Of a stretch of 64,000 bases of DNA, positions 1 through 64,000 are shown piece by piece (position 1 is the stretch's first letter; every line of letters starts with the position of its first letter). A program made the translations under genes and the position numbers. Under the pieces are notes generated by a model. That model had not been told where the DNA came from. It ran no database searches and worked only from the letters and a program-made list of their open reading frames with translations. The stretch covers positions 62,001 to 126,000 of the forward strand of contig NZ_JANXMU010000032.1 of NCBI RefSeq assembly GCF_025354435.1, in the 5' to 3' direction. The stretch is from Rhodoferax sp. GTDB lineage: Bacteria; Pseudomonadota; Gammaproteobacteria; Burkholderiales; Burkholderiaceae_C.

Positions 1-597
1 GACCACTACCAGTTGCTGGCGTTGATCAAAAGCCAGGGCCTGACCGAAAAAGACGTGCAGGTCTTCACCATCCCGCAGCCCGAAATCGTGGCGGCCTTCA
101 ACCGCGGCGATATCGACGGCGGCTTTGTCTGGGACCCCGCGCTGACCGAGCTGAAGAAGACCGGCAAGGTGCTGGTCACCTCCAAGGACGTGGCCGACAA
201 GGGTGCACCGACCTTCTCTGCCTGGGTAGCCACTGCCGCCTTCGCCAAGGACCACCCTGAATTCCTGAAGTCCTTCTCGGGTGTGATCGACAAGTACTCC
301 AGCTCGTTTGCCAACAACAAGGCGGCCTGGACGGCGGACAGCGACAACACCAAGGCACTGGCCAAACTGCTGGGCGGTACCTCGGCCGACCAAGCGGCTG
401 CGCTGCAAAACCTGTCGCTGCTGAGCCTGAACACCCAGGCATCCGATGCCTGGCTGGGTGGCGGCGAGAAATCCGGCGTGGCCCGCATTCTGAAGGAAAC
501 CTCGGTTTTCCTAAAGGAGCAAAAGAAGATTTCCGAAGTGCTGCCCAGCTACGCAGCCTTCGTGACCCCCACCGCCGTGGTCGCCCTGAAGAAATAA
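1..597 (+). CDS. tauA: Taurine/sulfonate ABC transporter substrate-binding protein, 3' part
   Basis: The frame is open from the first base, so the N-terminus and signal peptide lie outside the window; 198 C-terminal residues are present. The visible part has the type 2 periplasmic binding fold of NitT/TauT-family binding proteins, with the stretch IVAAFNRGDIDGGFVWDPAL, which resembles E. coli TauA where the second lobe contributes to the ligand pocket. The protein would bind taurine or another aliphatic sulfonate in the periplasm and deliver it to TauBC. It is followed 78 bases later by the ATPase gene, as in tau and ssu operons. Substrate is inferred from similarity to TauA; sulfonate or nitrate-type relatives cannot be excluded. 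No tauD dioxygenase follows the operon. Confidence 0.85.
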   Translation, partial: DHYQLLALIKSQGLTEKDVQVFTIPQPEIVAAFNRGDIDGGFVWDPALTELKKTGKVLVTSKDVADKGAPTFSAWVATAAFAKDHPEFLKSFSGVIDKYSSSFANNKAAWTADSDNTKALAKLLGGTSADQAAALQNLSLLSLNTQASDAWLGGGEKSGVARILKETSVFLKEQKKISEVLPSYAAFVTPTAVVALKK

Positions 598-615
598 CCC
601 CGCTCCCCCCGTAAA

Positions 616-647
616 GCCGCGCCAACCGGGACAGCCCGTGGCGCGGC
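616..647 (+). other. Intercistronic hairpin between tauA and tauB
   Basis: GCCGCGCC (616-623) pairs perfectly with GGCGCGGC (640-647) around a 16-base loop. No U-tract follows, so it is not a normal terminator. Such hairpins after binding-protein genes are known to protect the upstream message and raise binding-protein levels over the membrane subunits; that role is inferred here. Confidence 0.4.
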
Positions 648-675
648 ATCGTTGTATCCCGATAGAAAGATTCCC

Positions 676-1467
676 ATGCTGCGAGTTGACAATGCCAGCG
701 TATTTTTTGCGGCCCGCGACGGCCGAGCCGTGCAGGCCCTGGACCGCGTTTCGCTGGACATTCCCCAAGGCGGCTTCGTGGTCGCGCTGGGCACCTCCGG
801 CTGCGGCAAGTCCACGTTGCTCAACGCCATGGCCGGTTTTTTACCGCTGTCCAGCGGCTCCATCACCCTGGACGGCCGTCCGGTTGAGGGCCCCGGTGCC
901 GACCGCGGCGTGGTGTTTCAGAAAGACACCTTGTTGCCCTGGAAGTCGGTGATCGACAACGTCGCCCTGGGACTGAAGTTTGCGGGCGTGGGCCGCAGCG
1001 AGCGCCGTGAACGCGCACAGGAGTTGCTGCGCCTGGTGGGCCTGCAGGACTTTGTCGATGCCGCACCCTACGAGCTGTCGGGCGGCATGCGCCAGCGTGT
1101 GGGCCTGGCCCGGGCCCTGGCACCCGACCCCGATATCTTGCTGATGGACGAGCCCTTTGGCGCGCTCGACAGCATGACCCGCGAGCAGATGCAAGAGTTA
1201 CTAGTGTCGGTTTGGGCGCGCACCGGCAAGCGGGTGTTTTTCATCACCCATTCGATCGAAGAAGCGCTGTTTCTGGGTACCGAGCTGATTGTGATGTCGC
1301 CCCGGCCCGGCCGCATCGTTGCCCGCTTCGACCTGGACTTTGTACGCACCTACGCCCGCGATGGCGACGCCCGGGCCATCAAGACATCCCCCGCATTTGC
1401 GCACCTGCGCGAAGAAATCCGCGCCATCGTGCACCAATCAGAAACGCTGGAAGAAACCACCGTATGA
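676..1467 (+). CDS. tauB: Taurine/sulfonate ABC transporter ATP-binding protein
   Basis: A 263-residue ABC ATPase that would power sulfonate uptake at the inner face of the membrane. Visible motifs are Walker [10 protein letters not shown] (39-47), Q-loop Gln82, signature LSGGM (134-138), Walker B ILLMDEP (about 154-160) and switch His192 in FITHS. Sequence and length fit the NitT/TauT ATPases (E. coli TauB has 255 residues). I chose the ATG at 676, where homology begins (MLRVDNASV); a TTG at 652 would add eight residues without family support. Its stop overlaps the tauC start by four bases (ATGA), showing translational coupling. Confidence 0.88.
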
Positions 1468-2339
1468 CCGAACTCACCGCCTCTTCCCTGGGCGCTGCGC
1501 GACAAGCCGCAGCCGAAGCCCCACCGCAGCCCGCAGCGCCACGCCTGGTACAGATGCGCAGCTTCGGCATCGGCGCGCATTCCACAGTACCCACCAGCCT
1601 GGCCACCGGCGCGGTGATTTTGCTGCTGTGGTGGGCCGTGGCGCAGACCGGCGTAGTGCCACACCTGTTCCTGCCCACCCCGGCCGAGGTGCTGTCGGTG
1701 GCGCAGTCCATCTGGGCCGACGGCTATGCCAACGCCACGCTGTGGGAGCACGTATCGGCCAGCCTGCTGCGCATTCTGTCGGCGGCGGCCATCGCGGTGG
1801 TGCTGGGCATCCCCACCGGGTTGGCCATGGGGCTGAACCGCTGGGCCAAGGGCATTCTGGACACGCCCATCGAGTTCTACTGGCCGCTGCCGCCACTGGC
1901 CTACTTGCCGCTGATGGTGATCTGGCTAGGGATTGGCGAAACCTCCAAGATCGTGCTGCTGACGTTGGCTATGTTTGCGCCCATCGTGCTATCGGCCCAG
2001 GCGGGTGTGCGTACACTGCCGCAGGAGCGGGTGAATGCCGCGCTGTCGCTGGGTGCCAGCCGCTGGCAGTTGTTCAGCGAAGTCGTGCTGCCGTCGGCTC
2101 TGCCCGAGATATTGACCGGCATCCGCATTGCGCTGGGCGTGGGCTGGGGCACGCTGGTGGCGGCCGAGCTGATTGCATCGACGCGCGGCATTGGCTTCAT
2201 GGTGATGTCGGCGTCGCACTTCTTGGCGACCGATGCGGTGTTTGTCGGCATTGCCGTCATCGCCGCCTGCGCATTCGGGTTCTCGATCGCCATGCGCCTG
2301 CTTGAAGGCTGGCTGGTGCCCTGGAAGGGCAAACACTGA
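1464..2339 (+). CDS. tauC: Taurine/sulfonate ABC transporter permease
   Basis: A 291-residue inner-membrane permease of the BPD_transp_1 family (E. coli TauC has 275 residues). The hydrophobic core has about six membrane segments after a polar 45-residue N-terminus. The cytoplasmic EAA-type loop that docks the ATPase is visible as [16 protein letters not shown] followed by [13 protein letters not shown]. It starts at an ATG overlapping the tauB stop and is the last gene of the operon. In many bacteria a taurine dioxygenase follows; here a repeat and a chemoreceptor follow instead, so desulfonation must be encoded elsewhere or upstream. Confidence 0.87.
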
Positions 2340-2361
2340 AATCGGCAGACAGCCTGCATTT

Positions 2362-2425
2362 ACTATAAAAAAAGTAGCACATAGCGTATATACAACTTGC
2401 GCTAGATGCCTTTTCTTCTTAAAAA
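2362..2425 (-). repeat. Family A interspersed palindromic repeat
   Basis: Read on the minus strand it shows the family pattern: GGCATCTAGCGCA, a short spacer, TATACGCTATGTGCTACT and a T-rich end. It lies just after tauC and ends at a hairpin. Confidence 0.75.
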
Positions 2426-2455
2426 TCACACCGCCCTGCGCCACGGCGGTGTGAT
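2421..2455. terminator. Hairpin after tauABC, terminator-like
   Basis: ATCACACCGCC (2425-2435) pairs perfectly with GGCGGTGTGAT (2445-2455) around nine bases. The T-tract is on the minus-strand side (AAAAA at 2421-2425 of the plus strand), so it is a good intrinsic terminator for leftward transcripts and a plausible weaker stop for the tau operon. Confidence 0.5.
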
Positions 2456-2480
2456 GGACTGCATCACCACCGCAGTTACC

Positions 2481-2530
2481 GCGCTACTAGTAGCGCCAAG
2501 CGACGCATGCGCTTTCTTCTAATAGCGCAT
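2481..2530. repeat. Two small inverted repeats in the tauC-chemoreceptor gap
   Basis: GCGCTACTAGTAGCGC (2481-2496) is a perfect 16-base palindrome. ATGCGCT (2507-2513) pairs with AGCGCAT (2524-2530). The rest of the gap up to 2747 is visibly richer in A+T than the genes and holds no convincing gene. Function is unknown; decayed repeat or promoter-region structure are both possible. Confidence 0.4.
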
Positions 2531-2747
2531 CTAAATATAGCCACTGTTACAAATACACGGGAGCCCGGCGGGTATAACCTGCACGCGAGTCTGCTCGCTA
2601 CTACAGTGCGCGTAACCCCGACTGAAGGCCGCAATATTTACATTCGCGTGGCTGAATCCACCCAGATTGGCACGGTTATTGTTACGCTTACTTACTAAAA
2701 AGCCTGAGCCTTTGCCCTTTGACCTCTCGTGTAACCAAGACCCCCCT

Positions 2748-4307
2748 ATGAACCCGCTCAACCGCTTCTCGATCCGTTTCCGCTTGTATTTCAGCACCGC
2801 ATTTTCATTGCTGCTGCTGGTCATCATTGGTCTGGTGGGCTACTGGGCGCTGGACTCCACCCGGGGCACGGTAAAAGTGCTGGTCGAGCAAAAGGTGCAA
2901 ACCCTGACCGACATGAACGAGCTGCGCATCACCCTGGCCCAGGTGCGCCGCAATGAGAAAGACATCATCATCAGCTTCAACAACGCCGTCGAAGTGGCCG
3001 TGTTGCGCGAATCCTGGCAAAAGTCGCTGCAAAGCTTTGGCAAGGGGCTGGCTGCATTGCGCACCAGCCAGGGCAGCGACACCACCTACCTGAAGATGCT
3101 GGACACCTCGCAGGCCGAAATCAAGGCCTACACCGACGGTATGTCCCCGGTGCTGGCGCAGATCGAGGCGGCGCAAATCGACGGCTCGGTGGGCGGGGCC
3201 TATGCCGAAAAGCAAAAGTCCCACGTCGATGCCATCGACAGCCTGCTGCAGCAAGCCGCCACCACCTCGCGCGAAGACATGCAGGCCGCGCAGGCCGGTA
3301 TTGACCGCCGCACCCTGGTGTTGTCGGGCATCCAGATGGGCATTCTGGTGCTGGCCTTGCTGGTGCTGATTCCGCTGACCTTCTTCAGCGTGCGCAGCCT
3401 GACCCGGTCGCTGACCCAGGCCTGCAACATCGCCGAAGAGATCGCCCAGGGCCATTTGTTTGTGCCGGTGCAGGCGCAGCAAAACGACGAAATTGGCCAA
3501 CTGGTCAACGCCATGGGGCGCATGCAAGTATTTTTGCGTGAACTGGTGTCGCAGGTGCAACTGGCCGCCCGTACCATCCACGCGTCCAGCACCGAAATCG
3601 CCGCGGGCAACCAGGACCTGAGCCACCGCACCGAGCACACCGCTGCCAACCTGGAAGAAACCGTGGCCGCCATGGCCGAACTCACTGGCAACGTGCAAGA
3701 GAGCGCCAGCGCCGCCGCCCAGGCCAACCAGATGGCCCAGTCGGCCGCCGAAGTGGCCACGCGCGGTGGCGAAGTGGTGTCGCAGGTGGTGGTGACCATG
3801 CGCGAGATCAACGCCAGCTCCAAAAAGATCGCCGACATCACCAGCGTGATCGACAGCATCGCCTTCCAGACCAACATCCTGGCGCTCAATGCCGCCGTGG
3901 AAGCCGCCCGCGCTGGCGAGCAAGGCCGTGGCTTTGCCGTGGTGGCCAGCGAAGTGCGCCTGCTGGCCCAGCGCTCCGCCCAGGCAGCCAAGGAAATCAG
4001 CACCTTGATCAACACCTCGGTCGCCAAGGCCGACGAAGGTGCCAAGCTGGTAGCCCGCGCAGGCACCACCATGGACGACATCGTGGGCAGCGTGCAGCAG
4101 GTCACCACCATCATCCGCACCCTGTCCAGCCAGGCCAGCGGCCAAAGCAGCAGCATCGCCCAGATCAGCGAGTCGGTGGGCCAGGTGGACCAGGTGACGC
4201 AGCAAAACTCGGCCCTAGTAGAAGAATCCGCCGCCGCGTCAGAGTCGCTGCGCGAACAGGCGGATGCGCTGACCGAGGCGGTGAGCCGGTTCCGGCTGGA
4301 GGCTTAA
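2748..4307 (+). CDS. Methyl-accepting chemotaxis protein
   Basis: A 519-residue inner-membrane chemoreceptor. A first membrane segment lies at about residues 15-40, followed by a roughly 150-residue periplasmic helical region of the four-helix-bundle (4HB_MCP) type with a QVRRNEKDIII stretch, a second membrane segment near residue 190-215, a HAMP linker and the cytoplasmic coiled coil. The signalling hairpin is clear: IDSIAFQTNILALNAAVEAA followed by RAGEQGRGFAVVASEVR. It would pass ligand information to CheA/CheW. The C-terminus stops at FRLEA without a CheR/CheB-binding pentapeptide, so it probably relies on other receptors for adaptation. The ATG at 2748 is preferred because homology begins at MNPLNRFSIRFRL. 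The ligand is unknown. Confidence 0.9.
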   Translation: MNPLNRFSIRFRLYFSTAFSLLLLVIIGLVGYWALDSTRGTVKVLVEQKVQTLTDMNELRITLAQVRRNEKDIIISFNNAVEVAVLRESWQKSLQSFGKGLAALRTSQGSDTTYLKMLDTSQAEIKAYTDGMSPVLAQIEAAQIDGSVGGAYAEKQKSHVDAIDSLLQQAATTSREDMQAAQAGIDRRTLVLSGIQMGILVLALLVLIPLTFFSVRSLTRSLTQACNIAEEIAQGHLFVPVQAQQNDEIGQLVNAMGRMQVFLRELVSQVQLAARTIHASSTEIAAGNQDLSHRTEHTAANLEETVAAMAELTGNVQESASAAAQANQMAQSAAEVATRGGEVVSQVVVTMREINASSKKIADITSVIDSIAFQTNILALNAAVEAARAGEQGRGFAVVASEVRLLAQRSAQAAKEISTLINTSVAKADEGAKLVARAGTTMDDIVGSVQQVTTIIRTLSSQASGQSSSIAQISESVGQVDQVTQQNSALVEESAAASESLREQADALTEAVSRFRLEA

Positions 4308-4353
4308 GGCTCTCAGACAAAGCCGCAGGCGAGCCGACTTTTCCAGAGGTGCC

Positions 4354-4467
4354 GCGGAACCGGCTTTGCCGGGCCGCAGGCATCGCCCCCTGCATGTCGT
4401 ATCGATTTTTCAAATCGATACGAGGGGGGGTGGCGGAAAGCGCTTGCGCTGTAGCCTGGGGGTGTGC
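4354..4467 (+). repeat. Family B repeat with an internal palindrome, between convergent genes
   Basis: A diverged copy of the sequence at 36016-36098: a pyrimidine-rich CCCCCTG block, a G-run, GGCGGAAAGCGC and the shared tail GTAGCCTGGGGGTGTGC. Inside it TCGTATCGATTT (4397-4408) pairs perfectly with AAATCGATACGA (4412-4423) around three bases, a stem that could stop transcription from both sides. It fills the gap between the chemoreceptor and purL. Confidence 0.6.
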
Positions 4468-7400
4468 CTAGCCTATCCAACGCCGCGCGTTGTGCCAGAG
4501 CTGCATCCAGGGGCTGAAATCACTCTGGTCGCCGCTGGTCCAGCTCATCTGCACGTTGCGGAACACGCGCTCGGGGTGCGGCATCATGGCGGTGAAGCGG
4601 CCGTCGGCCGTGGTCACGGCGGTCAGGCCACCGGCGCTGCCGTTCGGGTTGAACGGGTAAGCCTCGGTGGCTGCACCGAAGTTGTCGACGAAACGCATGG
4701 CGGCAATCGCTTTGGACGCGTCGCCACGGTAGGCGAAGTTGGCGTAGCCCTCGCCGTGTGCCACCGCGATCGGCAGACGGCTACCGGCCATGCCTTGCAG
4801 GAACACGCTGGGGGATTCCAGCACTTCGACCATAGACAGGCGGGCTTCAAAGCGTTCGCTGCGGTTGGTAGTGAAGCGCGGCCAGGCCTGCGCGCCGGGG
4901 ATGATGTCGGCCAGCTCGGCAAACATCTGGCAGCCATTGCACACGCCCAGAGCCAGGGTGTCCTGGCGGGCGAAGAAGGCCTTGAACTCTGCGGCCAGCA
5001 CCGGATTGAAGGTGATGCTGCGCGCCCAGCCGATGCCGGCGCCCAGGGTGTCGCCGTAGCTGAAGCCGCCACAAGCCACCACGGCCTGGAAGTCTTGCAG
5101 TTTGGCGCGACCGGTTTGCAAATCGGTCATGTGCACGTCAAAGGCATCGAAACCGGCCAGACCGAAGGCGTAGGCCATCTCGGTGTGGGAGTTCACGCCC
5201 TGCTCGCGCAGCACGGCCACCTTGGGGCGGGTCAGCATCAAAGCGGGTGCCGCTACATCTTTGCTAGCTGCTTGTACTGATCCAGCAAGCACGGGCGTGC
5301 TATTTGGCATAAACACATGCATACCCGGATCAGCAACGGCACCGGAGACCGCGTGCTCTGCATCGGCACCGGCGGGGTTGTCGCGCTGCTGGCAGATCTT
5401 CCAGCTCACGCTGTCCCAGACCTGGTGCAGGTCTTCCAGCTTGGCGCTGAACACGGCCTTGGCATCGCGCCAGACCTGCACTTCACCCACGCCAGCCGTG
5501 ATGGTGCTGCTGGCAGGACGGGTTTTGCCGACGATGTGGCTGTGCTTGGCCAGGCCGTGCGTGCGCAGGGTCTGGATGGCGGCATCGCGGTCGGCAGTGC
5601 GCACTTGCAGCAGCACGCCCAACTCCTCGGTGAACAGGGCTTTGAGCGTCAGCTCTTCGCGGCGCGGGCCGACCTGGCCTGCCCAGTTTTTGCTGTCGCC
5701 CACGTCCATGCGGCTATCGCTGATGCCGTCGCCTTCGGTGACCAGCAGGTCCACATTCAGCGCCACGCCAACGTGTCCGGCAAAGGCCATTTCGCAGGCT
5801 GCCGCGAACAGGCCGCCATCGCTACGGTCATGGTAGGCCAGCAATTTGGTGCGCAGCGCGTTGACGGCATTGACCAGGTTCACCAGGTCTTGCGGGTCGT
5901 CCAGATCGGGCACGGTGTCACCGACCTGGTTCAGGGTTTGTGCCAGGATGCTGCCGCCCATGCGGTTTTGGCCCTTCCCCAGGTCCACCAGGATCAGCGT
6001 GGTGTCTGCCTCGGTGGCGTTGAGCTGCGGGGTCAGCGTGCCGCGCACATCGGCCAGGGTGGCGAAGGCGGTGACGATCAGGCTGACGGGGGACGTGACC
6101 TTCTTTTTGTCGTCTGCATCTGTCCACTGCGTGCGCATCGACAGGCTGTCTTTGCCCACGGGGATGGAGATACCCAGCGCCGGGCACAGCTCCATGCCGA
6201 CGGCCTTCACCGTGGCGTACAGGGCGGCATCTTCGCCGGGCTCGCCGCAGGCGGCCATCCAGTTGGCGGAGAGCTTGACGCGGGGCAGATCGAACGGTGC
6301 GGCCAGCAGGTTGGTGATGGCCTCGGCCACCGCCATGCGGCCGGATGCGGGGGCGTTGACTGCGGCCAGCGGCGTGCGCTCGCCCAGGGCCATGGCCTCG
6401 CCCGCGAAGCCTTGGTAATCGGCCAGGGTCACGGCGCAGTCGGCCACCGGTACTTGCCAGGGACCGACCATCTGGTCACGGTGGCTCATGCCGCCGACGG
6501 TGCGGTCGCCGATGGTGATCAGGAAGCGCTTGCTGGCCACCGTGGGGTGGGCCAGCACGTCGATGGTGGCTTTTTGCAGGCTCACACCGGTCAGGTCCAC
6601 GGGCGCAAAGGTGCGGGCAACCGTCTTCACATCGCGGTGCATCTTGGGCGGCTTGCCCAGCAACACGTTCATAGGCATATCGACTGGGCTCTGAGCCTCA
6701 GCGTCCGCCACAATGAGCTGGCGCTCTTCGGTGGCCACACCCACCACCGAGAACGGGCAGCGCTCGCGTTCGCACAGCGCGGTAAACGCCGCCAGCGACT
6801 CGGGTGCGATGGCCATCACGTAGCGTTCCTGGCTTTCGTTGCACCAGATTTCTTTCGGGCTCATGCCACTTTCTTCCAGCGGCACGGCGCGCAGGTCGAA
6901 GCGCGCGCCCCGGCCTGCGTCGTTGGTCAGCTCGGGGAAGGCATTGCTCAGGCCGCCTGCGCCCACGTCGTGGATGGCCAGAATCGGATTGGCCGCGCCT
7001 TGCATCCAGCACTGGTTGATGACTTCCTGCGCCCGGCGTTCGATCTCGGGGTTGCCGCGCTGCACCGAGTCAAAGTCCAGCGAGGCGGCATTCGCGCCCG
7101 TGGCCATGGAGCTGGCCGCACTGCCGCCCATGCCGATGCGCATGCCGGGGCCGCCCAACTGGATGAGCAGCGAACCGGCGGGGAATTCGATCTTGTGCGT
7201 TTGCGTGGCATCGATCGTGCCCAGGCCACCGGCCAGCATGATGGGCTTGTGGTAGCCGCGGCGGATGCTGTCCACGTCGGAGGTGACGGTCTGCTCGTAT
7301 TCGCGGAAATAGCCAAGCAGGTTGGGCCGGCCGAATTCGTTGTTGAAAGCCGCGCCGCCCAGTGGGCCTTCGGTCATGATGCTCAGCGGGCTGGCAATGT

Positions 7401-8505
7401 GCTCGGGCTTGCCGATAGACACATCGCCCTCTTGCGGCCAAAGTTTGGACACCGTGAAACCGGTCAGGCCCGCCTTAGGCTTGGAGCCACGGCCCGTGGC
7501 ACCCTCGTCACGGATTTCGCCGCCCGCGCCGGTGGACGCGCCGGGGAACGGCGAGATGGCGGTGGGGTGGTTATGGGTTTCGACCTTCATCAGCACATGG
7601 TGCAAAGCGCTACTTTTTTCGTAGCTGCTTGCGCTTATTCCATAAGCACCAGAGGCTGATTTCGCTAAAAATCGCTCAATCTCGTAACCTTCCATCACGG
7701 AAGCATTGTCCGAGTACGCCACCACGCTGTGCTGCGGGGCCAGCTGGTGGGTGTTGCGGATCATGCCGAACAGACTTTTAGTCTGGGCTACGCCGTCGAT
7801 GGTGAACTCGGCGTTGAAGATTTTGTGGCGGCAGTGCTCGCTGTTGGCCTGGGCGAACATCATCAACTCCACGTCGCTAGGGTTGCGCTTGAGCGTGGTG
7901 AAGGCGTTGACCAGGTAGTCGACCTCGTCGTCGGCCAGGGCCAGGCCGAATTCGGTGTTGGCGGCCAGCAGCGCGGCGCGGCCACCGCCAAGCACGTCCA
8001 CCTGGGCCAGCGGCGCGGCTTCCAGTGCGGTGAACAGTTCTTGGGCCTGGCTGCGGTCCAGCATGGCACTTTCGGTCATGCGGTCATGCAGCAGGTCCGC
8101 CACCTGGGCCAGTTGCGCGGCGGTCAGCACGGTTTTGCCCAGCAAAGGCTGCTTGACTGTCAAACGGTATTCGACGAAACGCTCAACCCGGTGCACCGCC
8201 AGGCCGCAGTTGTGGGCGATGTCGGTGGCCTTAGAGGCCCAGGGCGACACGGTGCCGAAACGCGGTGTCACCACCAGCAAGGGGCCTTCGGTAGGGCCTG
8301 CATACGGGTCGCCGTAGGTGAGCAATCCCGCCAGTTGCGCGCGCGCAGTGTCCGCAGGCGCGGCATCGCTGGCCACCAAATGCACAAAGCGTGCAGACAC
8401 GCCGGTGATCTTGTCATGGATGGCTTGCAGCCGGGGCAGGAGTTGCTGAACGCGGAAATCGCTAAGGGCGTTGCCGCCTTCAAACAGAGAGATATGCAAG
8501 GTCAC
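4468..8505 (-). CDS. purL: Phosphoribosylformylglycinamidine synthase
   Basis: The large single-chain PurL (1345 residues; E. coli 1295) converts FGAR, glutamine and ATP to FGAM in purine synthesis. Visible landmarks are [33 protein letters not shown], the ATP/FGAR-binding GAGGLSNA region, and a C-terminal glutamine amidotransferase with nucleophile Cys in LGVCNGCQM and [10 protein letters not shown] near the end. Start: homology begins at GTG 8505 ([17 protein letters not shown]); an in-frame TTG at 8580 would add 25 unrelated residues. Two family A repeats are read in frame: one at about residues 279-300 before the THNHP motif, one at about 1065-1086 in the linker before the glutaminase domain. 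Both make the protein longer than E. coli PurL at those points. Confidence 0.96.
5250..5313 (-). repeat. Family A-like repeat inside purL (interdomain linker)
   Basis: The stretch GCTACATCTTTGCTAGCTGC, then an AAGCACGGGCGTGCTATTTG-like arm, resembles the copy at 35923-35980. It encodes about residues 1065-1086 of PurL ([19 protein letters not shown]), where E. coli PurL is about ten residues shorter. The match is more diverged than the intergenic copies, so the call is moderate. Confidence 0.6.
7606..7671 (-). repeat. Family A repeat inserted in frame in purL
   Basis: AGCGCTAC-T(6)-CGTAGCTGCTTGCGC, then CATAAGCACCAGAGGCTGATTT, is a clear family member in minus orientation. It encodes PurL residues of about 279-300 ([20 protein letters not shown]) just before [10 protein letters not shown]. 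The frame stays open through the repeat. Confidence 0.75.
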
Positions 8506-8666
8506 GGTGGCGGCCTGGTTGGGGAAGAATGGGGACTGGGTGGCCCGGTAGCCCAGCGCAGACACTGCTGGTACGGGCAAACCCTAGAGCGCGGAATTTT
8601 AACGGCTGTGCGGGCAGCGGCAGCAGGCGCTGCAACGCATCGCGGCATCTAGGATAATTAGGGGCT

Positions 8667-9506
8667 ATGACTATCACCTACAAAGACGCAGACGGCATCG
8701 CAGGGATGCGCGTCGCGGGCCGCCTGGCTTCCGAAGTGCTCGACTACCTGACCCCCCACGTAGTGCCCGGCGTGACCACCAACCAGCTCGACAAGCTGGC
8801 GCACGACTACATCACCCAAGTGCAAGGCGGCATTCCGGCCCCTTTGAACTACACCGGTGGCGGCAATATCCCCTACCCCAAGTCGATCTGCACCTCGGTG
8901 AACCACCAGGTTTGCCACGGTATTCCCAACGACAAACCGCTGAAAAAAGGCGACAGCGTCAACATCGACGTAACCGTCATCAAGGACGGCTGGCATGGCG
9001 ATACCAGCCGCATGTTCATTGCGGGCGAAGGCAGCATTCTGGCCAAACGGCTGGCGGCTTTGACGTATGATGCCATGTGGCACGGCATCAAAATGGTCAA
9101 GCCCGGCATCCACTTGGGCGATATTGGCCATGCCATCCAGCGATTTGCCGAAAGCAACGGTTTCAGCGTGGTGCGCGAGTTCTGTGGCCACGGCATCGGC
9201 CGCATCTTCCACGAAGAGCCGCAGGTGCTGCACTATGGCCGCCCCGGCACGCTGGAGATGCTGAAAACCGGCATGACCTTCACCATCGAACCAATGATCA
9301 ACGCCGGTAAAAAAGACATCAAGGAAGGCCCGGAAAAAGACGGCTGGACCATCGTCACCAAAGACCATTCGCTATCGGCCCAGTGGGAGCACACGATTCT
9401 GGTGACCGAGACGGGCTATGAGGTGCTGACACTGTCTGCGGGCAGCCCGCCCACGCCCGCTTTCGTGCCCGTGCAAGTGCCTGTGCAAGCGGTCGCCACC
9501 GCGTGA
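8667..9506 (+). CDS. map: Type I methionine aminopeptidase
   Basis: A 279-residue cytosolic enzyme that removes the initiator Met from new proteins. All five dinuclear-metal ligands are present at family spacing: Asp101 and Asp112 ([19 protein letters not shown]), His175 (CGHGIG), Glu208 (TIEPM) and Glu241 (QWEHT); His84 of the active site is also kept. The C-terminus carries about 20 extra Pro/Val-rich residues relative to E. coli Map. It is divergent from purL (161-base gap). Its stop overlaps a possible GTG for glnD, and map-glnD adjacency is common in proteobacteria. Confidence 0.97.
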
Positions 9507-9523
9507 AGCGCGATGCAGGTCTG

Positions 9524-12142
9524 ATGACCGACGTTCCCACGCTGCGGGCACATTACCTGCATGAAAAATCACTGCTGCTCGAAGCCGTACGCGACAGCGG
9601 CGCCAGCACCCGAGGCGTACGCACCACCCTGCAAAACCTGTCGGCCCTGAGCGACGATATCCTGCGCGGCCTGTGGGCGATTACCGGATTCACCCCATCG
9701 TTTGCGCTGGTGGCTGTGGGTGGCTTTGGCCGGGGTGAGCTATTTCCCTGTTCCGATATCGACGTGCTGATGCTGCTGCCCGACGGTGTATCGCCCGAGG
9801 CCGACCCGGCGCTCAAGGCCCGTATCGAAGGCTTTATTGGCAGCTGCTGGGATGCCCGGCTGGAGATCGGCTCCAGCGTGCGCACCTTGGACGAATGCCT
9901 GGCCGAGTCCGCCAAGGACGTGACGGTGCAGACCTCGCTGCTCGAATCGCGCCTGATCACCGGCGACCCCAAGCTGTTCAACCAGTTCCGCAAGCGCCTT
10001 TCGGACGCGCTGGACCCACGTGCATTTTTCGTGGCCAAAACCCTGGAAATGCGCCAGCGGCACAACAAGTTTGAAAACACGCCGTTTTCGCTGGAGCCCA
10101 ACTGCAAAGAGTCGCCCGGTGGCCTGCGCGACTTGCAGACGATTCTGTGGGTGGCCAAAGCCGCCAAACTGGGCAAGACCTGGGACGAGTTGGTGCGCAG
10201 CGGCATTGCCACTCCACACGAAGCCAAGCAGCTCAAACGCAACGAAGCCTTGCTGTGCCTGATCCGCGCCCGCCTGCACCTCACCGCAGGCCGCCGAGAA
10301 GACCGGCTGGTGTTCGACCTGCAAACCGCCGTAGCCGAGTCGTTTGGCTACACCACGGTGTCGGACGACGATACCGGCCTGCCGGTGCGCTCCAGCGAGG
10401 CGCTGATGCGCCGCTACTACTGGACCGCCAAGGCCGTGAGCCAGTTGAACCAGATCGTGCTGCTCAACATCGAGGAGCGGCTCAACCCCTCCACCCACGC
10501 GCTGCGCCCGATCAACGAACGTTTTTTTGAAAAAGCCGGGATGATCGAGGTGGCCAGCGACGACCTGTACACCCGGCACCCGCACGCGATTCTGGAAACC
10601 TTTTTGCTGTATGAGACCGCCGTGGGCATCCACGGCCTGTCGGCCCGCACGCTGCGCGCCCTGTACAACGCCCGTGGCCTGATGACCGCCAAGTTCCGCA
10701 GTGACCCGGTGAACCGGGCTACGTTTCTGGCGATTCTGCAAGCGCCCTCGGGAATCACCCACGCGCTGCGGTTGATGAACGACACCTCGGTGCTGGGCCG
10801 CTATCTGTGGGTGTTCAGGCGCATCGTGGGGCAGATGCAGCACGACCTCTTCCACGTCTACACGGTCGACCAGCACATCATGATGGTGCTGCGCAATATG
10901 CGCCGCTTCTTCATGGCCGAGCATGCCCATGAATACCCGGCCTGCTCGCAGCTGGGCGCGGGCTGGGACAAGCCCTGGATTTTGTACGTGGCGGCACTGT
11001 TCCACGACATTGCCAAAGGCCGGGGCGGTGACCATTCTGACCTGGGTGCCCGCGAAGTACGGCGTTTTTGCACCCAGCACAATATTGCCGCCGAAGACAG
11101 CCAGTTGATCGAATTTTTGGTCACCGAGCATCTGACCATGAGCCGCGTGGCCCAAAAGGCCGACCTGAGCGACCCCGACGTAATTGCCGCGTTCGCCAAG
11201 CGCATGGGCAACGAACGCTACCTGACTGCCCTGTACTTGCTCACCGTGGCCGACATCCGCGGCACCAGCCCCAAGGTCTGGAACGCCTGGAAGGGCAAGC
11301 TGCTGGAAGACCTGTTTCGTTACACCATCCGCGTGCTGGGGGGCCGCGCGCCCGACCCGGATGCCGAAATCGAAGCCCGCAAGCGCGAGGCGCTGGTGAT
11401 GCTGGCCCTGCACGCCCAGCCCTTCGAGTCGCACAAGGTGCTGTGGGAGACGCTGGACGTGGGCTACTTTATGCGCCACGACGCAGCCGACATCGCCTGG
11501 CACACACGCCAGTTGTCACGCCACATCGCCAAAACCCCGGCGGCACTGGACGGGGTCGACAAAGCCATCGTCCGGGCCCGCCTGTCACCGGTGGGCGAAG
11601 GCCTGCAGGTGATGGTCTACACGCCGGACCAGCCCGATCTATTCGCCCGCATCTGCGGCTTTTTTGACCAGGCCGGTTTCAGCATCGTCGATGCCAAGGT
11701 GCACACTGCTCGCAACGGCTACGCGCTGGACACCTTCCAGGTGGTCACCGCCATGCTGCCCGAGCACTACCGTGAGCTCACCAGTATGGTCGAAAACGAC
11801 CTGGACATGACGCTGACACGCCAAGGTCCGCTGCCCCCGCCCAGCAAGGGTGGCCGGGTGTCGCGCCGGGTGAAGAGCTTCCCCATCGCGCCGCGGGTTG
11901 AATTGCGGCCCGATGAAAAAGCCCAGCGCTGGCTGCTGTTCATCTCGGCCAGTGACCGCGCCGGTCTGCTCTACCTGGTGGCCCGAGTGCTGGCCAAGCA
12001 CAACCTCAGCGTGCAACTGGCCAAGGTGTCCACCCTGGGCGAGCGGGTGGAAGATAGCTTTTTGATCCAAGGCCCTGAGCTGCAGTACAACCGTAACCAG
12101 ATCGAAATCGAAACCGAGTTGCTGCAGGCGCTGGCGGCTTAA
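9524..12142 (+). CDS. glnD: Bifunctional PII uridylyltransferase / uridylyl-removing enzyme
   Basis: An 872-residue nitrogen sensor that uridylylates PII proteins when glutamine is low and deuridylylates them when it is high. Domains in order: nucleotidyltransferase with [19 protein letters not shown] (66-84), a helical region, an HD hydrolase domain with [14 protein letters not shown] (about 490-504), then two ACT domains starting near residues 696 and 802 ([40 protein letters not shown]). Length matches E. coli GlnD (890). The ATG at 9524 is preferred; a GTG at 9503 overlapping the map stop is an alternative that would couple translation. The stop overlaps the stop of the convergent glycosyltransferase gene. 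Confidence 0.95.
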
Positions 12143-13197
12143 GAACCTAGGTTTTGTTCTCGGATAAACCGGTCTGGCGCGGCAAAAAACTGCAGCCACC
12201 GGTCCACCACGAACTGGGTGCCAAACAAGGGGTTGGCTTGCACCGACGGGCCACCGTTGCGCACCCAGTCCAACAAGGTTTCTACCACAGCCGTCTGACT
12301 GGTATCCATCGGCGGATTGCGCTTGCTTAGTATCTCTGCCGCTGCGCCAAAATCATGCGCCAGCACTGGTGTTCCAACCGCATTGGCCTCGGCGTACACC
12401 AAGCCAAAGGTTTCCGGCCGTTTGCGTTGGGGATAAAACACACACAAAGCTTCGCGTACATGCTTGAGAACTTCGCGCTGGGGCAAAGAGCCCAGCGTAG
12501 TGATGCCCGGTGTATCCAGCAAAGTCGGATCACATTTTTTAATGTAGCCCGGATCGGCAATATACAAACGCAAACGCGGTTCGCGCAGATGGGCTTCGCG
12601 GAATGCCGAGACCACGTGTTCTATGCCTTTGTACGGCGAGCTGAAAAAAACCAGTTTAAACGGATCCCGCAAGACCAGCGGGTCGGGAGCCAGAACTTCG
12701 TCAATCGGGTTGTGCTGGTAGAGCAGTCCGCCACGCCCCATAAGCCCCGCCGTGGCCCAATACCCCACCAGGCTGCGCATATGGCGCAGCGTATGGGCGG
12801 CATGGGTCTGTGAAACGCACACAATGCCCAGTTTGTAACGCAGATGGTCTTGCCAGAAAAACGGCACCTCGTCTTTCAGAAAATTGTGCAGCCACAGCCA
12901 CAAGCGCGCAGAACCCGCGCGAACCACCGTGTCGATGTACTGCGCCTTCTGGATGAAAACCACATGGTCGGCACCACGCACGGCGGTATCCAGAGCGCTG
13001 ATCGGTAAAAACTCCAGGTTCTCGTTCTCGACCCGCGGCTCGGTGCGGTTGTGTTGCAATACCTTGACGGTGTGCCGGGCCGACAAGCCCAGCGCAACAC
13101 GGATCACCGATGCCTCCGTTCCCCCCAAACTACGTGTCCGCAAAACCTCACTGTCATACGGTGTAGGACACTTCGGGTCGATAAAAACAATCAACAT
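12139..13197 (-). CDS. GT4-type glycosyltransferase
   Basis: A 352-residue GT-B-fold glycosyltransferase. The N-terminal domain opens with [17 protein letters not shown] and SLGGTEASV, typical of the acceptor domain; the C-terminal domain carries the nucleotide-sugar motif with two glutamates in [20 protein letters not shown] (EX7E). The start at 13197 has a good ribosome site (AAGGA seven bases upstream). Donor and acceptor sugars cannot be told from sequence. It follows the MscS-type channel gene on the same strand after 70 bases and may be co-transcribed, although no functional link is evident. Its stop codon overlaps the glnD stop on the other strand. Confidence 0.8.
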
Positions 13198-13267
13198 GGT
13201 TTCCTTGAGCAATTGAATGCTTTCCAGGCTACCGGCCTGTGCCTGGGTGGTATCGATGGTGGGGATG

Positions 13268-15652
13268 CTACCCGGCTTTTTCGCCTTCACCCGGTGCGGG
13301 TTGGAGCGGTACTTCGCGCAGCACCATGGTCGATGGATTCGACATCGGCAGCTTGGCCTCGCGCAGGCGCCTGAGCACTTCAAACAGCACATCGCTGCGC
13401 ACGCCGTACGACATGCGCGGCGAGCCGACGTAGGCCGTGGCGTTGAAGACCAATTTGCCGTTGTCGATGCCGTCCAGCGCCACGCTGGGCGCAGGGCTGG
13501 CTTGCACCTCGGTGTGGTCTTGGAAAGCGGCCAGCATCAGAGCACGCACCTGCTCTACATCGGTATCCAGCGGCATGGGCAGCTTGATCTGCACCAAGCC
13601 CAAGGGGCTGGCGTGGGTGATGTTGCGCACGGTTTTGGTGATGAACTCGGAGTTGGGCACGATCACGGTGGAGCGGTCGCTCATCTGGATCTCTGTGGCG
13701 CGCACGTTGATGCGGCGGATATCGCCCTCTACCGTGCCCAGCACCACCCAGTCACCCACCTTCACCGGCCGCTCGGCCAGCAGAATCAGGCCTGACACAA
13801 AGTTCTGCACCACCGCTTGCAAGCCAAAACCAATACCCACCGACAAAGCGCTGGCCACCCAGGCCACCCGCTCCAGCCCGATACCCACGGCAGACAAGGC
13901 CAGCGCCACCACCAGCACCCCGCCCGCATAGCCAAACAGCGAACTGGTGGACATCTGCATGCCCGCGTCCAGGTTCGTGGTGGGCAGCAACTGGTCTACC
14001 AGCCAGCGCTTGAGCAGGCGCACACACGACAGGCCCACCACCAGCACCACAATGGCCAGTAGCAGCGCCGTTGGCCGCACCTGCACCTCGCCAATCGCAA
14101 GGCCATCGCTGAACTGGGTGGCACGGTTCAGCAGCTCGGGCGGCCCATCGCCAAACGGCGACAGCACCGAGGTCAGCGCGACCAAGGCCACCAGGGCGCG
14201 GCCCACGCCCGACACCAGCACAGCGGCCTGGTCGCGCATGCGCCAGGCACCGGCCGGCATGCTGGCCGGGTTGTTGGCGGCCAGCCAGCCCATGCATACG
14301 TCGTCTATCAGCACCAGCAGCAAATAGGTGGTGCTGGCCACAATCGCCGTCCAGGCCAGTTGCCGCACCATGAAGCCACCCAGCGCCACATAGCCCAGCA
14401 GCAAAGCCACCACACTACCCACCAGCACCAGCCACACCAAGGCCGCCAGCACGGCCAGCCACAGTGGACGCGGGGGTACGCGGTCGGCATCGGGGCCGCG
14501 GTCAAGCAGTCGGCGCAAACGCTCGCCCCGGCCCACGGCAATCACCATGCTGATGCCCAGCAGCAGGGCCAAGATGCAGTTCAAAGCCACGGTGGTCGCC
14601 AGGCTGGCGTTGACCAGCGCATACAGGCGCTCTACCAGCCAGCCAGCCGTGGTGATGATGGCAAACACCAGCGGAAACCAGGCCAGGCCTGTGGCCACCG
14701 TGTCGGGCAAAGCCGGTAAACGCCAGCTGTGCCGGTCGGCCGCCAGCAGCGCGCGCCCCAGGCCCACCACATAACCACCAAAGCAGGCCAGGCCCAGGCT
14801 GCGCACCAGCAAGGCATGCGGCAAGGGCGACAAATCGGCGCGCCATTCCAGCCCGCTGCGCACAATCACCGCCACCAAGCCCCAGGCCAGCACCGACAAC
14901 ACAATACGCACCACGGCAAACAGCGAACGCCGCAAACGGCCATGCGGTATGCGGGTAGTGGCTACGTGTAACAGCAGGGCTTCGGCTTTGCGGCGCAACA
15001 GCACCAGCAGTACCAAAGCGGCAGCCATGCCGCCCCACACACCCACCGATGCCGCGCGCAGTGCCTGCAGCAGTTCCCCGGCCAGCGCACCCAAACGGCC
15101 CGCATCGGCTGCGTAGTTGTCGCGCAATTCACTCCAAAATGCCGGGGCCAGAATCGAGGCGGTGCGGTGGCCCAGCTCGGTCTGGAACTGGGCGCGGCGT
15201 TGTACCGATATCTGATCGGCCAGTTGCTCGGCCTCTACCGCCACCAAGCCCGCCAGCTTGACCTGAGCATCCAACGCATTACTGTTTTTGTCGAGTTGGC
15301 TGCGCAGGGTGGCGATGTCGGGGGTTTCTTTTTTGTCGGTAGGTGGCTTGCCCAGCTCGGCCAGGCGTGCCTGCACACTGCTGCGCTTGGGTTCCAGATC
15401 GTCGGCCATCTTTTGGGCCTGCGTCTGCGCCGCCAGGGCGCTGCTGCGCCAGGCCAGTAAATCTGCCTCGGGGTCGGGGTTGGCCAAACCCTTTTGCATG
15501 GTCTCAACCTGCTGGCGCAACTGGTCCAGCGTGACCTCCGGGTCCGGTGCCTGCGCCCACCCGGGTAGCGCCCACAGCAGCAACACCAAAATAAACAAGC
15601 CAAATAGGCCTCTAGCGTATATATTACCTACGCGTGCAGCTATCAATTGCAT
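13268..15652 (-). CDS. Large MscS-family mechanosensitive channel with DUF3772-like N-terminus
   Basis: 794 residues. A hydrophobic signal segment (FILVLLLWALPGWAQA) is followed by a periplasmic coiled-coil region rich in Gln/Leu (about 35-180), then roughly ten membrane segments and a C-terminal MscS core. The pore helix and beta domain are visible in FGLQAVVQNFVSGLILLAER and VKVGDWVVLGTVEGDI, with RSTVIVPNSEFITKTVRN after it. Layout fits the DUF3772-containing members of the MscK/YbdG-like group, which release solutes on osmotic downshock. The first 17-18 codons, including the ATG, lie inside a family A repeat. A start closer to the signal segment cannot be excluded, but no better ATG is seen. 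Confidence 0.85.
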   Translation of the reverse strand: MQLIAARVGNIYARGLFGLFILVLLLWALPGWAQAPDPEVTLDQLRQQVETMQKGLANPDPEADLLAWRSSALAAQTQAQKMADDLEPKRSSVQARLAELGKPPTDKKETPDIATLRSQLDKNSNALDAQVKLAGLVAVEAEQLADQISVQRRAQFQTELGHRTASILAPAFWSELRDNYAADAGRLGALAGELLQALRAASVGVWGGMAAALVLLVLLRRKAEALLLHVATTRIPHGRLRRSLFAVVRIVLSVLAWGLVAVIVRSGLEWRADLSPLPHALLVRSLGLACFGGYVVGLGRALLAADRHSWRLPALPDTVATGLAWFPLVFAIITTAGWLVERLYALVNASLATTVALNCILALLLGISMVIAVGRGERLRRLLDRGPDADRVPPRPLWLAVLAALVWLVLVGSVVALLLGYVALGGFMVRQLAWTAIVASTTYLLLVLIDDVCMGWLAANNPASMPAGAWRMRDQAAVLVSGVGRALVALVALTSVLSPFGDGPPELLNRATQFSDGLAIGEVQVRPTALLLAIVVLVVGLSCVRLLKRWLVDQLLPTTNLDAGMQMSTSSLFGYAGGVLVVALALSAVGIGLERVAWVASALSVGIGFGLQAVVQNFVSGLILLAERPVKVGDWVVLGTVEGDIRRINVRATEIQMSDRSTVIVPNSEFITKTVRNITHASPLGLVQIKLPMPLDTDVEQVRALMLAAFQDHTEVQASPAPSVALDGIDNGKLVFNATAYVGSPRMSYGVRSDVLFEVLRRLREAKLPMSNPSTMVLREVPLQPAPGEGEKAG

Positions 15653-15660
15653 AGTATTTT
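15602..15660 (+). repeat. Family A repeat overlapping the start of the MscS-type gene
   Basis: AATAGGCCTCTAGCGTATAT, a spacer, then CTACGCGTGCAGCTATC and ATAGTA: a near-consensus copy. The convergent reading on the minus strand encodes MQLIAARVGNIYARGLFG, the N-terminus of the channel protein. Confidence 0.8.
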
Positions 15661-15732
15661 ATTCCTCACTAGCTTGCCTGGACTTGGGTGCAGAGTAGCC
15701 AAGCACAGGCAAGTTGCTTCACGTTAGAGACG

Positions 15733-15767
15733 AAAAAAAGCCACCAGGAGAAACCTCTTGGTGGCTT
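15733..15767 (-). terminator. Intrinsic terminator of tRNA-Pro
   Basis: On the minus strand AGCCACCAAGAGG pairs with the following CTCCTGGTGGCT, followed by seven T. It lies 14 bases past the tRNA 3' end. Confidence 0.8.
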
Positions 15768-15780
15768 TATCTTCATTCAA

Positions 15781-15857
<77 letters not shown>

Positions 15858-15970
15858 ACAAGCCTCGTATTTTACAACGAGTTTTCAGGGGTTCTGGCCA
15901 CCTTGTTGATTAAATCGTAAATAGCTTGAATTACCATGGTGGCTCCACTTCACCTTGCCCCACCCTGCCC

Positions 15971-16603
15971 ATGACACTGTCTACCTACTTCCTGTATCTG
16001 GCCGCCGTATCCGTGCTGGTGCTGTCGCCCGGCCCCACCATGCTGATGTGCATTACCCGGGCCTTGCAGCACGGCTGGGCGCGCGGCATTGTGTCGGGCC
16101 TGGGCAGTGTGACAGCGGCGCTGGGCATCATGCTGCTGTCGGCCCTGGGGCTGGGCGCGGTGCTGGCGGCATCCGAGACGGCGTTTACCGTGCTCAAGGT
16201 GGTGGGTGCCGCGTACCTGATCTACCTGGGCATCAAGACCTGGCGCAGCCCGGCGGTGGCTTTCAACCCCGCCAGCGGTGATGCAGCAGCCCTACCCACT
16301 CTTGGCACCTGCTACGCCCAAGGCTTGATGGTGGGGGCCAGCAACCCCAAGGCCTTGCTGTTCTTTGCCGCGTTCTTTCCGCAGTTTCTGGACCCGGCTG
16401 CCGCCTGGGGCCCACAAATGGGCATTCTGGCTGCCACCTTCATGGCCATGGAAATGTCGGTGCTGACGTTGTGCTCGCTGGGCACGGCACGCATCGCCCC
16501 GTTTTTGGCCTCTAGCGCGCACGTGCGCTGGATCAACCGGGTCTGCGGTGGCCTGTTTGCGGCCATGGGCGGCATCCTGCTAACAGTCCGCCGCCACGCC
16601 TGA
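15971..16603 (+). CDS. LysE/RhtB family amino-acid exporter
   Basis: A 210-residue inner-membrane protein with about six hydrophobic segments and the family motif SPGPTMLM near the N-terminus (about residues 18-25), followed by RALQHGWARGI. The central GASNPKALLFFAAFFPQF is typical of RhtB proteins, which export homoserine, threonine, leucine or related compounds. The ATG at 15971 starts the first helix; an upstream in-frame ATG at 15926 would add an unrelated polar stretch. The stop is followed directly by a family A repeat. The substrate is not predictable. Confidence 0.85.
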   Translation: MTLSTYFLYLAAVSVLVLSPGPTMLMCITRALQHGWARGIVSGLGSVTAALGIMLLSALGLGAVLAASETAFTVLKVVGAAYLIYLGIKTWRSPAVAFNPASGDAAALPTLGTCYAQGLMVGASNPKALLFFAAFFPQFLDPAAAWGPQMGILAATFMAMEMSVLTLCSLGTARIAPFLASSAHVRWINRVCGGLFAAMGGILLTVRRHA

Positions 16604-16659
16604 GCTATTTATTTGATAGCAACTTACGCATATTCCATCTGCGCTAAAGGCCTTAAATA
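16604..16659 (-). repeat. Family A repeat after the LysE gene
   Basis: GCTATTTATTTGATAGCAAC, then TTACGCATATTCC and GCGCTAAAGGCCT: a family copy in minus orientation. It supplies the stop codon of the convergent protease-like gene. Confidence 0.75.
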
Positions 16660-17705
16660 CCTGTAGGTTTGCGCATGGTGCTCATGCGGTCTACCGCCTT
16701 GAGCACAATGGTCTTGATGTCGGCACCCTGCAGCACGGTGAGCTCGATGTCCACCTCGGCCTGGGCGTGGTCCCAGAGCTTTTTGTAAAAGCCCTCCAGC
16801 GTGCTGACCTTGGCACCGTCCACCGCCAGTACCACGTCACCGGGCTCCAGGCCCGCCAGCGCGGCAGGGCTTTCCTTGCTGACACGCACAATTTGCACCC
16901 GCCCAGCCTGCTCGCTGGAGGTCAAACCCACCCAGGGCCGGTGGCTTTGCTGGCTACTGCCGGTCGTCTGTAGCTCCGCCAGAATGGGTTTGAGCAAATC
17001 CACCGGTACAAACATATTGCCGGCAATGCGCGGACTGCGGCCCAGGGCATCGCCCACCAGCAGGCTGCCAATGCCCATCAGTTCGCCGCGCTGGTTGAAC
17101 ACCGCTGCGCCCGAATGGTTGCCCACCGGCGGACTGGTGAAAATGGCGCTGTCGATGTGGTATTCCCAATAGCCGGAAAATGGCCGCTGGCTGACCACCT
17201 GGACCATGTTCACATCGGCATCTTCACCGCCGAGTTGCGGGCCGGTGGAAGCCATCAACGGTTCGCCGGTGCGCAATTCCTGCAGACTACCCAGCTGCAC
17301 CGGCTGGATGCCACGCAAAGGCAAAATTGGTCGAATCAAACCAAAACCTGTCGCCAGGTCATAGGCCACGGCCTGGGCGGGCAGGGTTTTGTGGTCTTGC
17401 GTAACGACTTCGATGCTCTGCGCATCCACCATCAGGTAGCCGATGATCAAAATCAGGCCATCTGGCCCGATCACCACGCCCGAGCCGCTGCGCCGCTGGC
17501 CCAAAGTTTCGGCCGAGCGTGCGCCCTCTTCCACGCTGACCTGCACGCCCACCACGGCAGCGTTGGCCTTGGCAAGTATCTCGATGGTGGTCTGCACCGC
17601 CGGAGCCGCCGTGGCAGCAGCCAGCGCCAGGCAAGCCGAACCCCAAAAAGCCCACAAGCCCACGCCCAGAGAACGCAAACGGTAACGCCATAAACCGGTG
17701 TGCAT
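16653..17705 (-). CDS. DegP/HtrA-like protein with dead catalytic triad and PDZ domain
   Basis: 350 residues: N-terminal signal/anchor segment (about 11-35), a trypsin-like S1C domain (about 40-245) and a PDZ domain (about 258-338; SPAALAGLEPGDVVLAVDG). It aligns with HtrA proteases, but all three catalytic positions appear changed. The His of TNNHVV is Tyr90 (in LIIGYLMV), the Asp of DxxTD is Gly120 (DLATGFGLIR), and the Ser of GNSGG is His197 (GNHSGAAVF, with Ser198 next to it). So it is probably a periplasmic non-enzymatic, chaperone- or adaptor-like protein rather than a protease. The start at 17705 has a strong ribosome site (AAGGAG, seven bases away). The last codons lie in a family A repeat. 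Confidence 0.8.
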   Translation of the reverse strand: MHTGLWRYRLRSLGVGLWAFWGSACLALAAATAAPAVQTTIEILAKANAAVVGVQVSVEEGARSAETLGQRRSGSGVVIGPDGLILIIGYLMVDAQSIEVVTQDHKTLPAQAVAYDLATGFGLIRPILPLRGIQPVQLGSLQELRTGEPLMASTGPQLGGEDADVNMVQVVSQRPFSGYWEYHIDSAIFTSPPVGNHSGAAVFNQRGELMGIGSLLVGDALGRSPRIAGNMFVPVDLLKPILAELQTTGSSQQSHRPWVGLTSSEQAGRVQIVRVSKESPAALAGLEPGDVVLAVDGAKVSTLEGFYKKLWDHAQAEVDIELTVLQGADIKTIVLKAVDRMSTMRKPTGI

Positions 17706-17791
17706 GGTGAACTCCTTGGGCGGAACAGAGGTCCGCAAACCAAGAATGCGCCTAATTCAAACCATACACAACAGCGGGGATATTGGCGTAT

Positions 17792-18667
17792 TCAGCCCTT
17801 CACACGGCTTAACGCATCGGCCCAGCGCCAGGCCATCGCAGGGGAATTCATGCAGGTGGTGCGCTCACTGGCGCTGCAGACGGCGCGCTCCATCAGCTGG
17901 ATGTCAGCCTCGTGCTGGCGGGCCACATGCGGGTCTTCAAAAAATATGACCTTGTGGCAGGTGCCATCCAGCACGCGCTCGGCAATTTGCGCGTCGCCAC
18001 CCAGCGGGCCGCTACGATAGGGAGTGACCCAGGGCGTGCCAACGGGCCAGCCCCGGCTCCAGGCCATATCATTGAGCAAGCCGCCGGTGGTGCCAGTGGC
18101 CACCCGCTCGGAAAAGCGCGACAGCAAGTCAAACTGGGTGCCCGCAAACTCCACCATCTGGGTTTTCAAGGCGTCGTGGGCGATCAGCGCCACCACCTGC
18201 TCGGGCATGGCCTGCAGCAGTGCCGCACCAGGGGCCTGGGCGGCCTCCAGCCCGGCATGCAGGCTCTCTACTTTCAGCCACTCCAGTGCTGCCGCTTCGG
18301 TGGCCATAAAGGGCTTACCGTGGATCACGCACTGCCGCTTCAAGGCCTGCGCCTCGGGGAACAGCGAGGACGGATCGACCGGGTCGATCAAAAAAATCAC
18401 CCCGTCCAGCGCCTGCCCCGGCTGCACGCCGCCCACGATATGCGACACCAGCCGCGTCAGCCCGCCCGAATGCCCGTTCGGATAGCGCACCAGCCCCGGG
18501 AATTGGTCTAACAAGCCATAGCGCTCCACCGCGTCATAGGTGCCGCCGACAGCGTGCAAACCCAGCTTGAGGGCGCGCACGGCGGGTTCTGCGGCCTGCA
18601 GCCAGCGCAGCAAGCTGCTGTCCGAGCCCTGGCGGTGCAGGCGGTGGGCGATGAGTCCAAAGCGCAT
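17792..18667 (-). CDS. Methylglyoxal synthase-like protein with two MGS domains
   Basis: 291 residues, about twice the size of E. coli MgsA (152). The C-terminal half (about 158-265) keeps the enzyme's motifs at exact spacing: AHDALK (His164, Asp165, Lys168), TGTTG (191-195), GPLGGD (catalytic-type Asp225) and FFEDPHVARQHEAD (Asp245, His252, Asp255). It could convert dihydroxyacetone phosphate to methylglyoxal. The N-terminal half (1-131) has the same order of elements in degraded form: AHRLHR, GGTYD, GHSGGL, FLIDPVDPS. It thus looks like an ancient tandem duplication in which the first copy lost the catalytic Asp. The ATG at 18667 has a GGAG site. It lies 28 bases downstream of the helicase gene on the same strand. 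Confidence 0.78.
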   Translation of the reverse strand: MRFGLIAHRLHRQGSDSSLLRWLQAAEPAVRALKLGLHAVGGTYDAVERYGLLDQFPGLVRYPNGHSGGLTRLVSHIVGGVQPGQALDGVIFLIDPVDPSSLFPEAQALKRQCVIHGKPFMATEAAALEWLKVESLHAGLEAAQAPGAALLQAMPEQVVALIAHDALKTQMVEFAGTQFDLLSRFSERVATGTTGGLLNDMAWSRGWPVGTPWVTPYRSGPLGGDAQIAERVLDGTCHKVIFFEDPHVARQHEADIQLMERAVCSASERTTCMNSPAMAWRWADALSRVKG

Positions 18668-18695
18668 GGTGTCTCCTCAAATATTTTTTTGTAAT

Positions 18696-20852
18696 TTACG
18701 CCAACACGCGTCCCTGTGCATCTTTGCGCAGCCGCGCAAACGGCGGCAGGCCTTGCAGCAAGCGCTGGCCGTAGCTGGTGTCGCTCAAACGGCGGTCGTA
18801 GCAGTAAACGAAGGATTTGTCCGTCTCGGTGCGGATGGCGCGGCCCGCCCATTGGGCCAGCTTGATAGCGGTAGCGGGCACGACCAGCTCGCTGAACGGG
18901 TCGCGGCCCACACCACGCAACCACTCGGCACGCGACTCACCCACCGGGTCATCGGGCGAGGCAAAGGGCAGCTTGGCAATGAACACGGTTTCGCACAGCT
19001 GGCCGGGCAAATCCAGGCCCTCGCCAAAGCTTTGCATGCCGAAAATGATGGACACCCCGCCCGCGCCCACCCGCTCGCGGTGCTGCTGCATCAGGCGGAT
19101 GCGCGGCAGGTCGCCCTGCACCAGCACCTTGGGGCGCAGCGCGTCCGGCAGGGCCAGCACGGCTTGGCGCATCTGGTCGCGCGAAGTGAACAGGCACAGC
19201 GCGCCATGCTGCACCTCGGCCAGGTCGCGCACCAGGGCCAGCACCATCTCGGCCACAAAAGCGCTGGCGTTGCGCGGGTCGGCCAGGGTTTGCACGGTGA
19301 CAAACTGGCCCTGGGTGGCGTAATCGAAGGGGCTGACTACTTCCAGGGTGGTGGTGGCCTCGTCGTCTTTCAGGCCGGTCTCGCGCAGGAAAAAGTCGAA
19401 CTCGCCACAGCTGGTGAGCGTGGCGGAGGTGACCACTGCCGCCCGCACATTCGCCCACAGCTGGTGGCGCAGGGTCGAGCCCGGCAGGATGGGGCTGGCG
19501 CAGGCCTTGATCTGCACCCGGCCATCAGTCTCGGCCAGGGTGAACCATTTGGCGACCGGCGCGCGGGGAGGTTCAGACTCTTGCAGCAGCAGTTGGGCCG
19601 TGGCGTGCACCGACTCCAGCCGCGGCGACAGCATGCCCAGTTGCGCGTACAGCACCGACAGGCGGCGCGCCTCGTTGGGCGCGTCCTTCATCTCGGTGCG
19701 CAGGGCTTTGGCGATGTCGTTCAACACACCCAAAAAGCTCTCGGCCATCACGCTGACCATGCCCAGCGGCTCCACCAGCTCGGGCGGCAGCTCGCCCTTG
19801 GGCAGGCGCACGCGGGCCGGGCCGAAGGCACTGGGCGGCTCGCGCAAGGCATCGGCGTACAGCGTGGCCACGGTTTTGGCGATGTCTTCCAGGGTTTGCT
19901 TGAGCTGCGAGGCATAACGGCCCACGTCGGCCACCTCGGACACGCCCATCAGGCTGCCGATGCGCTTGGCGCGGCCCGCCAGGGTGTCGATCCAGCCCAG
20001 GCGGCTCAGGTCCATGGCGGTGGAGAACTTGTCCAGCGCCACGGCGGGCAGGTGGTGGCCTTCGTCCAGGATCAGCAGGCAGTTGTCCAGCTCGGGCAGG
20101 GTGCGCGTGCCCAGGGTGGACAGCAGCAGGTCGTGGTTGGCCACAATCACCTGCGCGCCGACCAGCTCCTTGCGCTTCTCGAAATAGGTGCAGCCATTGA
20201 AGGCCGGGCAGTGCTTGCCGGTGCAGCTGCTGGCCTCGGCGGCAATGGGCTGCCAAATGTCTGCATCAGGCTGCTGGGCCAGGTTGTCACGGTCGCCGTC
20301 CCAGGCGGCGGTAGACAAGTCGCGGGCCAGGCTGGCGTACTGCAGCATGCGGGCTTCTTCGTCGTGGCGCACAAAGCTGGCGGCGGCCAGCTCATCAGCA
20401 AACATGTCATCGTCGTCTGCCCCGCCCTCCCCGGCCAAGCGCGACAGCTTGAGCTTGCACACATAGCGCCCGCGCCCCTTGGCCAGGCCGAAGCGAAACG
20501 GCTCGTCCATCAGCGCCGCCAGCGCGGGCAGGTCTTTGGTCACCAACTGCTCTTGCAAAGCCACGGTGGCGGTAGAGATCAGCACGCGCGTCTTGCGCGC
20601 CAGGGCCACGGCGATGGCCGGGGCGCAGTAGGCCAGCGACTTGCCCACGCCGGTACCGGCCTGGATCACGGCGATGGAGCGCAACGGCGTGTCGTCTTCG
20701 TTCTCCATCTTGCCCAGCGTGGCTTCGCTGAAAGTCTGCGCCACCCGCTGCGCCATCAGCCGCTGGCCGGGCCGGCTGCGGAAGTCGCCCGCGGCACTGA
20801 CAACTTTGTCAAACGCGGCAAGGGCGGACTGGGCGGTGTGTTCGGGGGACAT
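18696..20852 (-). CDS. dinG: DinG/XPD-type ATP-dependent DNA helicase
   Basis: A 718-residue superfamily 2 5'-3' helicase. Walker A is AGTGVGKS (65-72), the DEAH-type box is DEGH in LLILDEGHHLP (about 268), and the C-terminal motif VI is AGRAIRTETD. Four cysteines of an iron-sulfur domain are visible: Cys in GRYVCKLKL and three in CTGKHCPAFNGC. Family members unwind R-loops and forked DNA after damage. The ATG at 20852 (MSPEHTAQ) is chosen; a TTG two codons upstream is possible. The methylglyoxal-synthase-like gene follows closely. Confidence 0.9.
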   Translation of the reverse strand: MSPEHTAQSALAAFDKVVSAAGDFRSRPGQRLMAQRVAQTFSEATLGKMENEDDTPLRSIAVIQAGTGVGKSLAYCAPAIAVALARKTRVLISTATVALQEQLVTKDLPALAALMDEPFRFGLAKGRGRYVCKLKLSRLAGEGGADDDDMFADELAAASFVRHDEEARMLQYASLARDLSTAAWDGDRDNLAQQPDADIWQPIAAEASSCTGKHCPAFNGCTYFEKRKELVGAQVIVANHDLLLSTLGTRTLPELDNCLLILDEGHHLPAVALDKFSTAMDLSRLGWIDTLAGRAKRIGSLMGVSEVADVGRYASQLKQTLEDIAKTVATLYADALREPPSAFGPARVRLPKGELPPELVEPLGMVSVMAESFLGVLNDIAKALRTEMKDAPNEARRLSVLYAQLGMLSPRLESVHATAQLLLQESEPPRAPVAKWFTLAETDGRVQIKACASPILPGSTLRHQLWANVRAAVVTSATLTSCGEFDFFLRETGLKDDEATTTLEVVSPFDYATQGQFVTVQTLADPRNASAFVAEMVLALVRDLAEVQHGALCLFTSRDQMRQAVLALPDALRPKVLVQGDLPRIRLMQQHRERVGAGGVSIIFGMQSFGEGLDLPGQLCETVFIAKLPFASPDDPVGESRAEWLRGVGRDPFSELVVPATAIKLAQWAGRAIRTETDKSFVYCYDRRLSDTSYGQRLLQGLPPFARLRKDAQGRVLA

Positions 20853-20903
20853 GGGCAAGGCGCAATAGACTGGATGGGCTTACAGTTTAACGGAGAGCTG
20901 AGA

Positions 20904-20965
20904 TTTATAAAAAATAAGGCTCTAGCGCATATAGACTCTACGCTAGTAGCTATTTAAATAGTAGC
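20904..20965 (+). repeat. Family A repeat
   Basis: AATAAGGCTCTAGCGCATAT, AGACTC, TACGCTAGTAGCTATTTAAA then TAGTAGC: one of the best copies, with CTAGCG..CGCTAG arms. It lies between the helicase promoter region and a terminator. Confidence 0.85.
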
Positions 20966-20971
20966 AGGCAG

Positions 20972-20999
20972 AAAAAAACCCGCCGGAGCGGGTTTTTTT
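20972..20999. terminator. Bidirectional intrinsic terminator
   Basis: A7-CCCGC / GCGGG-T7 with loop CGGA. Strong on both strands; on the minus strand it directly follows the micro-ORF at 21016-21057. Confidence 0.85.
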
Positions 21000-21015
21000 C
21001 AAGCGGGCTAAAGAA

Positions 21016-21057
21016 TTACTTCTTAGCTGGCTTTTTGCTGTGTTTTTTCTTGGACAT
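21016..21057 (-). CDS. Candidate 13-residue Lys-rich micropeptide
   Basis: ATG...TAA encoding MSKKKHSKKPAKK, with GAAAGAA about seven bases before the ATG and a strong terminator 17 bases after the stop. The spacing suggests a separate short transcript. Such a short frame can occur by chance, so translation is unproven and no function is assigned. Confidence 0.35.
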   Translation of the reverse strand: MSKKKHSKKPAKK

Positions 21058-21307
21058 GGTGTTCTTTCGCGGGTGGAAAAATAAAACGTCTGACATTCAA
21101 TTTACATTTACCTGCAGACACCTCTAGAACGTGGCGCTGACGCTGGGGTTGACAGCTTTTCAAAACTTAACACTCCCGGCCAGCGCCGTCTCCTTCTATT
21201 GGGTCGGGATTCTAAAGACGCAATGCAACGCAAACGGAGCCACCGCCGTCTTTACAAAGGCCTTACTCGGTGTAACCCACAGAACCCATTCCGCATCCGC
21301 AGCCACC

Positions 21308-22201
21308 ATGTTCCGCCTCGACCACCTTGCCGACATCACCGTTTTTGCCCGCATCGCGGCCCTGGGCAGCCTGTCTGCCGCAGGGCGCGACCTGGACCTG
21401 TCGCTGGCGGTGGTGTCCAAACGCTTACAGCGACTGGAATCGGCGCTGGGCGCGCGGCTGGTGCAGCGCAATTCGCGCCAACTGAGCCTGACCGCCGAGG
21501 GCCGCGAATTTCTGCCCCACGCGCAGGCGCTACTGGAACAAGTACAGCGTGCCGAAGATGCCGTGGCCCTGCGGCGCGGCGGTGCATCTGGCCTGCTGCG
21601 CATCACCGCGTCCAACGCCTTCGCCCGCCGCCAGATTGCGCCGCGCCTGGGCCGTTTTCTAGACCTGTACCCGCAGGTACAAGTGGAACTGGTGGGCACG
21701 GATGACACGCTGGACCTGGTGAAAGACGGCATCGACATCGCCATCCGCCAGGGCGCACTGCCAGACTCGGACCTGGTGGCCCGCACCATCGCCATGGACC
21801 GCCGCGTGCTGTGTGCCGCGCCCAGCTACATCGCCCGGCACGGCCTGCCGCTGCAACCCGAAGACTTGGCCCAGCACCGCTGCATCGTGTTTGGCGACCC
21901 GGCCATCAAAACCTGGGCGCTGGTGTGCGGCGATGAAAGCCGTAGCCTGCAGATCAGCCCCGCCGTGCACACCCACGCGGGCGACGCGGCGCACGGGGCG
22001 GCGCTGGGCGGCGCGGGCGTGGTGTTCAAGTCGGAATGGGAGGTGGCCGAAGACATCGCCGCCGGGCGGCTGGTGGCGCTGCTGCCGGGCTGGGGCTCGG
22101 TGGCGCGGCCCATCCATGCGGTCTACCCGTCGGCCCGCAACCCAGCTCCCAAGGTGCGCTGCCTTATCGACTTCATGGTGGATGCGCTGAAAACACCCTG
22201 A
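21308..22201 (+). CDS. LysR-type transcriptional regulator
   Basis: 297 residues: N-terminal winged helix-turn-helix (about 1-60; FARIAALGSLSAAGRDLDLS, then VVSKRLQRLESALGARL) and a C-terminal effector-binding domain resembling the CrgA/DmlR subgroup (DGIDIAIRQGALPDSDLVAR). The ATG at 21308 begins the HTH; an in-frame start upstream at 21131 is unsupported. The gene ends about 90 bases before the UPF0303 and oxidoreductase pair in the same direction and may regulate or be co-transcribed with them. The effector is unknown. Confidence 0.88.
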   Translation: MFRLDHLADITVFARIAALGSLSAAGRDLDLSLAVVSKRLQRLESALGARLVQRNSRQLSLTAEGREFLPHAQALLEQVQRAEDAVALRRGGASGLLRITASNAFARRQIAPRLGRFLDLYPQVQVELVGTDDTLDLVKDGIDIAIRQGALPDSDLVARTIAMDRRVLCAAPSYIARHGLPLQPEDLAQHRCIVFGDPAIKTWALVCGDESRSLQISPAVHTHAGDAAHGAALGGAGVVFKSEWEVAEDIAAGRLVALLPGWGSVARPIHAVYPSARNPAPKVRCLIDFMVDALKTP

Positions 22202-22294
22202 TCCTCAACGATCGGTTGAGGCTGCATCCGTTTCTCAGGCATTGGCATGAGCGCTGTGCCTGCACAGAATCAGCGCTCTTACCAGGAGCCCACT

Positions 22295-22774
22295 TTGTCC
22301 CCACTCGATGCCCTTCTCCAACAAGAAGATACGCTGGTCTTGCCCGCCTTTGACGAAACCACCGCCTACGCCATCGGCACCGCCCTGCGCGCCGCCGCAC
22401 TGGAGCGCGAAGCCCCAGTGGTGATCGATATCCGCAGCGGCACGCGCCAGCTGTATTTCAGCGCCCTGCCCGGCTCGCACCCCGACAACGCCGACTGGGC
22501 GCGGCGCAAAGCCAATCTGACCCTGCACTGCCACGCCTCCAGCCTGCGGGTGAAGCTGCAGCTGGAAGCCGAGCAGCGCAGCGCCTGGCCGGATGCCGCG
22601 CTGAACACCGCCGACTACGCCGCCCACGGCGGGGCGTTCCCGGTACGGGTGCGGGGCGTGGGCGTGGTGGCAGCCATCGGCGTGTCCGGCCTGCCATCCC
22701 GCGACGACCACGCCATCATCGTCGCCGCCCTGGCGGCGCACCTGGGCTTTTCGAACATCGTGGAGACCCCATGA
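22295..22774 (+). CDS. UPF0303 / HbpS-GlcG-like heme-binding-domain protein
   Basis: 159 residues matching the UPF0303 (YBR137W-like) family in length and pattern (ALEREAPVVIDIR, SHPDNADWARRK, GAFPVRVRGVGVVAAIGVSG, LPSRDDHAIIV). The fold is related to the HbpS/GlcG proteins; function in bacteria is not established. The TTG at 22295 is preferred because AGGAG lies six bases before it and the length then fits the family; the upstream ATG at 22247 has no ribosome site. The stop overlaps the next gene's ATG (ATGA), so the two are translationally coupled. Confidence 0.78.
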   Translation: MSPLDALLQQEDTLVLPAFDETTAYAIGTALRAAALEREAPVVIDIRSGTRQLYFSALPGSHPDNADWARRKANLTLHCHASSLRVKLQLEAEQRSAWPDAALNTADYAAHGGAFPVRVRGVGVVAAIGVSGLPSRDDHAIIVAALAAHLGFSNIVETP

Positions 22775-23925
22775 CTCCCTTCAACATCGGCGTACTCGGC
22801 ATCGGCGACATCAGCGATGTGTATATCCAGAACCTGCAAAAGTATGGCGTCGTCCACGTACTCGCCTGCGCAGGCCGCGACCTGGCCAAGGTCCAAGCCA
22901 AGGCCGCCCAGCACGGTATTGCCCGCGCCTACGCCACGGCGCAAGAGCTGATAGCTGACCCCGACATCCACATCGTGCTCAACTTGACCCTGCCTGCCGT
23001 GCACGCCGAGCTGACCCTGGCCGCGCTGCGGGCGGGCAAGCACGTCTACACCGAAAAACCCCTGGCCACCAACGTTGCCCAGTGCGCAGAAATCCTGGCG
23101 CTGGCCGCCGAACGCGGCCTGGTGGTGGCCTGCGCACCCGACACCATCCTGGGCAGCCGCCTGCAAACCTGCCGCCAGTTGATCGACGAAGGCCGCATCG
23201 GCGAAGTCACCGGGGCCAGCGCCTTTGTGGTCAGCCATGGGCACGAATGGTTCCACCCCAACCCCGCCTTCTTCTACCAGCCCGGCGGCGGCCCGCTGCT
23301 GGACATTGGCCCCTACTACATCGCCGCGCTGCTGTCGCTGCTGGGCCCGGCCACGCGCTGCTGCGCCATGGGCAAGCGCACCATCCACAGCGAACCGCTG
23401 CGCGGCACCGAGATCGCGGTCGAGGTGGATACGCACATCAGCGGCAATATCGAATTTGCCAACGGCGCGATCGCCACCGTGCTGGCCAGCTTTGACGTGT
23501 GGGATTCCGAGCTGCCCCGGCTGGAGATCTACGGCACGAAAGGCACGATTTGCCTGCGCGACATCGACCCGGTGGACGGCCCCAACCTGTTTGGCGGCGA
23601 GGTGCTGCTGCGCACGGTGGACGAATACCGCTGGAAAAGCCTGCCGCGCCCCGCGGTACAGCCGGATTGGATCCGCGTGCCCGCACAGCACCGCTTTGGC
23701 GAGACCAGCCACCGCGTCAACAGCCGGGGCATCGGCCTGATAGACATGGCCTACGCCATCCGCCAGCGGCGCGCCGCCCGGGCCAGCGGGGCCATGGGCC
23801 TGCACTGCCTGGAAGTGATGGAGGCCATGCTGACCTCGGCCGCCGAGGGCCGCTTCGTCAGCCTGCAGACCACCTGCGAACGGCCTGCGCCGCTGCCGGT
23901 GGACTTCCCCGACCGCGAAGCCTAA
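22771..23925 (+). CDS. Gfo/Idh/MocA family NAD(P)-dependent oxidoreductase
   Basis: 384 residues. N-terminal Rossmann fold with GVLGIGDISDVYIQNL (about 7-22), the family motif YTEKPLA (about 92-98; the Lys of EKP is catalytic in the family) and a C-terminal alpha/beta domain with the GGGPLLDIGPYY motif. It would oxidise or reduce a sugar, inositol or related polyol. Coupling to a UPF0303 gene and a LysR regulator suggests a small carbohydrate-related operon, but no transporter or other pathway enzyme is adjacent. Confidence 0.87.
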   Translation: MTPFNIGVLGIGDISDVYIQNLQKYGVVHVLACAGRDLAKVQAKAAQHGIARAYATAQELIADPDIHIVLNLTLPAVHAELTLAALRAGKHVYTEKPLATNVAQCAEILALAAERGLVVACAPDTILGSRLQTCRQLIDEGRIGEVTGASAFVVSHGHEWFHPNPAFFYQPGGGPLLDIGPYYIAALLSLLGPATRCCAMGKRTIHSEPLRGTEIAVEVDTHISGNIEFANGAIATVLASFDVWDSELPRLEIYGTKGTICLRDIDPVDGPNLFGGEVLLRTVDEYRWKSLPRPAVQPDWIRVPAQHRFGETSHRVNSRGIGLIDMAYAIRQRRAARASGAMGLHCLEVMEAMLTSAAEGRFVSLQTTCERPAPLPVDFPDREA

Positions 23926-23960
23926 CGTGCCATGGAGGGCATGTACCATCGCCCTCCTCT

Positions 23961-25403
23961 ATGCACCGCCCCCATACCCACCACACGGCCTACCGCCACC
24001 GCGACTTCCTGCGCTTTCTGGTCTGCCGCCCGTTCGTCTGGATGCTGCTGTGCCTGGTGGCCGAGGCCGGGCTGGCGGCCAGCACCACCTGGCTGATCAT
24101 TGAGGCCGGGCGCGACATGGTGGACAAGGTGTTTCTGGTGTCCGACTTTGCCTGGATCGTGGGCGTGCAGTCGGCCTCGTACGTGGTGGGCGCCAGCAGT
24201 TGGATTTTTGCCGAGCGCGCCGGGTTTGGGGCCTTTGGCCGCTACATGCTGCGCTTTGCCCGCGACAACCAGGGCCAGCCCGCGCTGCTGGGCGACAAAG
24301 ACCAGCGCGAACTGGCCGAGCCGTTTTTGACCAACGAGGCCTTCCACATCTTCTTTGAGCTGGTCTACGAGCTGGAGGCGGACTTGAAGCTGCTGTTCGG
24401 CCTGCTGTTCAACGCCGCCGTGCTGGGCGTGGCCATCGACGCGGGCCTGCCCATCGTCTACGCCGGCGTGTTTGCCGTACTGCTGCTGTTGCAGTGGCTG
24501 GTGCGCAAGCCGGTGGCTGCCGCCTACCTGGCCCACCAGCGCAGCACCAACCGCATGACGGCCCACACCTACAGCGCCTGGGAAAACATCTTTAGCGGCA
24601 ATCGCTACAACTTTCGCCTCTGGCATAGCGGCTTCAAAACCCGGCTGCGCGACGCGCTGGCGGCGCAGATCAAAGCTATTTTGGCCCGCGAGGGGCTGGC
24701 CACCATCAACGGCATCGTCTCGCTGGTAGCCTTGTTTGCCTACCTGGCCTGGGTGGCGGGCGAAAACGTGGGCAACACCAGCCTGCTGGTGGCCCTGGCC
24801 GCCACCCTGCCGCGGCAAATCGCCTTGTCTGGCGACATGCACGGCCTAGCGTCGGGCTGGAACGACCTGGCCGCCGTGTGGACGCGCATCGGCGGTGCCT
24901 GCAACGCCATGCGGCCCGCGCCGGATGCAGGTTTTGTGCAGCGCATCGGCTTTGACCACCTGCGCCTGCAGTGGAGCAGCGGCGAGGCGCAGGCCTGCAG
25001 CAGCCTGGACCAGGCCCTGGCCGTGGTCAACGCCCGGCCCTTTGGTTGGCTGCAGGTGCGCGGCGGCAATGGATCGGGTAAATCCACCCTGCTGGCCGCG
25101 CTGAAAACCCAGCTCGGCCAACAGGCGTTTTACTGGCCGACGCACGACAAGCTGGCGTTTGCCTTTGCCGCCGGGCTGCCTACCGACGATGAGGACGAAG
25201 ATGCCCCCGCCGCCAGCGGCTTCTCGTCCGGCGAACGCCAACTGCGCGCGCTGCAGGAAATCACCCAGAAAACCCAGGCCCGCGTCTACCTGCTGGACGA
25301 ATGGGATGCCAACCTGGATGCCCGCAACCGGGCGGCAGCCGAAGCTTTGGTGCAGCAGCTGAGCGCACGGGCAGTTGTGGTCGAAATTTCGCACCGTAGC
25401 TGA
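23961..25403 (+). CDS. ABC half-transporter (membrane domain plus compact ATPase domain)
   Basis: 480 residues. A His-rich N-terminus (MHRPHTHHTAYRHRD) precedes a membrane domain of about five to six segments (25-320), then an ATPase domain from about residue 345. Motifs: Walker A GGNGSGKST (about 367), signature SSGERQ in place of LSGGQ, Walker B VYLLDEWDANLD (about 440) and switch His in VEISHRS at the extreme C-terminus. Only about 50 residues separate Walker A and signature, roughly half the usual distance, so the helical subdomain is reduced. It probably works as a homodimer exporter; the substrate is unknown. No good ribosome site is seen at the ATG. It follows the oxidoreductase by 35 bases. 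Confidence 0.75.
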   Translation: MHRPHTHHTAYRHRDFLRFLVCRPFVWMLLCLVAEAGLAASTTWLIIEAGRDMVDKVFLVSDFAWIVGVQSASYVVGASSWIFAERAGFGAFGRYMLRFARDNQGQPALLGDKDQRELAEPFLTNEAFHIFFELVYELEADLKLLFGLLFNAAVLGVAIDAGLPIVYAGVFAVLLLLQWLVRKPVAAAYLAHQRSTNRMTAHTYSAWENIFSGNRYNFRLWHSGFKTRLRDALAAQIKAILAREGLATINGIVSLVALFAYLAWVAGENVGNTSLLVALAATLPRQIALSGDMHGLASGWNDLAAVWTRIGGACNAMRPAPDAGFVQRIGFDHLRLQWSSGEAQACSSLDQALAVVNARPFGWLQVRGGNGSGKSTLLAALKTQLGQQAFYWPTHDKLAFAFAAGLPTDDEDEDAPAASGFSSGERQLRALQEITQKTQARVYLLDEWDANLDARNRAAAEALVQQLSARAVVVEISHRS

Positions 25404-25411
25404 ATACGGAA

Positions 25412-25480
25412 ATTGCTATATTTTCCGTAGCTACTAGCGTAGGTAGTGATTACGCTAGAGCCTCTTTTTATATAAATTTA
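25412..25480 (-). repeat. Family A repeat between convergent genes
   Basis: TTGCTATATTTTCCGTAGCT, ACTAGCGTAGGTAGTGATTA, CGCTAGAGCCTC then a T-rich end. It fills the gap between the ABC gene and the IclR gene. Confidence 0.85.
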
Positions 25481-26257
25481 TCACAGTAGCGGACGCAGTT
25501 CCCGTGCCGCCTCCAGCAGCAGCGGCAGCAAGTCACGGCGCAGCACCTCCTGCTCCAGCCGCTGCGGCGTGGTCACCACGTTCAGGGCGGCCACGGTCTT
25601 GCCTTGCAGATTGCGCAGGGGGATGGCCAGGGCGTGCACGCCGGGTTCGTGCTCTTCGCTGGCCACGCAAAAGTCATCGGCCCGGACTTGGACGATGGCG
25701 GCGCGGAAGGCTTTGGGGTCGGTGGTGGTGTGGGCGGTCAGGCGCGGCAGGCTGCGGTTTTTCATCCAGGCGTTGAAAGCCAACTTGGTTTCATTGGCCA
25801 GCAGCACCCGGCCGGTGGAGGTGGCGTGGGCGGGTAAGCGTGCGCCCAGGTGCAGGCCATCGGCCAACACGCGCAACGGGCCCCCGCTGCGGTCGTTGCC
25901 GCTTCTTGCCACGATAACCACCTCGTCGCCATCGCGCACCACCGCCGAAAACGACTCCAACGTCTGCGCCGCCAGCCGGTTCAGGGTGGGCTGCAGCACA
26001 CGCGGCAGCTGGGCCGATGCCAGGTAGCTGCCCGAAAACCGCAACACCTTGGCCGCCAGCCAGAAGTAGCTGCCGTCAGTGTCCAGGTAGCCCAGGTGCG
26101 CCAGGGTGAGCAGATGGCGGCGGGCCGCGGCGCGGGTCAGCCCGGCACGCTGGGCGGCCAGGGTGGCGTTGAGGCGCTGGCGTTCGGTGTCAAAGCTCTC
26201 CAGCACCGCCATGCCCTTGGCCATGCCTTCGATCAAATCGGCTTTCTGAATGGTCAT
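25481..26257 (-). CDS. pobR: IclR-family regulator, PobR/PcaR-like
   Basis: 258 residues: N-terminal winged HTH (about 10-70; GMAVLESFDTERQRLNATL, then RRHLLTLAHLGYL) and the IclR effector domain (RVLLANETKLAFNAW; FCVASEEHEPGVHALAIPL). It stands divergent from pobA, the arrangement in which IclR-type PobR/PcaR proteins activate aromatic catabolism in response to 4-hydroxybenzoate or a product, so pobR is the likely identity (context-based). The ATG at 26257 begins the conserved MTIQKADLIEGMAKGM. Confidence 0.8.
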   Translation of the reverse strand: MTIQKADLIEGMAKGMAVLESFDTERQRLNATLAAQRAGLTRAAARRHLLTLAHLGYLDTDGSYFWLAAKVLRFSGSYLASAQLPRVLQPTLNRLAAQTLESFSAVVRDGDEVVIVARSGNDRSGGPLRVLADGLHLGARLPAHATSTGRVLLANETKLAFNAWMKNRSLPRLTAHTTTDPKAFRAAIVQVRADDFCVASEEHEPGVHALAIPLRNLQGKTVAALNVVTTPQRLEQEVLRRDLLPLLLEAARELRPLL

Positions 26258-26260
26258 TGC

Positions 26261-26350
26261 ACACCCCCAGGCTGCAGTGCTTCGCATCTTTCGCCAACCC
26301 CCTTGCAGGGGGCAACACCAGCAGCCTGGCAAAGCCAGTTCTGCGGTGTT
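26261..26350 (-). repeat. Family B repeat in the pobR-pobA intergenic region
   Basis: ACACCCCCAGGCTGCAGTGC, TTCGC..TTTCGC, AACCCCCTTGCAGGGGGCAA then AGCAGCCTGGCAAAGCCAGT: the reverse complement of the element at 36016-36098. It begins only four bases upstream of the pobR start codon, so the pobR promoter must lie within or beyond it. The remaining bases to 26498 hold the divergent promoters, which I could not place. Confidence 0.75.
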
Positions 26351-26468
26351 TCTGGAAGGCTCATCTTTTGCATGGGCTCCACCCTTTTTGCGCGGCAATC
26401 GCACATCAAGGCCGATCATCGCACATTGTCGCGTTGGACGACTGGCAAATGTACGGACTAAAAACTAA

Positions 26469-27686
<1,218 letters not shown>

Positions 27687-27761
27687 AACAATGTAACCAA
27701 CCGTATACACGGAGGTGTACAGGATCAGAATTCCTTCTCGGTACACATTGGAGTGACGAGA

Positions 27762-28382
27762 ATGAAAAAAAAAGGGAAGATCCACCACTGGAATACCTCG
27801 CGCGGTATGGGGTTCATCCGCAGCCCAAAAACCGGTTACGACATCTTTTTCCACCTCAAGGACTACCGCGGCTCGGCCTTGCCGCGCGAAGGTGAAACGG
27901 TGTGGTTTGACGAAATCACCTCCAGCCACACCAAACCCCGCGCCATCGAGGTCAGCACGGCCAGCGGCAACGCCGACGTGCATTCCCACCGGCCTCGCCA
28001 CTACATCGGCCGCAAATCGGGTGCCCGCTCCTTTGTGCTGCTGCTCTTTCTATGGGGCGTGCTGGGGGTGTGGGGGGTGTGGAGCTACCGCCTGTCGCTT
28101 TGGGCCGTGGCCGCGGTGCTGGTGGTCAACCTGCTCACCGTACTGGCCTACGCCAGAGACCCGCGTGCCGTACGCAACCACTACTGGCGACCTCCGGAGC
28201 CCGCCCTGCATCTGTTCAGCCTGCTAGGCGGCTGGCCCGGCGCAGGCTTGGCCCAAAGCATCCTGCGCTACCGGTCGCGCAAAGCATCGTTTGTCAGCCT
28301 GTACTGGGGCACGGTGGCGCTGCATTTCGGGATATTGCTGGGCTGGCTGTTTTGGCTCCAACCCAGGCTCGCCGCCCATTGA
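27762..28382 (+). CDS. Cold-shock domain / DUF1294 membrane protein
   Basis: 206 residues. An N-terminal OB-fold cold-shock-like domain (about 1-60; KGKIHHWNTSRGMGFI, DIFFHLKDYRG) binds single-stranded nucleic acid in relatives. The C-terminal half has three or four membrane helices of DUF1294 (SLLGGWPGAGLAQSILRYRS, RKASFVSLYW), a fusion already common in proteobacteria. Its job is not known. The ATG at 27762 starts MKKKGKIHHW; an alternative GTG three codons upstream lies too close to the GGAG. About 190 bases after it, up to the next repeat, show no recognisable feature. Confidence 0.85.
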   Translation: MKKKGKIHHWNTSRGMGFIRSPKTGYDIFFHLKDYRGSALPREGETVWFDEITSSHTKPRAIEVSTASGNADVHSHRPRHYIGRKSGARSFVLLLFLWGVLGVWGVWSYRLSLWAVAAVLVVNLLTVLAYARDPRAVRNHYWRPPEPALHLFSLLGGWPGAGLAQSILRYRSRKASFVSLYWGTVALHFGILLGWLFWLQPRLAAH

Positions 28383-28573
28383 TCTGCTGTGGCCACATGC
28401 GGGAACTACTCCTGCTGCTCAAATAACAGGCAGCGCAAGCTTTCCCCTTTAAAAACAAAGACTTACCCTTGTCATACAAATAAAGTACAGAGTTACCCCC
28501 AAAGTTATCCAGTGCGGACGGGGAGAACTTTGCCAGCTACTGCTTGCACAGCAGCTAACGGCTTGACACCTTA

Positions 28574-28633
28574 ACTGCTGTAAAAATAATAGCTACTAGC
28601 GTAGACAGCCTCTACGCTAGAGCCCTATTCTTA
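28574..28633 (-). repeat. Family A repeat with perfect arms
   Basis: CTAGCGTAGA / TCTACGCTAG form a perfect 10-base inverted repeat around CAGCC, flanked by AATAATAGCTA and AGCCCTATTCTTA. It provides the stop codon region of the YgiQ gene. The preceding 28383-28573 holds nothing I can identify. Confidence 0.85.
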
Positions 28634-30979
28634 TACTTTGGCCTTGTAGATCGGCTTGGCGGACTTGGCTGGCTTACCCGATCCATTGTCGCGCGGCGGC
28701 AGGCCGGTATGCTGGGTCAGCAAGCGGCCCTTGGTCACCGGTGAAGACTTGGTAGTCACCGTGGTGGAGTTTTTCTTGCGCGCGCTCTCATAGCCGCCAT
28801 CCGTCATCGGCTGGTAGGTGGGGATGAGGTGGTGCTTGCCGTTGCCGATCAGGTCGGCGCGGCCCATGGTTTTCAGGGCTTCGCGCAGCAGCGGCCAGTT
28901 GTTGGCATCGTGGTAACGCAAAAAAGCCTTGTGCAGCCTACGGCGGCGGTCGCCTCGGACGATGTCCACGGTTTCGCTATCGCGGGTGACCTTGCGCAGC
29001 GGGTTCTTGCCGCTGTGGTACATGGTGGTGGCGGTGGCCATCGGCGACGGGTAGAAGGTCTGCACTTGGTCGGCGCGGAAGCCGTTTTTCTTCAGCCATA
29101 ACGCCAGGTTCATCATGTCTTCGTCGCTGGTGCCAGGGTGGGCGGCGATGAAGTACGGAATCAGGTACTGCTTCTTGCCGGCTTCCAGGCTGAACTTCTC
29201 GAACAAGGTTTTGAACTTGTCGTAGCTGCCGATGCCGGGCTTCATCATCTTGGTCAGCGGGCCCTGCTCGGTGTGCTCGGGCGCAATCTTTAGATAGCCG
29301 CCGACGTGGTGGGTCACCAACTCTTTCACGTACTCGGGGCTTTGCACGGCCAGGTCGTAGCGCAGGCCGGAGCCGATCAAAATCTTCTTGATGCCCTTGA
29401 GTGCGCGGGCGCGGCGGTAGATCTTGATCAGCGGGTCGTGGTTGGTACCCAGGTTGGAGCAAATGCCGGGGTAGACGCAGCTGGGCTTGCGGCAGGCGGC
29501 CTCGATCTCTGGGCTCTTGCAGCCGAGGCGGTACATATTCGCCGTGGGGCCGCCCAGGTCGGAGATGGTGCCGGTGAAGCCTTTCACCTTGTCGCGAATG
29601 TCTTCGACTTCCTTGATGATGGATTCTTCGGAGCGGCTCTGGATGATGCGGCCCTCGTGCTCGGTGATGGAGCAAAAGGTGCAGCCGCCGAAGCAGCCGC
29701 GCATGATGTTCACGCTGAAGCGGATCATTTCCCAGGCGGGGATCTTGGTGGTGCCGTCGTGGCTGCCGTTCTCATCGGCGTAGGCCGGGTGCGGGCTGCG
29801 GGCGTACGGCAGGTCGAACACGGTGTCCATCTCGGCCGTGGTCAGAGGGATGGGCGGCGGGTTGATCCACACGTCGCGGGCGGTCACGCCCTCGCCGTGG
29901 GCCTGCACCAGCGCGCGGGCGTTGCCGGGGTTGGTTTCCAGATGCAGCACGCGGTTGGCGTGGGCGTATAGCACGGGGTCGGCCTTGACCTGCTCGTACG
30001 ACGGCAGGCGGATAACCGAGCGGTCGCGCGCGGGCACCTTGATTTTGGCCAGTTCGCGGGCTTGCGAACGGGCCAAGGCATCGCCCAGTGACGGACTCAT
30101 CTTGACTACGGCCTCTGCGGGCACGCCTTGCGGATTGGCATCGTCCTTGGAGCAGCTGGAGCCCTGCTCTGCCGCCTGCTCGGAGGTGGTCTGATAAGGG
30201 TTGATGTGCGATTCCACGCGGCCCGGCGCATCGACCGAGGTGGAGTTGATCTCAATCCAGTCGCGCCCGGTCGGGTCGTCGCTGCGACGAATAAACGCTG
30301 TGCCGCGCACATCGGTAATGCTTTGCACGGGTTCTTTGGCGGCCAGGCGGTGGGCCACTTCGACGATGGCGCGCTCGGCGTTGCCGTACAGCAGCAGGTC
30401 GCACTTGGCATCCACCACCACGCTGCGGCGGACTTTGTCGGACCAATAATCGTAGTGCGCAATGCGGCGCAGCGAGCCTTCTATGCCGCCCAAGACGATG
30501 GGCACGTCTTTATAAGCTTCGCGGCAGCGCTGGCTGTAGACGATGGCGGCGCGGTCGGGGCGCTTGCCGCCGATGTCGCCGGCGGTGTAGGCATCGTCAC
30601 TGCGGATCTTGCGATCGGCGGTGTAGCGGTTGATCATCGAATCCATGTTGCCCGAGGTCACCCCGAAGAACAGATTCGGCTTGCCCAGCGCCTTGAACGG
30701 GTCGGCGCTCTGCCAATCCGGCTGGGCGATGATGCCGACGCGAAAGCCCTGCATCTCCAGCATGCGGCCGATCACCGACATGCCGAAACTGGGGTGGTCC
30801 ACATAGGCGTCGCCGGTGACGATGATCACGTCGCAACTGTCCCAGCCCAGTTTGTCCATCTCGGCGCGGCTCATCGGCAAAAATTTGGATGTACCAAAGC
30901 GAGCCGCCCAGTACTTGCGGTAACTGGTCAGCGGCTTGGCAGCGCGCGCGAAAAAAGAAACGTCAACCGGGGCGTTCAT
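28631..30979 (-). CDS. ygiQ: YgiQ-family radical SAM protein
   Basis: 782 residues (E. coli YgiQ about 740). An N-terminal domain ([36 protein letters not shown]) is followed by the radical SAM core with the 4Fe-4S motif CFGGCTFC (CX3CX2C) and a C-terminal extension ending in a basic, low-complexity tail ([11 protein letters not shown]). The reaction of this family is undefined. The ATG at 30979 starts at conserved [10 protein letters not shown]; upstream in-frame sequence is unsupported. It is divergent from the HD-GYP gene, with a 259-base gap. Confidence 0.93.
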
Positions 30980-31238
30980 TAGGGGGCTTTGTTGGGAGTA
31001 ACCCGCGATTTTAAGGGCTGGGGCGGTTTTGCGCACTTTGTTGTGGCAAACGGCCCCAAAAACAGGCCAATCGGGCCTCCTTGTGTAGACAAGTTCAGGC
31101 CATTTCACCCCTTTCCACACCCGCCCAACACGCATGGCTCGATATAGCCCCGGTTCAGGGTGTTTATACGGCTTTCACCCAGCGCAGAATCCCGTCTTTA
31201 CAAGCAGGATAAAAGTCGCCTGTGTTACAAACATAGAC

Positions 31239-32573
31239 ATGCCTGATGCCGTGACCGAATCCCAATATTTTGCCAAGGCGGTATCGCAACTGGGCAGCGA
31301 ACGGGGCATGCAGACCAACCGCCCGGTGATGGGTGCGAACGGCATCAAGATCCTGGACAAAGGTGCCCGGGTTACCCCCAGGCTGTACGAACGCCTGGTG
31401 CAACACCACCCCACCACGCCGCTGCAAGATGCCATCGAGATTGATGCCGCCGTCAGCGGCAAAAACCTGCGCGCTATTGGCGAAGAGCTGCTCGACAGCA
31501 ACCTGGTCTTCTCGCGCATGGCCGAAAAGCCCGAAGACCGCAAGCTGCTGCTCGACTGCCTGGAGGCCGTGCCGCTGCCGACCGCCATCGTCTTCCAGCT
31601 GACCGTGGTGCGGGATGTGCACCCCGGCCAGTTCCGCTACTTTGTGGCGACCGCGCTGACCGCCGTATGGCTGGGCAACCGCCCGCAGGCGATGCGCAAT
31701 GACCTGGTCATGCTGGCCGCCGCCGGGCTGCTACACGACCTGGGCATGATGCACATCGACCCGGTTTTGCTGGAGCCCAGCGCCGAGATCAGCCCCGAGC
31801 AGCGCCGCCAACTCTATTCGCACCCGCTGGTATCGGTGCTGCTGCTAGAGCGCCATTCCGAATACCGCAACGAGATGCTGCGCGCCGTGCGCGAACACCA
31901 CGAGGTGCTGGACGGCTCGGGCTACCCTGCCGGGCTGGCGGCCACAGCCATCGGGCCCTGGGGCCGGATTGTGTCGCTGGCGCAGGTAGTGGCATCGCTG
32001 GTGCGCCCTGGCCGCAGCCATGCGCTGCTGCGTTTGTCGGTGCTGCTGCGCACCAACCGGCACCGTTACGACAACGCGCTGATCAACCGCATGCTGCCGC
32101 TGCTGCAACTGCGACCAGGCGTAGACACCGAGCCCACGGACACCATCGACAACCCGGTCGCCGACCCGGTACGCCACCTCAAGGCAATTCACCACGCGTT
32201 GCGGGGCTGGCCCGATGCCCTGGCGCAAGACATGCGTTTGTCGGCGGCGCGGCGCAGTGGGCTGGTATCCATAGGCGAGCGCTGCGCGCGTATCCACCGC
32301 ACCATCATCGAATCGGGCGTGGCACCCGACCAGTTGCAAAGCCTGGATGCCGACTCCATCACCGGGCTGCTGGCGGACGAGCTGTCACTGATCACCCGCG
32401 AGCTGGCCTGGCAACTGCGCGCCGTGGAGCGCGAGGCCCGCAGGCGCTGGGCCGCCACCGCCGGTGAGAAGCTGCCCGAGAACCTGGCGGTGTGGGCCAA
32501 CGAAGTGGAAACCGTCTGCGCGGACCTGGTAGACCGCAGCACCTCAGCCGTGGTGCAGAGCGAGAAAATTTAA
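31239..32573 (+). CDS. HD-GYP domain protein, probable cyclic-di-GMP phosphodiesterase
   Basis: 444 residues. The HD domain runs from about residue 95 to 265, with LLHDLGMMHIDP (His-Asp pair near 166) and the defining REHHEVLDGSGYP (about 215-228). HD-GYP proteins hydrolyse cyclic di-GMP and so affect motility and biofilm. There is no receiver domain or membrane segment; the N-terminal 90 residues and the C-terminal helical region (about 300-444) match nothing I recognise and may sense or dimerise. The ATG at 31239 is the first in a plausible position. The end runs into a family A repeat. Confidence 0.85.
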   Translation: MPDAVTESQYFAKAVSQLGSERGMQTNRPVMGANGIKILDKGARVTPRLYERLVQHHPTTPLQDAIEIDAAVSGKNLRAIGEELLDSNLVFSRMAEKPEDRKLLLDCLEAVPLPTAIVFQLTVVRDVHPGQFRYFVATALTAVWLGNRPQAMRNDLVMLAAAGLLHDLGMMHIDPVLLEPSAEISPEQRRQLYSHPLVSVLLLERHSEYRNEMLRAVREHHEVLDGSGYPAGLAATAIGPWGRIVSLAQVVASLVRPGRSHALLRLSVLLRTNRHRYDNALINRMLPLLQLRPGVDTEPTDTIDNPVADPVRHLKAIHHALRGWPDALAQDMRLSAARRSGLVSIGERCARIHRTIIESGVAPDQLQSLDADSITGLLADELSLITRELAWQLRAVEREARRRWAATAGEKLPENLAVWANEVETVCADLVDRSTSAVVQSEKI

Positions 32574-32631
32574 ACGAAATCGGCTTCTAGCGTATATTTC
32601 ACCTACGCAGTTAGCTACTTTTATAATAGCA
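32572..32631 (+). repeat. Family A repeat between convergent genes
   Basis: AAATCGGCTTCTAGCGTATA, TTTC, ACCTACGCAGTTAGCTACTT then TTATAATAGC. It directly abuts the stop codon of the acyl-CoA dehydrogenase gene. Confidence 0.85.
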
Positions 32632-32632
32632 T

Positions 32633-33793
32633 CTAGCTACCCAACCCCATGGCCCGGGTAATCACTTCTTTCATGATTTCGTTGGTGCCGCCGTAGATGC
32701 GCTGCACCCGGGCATCGGCGTAGGCACGGGTGATGGGGTATTCCCACACATAGCCGTAGCCGCCGAAAAGCTGCACGCATTCGTCCATCACTTTGCACTG
32801 CAGGTCGGTGGTCCAGTACTTGGCCATGCTGGCGGTGGCGGTGTCCAGCCGGTCCTGCAGCAGCAACTCGGTACAGCGATCGATGAACACCTGGGCCACC
32901 TGCACCTCGGTTTGCAGCTCGGCCAGGGTGAAGCGGGTGTTTTGGAAGCTGGATACCGGCTGGCCGAACACCTTGCGCTCTTTCACGTAGGCCACGGTCC
33001 AGTCGATGGCCGCCTGGGCCGCCGCCACGGCGGTGATGGCGATTTGCAGGCGCTCCCAGGGCAACTGCTCCATCAGGCAGATGAAACCCTTGTTTTCATG
33101 CAGGCTGCCGCCCAACAATTGCTCCGGGGCCAGATGCACATTGTCAAAAAACAGCTCGGCCGTGTCTTGCGCCTTCATGCCCAGCTTTTTGAGACGCTTG
33201 CCCACGCTAAAGCCAGGCATACCGCGCTCGACCAAAAACAAACTGGTGCCCTTGGCCCCGGCCGCCGGATTGGTCTTGGCCACCACCACCACCAGGTCGG
33301 CGTGCCAGCCGTTCGTGATGAAAGTCTTGCTGCCGTTGAGCCGGTAGCTGCCGTCAGGCTGTTGGATCGCGGTGGACTGGATGCCTTGCAGGTCCGACCC
33401 GGCGGCCGGTTCGCTCATGGCAATCGCGCCCACCATGGCCCCGCTGGACATCTGCGGCAGGTACTTGGCTTTTTGCGCGGGCGTGGCGTAGTGCAGCAGG
33501 TAAGGGGCCACGATTTCGCTGTGCAGGCTGTAGCCGATGCCGGTGATGCCCGCCCGGGCCAGCTCTTCCATCTGCACCACTGAATACAGCTTGTCGGCCC
33601 CCGAGCCGCCAAACTCTTCGGGCATGGAGGTGCATAAAAACCCGTTGGTCCCGGCCTTGTGCCATACGGCCCGGTCCACATAACCCTGCTCTTCCCAGGC
33701 GGCATGGAAAGGGACGATTTCTTTGTCGACAAAGCGGCGAAAGCTGTCGCGAAATGCGGCGTGGTCGGGGCTGAAAAGGGTGCGTTCAATCAT
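32633..33793 (-). CDS. Acyl-CoA dehydrogenase
   Basis: A 386-residue FAD enzyme for the alpha,beta-dehydrogenation of an acyl-CoA. Signatures: AIAMSEPAAGSDLQGI (FAD-binding motif 1), FITNGWHADLVVVVAK, QLFGGYGYVWEYPITRAYAD (motif 2) and RIYGGTNEIMKEVI, which carries the catalytic-type Glu. The best resemblance is to long-chain or isovaleryl/citronellyl-type enzymes; chain length cannot be fixed. The start at 33793 (MIERTLFSPDH) is the conserved one. It stands alone and lacks a neighbouring ETF or thiolase. Confidence 0.92.
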   Translation of the reverse strand: MIERTLFSPDHAAFRDSFRRFVDKEIVPFHAAWEEQGYVDRAVWHKAGTNGFLCTSMPEEFGGSGADKLYSVVQMEELARAGITGIGYSLHSEIVAPYLLHYATPAQKAKYLPQMSSGAMVGAIAMSEPAAGSDLQGIQSTAIQQPDGSYRLNGSKTFITNGWHADLVVVVAKTNPAAGAKGTSLFLVERGMPGFSVGKRLKKLGMKAQDTAELFFDNVHLAPEQLLGGSLHENKGFICLMEQLPWERLQIAITAVAAAQAAIDWTVAYVKERKVFGQPVSSFQNTRFTLAELQTEVQVAQVFIDRCTELLLQDRLDTATASMAKYWTTDLQCKVMDECVQLFGGYGYVWEYPITRAYADARVQRIYGGTNEIMKEVITRAMGLGS

Positions 33794-33910
33794 GCGGAGG
33801 GGTGGTGGTTTTAAGACCAAATCAATGTACCGCAGCACCCCACAGGGCTGCCACCACGTTTCCCCCCATCACCCGCCCACATCCTCCTTTTAGAGGATAA
33901 ATACGGTGGC

Positions 33911-34666
33911 TTAATTGCGGTGTTCCCGCGCTGCCCGCACGCCACGCGCCAACACCACCGACGCCAGCAGCAGTCCGTACATGCTGAGTATTTGCACCCG
34001 CAGGTTCTGCAAAGACTCGGCCCGCGCGCCATCGGCGGCTTCGTTGCCAAGCTGGGGCAAAGGGGCCTGCGGCAGCAAGGCACCCACCTCTTGCGCCATG
34101 TGCAAAAAACCGGCGGCGGCCAGGCAGGGCAACAGCAGCGCCGCGGCCGCCCAGGACCAACGCCAGCGGTGGTAACCCGGCCGTTTGCGCAAGGCCATGT
34201 GCAAACCCATGCAGCCATGCAACCAGCCGGGTGCCAGCAGCGCCAGTTGGCGGCCCTCAGAGCCGGTATGTAGCAGGGCTGTGACCACCCGCTGGTACTG
34301 CGGCACCAGGCCATACCACTCGTACGCCATGCGGGTCGCCACCGCGTGGCCCACCAGCAGCATGGGAATGGCCAGGCCCGCGCCAATCCGCAGCAGCTCC
34401 ACCGCGGGCAGTCGCAGCGTGGGCCGCTGGTACAGCCCCAGCATGGCCAGCACCAGGTGCACCGCAAATGCGCTGTACAACATCAAGGTACCCAGTGCGC
34501 TGTGCCACACCACCAGCGCCACCCGCAGACCCTGCTCTGCCGCATCCAGCGACACCAGGCCCAGAGCATGGTTGAGCAGGTGCGAAGCCACATACACCCA
34601 CAGCACCACACCCGAACCCAGGCGCAGGGCACGTGAAGTCGGCATGGGAAGGGTGGGCGTGCGCAT
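33911..34666 (-). CDS. Membrane protein resembling the anchor domain of class III cyclases
   Basis: 251 residues, about seven hydrophobic segments, with conserved His: YVASHLLNHALGLVSLDAA, LYSAFAVHLVLAMLGLYQ, LLVGHAVATRMAYEW, HGCMGLHMALRKRPGYH. From memory this pattern matches the N-terminal membrane part of bacterial adenylate/guanylate cyclases and the fumarate-reductase anchor fold with heme-binding histidines. The frame ends at REHRN with no cyclase domain, and nothing downstream on this strand encodes one before the acyl-CoA dehydrogenase. It could be a stand-alone homologue or a 3'-truncated gene. The ATG at 34666 or 34645 is possible. Confidence 0.6.
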   Translation of the reverse strand: MRTPTLPMPTSRALRLGSGVVLWVYVASHLLNHALGLVSLDAAEQGLRVALVVWHSALGTLMLYSAFAVHLVLAMLGLYQRPTLRLPAVELLRIGAGLAIPMLLVGHAVATRMAYEWYGLVPQYQRVVTALLHTGSEGRQLALLAPGWLHGCMGLHMALRKRPGYHRWRWSWAAAALLLPCLAAAGFLHMAQEVGALLPQAPLPQLGNEAADGARAESLQNLRVQILSMYGLLLASVVLARGVRAAREHRN

Positions 34667-34740
34667 AAATAACGAGTGGATGGAAGATGGTATCGGCAAG
34701 CCGCGCAACCTGCAGCGCGGGCCGTGGCGATAATCCAGCC

Positions 34741-35340
34741 ATGAGCTCTTTGCCTTCTGCGCCCCCCTCCTCCGCACCCGCATCTGCGCTGCACCAGCCC
34801 CAGTCCCCTACCGACTTGTTCATGTCCTTTACCTGGCTGGCCCTGCAGGGCTTTGGCGGCGTGCTGGGCGTGGTGCAACGCGAATTGGTCGAGAGAAAAC
34901 GCTGGATGACCAACGAAGAATTCCTCGAAGACTGGGCCGTGGCGCAGATCATGCCCGGCCCCAACGTGCTGAACCTGGGGGTAATGATCGGTGACCGCCA
35001 CTTCGGCCTGCGCGGGGCCCTGGCGGCATCGGCAGGCTTGCTGGCCGTGCCGCTGCTGGTGGTGTTGGCCCTTGCCCTGGCCTATGCCCAGTACGCCGAC
35101 CACCCGGCCGTAGGCGGTGCCTTGCGCGGCATGGGCGCAGTGGCGGCGGGCCTGATTTGCGCGACCGGCCTGCGCCTGCTGCGGGCCGTGCGCCGCCACG
35201 TGATGGGCATCGCGCTGTGTGCCGTGCTGGGGGTGCTGACCTTTGTGCCCATCGCCCTGCTGCACTGGCCGCTGATCTACGTGCTGCTGTCCATCGGCGG
35301 CGCGGCCTGCGTGCAAACCTACCGCAAGCTGGCACCATGA
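34741..35340 (+). CDS. chrA: Chromate transporter, N-terminal half protein
   Basis: A 199-residue short-chain CHR protein with about six membrane segments. Family motifs: FTWLALQGFGGVLGVVQREL, DWAVAQIMPGPNVLNLGVMIG. It is paired with a second half-size gene overlapping by four bases, forming the known split two-gene transporter that acts as a heteromer and exports chromate (possibly sulfate-linked). The ATG at 34741 is the first fitting the alignment. It is divergent from the anchor-like membrane protein. Confidence 0.85.
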   Translation: MSSLPSAPPSSAPASALHQPQSPTDLFMSFTWLALQGFGGVLGVVQRELVERKRWMTNEEFLEDWAVAQIMPGPNVLNLGVMIGDRHFGLRGALAASAGLLAVPLLVVLALALAYAQYADHPAVGGALRGMGAVAAGLICATGLRLLRAVRRHVMGIALCAVLGVLTFVPIALLHWPLIYVLLSIGGAACVQTYRKLAP

Positions 35341-35921
35341 ACGCCCTGCACCAGATCACCATGCAGGCGCTGGACTGGCTGAGCCTGTGGTGGCACTTCA
35401 GCGCGCTGTCGCTGCTGGCCGTGGGTGGCGCGATCACGGCGGCACCGGACATGCACCGCTTTCTGGTGGAACAACAGCATTGGCTGACCAACGAGCAGTT
35501 CAACGCATCCATCGCTATCGCCCAGGCCGCGCCGGGGCCGAATATTCTGTTTGTCGCCCTGATGGGCTGGAACGTGGGGCTCAATGCCGGTAGCTACGCC
35601 ACCGCCCTGCTGGGCATGGCCTGCACCATGCTGGGCCTCTTGCTTCCCAGTACCACGCTGATGTGGTTCTCGGCCCGCTGGGGCCACCGCAACCGCGAAC
35701 TGCGCGCCGTGCGGGCCTTCAAACAGGGCATGGCCCCGATCGTAATTGCGCTGATGCTGGCCACTGGCTGGCTGCTGTCCAGCGCCCAACACGGACCGAA
35801 CCGCGACTGGCCCCTGTGGCTGATGACCGCCCTCAGTGCCCTGATCGTCTGGCGCACCAAAATCCACATTCTGTGGCTACTGGCAATCGGTGCCTTTTTA
35901 GGGGCGATGGGCTGGGTGTGA
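35337..35921 (+). CDS. Chromate transporter, C-terminal half protein
   Basis: The 194-residue partner of the preceding gene, with the same CHR fold in opposite topology: LLAVGGAITAAPDMHRFLVE, IAIAQAAPGPNILFVALMGW. The ATGA overlap with the first gene implies coupled translation and equal amounts of both halves. It is followed by one family A and one family B repeat. Confidence 0.85.
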   Translation: MNALHQITMQALDWLSLWWHFSALSLLAVGGAITAAPDMHRFLVEQQHWLTNEQFNASIAIAQAAPGPNILFVALMGWNVGLNAGSYATALLGMACTMLGLLLPSTTLMWFSARWGHRNRELRAVRAFKQGMAPIVIALMLATGWLLSSAQHGPNRDWPLWLMTALSALIVWRTKIHILWLLAIGAFLGAMGWV

Positions 35922-35922
35922 C

Positions 35923-35980
35923 GCTATTTTTTCAATAGCTCCCCCCGCTTGCCTCATAAGCGCTAGCGGCCTAAAAAGCA
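35923..35980 (-). repeat. Family A repeat, variant subtype
   Basis: GCTATTTTTTCAATAGCTCC, CCCCGCTTGCCTCATAAGCG then CTAGCGGCCTAAAAAGC. The CTTGC..AAGCG arms match the two copies inside purL better than the CTAGCGTA type. Confidence 0.75.
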
Positions 35981-36015
35981 TATAAATATGGAATAAAAAA
36001 CCCTTCCATAAACAG

Positions 36016-36098
36016 CATGGAACTGGCTCCGCCAAGCCGCTGCTGCTGCCCCCTGCAAGGGGGTTAGCGAAAACACGAAGTGTGTAGCCTGGGGGTGT
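36016..36098 (+). repeat. Family B repeat, most complete copy
   Basis: GCATGGAACTGGCTCCGCCA, AGCCGCTGCTGCTG, CCCCCTGCAAGGGGG hairpin, TTAGCGAAAACACGAAGTGT then GTAGCCTGGGGGTGTGC. The CCCCCTGCAAGGGGG stem could act at the 3' ends of both flanking convergent genes. Confidence 0.75.
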
Positions 36099-36099
36099 G

Positions 36100-37077
36100 C
36101 TACTTACTTTCAGCTTTGGTATCGGTGAACCGGCCGTAGCTTTGCAGGCGGTCGTAGCGGCGGTCCAGCAGCTCCTTGACCTTCAAATCGCCAACCTGGC
36201 GGTAGGCATCGTTCAGGGCGCGCTTCAAGAAGGCAGCCATTTGCTTGTGGTCGCGGTGTGCGCCGCCCACGGGTTCGTTAACGATCTTGTCGATCACGCC
36301 CAGCGCCTTGAGGCGGTGGGCGGTGATACCCAGAGCTTCGGCAGCTTCGGAGGCTTTGTCGGAAGTCTTCCACAAAATCGACGCGCAGCCTTCTGGGCTG
36401 ATCACCGAATAGATCGAATATTGCAGCATCATCACCTGGTCGGCCACCGAGATCGCCAGCGCGCCGCCGGAGCCGCCTTCGCCGATGATGGTGGTGATGA
36501 TGGGCACTTCCAGCTGCGCCATCTCGAAGATGTTGCGGCCGATGGCCTCGGACTGGCCGCGCTCTTCCGCGTCAATGCCAGGGTAGGCACCGGGCGTATC
36601 CACAAAGGTAAACACCGGCAGGCCGAATTTTTCGGCTGTTTTCATCAGGCGCAGGGCTTTGCGGTAGCCCTCGGGCTTGGTCATGCCGAAGTTACGCAGG
36701 CCGCGCTCTTTGGTGTCGCGGCCTTTTTGGTGGCCCAGCACCATGCAGGCGATACCGTTGAAACGGGCCAGGCCGCCGACGATGCTCAGGTCGTCCGAGA
36801 AATGGCGGTCGCCGTGCAGTTCCACGAAATCGGTGAAGATTTCATTCACGTAGTCCAGCGTGTAGGGGCGCTCGGCGTGGCGGGCAATCTTGGTGATCTG
36901 CCAAGGCGTGAGCACGCTGTAGATGTCTTTGGTGAGCTGCTGGCTTTTTTTGCTGAGCTGGTCGATTTCTTCAGAAATATCGACGGCCGACTCGGTCTGC
37001 ACGTAGCGCAGCTCTTCGATTTTGGTTTCCAGGTCCGAGATGGGTTGCTCGAAGTCGAGAAATGTTCTTTTAGCCAA
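36100..37077 (-). CDS. accA: Acetyl-CoA carboxylase carboxyltransferase subunit alpha
   Basis: 325 residues (E. coli 319). With AccD it transfers carboxyl from biotin to acetyl-CoA in the first step of fatty-acid synthesis. Motifs: [52 protein letters not shown] and [11 protein letters not shown]. The start codon is TTG (37077), supported by AGGAG seven bases upstream and alignment from [14 protein letters not shown] small hairpin lies just upstream of the ribosome site. The preceding gene on this strand is a DNA glycosylase, then cysS. Confidence 0.97.
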
Positions 37078-37093
37078 GGCTTAACTCCTGTGT

Positions 37094-37114
37094 GACTTGG
37101 CACTGGGCCAAGTC
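37094..37114 (-). promoter_or_regulatory. Hairpin in the accA leader
   Basis: GACTTGGC and GCCAAGTC pair perfectly around five bases, ending a few bases before the AGGAG of accA. No U-tract follows. It may separate the glycosylase and accA messages or tune accA translation; both are inference. Confidence 0.35.
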
Positions 37115-37123
37115 GTGTCCTAA

Positions 37124-37813
37124 TTATTTCGGTACATCGGTAGCTGGCACCGGTGCCAAAGACCGCCAAATATACCAAGTTGCCACGCTGCAAAACGGTG
37201 CCCAGGCGGCGGCCACTTCGCGGGCCTCGCTGCGGCTCACCGGGTCGCCGGAAAAGTAGTTTTGGCTAATGCCATTAATCAGGCCCACATCGTCCAGCGG
37301 CAGCACATTGGGCCGCATCATGTGGAAGATGAGGAACATCTCAGCCGTCCAGCGGCCAATGCCGCGAATGGCCACCAGCTCGGCAATGATGGCCTCGTCG
37401 TCCATCTCTTCCCAGGCCTGCACGTGCAGCTTGCCGGCGTCGAAATGCAGAGCCAGATCGACCAGATATTCAACCTTGCGGGCGCTCAGGCCCGCGGCGC
37501 GCATGTCGTCCACCTTGAGCTTGAGCACGTTTTGCGGGGACATCTGCTCGGGCAGTTGGACGAACTTGCCCCACACGGTTTGCGCGGCTTTCACCGAAAT
37601 CTGCTGGCCCACCACGCTGCGCGCCAGGGTGGTGAACGCGTCGCCGCGGGTTTCCAGGCACACATCGCCAAACTGCGGGATCAGCCGCTTCATCACCCGG
37701 TCTTTTTTGACCAGGTGTTTGCGCGCTTCGGTCCAGTAGGCGGGGGTAAAAACTGCGGAATTGGCAACAGGCTCAGTTGCTACTTTTTTAAGAGCTACCA
37801 CCGCATGTTCCAC
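37124..37813 (-). CDS. DNA-3-methyladenine glycosylase II-type (HhH-GPD)
   Basis: About 229 residues. It excises alkylated bases in base-excision repair. The helix-hairpin-helix is visible in LVAIRGIGRWTAEMFLIF and the catalytic Asp in PLDDVGLINGIS; LARSVVGQQISVKAA is the conserved N-domain motif. No ATG exists in frame upstream of the homology. A GTG at 37813 is used here, with GTG 37801 as an alternative (AGGTGG eight bases upstream). Residues just after the start (VVALKKVATEPV) are encoded by a remnant of a family A repeat. It lies 34 bases after cysS on the same strand. Confidence 0.82.
   Translation of the reverse strand: MEHAVVALKKVATEPVANSAVFTPAYWTEARKHLVKKDRVMKRLIPQFGDVCLETRGDAFTTLARSVVGQQISVKAAQTVWGKFVQLPEQMSPQNVLKLKVDDMRAAGLSARKVEYLVDLALHFDAGKLHVQAWEEMDDEAIIAELVAIRGIGRWTAEMFLIFHMMRPNVLPLDDVGLINGISQNYFSGDPVSRSEAREVAAAWAPFCSVATWYIWRSLAPVPATDVPK
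37776..37797 (+). repeat. Family A repeat fragment
   Basis: GTTGCTACTTTTTTAAGAGC is one end of a family A element; the CTAGCG core is missing. It lies in the first codons of the glycosylase gene. Confidence 0.45.
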
Positions 37814-37847
37814 CTGGGCTGGAGACCTAAAACCTTTAAATTTTCCA

Positions 37848-39224
37848 TCATGCCGCTTCCCAGGTCGTGCCGCCGGCTGCGTCCTTGAGGGCGATGCCAT
37901 GGGCCAGCAGGTGCTGGCGAATGCGGTCGGCCTCGGCAAAGTTGCGGGTGGCTTTGGCCTCGGCGCGCTGGCCGATGAGGGCCAGGATGGCCGCATCGTC
38001 GAGCCCGGCACCGGCTTGCAAAAACGCCTTGGCGCTGCCTTGCAGCAAACCCAGCGTGTTGCCCAAGGCTTGCAACAGCCCCGCCAAATCGGCCGACTGG
38101 GTACGGTTGACTTCAGAAGCCAGGTCAAACAGCACGGCCAGCGCTTCGGGCGTACCAAAGTCTTCGTCCATCGCGGCTTTAAAGCGGGCTGCAAAGGGCT
38201 GGGTCCAGTCGATGGCGGCGGGCACGAGCGGCTCCAACAGGCTCAGCGCGGTGTACAGACGCTTCAAGGCGGTACGGGCATCAATCAGATGCGCATCGCT
38301 GTAGTTCAGCGGGCTGCGGTAATGGGTGCGTACCAGGAAGAAGCGCAGGGTTTCCGCGTCAAATTTCTGCAGCACGTCGCGGATGGTGAAGAAGTTGCCC
38401 AGACTTTTGGACATCTTTTCGTTGTCTACCCGCACAAAGCCGTTGTGCACCCAGAAGCGCGCCAGCGGCTTGCCGGACGCGCCTTCGCTCTGGGCGATTT
38501 CGTTCTCGTGGTGCGGAAACTGCAGATCGGCACCGCCGCCGTGGATGTCAAAGCTCTCGCCCAAAGTCTGGCAGGACATGGCCGAGCACTCGATGTGCCA
38601 GCCGGGGCGGCCCGGGCCGAAGTCGCTGGGCCAGATGGCATCGGCGGGCTCGGTGGGTTTGGCGGCTTTCCACAGCACAAAGTCCAGTGGGTCGTCCTTG
38701 CCATCCAGCACCGCCACGCGCTCACCGGCGTGCAGCTCGTCCAGCGATTTGCCCGACAACTGGCCATAGCCGGAGAATTTGCGCACAGCAAAGTTCACAT
38801 CACCCTGCGGTGTGCGGTAGGCCAGGCCTTTGTGCTCCAGCATGCCGATCAGGTTCAGCATCTGCGGCACGTAATCGGTGGCGCGGGGCTCCAGCGTGGG
38901 CGGCTGGATACCCAGCAAGGCGATGTCCTGGTGCATGGCCAGAGTCATCTCGTTGGTCAGGGCGCGGATGGTGATGCCACGCTGCACGGCGCGGGCAATG
39001 ATCTTGTCGTCGATGTCGGTGATGTTGCGCACATAGGTGACGCGCAGGCCACTGACCTTGAGCCAGCGCTGCACCACATCAAACGCCATCATCATGCGGG
39101 CGTGGCCGATGTGGCACAGATCGTAGATCGTCATGCCACACACGTACATGCGCACATGGCCGGGCTCGATGGGGGAAAACTCTTCGGTGGCACGCGACAG
39201 CGTGTTGTAAATGCGCAAACTCAT
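37848..39224 (-). CDS. cysS: Cysteinyl-tRNA synthetase
   Basis: A 458-residue class I synthetase (E. coli 461). HIGH motif in [17 protein letters not shown] in [14 protein letters not shown], and zinc ligands in VCGMT, ECSAM and HHENEIAQ. The start at 39224 gives the conserved [11 protein letters not shown]. It heads a minus-strand series cysS - glycosylase - accA and is divergent from the TPR-cyclophilin-lpxH series. Confidence 0.97.
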
Positions 39225-39411
39225 GGAATCTAATAATGCCGCAGAACGCCAAGTGGCTCAACGGGTGGTGTCAGTGGGTGGGGGCGGTAGCCGGATGCAA
39301 AACCGGGGTGCGATAAGCGGCATCAGACCCCTCGGCTACAATCCTGAGCAGTATATCGCCCCGCGTTTGGGCATGGGATCCACCCTGTTTGCACCTTGTT
39401 GTAGAGGCTTT

Positions 39412-39972
39412 ATGTCACATTCCTTGCCGCGTTTGTCTGTTGTTTTGCGCCTTCTTGCGGCTACGGCGCTTGTCGCCTCGGCGGCAGTCCACGCCGATGA
39501 CTATGGCGATGTCAGCCAGTTGCTGAAGACAGGCAAGTTGGCCGAAGCCCAGGCCAAAGCCGATCTGTACCTGACTGTCAAACCCAAAGACCCGCAAATG
39601 CGCTTCCTGAAGTCGGCTGTGCAGTCGGCCGCAGGCCAGCCCGCCGAAGCCATTACCACGCTGACCGCGTTGACCCAAGAATTCCCCGAGTTACCCGAGC
39701 CGTACAACAACCTGGCCGTGCTCTATGCCAGCCAGAACCAGTATGACAAGGCCCGCACCACGCTGGAAATGGCCGTGCGCATCAACCCCACCTACGCCAC
39801 CGCCTACGAGAACCTGGGCGATGTGTATGCCAAGATGGCCAGCCAGTCGTACAGCAAATCGTTGCAGCTCAACGCTACCAACACCCAGGCCTCACAAAAA
39901 GTAGCTTTGCTGAAGACCGTTCTGGCGCCTGCCGCACCGGCAACACCGGTAGCACCCGCCAAGACCAAGTAA
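39412..39972 (+). CDS. Secreted TPR-repeat protein
   Basis: 186 residues: signal peptide (about 1-27; VVLRLLAATALVASAAVHA) and a tetratricopeptide domain with visible repeats (LPEPYNNLAVLYASQNQYDK; NPTYATAYENLGDVYAKMA), ending in an Ala/Pro-rich tail. A periplasmic protein-binding scaffold is likely. Its place beside two cyclophilins and lpxH is conserved in Comamonadaceae to my knowledge, suggesting an envelope-biogenesis role, but no specific partner is known. A terminator follows. Confidence 0.82.
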   Translation: MSHSLPRLSVVLRLLAATALVASAAVHADDYGDVSQLLKTGKLAEAQAKADLYLTVKPKDPQMRFLKSAVQSAAGQPAEAITTLTALTQEFPELPEPYNNLAVLYASQNQYDKARTTLEMAVRINPTYATAYENLGDVYAKMASQSYSKSLQLNATNTQASQKVALLKTVLAPAAPATPVAPAKTK

Positions 39973-39991
39973 ACCTGCGCGGCGCATCGAC

Positions 39992-40017
39992 AGGGCAGCG
40001 CAACAGCTGCCCTTTTT
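39992..40017 (+). terminator. Intrinsic terminator after the TPR gene
   Basis: GGGCAGC (39993-39999) pairs with GCTGCCC (40006-40012), followed by TTTTT. It separates the TPR gene from the cyclophilin genes. Confidence 0.8.
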
Positions 40018-40049
40018 GCCTTTTTAATCCCTCTTTAGCGCTCTCTGCC

Positions 40050-40622
40050 ATGACCTTCTCTCTCTCCAAACGCGCCCTGGTGCTCGCCTGCGCCCTGTGG
40101 GCATCCCACGGCGCTTTTGCCGCCGATGCACCAAAGCTCAAGTTCGCCACCTCGCTGGGCGACTTTGTGGTCGAGGTCTACCCCGACAAAGCGCCCAAAA
40201 CGGTAGAAAACTTCTTGCAGTATGCCAAAGACAAACACTATGAAGGCACCGTATTCCACCGCGTGATGGACGGCTTCATGGTGCAAGGCGGAGGCTTCAC
40301 CGCTGACATGAAAGAAAAGTCCACCCGGCCCCCAGTGCCTTTGGAAGCCAGCAACGGCCTGAAAAACGACCGCGGTACCATCTCCATGGCGCGTACCAAC
40401 AACCCGAATTCGGCCACCGCGCAGTTCTTCATCAACGTGCAAAACAACGCCAGCCTGAACGCGCCCTCCCCTGACGGCTATGGCTACACCGTGTTTGGCA
40501 AAGTTGTCAGCGGCATGGACGTGGTGGACAAAATCCGCGTTGTGCCCACCGGCAACAAAGGCCCGTTCCAAAACGTCCCGCTGACCCCGGTCAGCATCCA
40601 ATCCGTCACCCTCGTTAAATAA
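40050..40622 (+). CDS. ppiA: Periplasmic peptidyl-prolyl cis-trans isomerase (cyclophilin)
   Basis: 190 residues with a signal peptide ([16 protein letters not shown], cleavage near 24) and a cyclophilin domain: [49 protein letters not shown]. It catalyses proline isomerisation in folding envelope proteins. It is followed 16 bases later by a cytosolic paralogue, so the pair arose by duplication and divergence in targeting. Confidence 0.93.
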
Positions 40623-40638
40623 AAAAGGAATCCTTGCC

Positions 40639-41145
40639 ATGAGCAACCCTAAAGTCGAACTCCACATTGCCAACCGCGGCGTGATCACCCTGGAACTGGA
40701 CGCTGAAAAGGCCCCTAAGTCGGTCGCCAACTTCCTGGCCTACGTGGCCAAGGGCCATTACGACAACACCGTATTCCACCGTGTCATCCCCGGCTTCATG
40801 GTCCAAGGCGGCGGTTTTGAGCCCGGCATGAAGCAAAAAGGCAGCGACAAGCCGATCGACAACGAAGCCAACAACGGCTTGAAGAACGACAACTACACCG
40901 TCGCCATGGCCCGCACGAATGATCCGCACTCGGCCACCGCCCAGTTCTTTATCAACGTGGCCAATAACGGCTTCCTGAACCACACCGCCATCTCGTCGTC
41001 GGGCTGGGGCTATGCCGTATTCGGCAAGGTTGTCTCGGGCGCCGAAGTGGTCGATGGCATCAAGGCCGTCAAGACTGGCAACAAGGGTGGCCACGGCGAT
41101 GTGCCTTTGGAAGACGTGATCATCGAAAAAGCCGTAGCCATCTAA
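40639..41145 (+). CDS. ppiB: Cytosolic peptidyl-prolyl cis-trans isomerase (cyclophilin)
   Basis: 168 residues without a signal peptide (E. coli PpiB 164). [39 protein letters not shown] and [15 protein letters not shown] cover the active site. An AAAAGGA ribosome site lies 9-10 bases before the ATG. It shares an operon with the upstream ppiA and probably with the downstream lpxH, 12 bases away. Confidence 0.95.
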
Positions 41146-41157
41146 ACGGACTTCAGC

Positions 41158-41952
41158 GTGACCCCGACCGTGCCCCCGGTGGCGGAGCTCATCGCTCCCA
41201 CCCACTGGCGCACGGTCGCTTGCATTTCAGACCTGCATTTGCAGGCCAGCGAACCCACTACCTTTGCCGCCTGGCAGCACAGCATGGCGAGCACGACGGC
41301 AGATGCTGTATTCATTCTGGGCGATTTGTTTGAGGTTTGGGTGGGCGACGACGCGCTGGATGCCGACCCGGCCGGTTTCGATGCCGCCTTCGTGCAGGTG
41401 CTGCGCGACACCGCCCGCCAACGCCCGGTTTTCTTCATGCACGGCAACCGCGACTTCTTGGTGGGCCGCGCCTGCCTGGATGCCTGCGGTGTCACCCTGC
41501 TCGGCGACCCCACGGTATTGCAGTTTGCCGGGCGGCGCTGGCTGCTGAGCCATGGCGACGCGCTGTGCCTGGACGATGTGGACTACCTGCAGTTCCGCGC
41601 TGTGGTGCGCAGCCCGCAGTGGCAACAAGATTTTTTAGCTAAGCCACTGGCCGAGCGCCAGCAAATCGCCCGTGGCATCCGCAGCCAGAGCGAAAGCCGC
41701 AAACGCAGCGGCGTGGTGTACGCCGATGTCGACACCGTCGCAGCCACCGAATGGCTGCACGCGGCCCGTGCCACGGTGCTGGTCCACGGCCACACACACC
41801 GTCCGGCGCGGCACGACCTGGGAGAGAGTTTGCAGCGCTGGGTCCTCAGCGACTGGGATGCCGCCGCCCATCCACCGCGTGGTGAACTGCTGTGCCTGTC
41901 GGCCACAGGTGTACAGCGCGTGCCACTGGATGCGCACGGATTTTATACATAA
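41158..41952 (+). CDS. lpxH: UDP-2,3-diacylglucosamine diphosphatase
   Basis: A 264-residue calcineurin-like phosphoesterase that makes lipid X in lipid A synthesis at the membrane surface. Metal-binding motifs in order: SDLHL, GDLFEVWVGDD, MHGNRDFLVG, LSHGD and VHGHTHRP. The start is GTG at 41158 (homology starts just downstream, at TVACISDLHL). Longer than E. coli LpxH (240). The last codons (FYT-stop) are part of a family A repeat. Confidence 0.93.
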   Translation: MTPTVPPVAELIAPTHWRTVACISDLHLQASEPTTFAAWQHSMASTTADAVFILGDLFEVWVGDDALDADPAGFDAAFVQVLRDTARQRPVFFMHGNRDFLVGRACLDACGVTLLGDPTVLQFAGRRWLLSHGDALCLDDVDYLQFRAVVRSPQWQQDFLAKPLAERQQIARGIRSQSESRKRSGVVYADVDTVAATEWLHAARATVLVHGHTHRPARHDLGESLQRWVLSDWDAAAHPPRGELLCLSATGVQRVPLDAHGFYT

Positions 41953-42006
41953 AATTAGCCTCTAGCGTATATCAAATATACACATACAGCTATATTTTAC
42001 ATAGCA
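41941..42006 (+). repeat. Family A repeat between convergent lpxH and LysR genes
   Basis: AAAATTAGCCTCTAGCGTAT, ATCAAATATACACATACAGC then TATATTTTACATAGCA. It encodes the end of LpxH and, on the other strand, the last residues and stop of the LysR protein. Confidence 0.85.
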
Positions 42007-42902
42007 TTATCCCAGGCTGGCTCTGGACCCCATTGCGCAGCCAAAAAGTCCAGCAAGGTACGCAGCGTAGCCGGTTGGTGGCGGTGCGATACATACATGC
42101 CATAGATCCCCAGCGCGGCCGGTTGCCAGTCGGGCAATACGGCCACCAGCGCGCCGCTGCGCGGCATGGGGGTCACCATGAAGGTGGGCAACATCGCCAT
42201 GCCTCCGCCCGCCAGCACCGCCTGCAGCAGGGTCGATGCCTCGTTGGCGCTGAGGTTGCCGCTGACTTGCACGGCGGTATCCACCCCGTCACGGCCCAGA
42301 TTCCACTGGCTTTTGGCAAACCGCGAGTAGGTCAGGCAATTGTGTTCGGCCAGGTCCTCCAGGGTTTGCGGCGTACCAACGCGGGCCAGGTAGTCCGGCG
42401 CAGCGCACACCACCGACCGGCATACCGACAGCTTGTGGGCAATCAGGCCGGGGTCGACCTCATTGGTGATGCGTACGGCCAGGTCAACCCGGTCTTCGAC
42501 CATATTGGGTATATGGTCGCCGAGCTGCAAATCCACCCGGGTCCGCGGATAGCGGGCCAGGTAGGCAACCAGTGCCGGTGCTAAATGGGTCTGGCCCAAA
42601 GCCACGCTGGCTACCACGCGGATCGGGCCGTGCGGCTCGGTATCGCGCTGGCCCACCACCTGCTCTACATCGTTTACCAGTTCTAACAATTGGCGACTGC
42701 GGGCGACACAGGCCTCGCCCGCTTCCGTGAGCGAAAGGCGGCGGGTAGAGCGTTGCAGCAAACGCGTGCCTAACCATCGCTCCAGCTCTGCGATGTGGCG
42801 TGTCACCATGGCCCGGGACATGCCCAGTGTTTCGGCGGCGGCGGTGAAGCTGCCACGCGTGACCACCTCGCTAAATACGCGCATGGCGGAAATTCGGTCC
42901 AT
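41997..42902 (-). CDS. LysR-type transcriptional regulator
   Basis: 301 residues: HTH (MRVFSEVVTRGSFTAAAETL, VTRHIAELERWLGTRLLQR) and effector domain (DRVDLAVRITNEVDPGLIAH) of the CrgA/DmlR-like subgroup. The ATG at 42902 precedes the HTH by family spacing; an upstream in-frame start at 42965 is unlikely. No neighbouring divergent gene suggests a target. The 260 bases upstream to arfB (42903-43163) are A+T-rich and should hold its promoter; nothing else is recognised there. Confidence 0.88.
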   Translation of the reverse strand: MDRISAMRVFSEVVTRGSFTAAAETLGMSRAMVTRHIAELERWLGTRLLQRSTRRLSLTEAGEACVARSRQLLELVNDVEQVVGQRDTEPHGPIRVVASVALGQTHLAPALVAYLARYPRTRVDLQLGDHIPNMVEDRVDLAVRITNEVDPGLIAHKLSVCRSVVCAAPDYLARVGTPQTLEDLAEHNCLTYSRFAKSQWNLGRDGVDTAVQVSGNLSANEASTLLQAVLAGGGMAMLPTFMVTPMPRSGALVAVLPDWQPAALGIYGMYVSHRHQPATLRTLLDFLAAQWGPEPAWDNAM

Positions 42903-43163
42903 ACCCAATCCTTGTGGTCTATTTTTTACACAACCAATGGGTCGTTCTGGCCACGATTGAATCACGAAACAAGGCGAATTCGATTGAAATTCGTATGCAA
43001 CAAATTATACCGACACATCTATGTACGATTTAATTTTCAATTAAATCTATGAAGACCTGCGTGTAATTCGCCATCTATCGCAGAAGTGCATGGCAAAGTG
43101 AGGCTTATTGGCCTCGTTGAAAGGCTCACCTCACGTAATGTCGAGCCGCCAAAGAACCGGGAT

Positions 43164-43574
43164 TTATTCGTTGACCTTGCCGCGCAGCGCCTTGGTGCTG
43201 GCGCGCTGGTTTTTACCTTCTAGCCGCCGCTGCTTGGAGCCGTAGGTGGGTTTGGTGGCACGGCGTACCAGCGGGGCCTGGGCGACGCTGTTGACCAGCG
43301 CCTCCAGCCGCTGCAGTGCGTCGGCACGGTTTTGGTCTTGGCTGCGGTGTTGCTGGGCTTTGAGCACCACCACGCCGAGCTGCGTGATGCGGCTGTCACG
43401 CAGTATCAGCAGCCGCTCTTTCACGTCTGGCGGCAGGCTGGACGCGCCAATGTCAAAGCGCAGATGCACTGCGCTGGACACCTTATTGACGTTTTGTCCG
43501 CCGGCACCCTGCGCCCGAATGGCGGTCATTTCGACCTCCTCCGGGTCAATGCTCAGCGGGCGAAAGTAAATCAT
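43164..43574 (-). CDS. arfB: Peptidyl-tRNA hydrolase ArfB (YaeJ)
   Basis: 136 residues. It rescues ribosomes stalled without a stop codon by hydrolysing peptidyl-tRNA. The catalytic GGQ is at 25-27 (RAQGAGGQNVNKV) and the basic C-terminal tail that enters the mRNA channel is present (KQRRLEGKNQRASTKALRGK). It overlaps the stop of the upstream SIMPL gene by ATGA, implying coupling. Confidence 0.94.
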   Translation of the reverse strand: MIYFRPLSIDPEEVEMTAIRAQGAGGQNVNKVSSAVHLRFDIGASSLPPDVKERLLILRDSRITQLGVVVLKAQQHRSQDQNRADALQRLEALVNSVAQAPLVRRATKPTYGSKQRRLEGKNQRASTKALRGKVNE

Positions 43575-44296
43575 TTCAGCTGCACTGCACCAGACACCAT
43601 AACCTGCACGGTGCTTTTGCCCGCTTCCACCGGTACGGCCATGTCGCTGGATGCCATCTTGGCCTCCATCGCCATCATGCGCGGGCGCGGCATGCCGCCC
43701 GTATCGGACGCGTTGACGGAGACCTCGCGCAGGCTGTAGCTGGCAAAGCCGAAGCCTTTGGCGATCTCGCCCGCCTTGGCCTTGAACTGCTCAATCGCCA
43801 TCGCCTGCGCCTGGCCTTCGACCTGGGTGCGCTGGCTGCGGCTTAGGCCAAAACTGACATTGCCCATGGTCAGCGTGCTGATTTTGCCTGCGGTGCTGGC
43901 GATCCGGGCAAAGTCGCGGCCCTCCAGCACCAGCTCGGTACTGCCCTGCCAGCCCACGATTTTGCTGTCTTTGCCGTAGCGCGGGAACAGGCTGAAGTTG
44001 CCCGTACGCGCATCCAGCTGGCCGGGTTGCACGGCTTTTTTGGCTTCGTTCAACGCCGCCTCCAGCGCGACTTTGAGCTGGGTTTGCACCACGCCCGCGT
44101 CGGTGCCGTCGCGGCTGGTGCTCAGCACCATGGTCAGCAGGTCTTGCTGCACCTCGACGGCTCCGCTGGCCGACAACTGCACCACGTTATGCGGCACCTG
44201 GCCAGGACCACTTTCTTGAGAAAAAACGCTTCCAGCGCACACCAGCAATGCAGTAGCAGCTATCGATTTGGTAACGGAATTCAAAACCATGGACAT
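43571..44296 (-). CDS. SIMPL (DUF541) domain periplasmic protein
   Basis: 241 residues with a signal peptide (KSIAATALLVCAGSVFS) and a SIMPL domain (VQLSASGAVEVQQDLLTMVL; GNFSLFPRYG; MAIEQFKAKAGEIAKGFGF). Relatives include YggE, linked to oxidative stress tolerance; the molecular function is not known. The start at 44296 or 44290 is equivalent. It is divergent from ompR across a 228-base regulatory region and coupled to arfB. Confidence 0.87.
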   Translation of the reverse strand: MSMVLNSVTKSIAATALLVCAGSVFSQESGPGQVPHNVVQLSASGAVEVQQDLLTMVLSTSRDGTDAGVVQTQLKVALEAALNEAKKAVQPGQLDARTGNFSLFPRYGKDSKIVGWQGSTELVLEGRDFARIASTAGKISTLTMGNVSFGLSRSQRTQVEGQAQAMAIEQFKAKAGEIAKGFGFASYSLREVSVNASDTGGMPRPRMMAMEAKMASSDMAVPVEAGKSTVQVMVSGAVQLK

Positions 44297-44429
44297 GCGG
44301 TACTTTCAAAAAATTAAAGGATGAACACAGGTAACGGGTGCGGCACAGATTGCGCAGACCTAGACCTCTAATAAAAACAGTATTTACCGTAAAAAACTAC
44401 CGCACAAAGCACACTGGACCGTATGCAAA

Positions 44430-44512
44430 ATTTGTAACATACTGTCAATGCAAGGTCTAATCGTCGGTTTTTGGCAGTTACACACTGCAAAATCGCCCTG
44501 TTACATATTACC
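44430..44512 (+). promoter_or_regulatory. Three OmpR-like boxes upstream of ompR
   Basis: ATTTGTAACATACTG (44430-44444), GTTACACA (about 44477-44484) and TGTTACATATTACC (44499-44512) resemble the half-sites of OmpR in E. coli porin promoters (TTTGTAACATAT; GGTTACATATT). Their place before ompR suggests autoregulation. The last copy ends 12 bases before the ATG. Confidence 0.45.
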
Positions 44513-44524
44513 GGTACACAGACT

Positions 44525-45256
44525 ATGAACCAGACTGCCAACCGCCCAGACAAGATTTTGGTGGTCGATGACGACTCCCGCATCCGCGATCTGTTGCGCC
44601 GCTATTTGATGCAAGAAGGCTTTGAAGTCATGCTGGCCGAAGACGGCAAAGCACTCAGCCGCATCATGTTGCGCGACACCGCCGACCTGATCGTGCTGGA
44701 CCTGATGATGCCCGGAGAAGACGGCTTGAGCATTTGCCGCCGCCTGCGCGCCGCCAACGACCGCACCCCCATCATCATGCTCACCGCCAAGGGCGAGGAC
44801 ATCGACCGCATTGTCGGTCTGGAAGTGGGTGCCGACGACTACCTGGGCAAACCGTTCAACCCGCGTGAACTGCTGGCCCGCATCCATGCCGTGCTGCGCC
44901 GCCGCCCAGTCAAAGAGGCACCCGGCGCGCCGTCCATCGACAACGAAATCATCACTTTTGGCCCGTTCTCGTTCGACCTCGGCTCCCGCACCCTGAACCG
45001 CAACGGCGAAGAACTGCCGCTGACCACCGGTGAATTTGCCATGCTCAAGGCCCTGGTGCGCCACCCGCGCCAGCCGTTGTCGCGCGAAAAACTGGCCCTG
45101 CTGGCCCGCGGCCGCGAGTTCGAACCGTTCGACCGCAGCTTGGACGTGCAGGTATCACGCCTGCGCAAGCTGGTGGAGGTAGATGCCGCCGCCCCCCGCT
45201 TCATCCAGACCGTGTGGGGAGTGGGTTATGTGTTTGTACCAGACGGCGCGGGTTGA
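44525..45256 (+). CDS. ompR: OmpR-type response regulator
   Basis: 243 residues: receiver domain (ILVVDDDSRIRDLLRRYL; phosphorylation Asp59 in LIVLDLMMPGEDG; Lys in YLGKPF) and winged-helix DNA-binding domain (LTTGEFAMLKALVRHPRQPL; VDAAAPRFIQTVWGVGYVFV). Close to E. coli OmpR in length and pattern. The ATG at 44525 fits the alignment. The kinase gene follows after six bases. Confidence 0.93.
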   Translation: MNQTANRPDKILVVDDDSRIRDLLRRYLMQEGFEVMLAEDGKALSRIMLRDTADLIVLDLMMPGEDGLSICRRLRAANDRTPIIMLTAKGEDIDRIVGLEVGADDYLGKPFNPRELLARIHAVLRRRPVKEAPGAPSIDNEIITFGPFSFDLGSRTLNRNGEELPLTTGEFAMLKALVRHPRQPLSREKLALLARGREFEPFDRSLDVQVSRLRKLVEVDAAAPRFIQTVWGVGYVFVPDGAG

Positions 45257-45262
45257 TCGCTT

Positions 45263-46711
45263 TTGAGTAAATCCCCCTCTCGCCGCCTGTCAGACTATCA
45301 GCTGAACGACGCGGCAGACCTTTCCGATGGCACCAGTCCAGCTCCGCTGGAGATGCTGCCAAGCAAATCGCACCTGTCCCGCCAGATGGTGGTGGTCAGC
45401 CTGTTCTGGCGCACCTTCTTTTTGCTTGCAACCCTGCTCATGGGCAGCATGCTGGCCTGGCTGGCGACACTGCGGGCTCTGGACTTCACGCCCCGCGCCG
45501 TCCAGACAGCGCAACAAATCGCCTCCCAGGTCAACCTGAGCCGCGCCGCCCTGATGCATGTGGATGCCATCGCCCGCGTCTCGCTGATCAAAACCATGGC
45601 CGACACCGAGGGTGTGCGCATCGTGCCGCGCGAACCCAAAGACCAGTTTCTGCCCTTCGACAACGATGCCCTGAGCGAACGCGTCGCCCAGGAACTCAAA
45701 AGCATCCTCGGCCCGGCCACCGTGGTGGCGCGCAGCGTCAACGGCATCAACGGCCTGTGGGTGGGTTTTGACATCAACGGCGATGCCAACTGGCTGCAGC
45801 TGGACCGCGAACGCTTCAACCCCGGCAGCAACAAAACCTGGCTGATCTGGCTGTTGACCATCGGCGGGCTGTCGCTCACAGGCGCGGCGCTGATTGCCCG
45901 CCTGATCAACCGCCCGCTCAAACAACTGTCATTTGCCACCAGCCGGGTGCGCGAGGGCGACTTCGATGCCAGCCACCTGGACGAACGCGGCGTGACCGGC
46001 GAGGTGCGCGAGGTCAACATCGGCTTCAACCGCATGGCGCAAAAGCTGGCCAAGATCGAACAGGACCGCGTGGTCATGCTGGCCGGTATCTCGCACGACT
46101 TGCGCACGCCGCTGGCCCGCCTGCGGCTGGAAACCGAGATGAGCGTGGCCGACGACGATGCCCGCGACCACATGGTGGCCGACATCGAACAGCTCGATGC
46201 CATCATCGACAAATTTCTGGACTATGCCCGGCCCGGCCACGCCAAGCTGAGTCCCGTGTCGCTGAACCAGGTGCTGGAATCCAGCCTGTACGCCGTGCTG
46301 GAGTACGAAGACATGCGCATCCAACTCAATGTCGATGCGCCGCTGATGGTGCTGGCCGACGAGGTAGAACTCGGCCGCGTCATCGCCAACTTGCTGGAAA
46401 ATGCCCGCCGCTACGGCAAATCGCCCGACACTGGCATTGCCGTGGTGGATATCGCCGCCAAGGCCCGGGACGACTGGGTGCTGCTGAAAGTGCGCGACCA
46501 CGGCCAAGGGGTCAATCCCGAACAGCTCAGCAGCCTGTCCAAGCCCTTCTTCCGGGGCGATACCGCCCGCACCGAAGCCACGGGCGCAGGCCTGGGCCTG
46601 TCGATTGTGGACAAAGCCATCCAGCGCATGGGCGGCGAGTTTGAGCTGACCAACACCGCATCGGGCGGCCTGGCAGCGCACATCAAGCTCCAGCGCGCCC
46701 CCAAAACCTGA
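45263..46711 (+). CDS. envZ: EnvZ-type sensor histidine kinase
   Basis: 482 residues: two membrane segments (about 50-72 and 192-212) around a periplasmic domain, HAMP (RVREGDFDASHLDERGVTGE), a DHp helix with phospho-acceptor His278 in GISHDLRTPLARLRLE, and an HATPase domain (NLLENARRYG; DHGQGV; GAGLGLSIVDKAI). It senses an envelope or osmotic signal and phosphorylates OmpR. A TTG start at 45263 is assigned; an internal ATG (about 45353) is a possible alternative. The 40-residue cytoplasmic N-terminus is longer than in E. coli. Confidence 0.92.
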   Translation: MSKSPSRRLSDYQLNDAADLSDGTSPAPLEMLPSKSHLSRQMVVVSLFWRTFFLLATLLMGSMLAWLATLRALDFTPRAVQTAQQIASQVNLSRAALMHVDAIARVSLIKTMADTEGVRIVPREPKDQFLPFDNDALSERVAQELKSILGPATVVARSVNGINGLWVGFDINGDANWLQLDRERFNPGSNKTWLIWLLTIGGLSLTGAALIARLINRPLKQLSFATSRVREGDFDASHLDERGVTGEVREVNIGFNRMAQKLAKIEQDRVVMLAGISHDLRTPLARLRLETEMSVADDDARDHMVADIEQLDAIIDKFLDYARPGHAKLSPVSLNQVLESSLYAVLEYEDMRIQLNVDAPLMVLADEVELGRVIANLLENARRYGKSPDTGIAVVDIAAKARDDWVLLKVRDHGQGVNPEQLSSLSKPFFRGDTARTEATGAGLGLSIVDKAIQRMGGEFELTNTASGGLAAHIKLQRAPKT

Positions 46712-46774
46712 TTTATAAGAAATAGGCCTCATGTGCTTATTGCACCTACACGAGCAGCTATTTTTTATATAGCA
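46711..46774 (+). repeat. Family A repeat between convergent envZ and ispF
   Basis: AGAAATAGGCCTCATGTGCT, TATTGCACCTACACGAGCAG then CTATTTTTTATATAGCA, a diverged core. On the minus strand it encodes the last residues of IspF (LLYKK) and its stop. Confidence 0.75.
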
Positions 46775-47237
46775 AAACTACCGCCCGCGCCTCGATGCTC
46801 TGGCCTAGGCCGACCGGGCCCATCTTCTCCGCCGTCTTGGCCTTGATGTTGATCTGCTCCAACACCAAGCCCAAACCGCTGGCGATGCGCGCGCGCATGG
46901 CCGGGATGTGCGGCATCATTTTGGGGGCCTGGGCGATGATGGTGCTGTCGATGTTGCCGATCTGGTAGCCCTGGGCCGCCACCCGGCGCAGCGCCTCCAC
47001 CAACAGCACCATGGAATCCGCACCTTTGAACTGCGGGTCGGTGTCAGAGAAATGCGTGCCGATATCACCCAGCGCGGCCGCGCCCAGCAGGGCATCGGTG
47101 ATGGCGTGCAACAGCGCGTCGGCATCCGAATGGCCGAGCAGGCCCATGCTGTGGGGAATCTCCACGCCGCCCAAAATCAGCTTGCGGCCCGCCACCAGGA
47201 CGTGTACATCCCAACCTTCTCCAATACGAAACGGCAT
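46758..47237 (-). CDS. ispF: 2-C-methyl-D-erythritol 2,4-cyclodiphosphate synthase
   Basis: 159 residues, exactly family length. It forms the cyclic diphosphate in the MEP isoprenoid pathway. Motifs: [11 protein letters not shown] (zinc ligands Asp/His), [35 protein letters not shown] and [12 protein letters not shown]. Its ATG overlaps the ispD stop by one base (TGATG). Confidence 0.96.
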
Positions 47238-47962
47238 CAATCTGTCCTCTTTAAATAGCGGCTCTGCAATACGGCCTCGGCCAGTGCGAAATCTTCGGGA
47301 TAAGTTACTTTGAAATTCTGGGCACTGCCCAGCACTAATTTAGGTTGCAAACCTAGAGCTTCGATGGCGCTGGACTCGTCAGTCACCTCGGCCCCGGCCG
47401 ATTCCAGCGCCCTGGACAGCATGCCAATGCGGAACATCTGCGGGGTTTGCGCCAGCCATTTGTCGGCCCGCGGCACGGTGGCGGCCACCCGGCCTTGGAC
47501 CTCGGCTTTCAGCGTGTCGGGCAGTTTGTGGGCCAGCAGGCCACCAACGGCATCAAACTGGCAGGCATCGATCAGCGTGTTGATCTGCGCCGGAGTGATC
47601 AGGCAGCGGGCGGCATCGTGCACCAGCACCCAGTCGTCGGCCAGCGCGCCTTGCTCGAACAAATCGTGCAGCCCGTTGGCCACCGATGCGGCCCGGCTGG
47701 TGCCGCCGCAGTCAGACACCACGCAGGGCGCGCTTTGGTGCTCAAAAAAATCATCGCCCACCGCTACTACCACCAGCACATCGGCTATGCGCGGCACGCT
47801 GGCGAAGGCGGCCAGGGTGTGCATCACCATAGCCTGCCCTGCCACGGTTTGGTATTGCTTGGGCAGATCCGGGCTGCCCGCGGCGATGGCGCGGCTGCCC
47901 ACACCGGCGCAGGGAATCAGGGCGAAAAAGCGGGGTATCGGGGGCTTGGGTTCGATAGACAT
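47237..47962 (-). CDS. ispD: 2-C-methyl-D-erythritol 4-phosphate cytidylyltransferase
   Basis: 241 residues. It transfers CMP from CTP to methylerythritol phosphate. Motifs: [12 protein letters not shown] with the following [20 protein letters not shown], and [11 protein letters not shown] near the C-terminus. The ATG at 47962 ([12 protein letters not shown]) is preferred, with a second ATG three codons upstream. Coupled to ispF and divergent from mfd. Confidence 0.95.
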
Positions 47963-47990
47963 TGCCTGCATTCTAAAATCACGCTCATCC

Positions 47991-48023
47991 ACACCCCCCG
48001 CCCTCGTGCCGGGGGGTGTTTTT
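47991..48023 (+). terminator. Terminator-like hairpin just upstream of mfd
   Basis: ACACCCCCCG (47991-48000) pairs perfectly with CGGGGGGTGT (48010-48019), then TTTTTG. It has full intrinsic-terminator form on the plus strand yet lies 35 bases before the mfd ATG and no plus-strand gene precedes it. Confidence 0.6.
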
Positions 48024-48058
48024 GCATTCCTGAATCAGCCCAACCGCAACCACCGCCC

Positions 48059-51000
48059 ATGGACCTCCCCAAACTCACCCCCGGCAAACGCTTCACCCTA
48101 CCCCGCCCCCAAGGTTCGGCCGATGCGGTGCTGCTGGCCCAGCTGGCCCTGCGGGAAAAGGCCAAGGGTTCGCTGACAGCGATCGTCACCTCGGATGCCA
48201 GCGACGCACAGCGGCTGATGGACGAAATGGTATTTTTTGCGCCCAGCCTGCGCTGCGCCCTGTTTCCCGACTGGGAGACCCTGCCCTACGACACGTTTTC
48301 GCCGCACCAGGACCTGATCAGCGAGCGCCTGGCCACCCTATGGCGCATTTCCCAACGCGACAAGACCACCGGGGCTGACGTGGTGATCGTGCCAGCCACC
48401 ACCGCGCTGTACCGCCTGGCCCCGCCCAGCTTCATGGCGGGCTACACCTTCCAGTTCAAGACCAAGCAAAAACTCAACGAGGCCAAGCTCAAGGCCCAGT
48501 TGACCCTGGCGGGCTACAGCCACGTGACCCAGGTGGTCAGCCCTGGTGAATATGCCGTACGCGGCGGCCTGATCGACCTGTTCCCCATGGGCAGCGCCGT
48601 GCCTTACCGGGTAGATTTGTTCGATGACGAGATCGACAGCATCCGCACCTTCGACCCCGACACCCAGCGCAGCCTGTACCCGGTGCCCGAAGTGCGCCTG
48701 CTGCCTGGGCGCGAATTTCCCATGGACGACGAGGCCCGCGCCAAGTTCCGCAGCCGCTGGCGTGAATTATTGGAAGGCGACCCGACCAAGAGCCGCATCT
48801 ACAAAGACATGGGCAACGGCGTGGCCACCGCCGGTATCGAGTACTACCTGCCGCTGTTCTTTGAAGACACGGCCACCGTGTTTGACTACATCGGTACAGA
48901 CGCCACCGTGGTGCTGCATGGCGACCTCGAGCCCTCGCTGCAGCGCTTCTGGCAAGACACCAAGGAGCGCTACCGCCTGGTGCAGGGCGACCTGGACCGC
49001 CCGGCCCTGCCGCCCGAATCGCTGTTTCTAGGCACCGAGCAGTTCTACGCCCTGACCAACCAGCACGCGCAACTTGCCCTGCGTAATGTGGATGTGACCA
49101 GCGACACCGGGTTTGAGGCCCTGCCCCTGCTGTCGGTGGCGCGCGGTGCCGAAGACCCGCTGACCCAGCTGAAGATGCACATCCAGCGCACGCCCCACCG
49201 GGTGCTGCTGCTGGCCGAAAGCGATGGCCGCCGCGAGAGCCTGCTGGACCTGCTGCGCGCCAGCCAGGTCAGCCCGCCTGCGTTCGACTCGCTGGAAGAC
49301 TTCCAGACCAGTACCGAGAAAGTCGGCATCGCCACCGCCGCACTCAACAGCGGTTTCAGCTGGATGGCCGAAGGCATCGACTTCGTCACCGAGACCGAGC
49401 TGTTTGCCGCCGGGCCCACCACCCGCCGCCGCAAGAAGCAGGAGCAGGTCAGCGATGTCGAAGCTCTGATCAAAGATTTGAGCGAGTTGACACTGGGCGA
49501 CCCTGTCGTGCACTCGGCCCACGGCATTGGCCGCTACAAAGGCCTGGTGCACCTGGACCTGGGCCAGGGCAAAAATGCCGACGGCACACCGGTATTGCAG
49601 GAATTTTTATTTCTGGAGTACGCCGACAAGGCCACGCTGTACGTGCCGGTCAGCCAGCTACAGCACATCAGCCGCTACACCGGCGTGAGCGCCGACGAAG
49701 CGCCCTTGCACCGTCTGGGCTCGGGCCAGTGGGAAAAAGCCAAGCGCCGCGCCGCCGAGCAGGTGCGCGACTCGGCCGCCGAGCTGCTCAACATCTACGC
49801 CCGCCGGGCCGCCCGCGAAGGCCACGCCTTCCGCTACTCGCCTAACGACTACGAGGTGTTTGCCAACGACTTCGGCTTTGAGGAAACCCCCGACCAGGCG
49901 GCCGCCATCCACGCGGTGATCCAGGACATGATCAGCCCGCGCCCCATGGACCGCCTGGTCTGCGGCGATGTGGGCTTTGGCAAGACCGAGGTGGCCCTGC
50001 GCGCCGCCTTCATCGCCATCACCGGCGGCAAACAGGTGGCCCTGCTGGCCCCCACCACCTTGCTGGCCGAGCAGCACTACCAGACCCTGGTGGACCGCTT
50101 CGCCAAGTGGCCGGTCAAGGTGGCCGAGGTGTCGCGCTTCCGCTCGGGCAAGGAAATCACCGCCGCTCTGAAAGGAATAGCCGAAGGCGGCGTGGACATT
50201 GTGGTGGGCACGCACAAGCTACTCAGCGAATCGACCAAGTTCGCGAATCTGGGCCTGCTGATCATCGACGAGGAGCATCGCTTTGGCGTGCGCCACAAGG
50301 AGCAGATGAAATCACTGCGCGCCGAGGTCGATGTGCTGACCCTCACCGCCACACCGATTCCCCGCACCTTGGGGATGGCGCTGGAAGGCCTGCGCGACCT
50401 GAGCGTGATCGCCACCGCGCCGCAGCGCCGCCTGGCCATCAAGACCTTTGTGCGCACCGAGGGTAATGGCGTGATCCGCGAAGCCGTGCTGCGCGAGCTG
50501 AAGCGTGGCGGCCAGGTGTACTTTTTGCACAACGAAGTCGAAACCATCGAAAACCGCCGCCAAAAGCTGGAAGAACTGCTGCCCGAAGCCCGTATTGCCG
50601 TGGCCCACGGCCAGATGCCCGAGCGCCAACTCGAATCGGTGATGCGCGACTTTGTGGCCCAGCGCTTCAACGTGCTGCTGTGCTCCACCATCATTGAAAC
50701 CGGCATCGACGTGCCCAGCGCCAACACCATCGTGATGAGCCGTGCCGACAAGTTCGGCCTAGCCCAGTTGCACCAACTGCGCGGCCGCGTGGGCCGCAGC
50801 CACCACCAAGCCTACGCCTATTTGATGGTGCCCGACCTGGAAGGACTCACCAAGCAGGCCAGCCAACGCCTGGACGCAATCCAGAAAATGGAAGAGCTCG
50901 GATCCGGCTTCTACCTGGCCATGCACGATCTGGAAATCCGCGGCGCGGGCGAGGTGCTGGGCGAAAACCAGAGCGGCAATATGCTGGAGGTGGGTTTCCA

Positions 51001-51538
51001 GCTCTACAACGAGATGCTGAACGAAGCCGTGCGCTGCCTGAAAGCGGGCATCGAGCCGGATCTGATGAACCCGATGAACGTCACCACCGAGATCAACCTA
51101 CACGCCCCAGCCCTGCTGCCCAACGACTACTGTGGCGATGTACACCTGCGCCTCAGCTTCTATAAGAAACTGGCCACCGCCAAAACCACCGACCAGATCG
51201 ACGCGCTGCTGGAAGAAATCGTGGACCGCTTCGGCAAGCTGCCCACCCAGGCCCAAACCCTCATCGACGGCCACCGCCTGCGGGTGCTGGCGCGCCCCTA
51301 CGGCGTGGTCAAGGTAGATGCCGCGCCGGGCGTGATCAACATTACCTTCAAGGTCAACCCACCCATCGAGCCGATGCGCATCATCGAGCTGATTCAGAAG
51401 AACCGGCATATCAAGCTGGCGGGCAACGAGAAGCTGCGGATTGAGCGCGAACTGCCGGAGCCTAAAGACCGTGCGCAAATGGTGCGCGATGTGCTGCGCA
51501 GCCTAGGGCAGCCAATCGCCGAGGCCGTTGCCGCCTAG
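48059..51538 (+). CDS. mfd: Transcription-repair coupling factor
   Basis: 1159 residues (E. coli 1148). It removes RNA polymerase stalled at lesions and recruits UvrA. An N-terminal UvrB-like region (LFPDWETLPYDTFSPHQDLI), the RNA-polymerase-interacting domain (GDPVVHSAHGIGRYKGLVHL) and a RecG-like helicase follow, with Walker A GDVGFGKTEVALRAA, DEEH box IIDEEHRFGVRHKE and QLRGRVGRSHHQAYAYL (motif VI). The TRCF domain is at the C-terminus. The ATG at 48059 (MDLPKLTPGKRF) starts the homology. Confidence 0.97.
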   Translation: MDLPKLTPGKRFTLPRPQGSADAVLLAQLALREKAKGSLTAIVTSDASDAQRLMDEMVFFAPSLRCALFPDWETLPYDTFSPHQDLISERLATLWRISQRDKTTGADVVIVPATTALYRLAPPSFMAGYTFQFKTKQKLNEAKLKAQLTLAGYSHVTQVVSPGEYAVRGGLIDLFPMGSAVPYRVDLFDDEIDSIRTFDPDTQRSLYPVPEVRLLPGREFPMDDEARAKFRSRWRELLEGDPTKSRIYKDMGNGVATAGIEYYLPLFFEDTATVFDYIGTDATVVLHGDLEPSLQRFWQDTKERYRLVQGDLDRPALPPESLFLGTEQFYALTNQHAQLALRNVDVTSDTGFEALPLLSVARGAEDPLTQLKMHIQRTPHRVLLLAESDGRRESLLDLLRASQVSPPAFDSLEDFQTSTEKVGIATAALNSGFSWMAEGIDFVTETELFAAGPTTRRRKKQEQVSDVEALIKDLSELTLGDPVVHSAHGIGRYKGLVHLDLGQGKNADGTPVLQEFLFLEYADKATLYVPVSQLQHISRYTGVSADEAPLHRLGSGQWEKAKRRAAEQVRDSAAELLNIYARRAAREGHAFRYSPNDYEVFANDFGFEETPDQAAAIHAVIQDMISPRPMDRLVCGDVGFGKTEVALRAAFIAITGGKQVALLAPTTLLAEQHYQTLVDRFAKWPVKVAEVSRFRSGKEITAALKGIAEGGVDIVVGTHKLLSESTKFANLGLLIIDEEHRFGVRHKEQMKSLRAEVDVLTLTATPIPRTLGMALEGLRDLSVIATAPQRRLAIKTFVRTEGNGVIREAVLRELKRGGQVYFLHNEVETIENRRQKLEELLPEARIAVAHGQMPERQLESVMRDFVAQRFNVLLCSTIIETGIDVPSANTIVMSRADKFGLAQLHQLRGRVGRSHHQAYAYLMVPDLEGLTKQASQRLDAIQKMEELGSGFYLAMHDLEIRGAGEVLGENQSGNMLEVGFQLYNEMLNEAVRCLKAGIEPDLMNPMNVTTEINLHAPALLPNDYCGDVHLRLSFYKKLATAKTTDQIDALLEEIVDRFGKLPTQAQTLIDGHRLRVLARPYGVVKVDAAPGVINITFKVNPPIEPMRIIELIQKNRHIKLAGNEKLRIERELPEPKDRAQMVRDVLRSLGQPIAEAVAA

Positions 51539-51568
51539 CCTGTAGTCCGGACCGGCGCACTGTCTTTG

Positions 51569-51616
51569 TCCACCAAAATGGCGCACGAAGACGGTGTACC
51601 GCACCAAAATCCAGCG
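51569..51616 (+). promoter_or_regulatory. Paired NtrC-like enhancer sites
   Basis: TCCACCAAAATGGCGCA (51569-51585) matches 15 of 17 positions of the classic NtrC site TGCACCAAAATGGTGCA; CGCACCAAAATCCAGCG (51600-51616) is a weaker second site. They are 31 bases apart, about three helical turns, as in glnA enhancers, and lie about 80-125 bases upstream of the predicted transcription start. Confidence 0.6.
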
Positions 51617-51666
51617 CTTGCGCGGGGTGCGCGCCGCAAACGGGCGGATTTACGGCGATTTTTGGC

Positions 51667-51682
51667 TGGCACGGGTTTCGCT
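51667..51682 (+). promoter_or_regulatory. Sigma-54 (-24/-12) promoter of the nitrate transporter
   Basis: TGGCACGGGTTTCGCT matches the consensus TGGCACGRNNNTTGCW at all fixed positions except one (C for T next to the invariant GC). GG and GC are at the exact -24/-12 spacing. Transcription would start near 51693. Confidence 0.65.
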
Positions 51683-51720
51683 TTGGTGCATGTATCCACA
51701 TAACATCAAGGACATGCACC

Positions 51721-52935
51721 ATGGCGGGATTCCGCAGTTTCCTCAAGAGCGGGCACTCCCCCACGCTCTTCGCTTCGTTTTTGTATTTCGCGTTTTCCTG
51801 CTGCATCTGGGTGCTCAACGGGGCCATGGCGCCGTTCATCTCCGAGACCTTCAGCCTCAGCCCGGCGCAAAAGGGCCTGATGCTGTCCATCCCCATCATG
51901 GCCGGGGCGCTGATGCGCTTTCCGCTAGGCCTGCTGTCGCAATACATTGGCCGCAAGAAAGCCACGCTGGTCGAGATGGGCATGATCATGGTGGCCATGC
52001 TGTTTGGGTTTTTCTTTGTGAAAAGCTTCAACGACCTGCTGGCCATGGGCGTGCTGCTGGGCATTGCCGGGGCCAGCTTTGGTGTGGCCTTGTCGCTGGG
52101 CTCGGGCTCGTTCCCGCCCAAGCACAAGGGCCTGGCCATGGGCCTGGTGGGCGCGGGCAATGTCGGCACCGCGGTCTGCGTGCTGGTGGCACCGCCCCTG
52201 GCCCAGGCGTTTGGCTGGGTCACGGTATACGGCTTTGCGGCGGCGGCGATTGCCATCCCGATGGGGGTGATGGTGGTGTTTGCCCAGGAGCCGCCCGATT
52301 TGGACCCCCACGCCAGCTTCAAGGAACACATTGCCTGCTTGTTTGAAAAAGACGGCTGGGCCTTCAGCCTGATCTACGCCGTGACCTTTGGCGGCTTCAT
52401 CGGCTTGATCACTTTCCTGCCCACCTATTACTACGACCAGTTTGGTGTGAGCAAGGTGCAGGCCGGGCAGCTGACCATGCTGGCGGCTTTCATGGGCGCG
52501 GCACTGCGGGTGTTTGGCGGTTGGATTTCCGACCGCTGGGGCGGTGTCAACACCCTGAACATCGTGCTGATGACCGTGGCCGTGACACTGGTGGCCTGCG
52601 GCCTGGCCAGCGGTTCGCTGGTGCTGACAACGCTACTGATGATTCTGTGCTTTGCCGCCCTGGGCGCAGGCAATGGCGCGTTGTTCCAGCTGGTTCCTTT
52701 GCGCTGGCCTTTAGCTACCGCCGTGGCCGGTTCGATGATTGGTGAAATCGGTGCCCTCGGCGGCGGCTTGGTGCCCAACGCCATGGGCCTGTCCAAGCAA
52801 TACGCGGGCAGCTACATGTGGGGTTTCATTTTGTTCGCCGGTCTGGCGGTGGTGATGCTGTTCATGCTGCGCATCATGCAAGTGCGCTGGACAAGAACGT
52901 GGGCTGAGAAGGGTGGACGGGCGCGCAGCGCCTGA
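51721..52935 (+). CDS. narK: NarK-type nitrate/nitrite transporter (MFS)
   Basis: A 404-residue 12-helix major facilitator of the nitrate/nitrite porter family. Motifs: MRFPLGLLSQYIGRKKATLV (MFS loop 2-3), GLAMGLVGAGNVGTAVCVL (first nitrate signature) and GAGNGALFQLVPLRWPLATA (second signature). The start at 51721 has AAGGA eight bases upstream. The gene stands alone, with no assimilatory or respiratory nitrate reductase nearby. NtrC-like and sigma-54 sites upstream favour a role in nitrate assimilation rather than respiration. The exact NarK/NasA subtype is uncertain. Confidence 0.88.
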   Translation: MAGFRSFLKSGHSPTLFASFLYFAFSCCIWVLNGAMAPFISETFSLSPAQKGLMLSIPIMAGALMRFPLGLLSQYIGRKKATLVEMGMIMVAMLFGFFFVKSFNDLLAMGVLLGIAGASFGVALSLGSGSFPPKHKGLAMGLVGAGNVGTAVCVLVAPPLAQAFGWVTVYGFAAAAIAIPMGVMVVFAQEPPDLDPHASFKEHIACLFEKDGWAFSLIYAVTFGGFIGLITFLPTYYYDQFGVSKVQAGQLTMLAAFMGAALRVFGGWISDRWGGVNTLNIVLMTVAVTLVACGLASGSLVLTTLLMILCFAALGAGNGALFQLVPLRWPLATAVAGSMIGEIGALGGGLVPNAMGLSKQYAGSYMWGFILFAGLAVVMLFMLRIMQVRWTRTWAEKGGRARSA

Positions 52936-52981
52936 AAGCTACGCAGCACAGCACCGAACTTTTAGCGGCTATTACAGCCTG

Positions 52982-53004
52982 ACACCAAGCGATGCGCTAG
53001 GTGT
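52982..53004 (+). terminator. Possible terminator after narK
   Basis: ACACCAAGCG and CGCTAGGTGT form a stem with one mismatch around ATG, followed by TTGAT rather than a full U-tract. Confidence 0.35.
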
Positions 53005-53094
53005 TTGATAATCCAAGAATGAATATGTCGTTCTTGTGCGCCTTGGCTCTACCTTCTCTGTGGGCCAGCGCAAACCTTTTGTCTTGTTTTTGAC

Positions 53095-54117
53095 ATGGTG
53101 AGAGCATCCACTACGTCCTTGCCAGACCACCAGAAGCCACCTGAAGCCGTGCCATCCCAACCCATCCGACGGCGCACCACGGTCTTGCGCATGCCACAAG
53201 ACGCGGTGCCTGCGTACCTGAAGCCGTCAAGTCGCACCACGGTGGCCCCCCTTCCCAAAGCACCACCGCCTCCACCGGCAGAACCCCTGCCCCTGTTGTC
53301 AGTAGACGCTTTGCGCGCCCGCATGGGCCCTGGCGCGCGCGACGAAACCATGCCGCCGCACACCATGAGCTACACGCCGATGGGAGCGCGGGCCTTCGTC
53401 AGTGCAGGCACGGGCGGGCCGACCGTGTTGTTTGAAGCAGGTTTGGGCCATGGCAAAAATGCCTGGGGCCGCATCTTCAACGAAATCAGCGCCATCAGCC
53501 ATACCGTCGCTTACGACCGGGCGGGCTATGGCCAGAGCGAGCTCTCCAAGCAGCCCCGCGACGGCTTGCAGATCCTGCGCGAACTGCGCGCCTTGCTGCA
53601 AACCGAAGAAATCAAACCACCCTACGTGCTGGTGGGCCATTCACTGGGCGGCACCATTGTCAAGCTGTTTGCCAAAACCTACCCCCTTGAGGTCGCCGGG
53701 GTGGTGCTGGTGGACGCGCGCCACGCAGAGTTTTCCAAGCGCTGCAAGCAACTCGGCGTACACCGCATGTGGTATGAGCCGCCCGCGTTGTTGTTTGCCA
53801 TGGCCTCCAGTGCAACAAGGGCGGAGATGGCCTCTGCGGCACTCACCGCCCGCCAGGTCCGACGGGCCGGAGAATTCCCCCCTGTGCCGCTAATCGTGCT
53901 CAGCCAAGACCGCACCACCAGCCGCTGGCCCGAGCGCATTGGCAAAGTGTGGGATGCCAGCCAGCGCAACATGGCCAAAATGTCGCGCCTGGGCCGCATG
54001 AAGATAGTGGGCGACAGCGGCCACAACATCCACCACGACCAACCCGACATGGTCACCACCGCCATCCTCAGCGTGATTGCAGCAGCCCGCTACGCGCAAG
54101 CCAAAAACAAAAGCTGA
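53095..54117 (+). CDS. Alpha/beta hydrolase
   Basis: 340 residues. The first about 85 are Pro/Arg/Thr-rich and likely disordered; the hydrolase fold follows, with oxyanion-loop region FEAGLGHGKNAWG, nucleophile Ser in VLVGHSLGGTIVKL, acid Asp probably in LVDARH or LSQDRTT, and catalytic His in SGHNIHHDQP. Substrate is unknown. The ATG at 53095 has no obvious ribosome site, so the true start may be one of several ATGs between 53190 and 53375. The stop lies at the edge of a family A repeat. Confidence 0.78.
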   Translation: MVRASTTSLPDHQKPPEAVPSQPIRRRTTVLRMPQDAVPAYLKPSSRTTVAPLPKAPPPPPAEPLPLLSVDALRARMGPGARDETMPPHTMSYTPMGARAFVSAGTGGPTVLFEAGLGHGKNAWGRIFNEISAISHTVAYDRAGYGQSELSKQPRDGLQILRELRALLQTEEIKPPYVLVGHSLGGTIVKLFAKTYPLEVAGVVLVDARHAEFSKRCKQLGVHRMWYEPPALLFAMASSATRAEMASAALTARQVRRAGEFPPVPLIVLSQDRTTSRWPERIGKVWDASQRNMAKMSRLGRMKIVGDSGHNIHHDQPDMVTTAILSVIAAARYAQAKNKS

Positions 54118-54184
54118 TTGCTACAAATTTAATAGCTACTAGTGCAGAAGGAATATACGCTAGAGGCCTATTTTCCTTAAAATT
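54117..54184 (-). repeat. Family A repeat upstream of dnaG
   Basis: ATTGCTACAAATTTAATAGC, TACTAGTGCAGAAGGAATAT then ACGCTAGAGGCCTATTTTCC. It lies between the hydrolase stop and the dnaG start, so the dnaG promoter lies inside the repeat or upstream of it. Confidence 0.85.
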
Positions 54185-54217
54185 CAGGCTCCACGCCGAT
54201 GCTGGGACAATAGCGGC

Positions 54218-56095
54218 GTGACCATTCCCCATACCTTCATCCAGGAACTCATCGCACGCGCCGACGTGGTCGAGATCGTGGGCCGCTATGTGCAGCTCAA
54301 AAAAGGCGGGGCCAATTTCATGGGCCTGTGCCCATTCCACTCGGAGAAGTCGCCCTCCTTCTCGGTCAGCCCGACCAAGCAGTTCTACCACTGCTTTGGC
54401 TGCGGCAAGAGCGGTGACGCGCTGCGCTTTTTGATGGACCACGCGGGCATGACCTTCATCGAGGCTGTGCAAGACCTGGCCCAACAGTTCGGCATGCAGG
54501 TGCCCGAAGACGATGCCTCGCCCCAGGACCGCGCCCGCGCCGCCGAGCAAAAGCAGAAGCAGGCCACGCTGACCGACGTGCTGGAGCAAGCCTGCACCGC
54601 CTACAAGAAACACCTGCGCGACTCGCCCCGCGCCATCGATTACTTCAAGGGCCGCGGCCTGTCGGGTGAGATCGCCAAGCAGTTCGACCTGGGTTATGCG
54701 CCCGAGGGCTGGCGCAGCTTGGCCGGGGTGTTTCCGCGCTACGACGATCCGCTGCTAGCCGAGAGCGGCCTGGTCATCACCAGCGAAGAAGACCCCGAAA
54801 AGCGCTACGACCGCTTCCGCGACCGGGTGATGTTCCCGATCCGCAACGTCAAGGGCGAATGCATTGGCTTTGGCGGCCGGGTGCTGGGCGACGACAAACC
54901 CAAATACCTCAACTCTCCCGAAACCCCGGTCTTCAGCAAGGGCCGCGAGCTCTACGGCCTGTTCGAGGCCCGCAATGCCCTGCGCGATGCCGGTTACGCC
55001 CTGGTCACCGAAGGCTACATGGACGTGGTCGCCCTGGCCCAACTGGGCTTTCCCAACGCCGTGGCCACCCTGGGCACCGCCTGCACGGCCGACCATCTGC
55101 ACAAGCTGTTTCGCTTCACCGATGCGGTGGTGTTCAGCTTCGACGGCGATGCCGCGGGCCGCCGCGCTGCCCGCAAGGCGCTGGACGGCGCACTGCCGCT
55201 GGCCACCGACGTGCGCAGTTGCAAGTTTCTGTTTCTGCCCGCCGAGCACGACCCCGACAGCTTCATCCGCGCCTATGGCCGCGACGCGTTTGCGCGCTAC
55301 ATCTCCGAAGCCACGCCGCTGAGCCGCTTTTTGATCGAATCTATCCGCGAAGGCTGCGAACTGCACACTGCCGAAGGCCGCTCCCTGCTGGCCAGCAACG
55401 CCAAACCGCTGTGGAGCCAGTTGCCCGAAGGCGCGCTCAAACGCCAGTTGCTGGGCGAAATCGCCGATCTGGTGCAGCTCAGCAGCAGCGAACTCACCGA
55501 CGTGTGGAGCGGCAAAGCCATCGGCAGCCGCCCAGAGGCCAAAGGCGGCAAAAAATATAGCACCCCGTATACACCCGGCAAGCGCTACGAGCCCAAACCG
55601 CCCCCTATCGGTTCCGACAGCGCAGGGCGCCGCAAACCCGCCAGCCGCGCCGACCACGCGGCCCGCCTGCTGCTGTCCAACGCCACCGGCTGGGACAGCC
55701 TGACCCACGAAGACCACGCCCTGTTGTGCGCCCTGCCCGAGCCGCACGCAGCGCTGTTTGTCTGGCTGGAAGCCCAGCAGCACGAGCACGGCCCGCAAAC
55801 CTGGGAGCTGCTGCGCCCCGGCGTACGCGGCCAGCCATTTGAAGACCTAGCGCTGCGACTGATGTCGGGGCCAGTGCCCAGCAATGCCCCCGAGGCTGCC
55901 GAGGCCACCGAAACCGTGATTGACCGCGAAGCCCTGCAAGAGCTGCGCGGCCTGCTCAACCTGATGCTGATCGATCTGCTCAAGCAGCAGGAAACCGAGG
56001 CCTTGGAAGCCGCCAAATCGGACCCAACTGCCCTGGAACGCTACCGCGCCCTGAACCGCCGCCGCTTGGAACTTACCGCTATCAAAATCGGTTAA
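54218..56095 (+). CDS. dnaG: DNA primase
   Basis: 625 residues (E. coli 581). It makes RNA primers for replication. A CHC2 zinc finger has Cys38, His41, Cys59 and Cys62 (MGLCPFHSEK; FYHCFGCG); the catalytic TOPRIM core has LVTEGYMDVVAL and SFDGDAAGRRAA; a C-terminal helicase-binding region follows. GTG start at 54218. rpoD follows after 283 bases, the conserved dnaG-rpoD order. Confidence 0.97.
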   Translation: MTIPHTFIQELIARADVVEIVGRYVQLKKGGANFMGLCPFHSEKSPSFSVSPTKQFYHCFGCGKSGDALRFLMDHAGMTFIEAVQDLAQQFGMQVPEDDASPQDRARAAEQKQKQATLTDVLEQACTAYKKHLRDSPRAIDYFKGRGLSGEIAKQFDLGYAPEGWRSLAGVFPRYDDPLLAESGLVITSEEDPEKRYDRFRDRVMFPIRNVKGECIGFGGRVLGDDKPKYLNSPETPVFSKGRELYGLFEARNALRDAGYALVTEGYMDVVALAQLGFPNAVATLGTACTADHLHKLFRFTDAVVFSFDGDAAGRRAARKALDGALPLATDVRSCKFLFLPAEHDPDSFIRAYGRDAFARYISEATPLSRFLIESIREGCELHTAEGRSLLASNAKPLWSQLPEGALKRQLLGEIADLVQLSSSELTDVWSGKAIGSRPEAKGGKKYSTPYTPGKRYEPKPPPIGSDSAGRRKPASRADHAARLLLSNATGWDSLTHEDHALLCALPEPHAALFVWLEAQQHEHGPQTWELLRPGVRGQPFEDLALRLMSGPVPSNAPEAAEATETVIDREALQELRGLLNLMLIDLLKQQETEALEAAKSDPTALERYRALNRRRLELTAIKIG

Positions 56096-56112
56096 AAGGT
56101 TTGAGAAAAGAC

Positions 56113-56138
56113 TTGAATTTCGGGCCGCAGGCTATAAT
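56113..56138 (+). promoter_or_regulatory. Putative rpoD promoter
   Basis: A perfect TATAAT (56133-56138) with TTGAAT (56113-56118) only 14 bases upstream, a short spacer. The resulting leader of about 235 bases before rpoD (56145-56378) is long and contains no reading frame I trust; it ends in a T-rich stretch and TGAGGT before the ATG. Confidence 0.5.
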
Positions 56139-56378
56139 CTAAGGCTAACTGCTCGGCAAGAGCGACAGCAACACCTCCGGATACGGCCAATAGCCGCCAC
56201 AGCGCGCACCGGCCACCCCACCGCAAGGACTGCCTGCAGGGATTTCAAAAAAATCTCTGTAAATGATCGCCCTCCCATCTTGCCAACGAGAAATCTTTTC
56301 TATCCCTACGCGTCCGCGCCGGTGGCCTGTGGCTTCCGGGTTTATTTCGTTTTTTTGTTGTCCTGAGGTTCTTTGCCC

Positions 56379-58769
56379 ATGCCTGCTCCAAAGTCCAATA
56401 AGCCCGCTACACCTGCAGTACCCGCCACAACGGCTGCCAAAACCAGCGCCAAAGTAGCTGCTCCAGCAGCGACCGAGGCCGTGGTCAAGCCCGCTTTGAA
56501 AGTCAAACCCGTGTCCGCATCGAAGTCCCCCGCCGCCCCCGAAGTTACCACCGCCGCCGATGATGCCGCGAAGAAAAAGCCCGGCCGTCCCTCCAAGGTC
56601 GTGACGCTGCCTGCTGCCAAGCCCGCCACCAAAGCCGCCGCGCCTGCTAAAGCGGCCGCTGCTGCCGCACCCGCCAAGGTCAAGCCCGCTGGTGCCAAAC
56701 GCGGCCCCAAGCCCAAGGGTTCGATCTCCACCGAGATCAACCTCGATGACCTGATCGAGATCGAGGAAGATCCGGTCGAGGAAGTGCCGGTCCAGCTCAG
56801 CCCCACTGGCGAGAAGATCAAGCCGCTGCGCATGAAGATCAGCAAGGCCAAAGAGCGCGCGCTGATGAAGGAGTTCGGCCTGGACGAAACGGTGCTGTCC
56901 GAAGAAGACCTAGCCAAGCGCCGCCAGCGCCTGAAGGCCCTGATCAAGCTGGGCAAGACCCGCGGCTACCTGACGCACGGCGAAATCTCCGACCACCTGC
57001 CCGACAAGCTGGTCGATGCGGAAACGCTGGAAGTCGTGGTCAACATGCTCAACGACATGGGCGTGGCGGTGTACGAGCAAACGCCCGATGCCGAAACCCT
57101 GCTGCTGAACAACACCGCCCCCACGGCAGCGACCGAAGAAGAAGCCGAAGAAGAAGCCGAAGCTGCGCTCTCCACCGTGGACAGCGAGTTTGGCCGTACC
57201 ACCGACCCGGTGCGCATGTACATGCGTGAAATGGGCACGGTCGAGCTGCTGACCCGAGAAGGCGAAATTGAAATCGCCAAGCGCATCGAAGGCGGCCTGA
57301 TGCGCATGATGGAAGCCATCAGCGCCAGCCCTGCCACGCTGGCCGAAGTGTTCAACATGGGCGAGCTGATCCGTGACGGCAAGGTGGTGATCTCCACCAT
57401 CGTCGACGGCTTCTCCAACCCCAACGAAGCCGACGACTACGTAGCCGAAGAAGATTTCGACGAGTTCGATGCCGCCGATGACGACGATGGCAAGGGCGGC
57501 TCCAAGGCCCTGACCAAGAAGCTTGAAGAGTTGAAAAAAGAAGCCCTGACCCGCTTCGACACCCTGCGCGACCTGTTCGAGAAGGTGCACAAGATCTACG
57601 ACAAGGAAGGCTACGGCACGCCGCACTACGTCAAGGCCCAGGTAGCTTTGAGCGAAGAGCTGATGACCATCCGCTTTACCGCCAAGACCATTGAAAAGTT
57701 GTGCGATTTGCTGCGCAGCCAGGTGGACGACGTACGCAAAAAAGAGCGCGAACTGCGCCGCATCATTGTGGACAAATGCGGCTACCCACAAGAAAACTTC
57801 ATTGCCGACTTTAGTGGCCGCGACAAGATGGGCAACAAAGTACCGTCGCACCTGCTAGACCTGAAATGGATTGAAAAGCAAACCGCTGCGGGCAAGCCCT
57901 GGAGCTCCATCATGGGTCGCAACATTCCGCCGGTGCAAGATCTGCAGCAAAAGCTGACCGATCTGCAGTCGCGGGTGGTGGTACCACTGGACGAGCTCAA
58001 AGGCATCAACAAGCGCATGAACGAAGGCGAAGCCTCGTCGCGCAATGCCAAGAAGGAAATGATCGAGGCCAATTTGCGCCTGGTGATCTCCATCGCCAAA
58101 AAGTACACCAACCGTGGCCTGCAGTTCCTGGATTTGATCCAGGAAGGCAACATCGGTCTGATGAAGGCGGTAGACAAGTTCGAATACCGCCGAGGCTATA
58201 AATTCTCGACCTATGCCACGTGGTGGATTCGCCAGGCGATCACCCGGTCGATTGCCGACCAGGCGCGCACCATCCGCATTCCGGTGCACATGATCGAAAC
58301 CATCAACAAGATGAACCGCATCAGCCGCCAGCACTTGCAAGAGTTTGGTTTTGAGCCCGATGCGTCCATCCTGGCCGAAAAGATGGAGATCCCGGAAGAC
58401 AAGATCCGCAAGATCATGAAGATCGCCAAGGAGCCCATTTCGATGGAAACCCCGATCGGCGACGACGACGACAGCCACCTGGGCGATTTCATCGAAGACG
58501 GTGCCAACACCGCACCTATCGAAGCCGCCATGCAGGCCGGCCTGCGCGATGTCGTCAAGGACATCCTGGACAGCCTGACCCCGCGCGAAGCTAAAGTGCT
58601 GCGCATGCGCTTCGGTATCGAAATGAGCACCGACCACACGCTGGAAGAAGTGGGCAAACAGTTCGACGTGACCCGCGAGCGCATCCGCCAAATAGAAGCC
58701 AAGGCGCTGCGCAAGCTCAAGCACCCCAGCCGCAGCGACAAATTGCGCAGCTTTATCGATACGCTGTAA
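56379..58769 (+). CDS. rpoD: RNA polymerase primary sigma factor (sigma-70)
   Basis: 796 residues (E. coli 613). Residues 1-125 are an Ala/Lys/Pro-rich tail typical of Burkholderiales. Region 1.1 follows (about 155-245), then region 1.2 ([20 protein letters not shown]), an acidic non-conserved region, region 2 ([40 protein letters not shown]), region 3, and region 4.2 HTH ([20 protein letters not shown]). It directs RNA polymerase to housekeeping promoters. The ATG at 56379 is chosen over a TTG two codons upstream. Confidence 0.97.
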
Positions 58770-58785
58770 GCAACCCCGCTCCAAG

Positions 58786-58819
58786 GCCCCCGCTTGCCAA
58801 CGCAGACGGGGGCTTTTTT
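58786..58819 (+). terminator. Intrinsic terminator of rpoD
   Basis: GCCCCCG (58786-58792) pairs with CGGGGGC (58807-58813), followed by TTTTTT. Confidence 0.9.
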
Positions 58820-58823
58820 ATGC

Positions 58824-58882
58824 ATAAAATCGGCCTCTACCGCATATTCCAATTACGTAAGTAGCTATGAAAAAAGTAGCAA
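58824..58882 (+). repeat. Family A repeat supplying a start codon
   Basis: ATAAAATCGGCCTCTACCGC, ATATTCCAATTACGTAAGTA then GCTATGAAAAAAGTAGCAA. The ATG and first five or six codons of the thioredoxin-like gene lie in the repeat's right end. Confidence 0.8.
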
Positions 58883-59223
58883 ATCTATCGCCTCCTACCC
58901 CCGCACTCTGGGTGGCCTGCCTGTGCGCCGACTGGTGTGGGAGTTGCCGCGACTACCAGGAACGGTTTGAACAGGTGGCGCGCGCGTTTCCCGGGGCGGA
59001 GTTTGTCTGGGTGGATATTGAAGACCAGGCCGACGTGGTGGATCCCATCGAGGTGGACAACTTCCCGACGGTGCTGGTGGTGGTGGACGGCTCGGTGCGC
59101 TTCTTTGGCAGCATCACGCCGCAAATGGAGACCTTGCAGCGGCTGGTGCAGGCGCAACTGGAGGCACCGGGCGCTGTAGGCAACCCCGAGGTGACGGCCC
59201 TGGCCCAGCGCTTACGGCGCTAG
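58867..59223 (+). CDS. Thioredoxin-like protein
   Basis: 118 residues with a thioredoxin fold and active-site CGSC in CADWCGSCRDYQERF (about 21-35), the cis-Pro in VDNFPTVLVVVDG. It has no signal peptide, so it is a cytosolic thiol-disulfide exchanger or reductant. The GSC variant differs from the CGPC of classical thioredoxin. The start falls within a family A repeat, with no clear ribosome site. The 3' end overlaps the convergent DUF2242 gene by 12 bases. Confidence 0.82.
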   Translation: MKKVANLSPPTPALWVACLCADWCGSCRDYQERFEQVARAFPGAEFVWVDIEDQADVVDPIEVDNFPTVLVVVDGSVRFFGSITPQMETLQRLVQAQLEAPGAVGNPEVTALAQRLRR

Positions 59224-59796
59224 CGGCGCTTTCGGCTTGTCGGGCACTGGAGGTGCCAGCGCTTCACCGTCCGGCTCTTCCATGTCTTGCGCCAGGTAGT
59301 GCTGGACCAGCGCAAAGAAGCGGTCGTAAAACCGCTCGCTGGAGACGGTTTCGCTGCCCACCTTGACCATCGCGTCGTTGCTAGAGCTAACCGGCACCGA
59401 CACCGAACCCAGCACACCCACGCCCAGGCTGGCCGAGGTGTTGCTCTTCTTCAAGGCGTAGCGGTCTTGCAGCGCCGTCACAAAGCCCAGGCTGAGCTTG
59501 CCGTCCTTGCTCTCGGACGCGCAAACCACGCGGATGTCCATTTGCACATGGATTTCGTTTTCGGGCTGGAAGTTCTTTTGCCCCTGCACCAGCTCTTTGG
59601 CCGCGTTGGAAATCACGTAACCCTGGCTAAGCAGGGCCCGCCGAGCGGCTTCGCAGGTGTCGGCAGGCGTGGCATCGAACATGCGCGAATACTTGCCCGA
59701 AGAATCGAATTCTTCTTGCTGGGCAATCGGCTTCATGGGGCTGGCACAACCGGCCAAGCACATGGCCACCAGCAGACAACACAGGGGAATGCACAT
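59212..59796 (-). CDS. DUF2242 lipoprotein
   Basis: 194 residues. A lipobox LAGC follows a short hydrophobic segment (LCCLLVAMCLAGC), so the protein is an outer- or inner-membrane lipoprotein. The rest matches DUF2242 as I recall it (YSRMFDATPADTCEAARRAL, LSQGYVISNAAKELVQGQKN, RFYDRFFALVQHYL). Function is unknown. The start at 59796 sits two bases downstream of the preceding gene's stop, so the two are co-transcribed. Confidence 0.82.
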   Translation of the reverse strand: MCIPLCCLLVAMCLAGCASPMKPIAQQEEFDSSGKYSRMFDATPADTCEAARRALLSQGYVISNAAKELVQGQKNFQPENEIHVQMDIRVVCASESKDGKLSLGFVTALQDRYALKKSNTSASLGVGVLGSVSVPVSSSNDAMVKVGSETVSSERFYDRFFALVQHYLAQDMEEPDGEALAPPVPDKPKAPLAP

Positions 59797-59798
59797 CG

Positions 59799-60167
59799 TC
59801 AATCTTCGGGAATGTCGTAGACCGTGTCCGATCCGGACAGCACCGACAAGTTCAGCGGCCGTACCGCCCCCATCCATATCGCAAAATCACTGTGGTCGAT
59901 CAAATCGTTGCCGGTGATGGGGCGGATGAACACCACCAAACCGCGCCGGTGCATTGCCAGCCAGGGCACCAGCTCGGCAAATACCGAGGGCGCAAAGGCC
60001 AACTGGCAGCTGCCGTCCGGGTGCGGGCCGACCGGGCCCGGGTGGACCCGGCCCATGGCCAACTTGAAGCGGCTGGCGGCCTCCAGGCATAGCGTACGGC
60101 CCTGCTCCTGCGTGGCCGCATCAAAGTACACATGGGCGTGGAAGCCCTTGATGCGAGCGTCGCTCAT
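59799..60167 (-). CDS. DOPA 4,5-dioxygenase family protein
   Basis: 122 residues of the PF08883 type: IKGFHAHVYFDAATQEQG, VGPHPDGSCQLAFA and MHRRGLVVFIRPIT, with histidines likely to bind iron. Fungal members cleave DOPA; bacterial roles are not established and may concern other catechols. The ATG at 60167 overlaps the stop of the upstream small gene (ATGA). Part of a minus-strand operon with the DUF2242 lipoprotein. Confidence 0.82.
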   Translation of the reverse strand: MSDARIKGFHAHVYFDAATQEQGRTLCLEAASRFKLAMGRVHPGPVGPHPDGSCQLAFAPSVFAELVPWLAMHRRGLVVFIRPITGNDLIDHSDFAIWMGAVRPLNLSVLSGSDTVYDIPED

Positions 60168-60403
60168 GGTGCCCGGTGCAGGCGCGGGCTGGCCAGGGCC
60201 ACCACCTGCTCGTTGATGGCGGTGTCCACATTGGGATGCCGCGCCGGGGCGCTGGGCAACTGCAGCAAGGCGCGCAGTTGGGCGACGTCCTTGGCGCTGG
60301 GGGCGGCCTTGATCTGGGCAATGGCGGCCTGGGCGTTGCCGGTGCGGATCACCGCCAGCATCTTGGTGACCCAATCACTGGGCCCGGATTTGTGTTTGGA
60401 CAT
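60164..60403 (-). CDS. Conserved small hypothetical protein
   Basis: 79 residues, mostly helical in appearance (WVTKMLAVIRTGNAQAAIAQ; KDVAQLRALLQL), beginning MSKHKSGPS. No motif is recognised. Its stop overlaps the start of the DOPA dioxygenase-like gene by four bases, which supports it as a real, co-translated gene. Confidence 0.65.
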   Translation of the reverse strand: MSKHKSGPSDWVTKMLAVIRTGNAQAAIAQIKAAPSAKDVAQLRALLQLPSAPARHPNVDTAINEQVVALASPRLHRAP

Positions 60404-60424
60404 GGTGTTTTGTCTGCGTAAACA

Positions 60425-60471
60425 ACAACGCCGCGTAGGCAGCCCGGTAGGGCCCGCCTACGCGGCGTTGT
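60425..60471 (-). terminator. Large hairpin, probable terminator of the small basic gene
   Basis: ACAACGCCGCGTAGGC (60425-60440) pairs perfectly over 16 bases with 60456-60471. The 15-base loop itself contains GCCC..GGGC. On the minus strand TGTTGTTT follows, a weak U-tract. Confidence 0.6.
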
Positions 60472-60487
60472 GGCGTGCAAAAACGGC

Positions 60488-60652
60488 TTAGCCTTGGCGC
60501 GCGCGCTTGCCAGGGTTCTTTTTGCTACGCGTAGCAACACCACGCTCCAAGCTACGCTTTTGGCCGCGGCTAACCGGGCTGGTGTAGCCAGGCAGTGGGG
60601 TGGGACGGGGGGTAGCCAGACGCTCGGCTTCGGTACGGGGTTCTCTTGCCAT
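60488..60652 (-). CDS. Small basic protein, 54 residues
   Basis: MAREPRTEAERLATPRPTPL then a strongly basic C-terminus (RSLERGVATRSKKNPGKRAR). It has no Cys or membrane segment and could bind nucleic acid. No family is recognised. It is bounded by a hairpin downstream and lies between two other small genes on the same strand. Confidence 0.55.
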   Translation of the reverse strand: MAREPRTEAERLATPRPTPLPGYTSPVSRGQKRSLERGVATRSKKNPGKRARQG

Positions 60653-60749
60653 TATGTTTACTCCATAGAAAATGTGACAACCCACGATTAGGCCACAACC
60701 GCGCGGGCGATTTGCCCACACAGCCAGCTAAACGGGGTTTAAATTGAAT

Positions 60750-60983
60750 TTAGCCTGCTGCGGCTTCGTCCATAGCCTGGCACGAAGGTGCGCACACGGC
60801 TTGCGACTTGCCCAGCACCTTGCGGGTGCCCATCAGCGAACGGGTGCGGTGCTTACCGCACAAAAAGCACGACATGGTGGCTCCGCCAAACGACGCCGCA
60901 GCGGCGAAGGGGGAACCGGAGGCTTTGGATTTGTAACGCAGGCCGTCGGCCAGCATGGCAGTTTTGGAATCAGCTTTCGCCAT
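60750..60983 (-). CDS. Small hypothetical protein with CX2C and CX3C motifs
   Basis: 77 residues beginning MAKADSKTAMLADGLRYKSK, then MSCFLCGKHRTRSLM and CAPSCQAMDEAAAG. The two Cys pairs about 28 residues apart suggest a small zinc-binding fold. No function is known. The roughly 265 bases upstream (60984-61248) show only a family A repeat near 61193 and no other recognisable feature. Confidence 0.65.
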   Translation of the reverse strand: MAKADSKTAMLADGLRYKSKASGSPFAAAASFGGATMSCFLCGKHRTRSLMGTRKVLGKSQAVCAPSCQAMDEAAAG

Positions 60984-61192
60984 GGATAGAGCCTTAGTTG
61001 GGTGCCAATCGCAGGGATTTGGCAAGGAAATAATACGGCGTATCGCCGGATCGAAGGCTGCATTATCCTCTTGATTGGCAAGCTGCCTGAGCGCACAGGT
61101 GTATACCGTGCAATAGTCGGGGTTGATTTATCCTCAATTTGAAGGATGTTTTGCAACCGAAGCACTTGACAGTGGCATAGACGCATTTGCCA

Positions 61193-61250
61193 ATTGCTAC
61201 TATTTTGATAGCTACTAGCATAGACAAAATATACGCCAGAGCCCTATTTC
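61193..61250 (-). repeat. Family A repeat at the end of the exonuclease gene
   Basis: ATTGCTACTATTTTGATAGC, TACTAGCATAGACAAAATAT then ACGCCAGAGCCCTATTTC. It runs into the stop codon of the exonuclease gene. Confidence 0.85.
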
Positions 61251-62316
61251 ATCCCAAATTCTTCCAAGACAGCACCCCGGCGCGGTTAGCGTAGCGCACG
61301 CGGGCATCCAGTGCCTCGACCTGCACCTTGGCGGCACGGCCGCGGTAGACCTCGGTGGCCAGCCAATCGCACTCTAGCTGCAGACTGGCCTCGTCGCTAA
61401 GCCAGGTGTGCCAGACCTTGTTGGCCGCATCCCAGCGGTAGCCGCGTTCCTTGAGTGCGTCTTTGGCATCGAAAGCTGCGCCGGTGGCCTGCAAACGGTA
61501 GCGGGTGCCCTCGGCGGCAGTCAGCAGGTGCGCCAGGCCGGTGTGGCCCGCTACGGGCAACGGGGCCTGCAGCACGGCCAGCAGAGCGTGGCAGTCCATT
61601 TCGGCCCGGTGCGCGTCATAAAACAGGCCCAGGTCCAGCGCCAAGGCGGTGAGCTTGGCCGAATCTCGGCCCTGTTTCTTCCAGTCGATATCGGCAAATG
61701 AGCAAGCCCAGGCCTTGGCGGCGAATGCGGGCAGGCGGGCTTCAACAAACGGGCGGTCAAACCCGGCGTTGTGCGCCACCACCAGATCCACGCCTTCCAG
61801 TAGTTCGGCAATGCGGGCTTCGTCCAGGGCCTGGCCCGCCACCATGCTGTCGTCGATACCGGTGATCTTGCGGGCGATGTCGGGGATGGGCTGGCCGGGG
61901 TCTTCCAGGCCGTCGTAGACCTGCACGCTGCCGCAGGCCAGGCCGGTGGCGGTGTCGATGTCGACGCGCAGCAGGGCCAGCTCGATGATCTTGTCGCGGC
62001 TGTGCTCCAGGCCGGTGGTTTCGGTGTCCAGCACCAGCAGGCGCTTCACGCCCTGGGCGGGTGCGGCGGCAAATTCCCGTTGCGGCACCAGGCGGCGCAG
62101 CACACGGTAGTCGGGGTGTTGTTCGAGTTGCAAAGCCAAGGCTTCGGCATTGTCGGCAGGCGGGGCAAGCACGACAGCCACAGCGGCAACGGCAGGGGCT
62201 GGAGCCGGTGCGGTCACCGTCTCAGGGGCCTCGTTGAACAGCAGGCTGAGTTGCTGCTGTGGGTCGGCCGCCGGGGACTTGCGGGTGCGGGGCTGCTTGG
62301 CCGGGGAAGAAGGCAT
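61249..62316 (-). CDS. DEDD-family 3'-5' exonuclease
   Basis: 355 residues. An Ala/Pro-rich N-terminus (about 1-85) is followed by an exonuclease domain like that of DNA polymerase III epsilon: VLDTETTGLEHSRDKIIELA (Exo I Asp/Glu), VVAHNAGFDRPFVEARL (Exo II), and AHRAEMDCHALLAVL (Exo III Asp). The C-terminal 100 residues include YRWDAANKVWHTWLSDEA, a DUF-like extension seen in epsilon-like nucleases. It would trim DNA or RNA 3' ends. The ATG at 62316 is used; a GTG four codons upstream is possible. Confidence 0.87.
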   Translation of the reverse strand: MPSSPAKQPRTRKSPAADPQQQLSLLFNEAPETVTAPAPAPAVAAVAVVLAPPADNAEALALQLEQHPDYRVLRRLVPQREFAAAPAQGVKRLLVLDTETTGLEHSRDKIIELALLRVDIDTATGLACGSVQVYDGLEDPGQPIPDIARKITGIDDSMVAGQALDEARIAELLEGVDLVVAHNAGFDRPFVEARLPAFAAKAWACSFADIDWKKQGRDSAKLTALALDLGLFYDAHRAEMDCHALLAVLQAPLPVAGHTGLAHLLTAAEGTRYRLQATGAAFDAKDALKERGYRWDAANKVWHTWLSDEASLQLECDWLATEVYRGRAAKVQVEALDARVRYANRAGVLSWKNLG

Positions 62317-62395
62317 CGGATGGCGCACAAGAGAGGAAGGGCCGCGAGTGTAGCCGCCCTGCCCTCTGTGTCTGGCCGTCAGCCCCTTAGCTGCG

Positions 62396-63046
62396 TCACG
62401 CCAGCACGATGGCTTCGCGCGACAGGCCGTCGATCTTGCCGGTAATGCCGGTCAGCACGTTGGCCACCACCGCAAACTCACGGCCAAAATTACCGGCGCG
62501 GGCAGCGATGACCAGGGCGTTGAAACTTACCACCTTGGCTTCGCGGGCGACGTTCTGGATGTCGTTGACGATGCCGCTGAGCTCGCGCTTCATGCTGTCG
62601 GATTGGGTTTTGCTGATGTCGTCGAACACGGTGGTGGCCTTGTTCAGGGCCTCCAGCACCGCGTCGGTGTGCTCCACCACCTGGGCCACCGAGGCGGCTT
62701 GGCGCGGGTCGCGCTGGGCGATGTGGTCCAGGGCTGTACGCACCAGTTTGGTGAACGTCTGGATGTTGCCACCCACGCCCTGTACGTCGTGGTACACGGC
62801 TTCGACCTTGCGGGCGCTGGCTTCGTCGAGCTTTTTGAGCATTTGCAGCAGCGTGGCCTGGCTGTCGGAAAACAGGCTCAGCGTGCGCTCGGCCGCCTGC
62901 AGCTGGGCCTTGTCGCCCTGCGCTGCCAGCACGGTTTGCAGCACCATGCGCTGCGACAACATGCGTTGGCGGGCCGCGAGGTTGACGGTGGACAGACCCG
63001 TGTTATCGGGCATGGTGGTGGCCAAGGACCGGGCACTGGAATACAT
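62396..63046 (-). CDS. Small soluble chemoreceptor-like protein with PilJ-type N-terminus
   Basis: About 216 residues without membrane segments. NLAARQRMLSQRMVLQ near residue 22 is the start of the type IV pili methyl-accepting (PilJ) N-domain. A helical region follows, and near the C-terminus a shortened signalling-like hairpin, VVSFNALVIAARAGNFGREF (about 172-191). Full receptors continue for another 100 or more residues; this one ends at SREAIVLA. It may modulate a receptor array or be a degenerate receptor. GTG 63094 is an alternative start. Confidence 0.65.
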   Translation of the reverse strand: MYSSARSLATTMPDNTGLSTVNLAARQRMLSQRMVLQTVLAAQGDKAQLQAAERTLSLFSDSQATLLQMLKKLDEASARKVEAVYHDVQGVGGNIQTFTKLVRTALDHIAQRDPRQAASVAQVVEHTDAVLEALNKATTVFDDISKTQSDSMKRELSGIVNDIQNVAREAKVVSFNALVIAARAGNFGREFAVVANVLTGITGKIDGLSREAIVLA

Positions 63047-63122
63047 AAAGACTTTCGCAAAGAGCGGCAGGAGGATTCCCGTCGCTCTTGTCACGCAAAG
63101 CCCATGCCACCGTTACATCAGC

Positions 63123-64000
63123 TTACGCAAACTCCTCGGTATCCACCTCGGACTGCGACTGCGCGTTGTAGCGGCCTGCGGTAATGGCGCGGGGGGCCAT
63201 GAGCGCGTCCAGCCGGGCCAGCACCTGGGGCGAGAGCTGCACATCGGCGGCGGCTAGGTCTTCATCCAGGTGGTCGATACGGGTAGTGCCGGGGATGGGG
63301 ATGATGTGCTCGCCCTGCTGCAGCAGCCAGGCAATCGCCAACTGGGCCAGGGTGCAACCGGCATCCTGGGCGATGGCCTTCAAACCACCCAGCAAACCCA
63401 AGTTGACGGCGTAGTTCTCAGGGGTAAAGCGGGGCATGGTGCGGCGGATGTCTTTGGCATTCAGCGTGGAAACGTCGGTCAGCGCGCCGGTCAAAAATCC
63501 GCGCGCCACCGGGCTAAAGGCCACAAAGGCGGTGCCCAGTTCCTTGCAGGCTTGCAGCACCGCGATTTCGGGGTTGCGCGTCCACAGCGAATACTCGGTT
63601 TGCAGCGCGATGATGGGGTGCACGGCATGCGCTTTGCGCAGGGTACTGGCCGACACCTCAGACAGACCGATAGTCTGGATCTTGCCCTGGCGGACCAGGT
63701 CCGACAGCGCACCCACACTGTCTTCGATGGGCACGGTTTTGTCCCAGCGGTGCAGGTAGTACAGGTCGATCACATCGGTACGCAGGCGACGCAGCGCGTC
63801 TTCGCAGGTGCGCTGGATGGTGGCCGGGCGGCCATCGATGACGCGCTTGCCGTCCACGCCGGTCATGCCACATTTGCTGGCCAGGGTGAAGCGGCGGCGG
63901 TGCTTGGACAGCACTTTGCCGACCAGGTCTTCGTTCGCGCCAAAGCCGTACAGGGCGGCGGTGTCGAACAAGGTCACGCCGCGGTCCAGGGCGTGCAGCA
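63123..64000 (-). CDS. Aldo/keto reductase, 5' end beyond the window
   Basis: The frame is open to the right edge, so the first about 40 residues are missing; 291 residues are visible. Catalytic residues of the AKR barrel are seen: Asp and Tyr in FDTAALYG, Lys in LASKCGM, His in DLYYLHRWD. NADPH-binding features follow (PIPGTTRIDHLDEDL). It resembles the YajO/Tas-like AKR group that reduces aldehydes. It is followed on the same strand by the chemoreceptor-like gene, after 76 bases. Confidence 0.9.
   Translation of the reverse strand, partial: LHALDRGVTLFDTAALYGFGANEDLVGKVLSKHRRRFTLASKCGMTGVDGKRVIDGRPATIQRTCEDALRRLRTDVIDLYYLHRWDKTVPIEDSVGALSDLVRQGKIQTIGLSEVSASTLRKAHAVHPIIALQTEYSLWTRNPEIAVLQACKELGTAFVAFSPVARGFLTGALTDVSTLNAKDIRRTMPRFTPENYAVNLGLLGGLKAIAQDAGCTLAQLAIAWLLQQGEHIIPIPGTTRIDHLDEDLAAADVQLSPQVLARLDALMAPRAITAGRYNAQSQSEVDTEEFA

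Follow-up and report, generated by a model that had tools for sequence, protein, structure and literature searches.

Why would a methylglyoxal synthase (MGS) carry a second domain of its own fold that appears unable to do the chemistry? The question is raised by a minus-strand gene in the window, which here means the whole 64,000-nucleotide stretch of Rhodoferax sp. DNA that was analysed. The original prediction read this gene as two MGS domains in tandem, the first of them degenerate and possibly an allosteric site for phosphate or another metabolite, and placed it at 17792-18667; these coordinates proved exact. The features to which we refer are the following.

17792..18667, minus strand: coding sequence of the two-domain methylglyoxal synthase, 291 aa (open reading frame; NCBIfam NF003559, E 2.1e-30)
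18667 and 17792, minus strand: ATG at 18667; the stop codon ends at 17792
18673..18678, minus strand: GAGGAG a few bases upstream of the start, a likely ribosome-binding site judged from sequence
18257..18667, minus strand: N-terminal MGS pseudo-domain, aa 1-137 (AlphaFold2 model, VIA match to 2x8w, residue counts)
18458-18460, minus strand: codon of Leu70, at the place of the catalytic Asp71 in the N-terminal half
18200..18247, minus strand: linker helix between the two domains, aa 141-156 (secondary structure of the AlphaFold2 model)
17807..18199, minus strand: C-terminal MGS domain with the complete catalytic set, aa 157-287 (profile, fold, residue counts)
17993-17995, minus strand: codon of the catalytic Asp225 in the C-terminal half
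18029..18061, minus strand: loop with extra residues in the C-terminal half, aa 203-213, WSRGWPVGTPW (TGTTG-SGP spacing)
18696..20858, minus strand: DinG helicase gene, a neighbour outside the system (NF008729, 759.5 bits, cut-off 598)

Profile and fold evidence for two MGS domains

The NCBIfam MgsA profile NF003559 matched the whole protein with 105.3 bits, above its cut-off of 84, and the best stretch was residues 156-274. When the halves were scored separately, the C-terminal half (C-half, residues 150-291) matched at E 1.2e-23 with 83.5 or 82.4 bits, just under the cut-off, and the N-terminal half (N-half, residues 1-149) matched at E 5.3e-06 with 26.2 bits, also under the cut-off; given the latter E-value, the repeat is more than chance. 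TIGR00160 scored 86.6 against a cut-off of 146.9. The Pfam MGS family matched the C-half only (17.9 against a cut-off of 24.1) and gave no match to the N-half, and a Pfam MGS search of the genome did not list the two-domain gene, the two PF02142 matches over the cut-off being other, longer frames of 666 and 1088 aa. Thus, Pfam alone would overlook the gene. No family other than MGS was matched in the 291-aa chain in either Pfam or NCBIfam. In a single-sequence search of solved structures, the MgsA matches covered residues 143-267 only, and one chance-level synthetic construct (E 1) was found at residues 130-210. Within E 1, a profile built from 62 N-halves retrieved only MgsA from the PDB (11 sequences, best E 1.9e-4). 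Profile alignment of the N-half was stronger with single-domain MgsA (E 1.8e-11) than with the C-half (E 0.0067).

Both halves superpose on MgsA by prediction, as a tandem of MGS domains would have it. The full-length AlphaFold2 model, computed with 89 two-domain proteins as input, had a mean pLDDT of 94.0 and a pTM of 0.91, and both Foldseek and VIA-align placed its C-half (residues 156-290) on MgsA (2x8w: VIA Z 17.1, rmsd 2.3, 123 residues aligned). The N-half is predicted to adopt the MGS fold as well: modelled alone (pLDDT 89.4), it aligned to 2x8w with a VIA Z of 17.4 and an rmsd of 1.9 Å over 123 residues at 26% identity, and the 26 PDB chains that it matched at E ≤ 0.001 were all MgsA. 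The top 12 rows of the VIA ranking were likewise MgsA (Z 14.8-17.4), followed by carbamoyl phosphate synthetase. We conclude that profiles, predicted fold and the residue counts given below support a gene for two MGS domains in tandem, the first of them catalytically dead, as originally proposed.

Ordinary MgsA (EC 4.2.3.3; Thermus sp. GH5 2x8w, B. subtilis 6f2c, E. coli 1b93) has the same fold as both halves and, like the C-half, a complete active site. It differs in being a single domain of ∼120-150 aa, whereas here two domains share one chain of 291 aa, the N-half lacks the catalytic Asp, and the C-half has ∼8 extra residues between TGTTG and SGP. In carbamoyl phosphate synthetase an MGS fold is likewise joined covalently to a catalytic part and is regulatory, but that part is the large synthetase chain, whereas in the two-domain protein it is MgsA itself; the 291-aa chain holds two MGS domains only, and its N-half is nearer to MgsA than to the allosteric domain of the synthetase (Z up to 12.3). 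With the tandem universal stress protein UspE, the likeness is confined to the general arrangement, a single chain that holds a pair of alpha/beta domains resembling each other (best Z 7.9, rmsd 5.1, 214 residues aligned, 10% identity).

Catalytic residues kept and lost

An excerpt of PMC7843640 names D71 of MgsA as the base, H19 and H98 as catalytic, and K23, T45-G49, S65 and G66-P67 as phosphate contacts. These positions follow E. coli numbering, which we took from the match to 1b93 (query 157-261 to chain 12-107). D20, D91, D101 and R107 are further conserved positions of MgsA, D101 being one of the catalytic residues. The C-half has every catalytic motif that had been claimed for it: H19, D20, K23, T45, G46, T47, T48, S65, G66, P67, D71, D91, H98, D101 and R107 were unchanged in 100 of 100 two-domain sequences, and G49 was Gly in 96, the window's protein included, and Ser in four, with the reservation that the patterns PLGGDAQI and HVARQHEA, by which 76 of the 100 were found, favour part of this conservation. 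Among the 24 sequences outside the pattern scan, the 14 positions recounted (D20 left out) were unchanged in all 24, and G49 in 23. Because catalytic conservation is complete, we infer that the C-half converts dihydroxyacetone phosphate (DHAP) to methylglyoxal and phosphate.

The exact MgsA spacing ascribed to this half was not found, since the stretch from TGTTG to SGPLGGD is longer by ∼8 residues. The distance from TGTTG to SGP was 23 residues in 97 of the 100 two-domain sequences, 24 in two and 39 in one, compared with 15 residues in 19 and 16 in 10 of the 29 single-domain proteins measured (35 loci were tried, and six did not fit the search expression). The longer loop reads W-x-[RK]-G-W-P-x-x-x-P-W, or close to it, in most of 17 aligned two-domain sequences and, judged by these alignments, marks the two-domain class.

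Both the missing catalytic Asp and the altered phosphate-binding residues foreseen for the N-half are borne out. In the window, Leu70 replaces D71, Val40 T45, Gly42 T47, Tyr44 G49, Asn64 S65, His66 P67, Leu102 H98 and Glu105 D101, and Asp16 stands at the place of K23; H19 (His8), T48, G66, D91 and R107 are kept. Across the 100 two-domain sequences, the position of D71 is Leu (96) or Val (4) and that of H98 Ile, Val, Thr, Leu or Met; T45 is mostly replaced by Val (92), T47 by Arg (79), Gly (18) or Ala (3), S65 mostly by Tyr (69) and P67 mostly by Arg (85). The place of K23, as located by alignment, is Asp in 81 and Arg in four, and H19 is Asn in 81, His in 16 (the window among them) and Ser in three. 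The residues kept are G46 (99), T48 (91), G66 (100), D91 (96) and R107 (100), with D101 present as Glu in 99 and as Asp in one. With the catalytic Asp and most of the phosphate contacts gone, the N-half should not do MGS chemistry, and on its residues we file it as an MGS-fold pseudo-domain and not as a synthase.

Other features of the N-half are held constant. Exactly one Arg occurs at position 12 or 42, never both, in all 100 sequences, which suggests that a positive charge is kept; the tree explains the exchange by one change, which makes it weak as coevolution. The window has Arg12; positions 42 and 66, which are Arg in most relatives, are Gly and His, respectively, in its protein. E105, A108, L109, R111, Q112, C113, P119 and T123 were invariant in 89 sequences, at some of which positions the most diverged relative (locus L118) departs, and 19 columns were invariant in a set of 62. 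One explanation for this conservation is that the N-domain is an enzyme of a different activity, such as another step on triose phosphate or methylglyoxal: Glu105, Arg111, Gln112 and Cys113 were present in 89 of 89 sequences, His116 in 86, and Lys and Arg at position 118 in 76 and 13, respectively. However, the catalytic base has given way to Leu or Val without exception, we know of no MGS-fold enzyme with the residue set of the N-half, and we regard this explanation as improbable.

The two-domain protein of locus L118 itself (L118:1498-3087) is extended at its C terminus by a tail of ∼215 aa, which looks coding by codon-position GC; this tail matched no Pfam or NCBIfam family up to E 10, and its PDB matches were at chance level only.

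Selection, spread and origin

Substitution rates speak to whether the N-half is a duplicate that is decaying without function. Over 2463 overlapping pairs (dS 0.2-1.2), the median NG86 dN/dS was 0.30 for the N-half and 0.26 for the C-half; over 39 independent pairs the medians were 0.18 and 0.16 and the largest values 0.60 and 0.44. The loss of catalytic residues would fit decay, as would the slightly higher dN/dS of the N-half, which exceeded that of the C-half in 24 of the 39 independent pairs (Wilcoxon P 0.05). However, N-half dN/dS was below 1 in all 39, which largely contradicts decay, and the 19 invariant columns and the presence of the form in several families argue the same way, so that we give this explanation hardly any credence. 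The N-half is slightly freer than the C-half but clearly constrained, under purifying selection. The word degenerate therefore suits the N-half with respect to catalysis and not otherwise, and its selection and wide spread back the original view that a fused pseudo-domain has been retained for some function.

The two-domain form is common in the Comamonadaceae, the Alcaligenaceae and the families of Xanthomonas and Dyella. One genome per species was scanned, which yielded at least 595 pattern matches, at least 542 of them relatives. Of these we retained the best 80, each of which spans both halves by its matched range; because the ranking was by similarity to the whole query, two-domain forms were favoured, and the count is no frequency. 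Among these 80 were proteins from Polaromonas, Curvibacter, Rhodoferax, Variovorax, Comamonas, Delftia and Acidovorax, from Achromobacter, Bordetella, Candidimonas and Pollutimonas, and from Xanthomonas, Stenotrophomonas, Pseudoxanthomonas, Luteimonas, Lysobacter, Dyella and Rhodanobacter. When genomes were sampled at successive ranks, the two-domain form and a single-domain match only were found in 17 and 41 of 200 genomes (family), at least 13 and at least 21 of 250 (order), at least six and at least nine of 369 (class) and at least 11 and at least 86 of 398 (phylum), the last three pairs being lower bounds because six to nine candidates were scored per genome. Three of the 80 relatives (L042, L045 and L054) have a stop codon inside the stretch matched by tblastn. 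The two-domain protein of a record labelled Pantoea (L061) groups with the Comamonas/Acidovorax set, possibly because the genome is mislabelled or contaminated.

None of the 200 family genomes had a two-domain and a single-domain MgsA together (P 0.017 by chance on the assumption of independent genomes, which does not hold here). Outside the two-domain gene itself, a scan with NF003559 (E ≤ 0.001) found no second MgsA in any of 35 two-domain genomes, one of which was 87% complete; the control detected MgsA in 10 of 10 single-domain genomes, at 162-180 bits, and the re-scan picked up the N-half itself in 13 of the 35. The two-domain protein is thus probably its organism's only methylglyoxal synthase. 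No stand-alone N-domain was found among the 200 family genomes, where all 17 strong matches sit in the two-domain gene and 10 weak matches came from genomes with a single-domain MgsA.

In a tree of 17 sequences for each half, the N-halves and the C-halves each formed one clade, and the two together stood against single-domain MgsA with a support of 82/32 on 125 columns, with long branches meeting. This tree decides neither for internal duplication nor for fusion of a separate copy as the origin of the N-half. In a quick-method tree of 100 sequences, 17 that are mostly Comamonadaceae or carry the window's family code fell inside a supported clade of 54, the remainder of which is mostly Lysobacteraceae and Rhodanobacteraceae and whose inner forks lack strong support; this placement suggests that the two-domain gene has moved by horizontal transfer. 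Of 43 matching plasmid records, a single one covers at least 80% of the query: a copy in Acidovorax sp. DW039, which carries the annotation 'methylglyoxal synthase'. The domain, the chemistry and the name are already known; the tandem architecture with a conserved, dead N-half may be new, as no description of such a protein turned up among the open-licence papers listed, judged by titles and the starts of abstracts.

A regulatory or a structural N-terminal domain

We put it at about an even chance that the C-half is the methylglyoxal maker and the N-half a pseudo-enzyme domain that binds an anionic metabolite and regulates the C-half, likely within an oligomer. The C-domain would turn over DHAP, and the N-domain, with the MGS fold and without DHAP chemistry, would keep a remodelled set of pocket-type residues, namely Glu for Asp101, Arg107, Asp91, Gly46, Gly66 and one Arg at 12 or 42. 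A putative pocket of this kind would bind some anionic metabolite that is not the substrate and pass the signal to the C-domain, in an oligomer whose N-domains may stand in for half of the usual subunits, e.g. a trimer in which each chain has both domains. Two points make an allosteric site plausible: in human carbamoyl phosphate synthetase, the allosteric domain, which binds the activator NAG, has an MGS-like fold (from an excerpt of PMC4655335), and the N-half keeps several conserved pocket-type positions. Ordinary MGS is described in a portion of PMC8451662 as inhibited by ATP, 3-phosphoglycerate and PEP, and by phosphate in a competitive allosteric manner. Phosphate itself appears less likely as the ligand of the N-half, because most of the phosphate-contacting residues have been replaced. 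Against a regulatory ligand site, the window lacks Arg at 42 and 66, the N-half evolves slightly faster than the C-half, and no neighbouring gene that might hint at a ligand was common to most loci, the commonest neighbour cluster occurring at 23 of 81.

The conservation of the N-half could also serve an interface alone. The N-domain would then be purely structural, replacing alternate subunits of the MgsA hexamer to leave three active sites in a pseudo-hexamer, without a ligand of its own. This fits the observations nearly as well as an allosteric site: the confident full-length model suggests a fixed arrangement of the domains, the N-half was found only fused (all 17 strong matches among the 200 family genomes), and each half forms one clade. 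However, the equivalents of Gly66, Asp91, Asp101 (as Glu) and Arg107, which line the MgsA active site, are conserved, and an interface would not obviously need them; we hold a purely structural role to be possible but somewhat doubtful. A regulatory ligand site and the structural replacement of subunits may also hold together.

Methylglyoxal is toxic, and its synthase therefore needs tight control. Returning to a regulatory N-domain, we suggest tentatively that the two-domain proteins are a widespread MGS class in which the former active site is now a sensor for another phosphorylated or anionic metabolite and gates the branch from glycolysis to methylglyoxal. If so, the gating of this branch would fall to a built-in pseudo-enzyme and not solely to phosphate binding in the active sites of a homohexamer. 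Control of MGS by a fused pseudo-enzyme across a whole branch of the Pseudomonadota would be a clean natural example of how an active site can be converted to a regulatory or structural use, with a parallel in carbamoyl phosphate synthetase, whose allosteric domain has the MGS fold. The proteins named 'methylglyoxal synthase' in these genomes would then depart from the E. coli model in their architecture, and probably in how they are controlled.

Around the gene, dinG ends 28 bases before the MGS start codon on the same strand, and the two are perhaps co-transcribed; among the loci compared, only the window and three close relatives (L004, L033 and L034) showed this adjacency. Other neighbours vary by lineage, and some resemble, by eye, glutamate synthase or isc-cluster genes. 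On the other side of the gene in the window, 16653-17738 (minus strand) encodes an HtrA/DegP-like protein with trypsin-like and PDZ domains, at scores far under the NCBIfam cut-offs; its catalytic His region and its GNSGG motif (GNHSGAAV) look altered by eye, and it may be an inactive protease.
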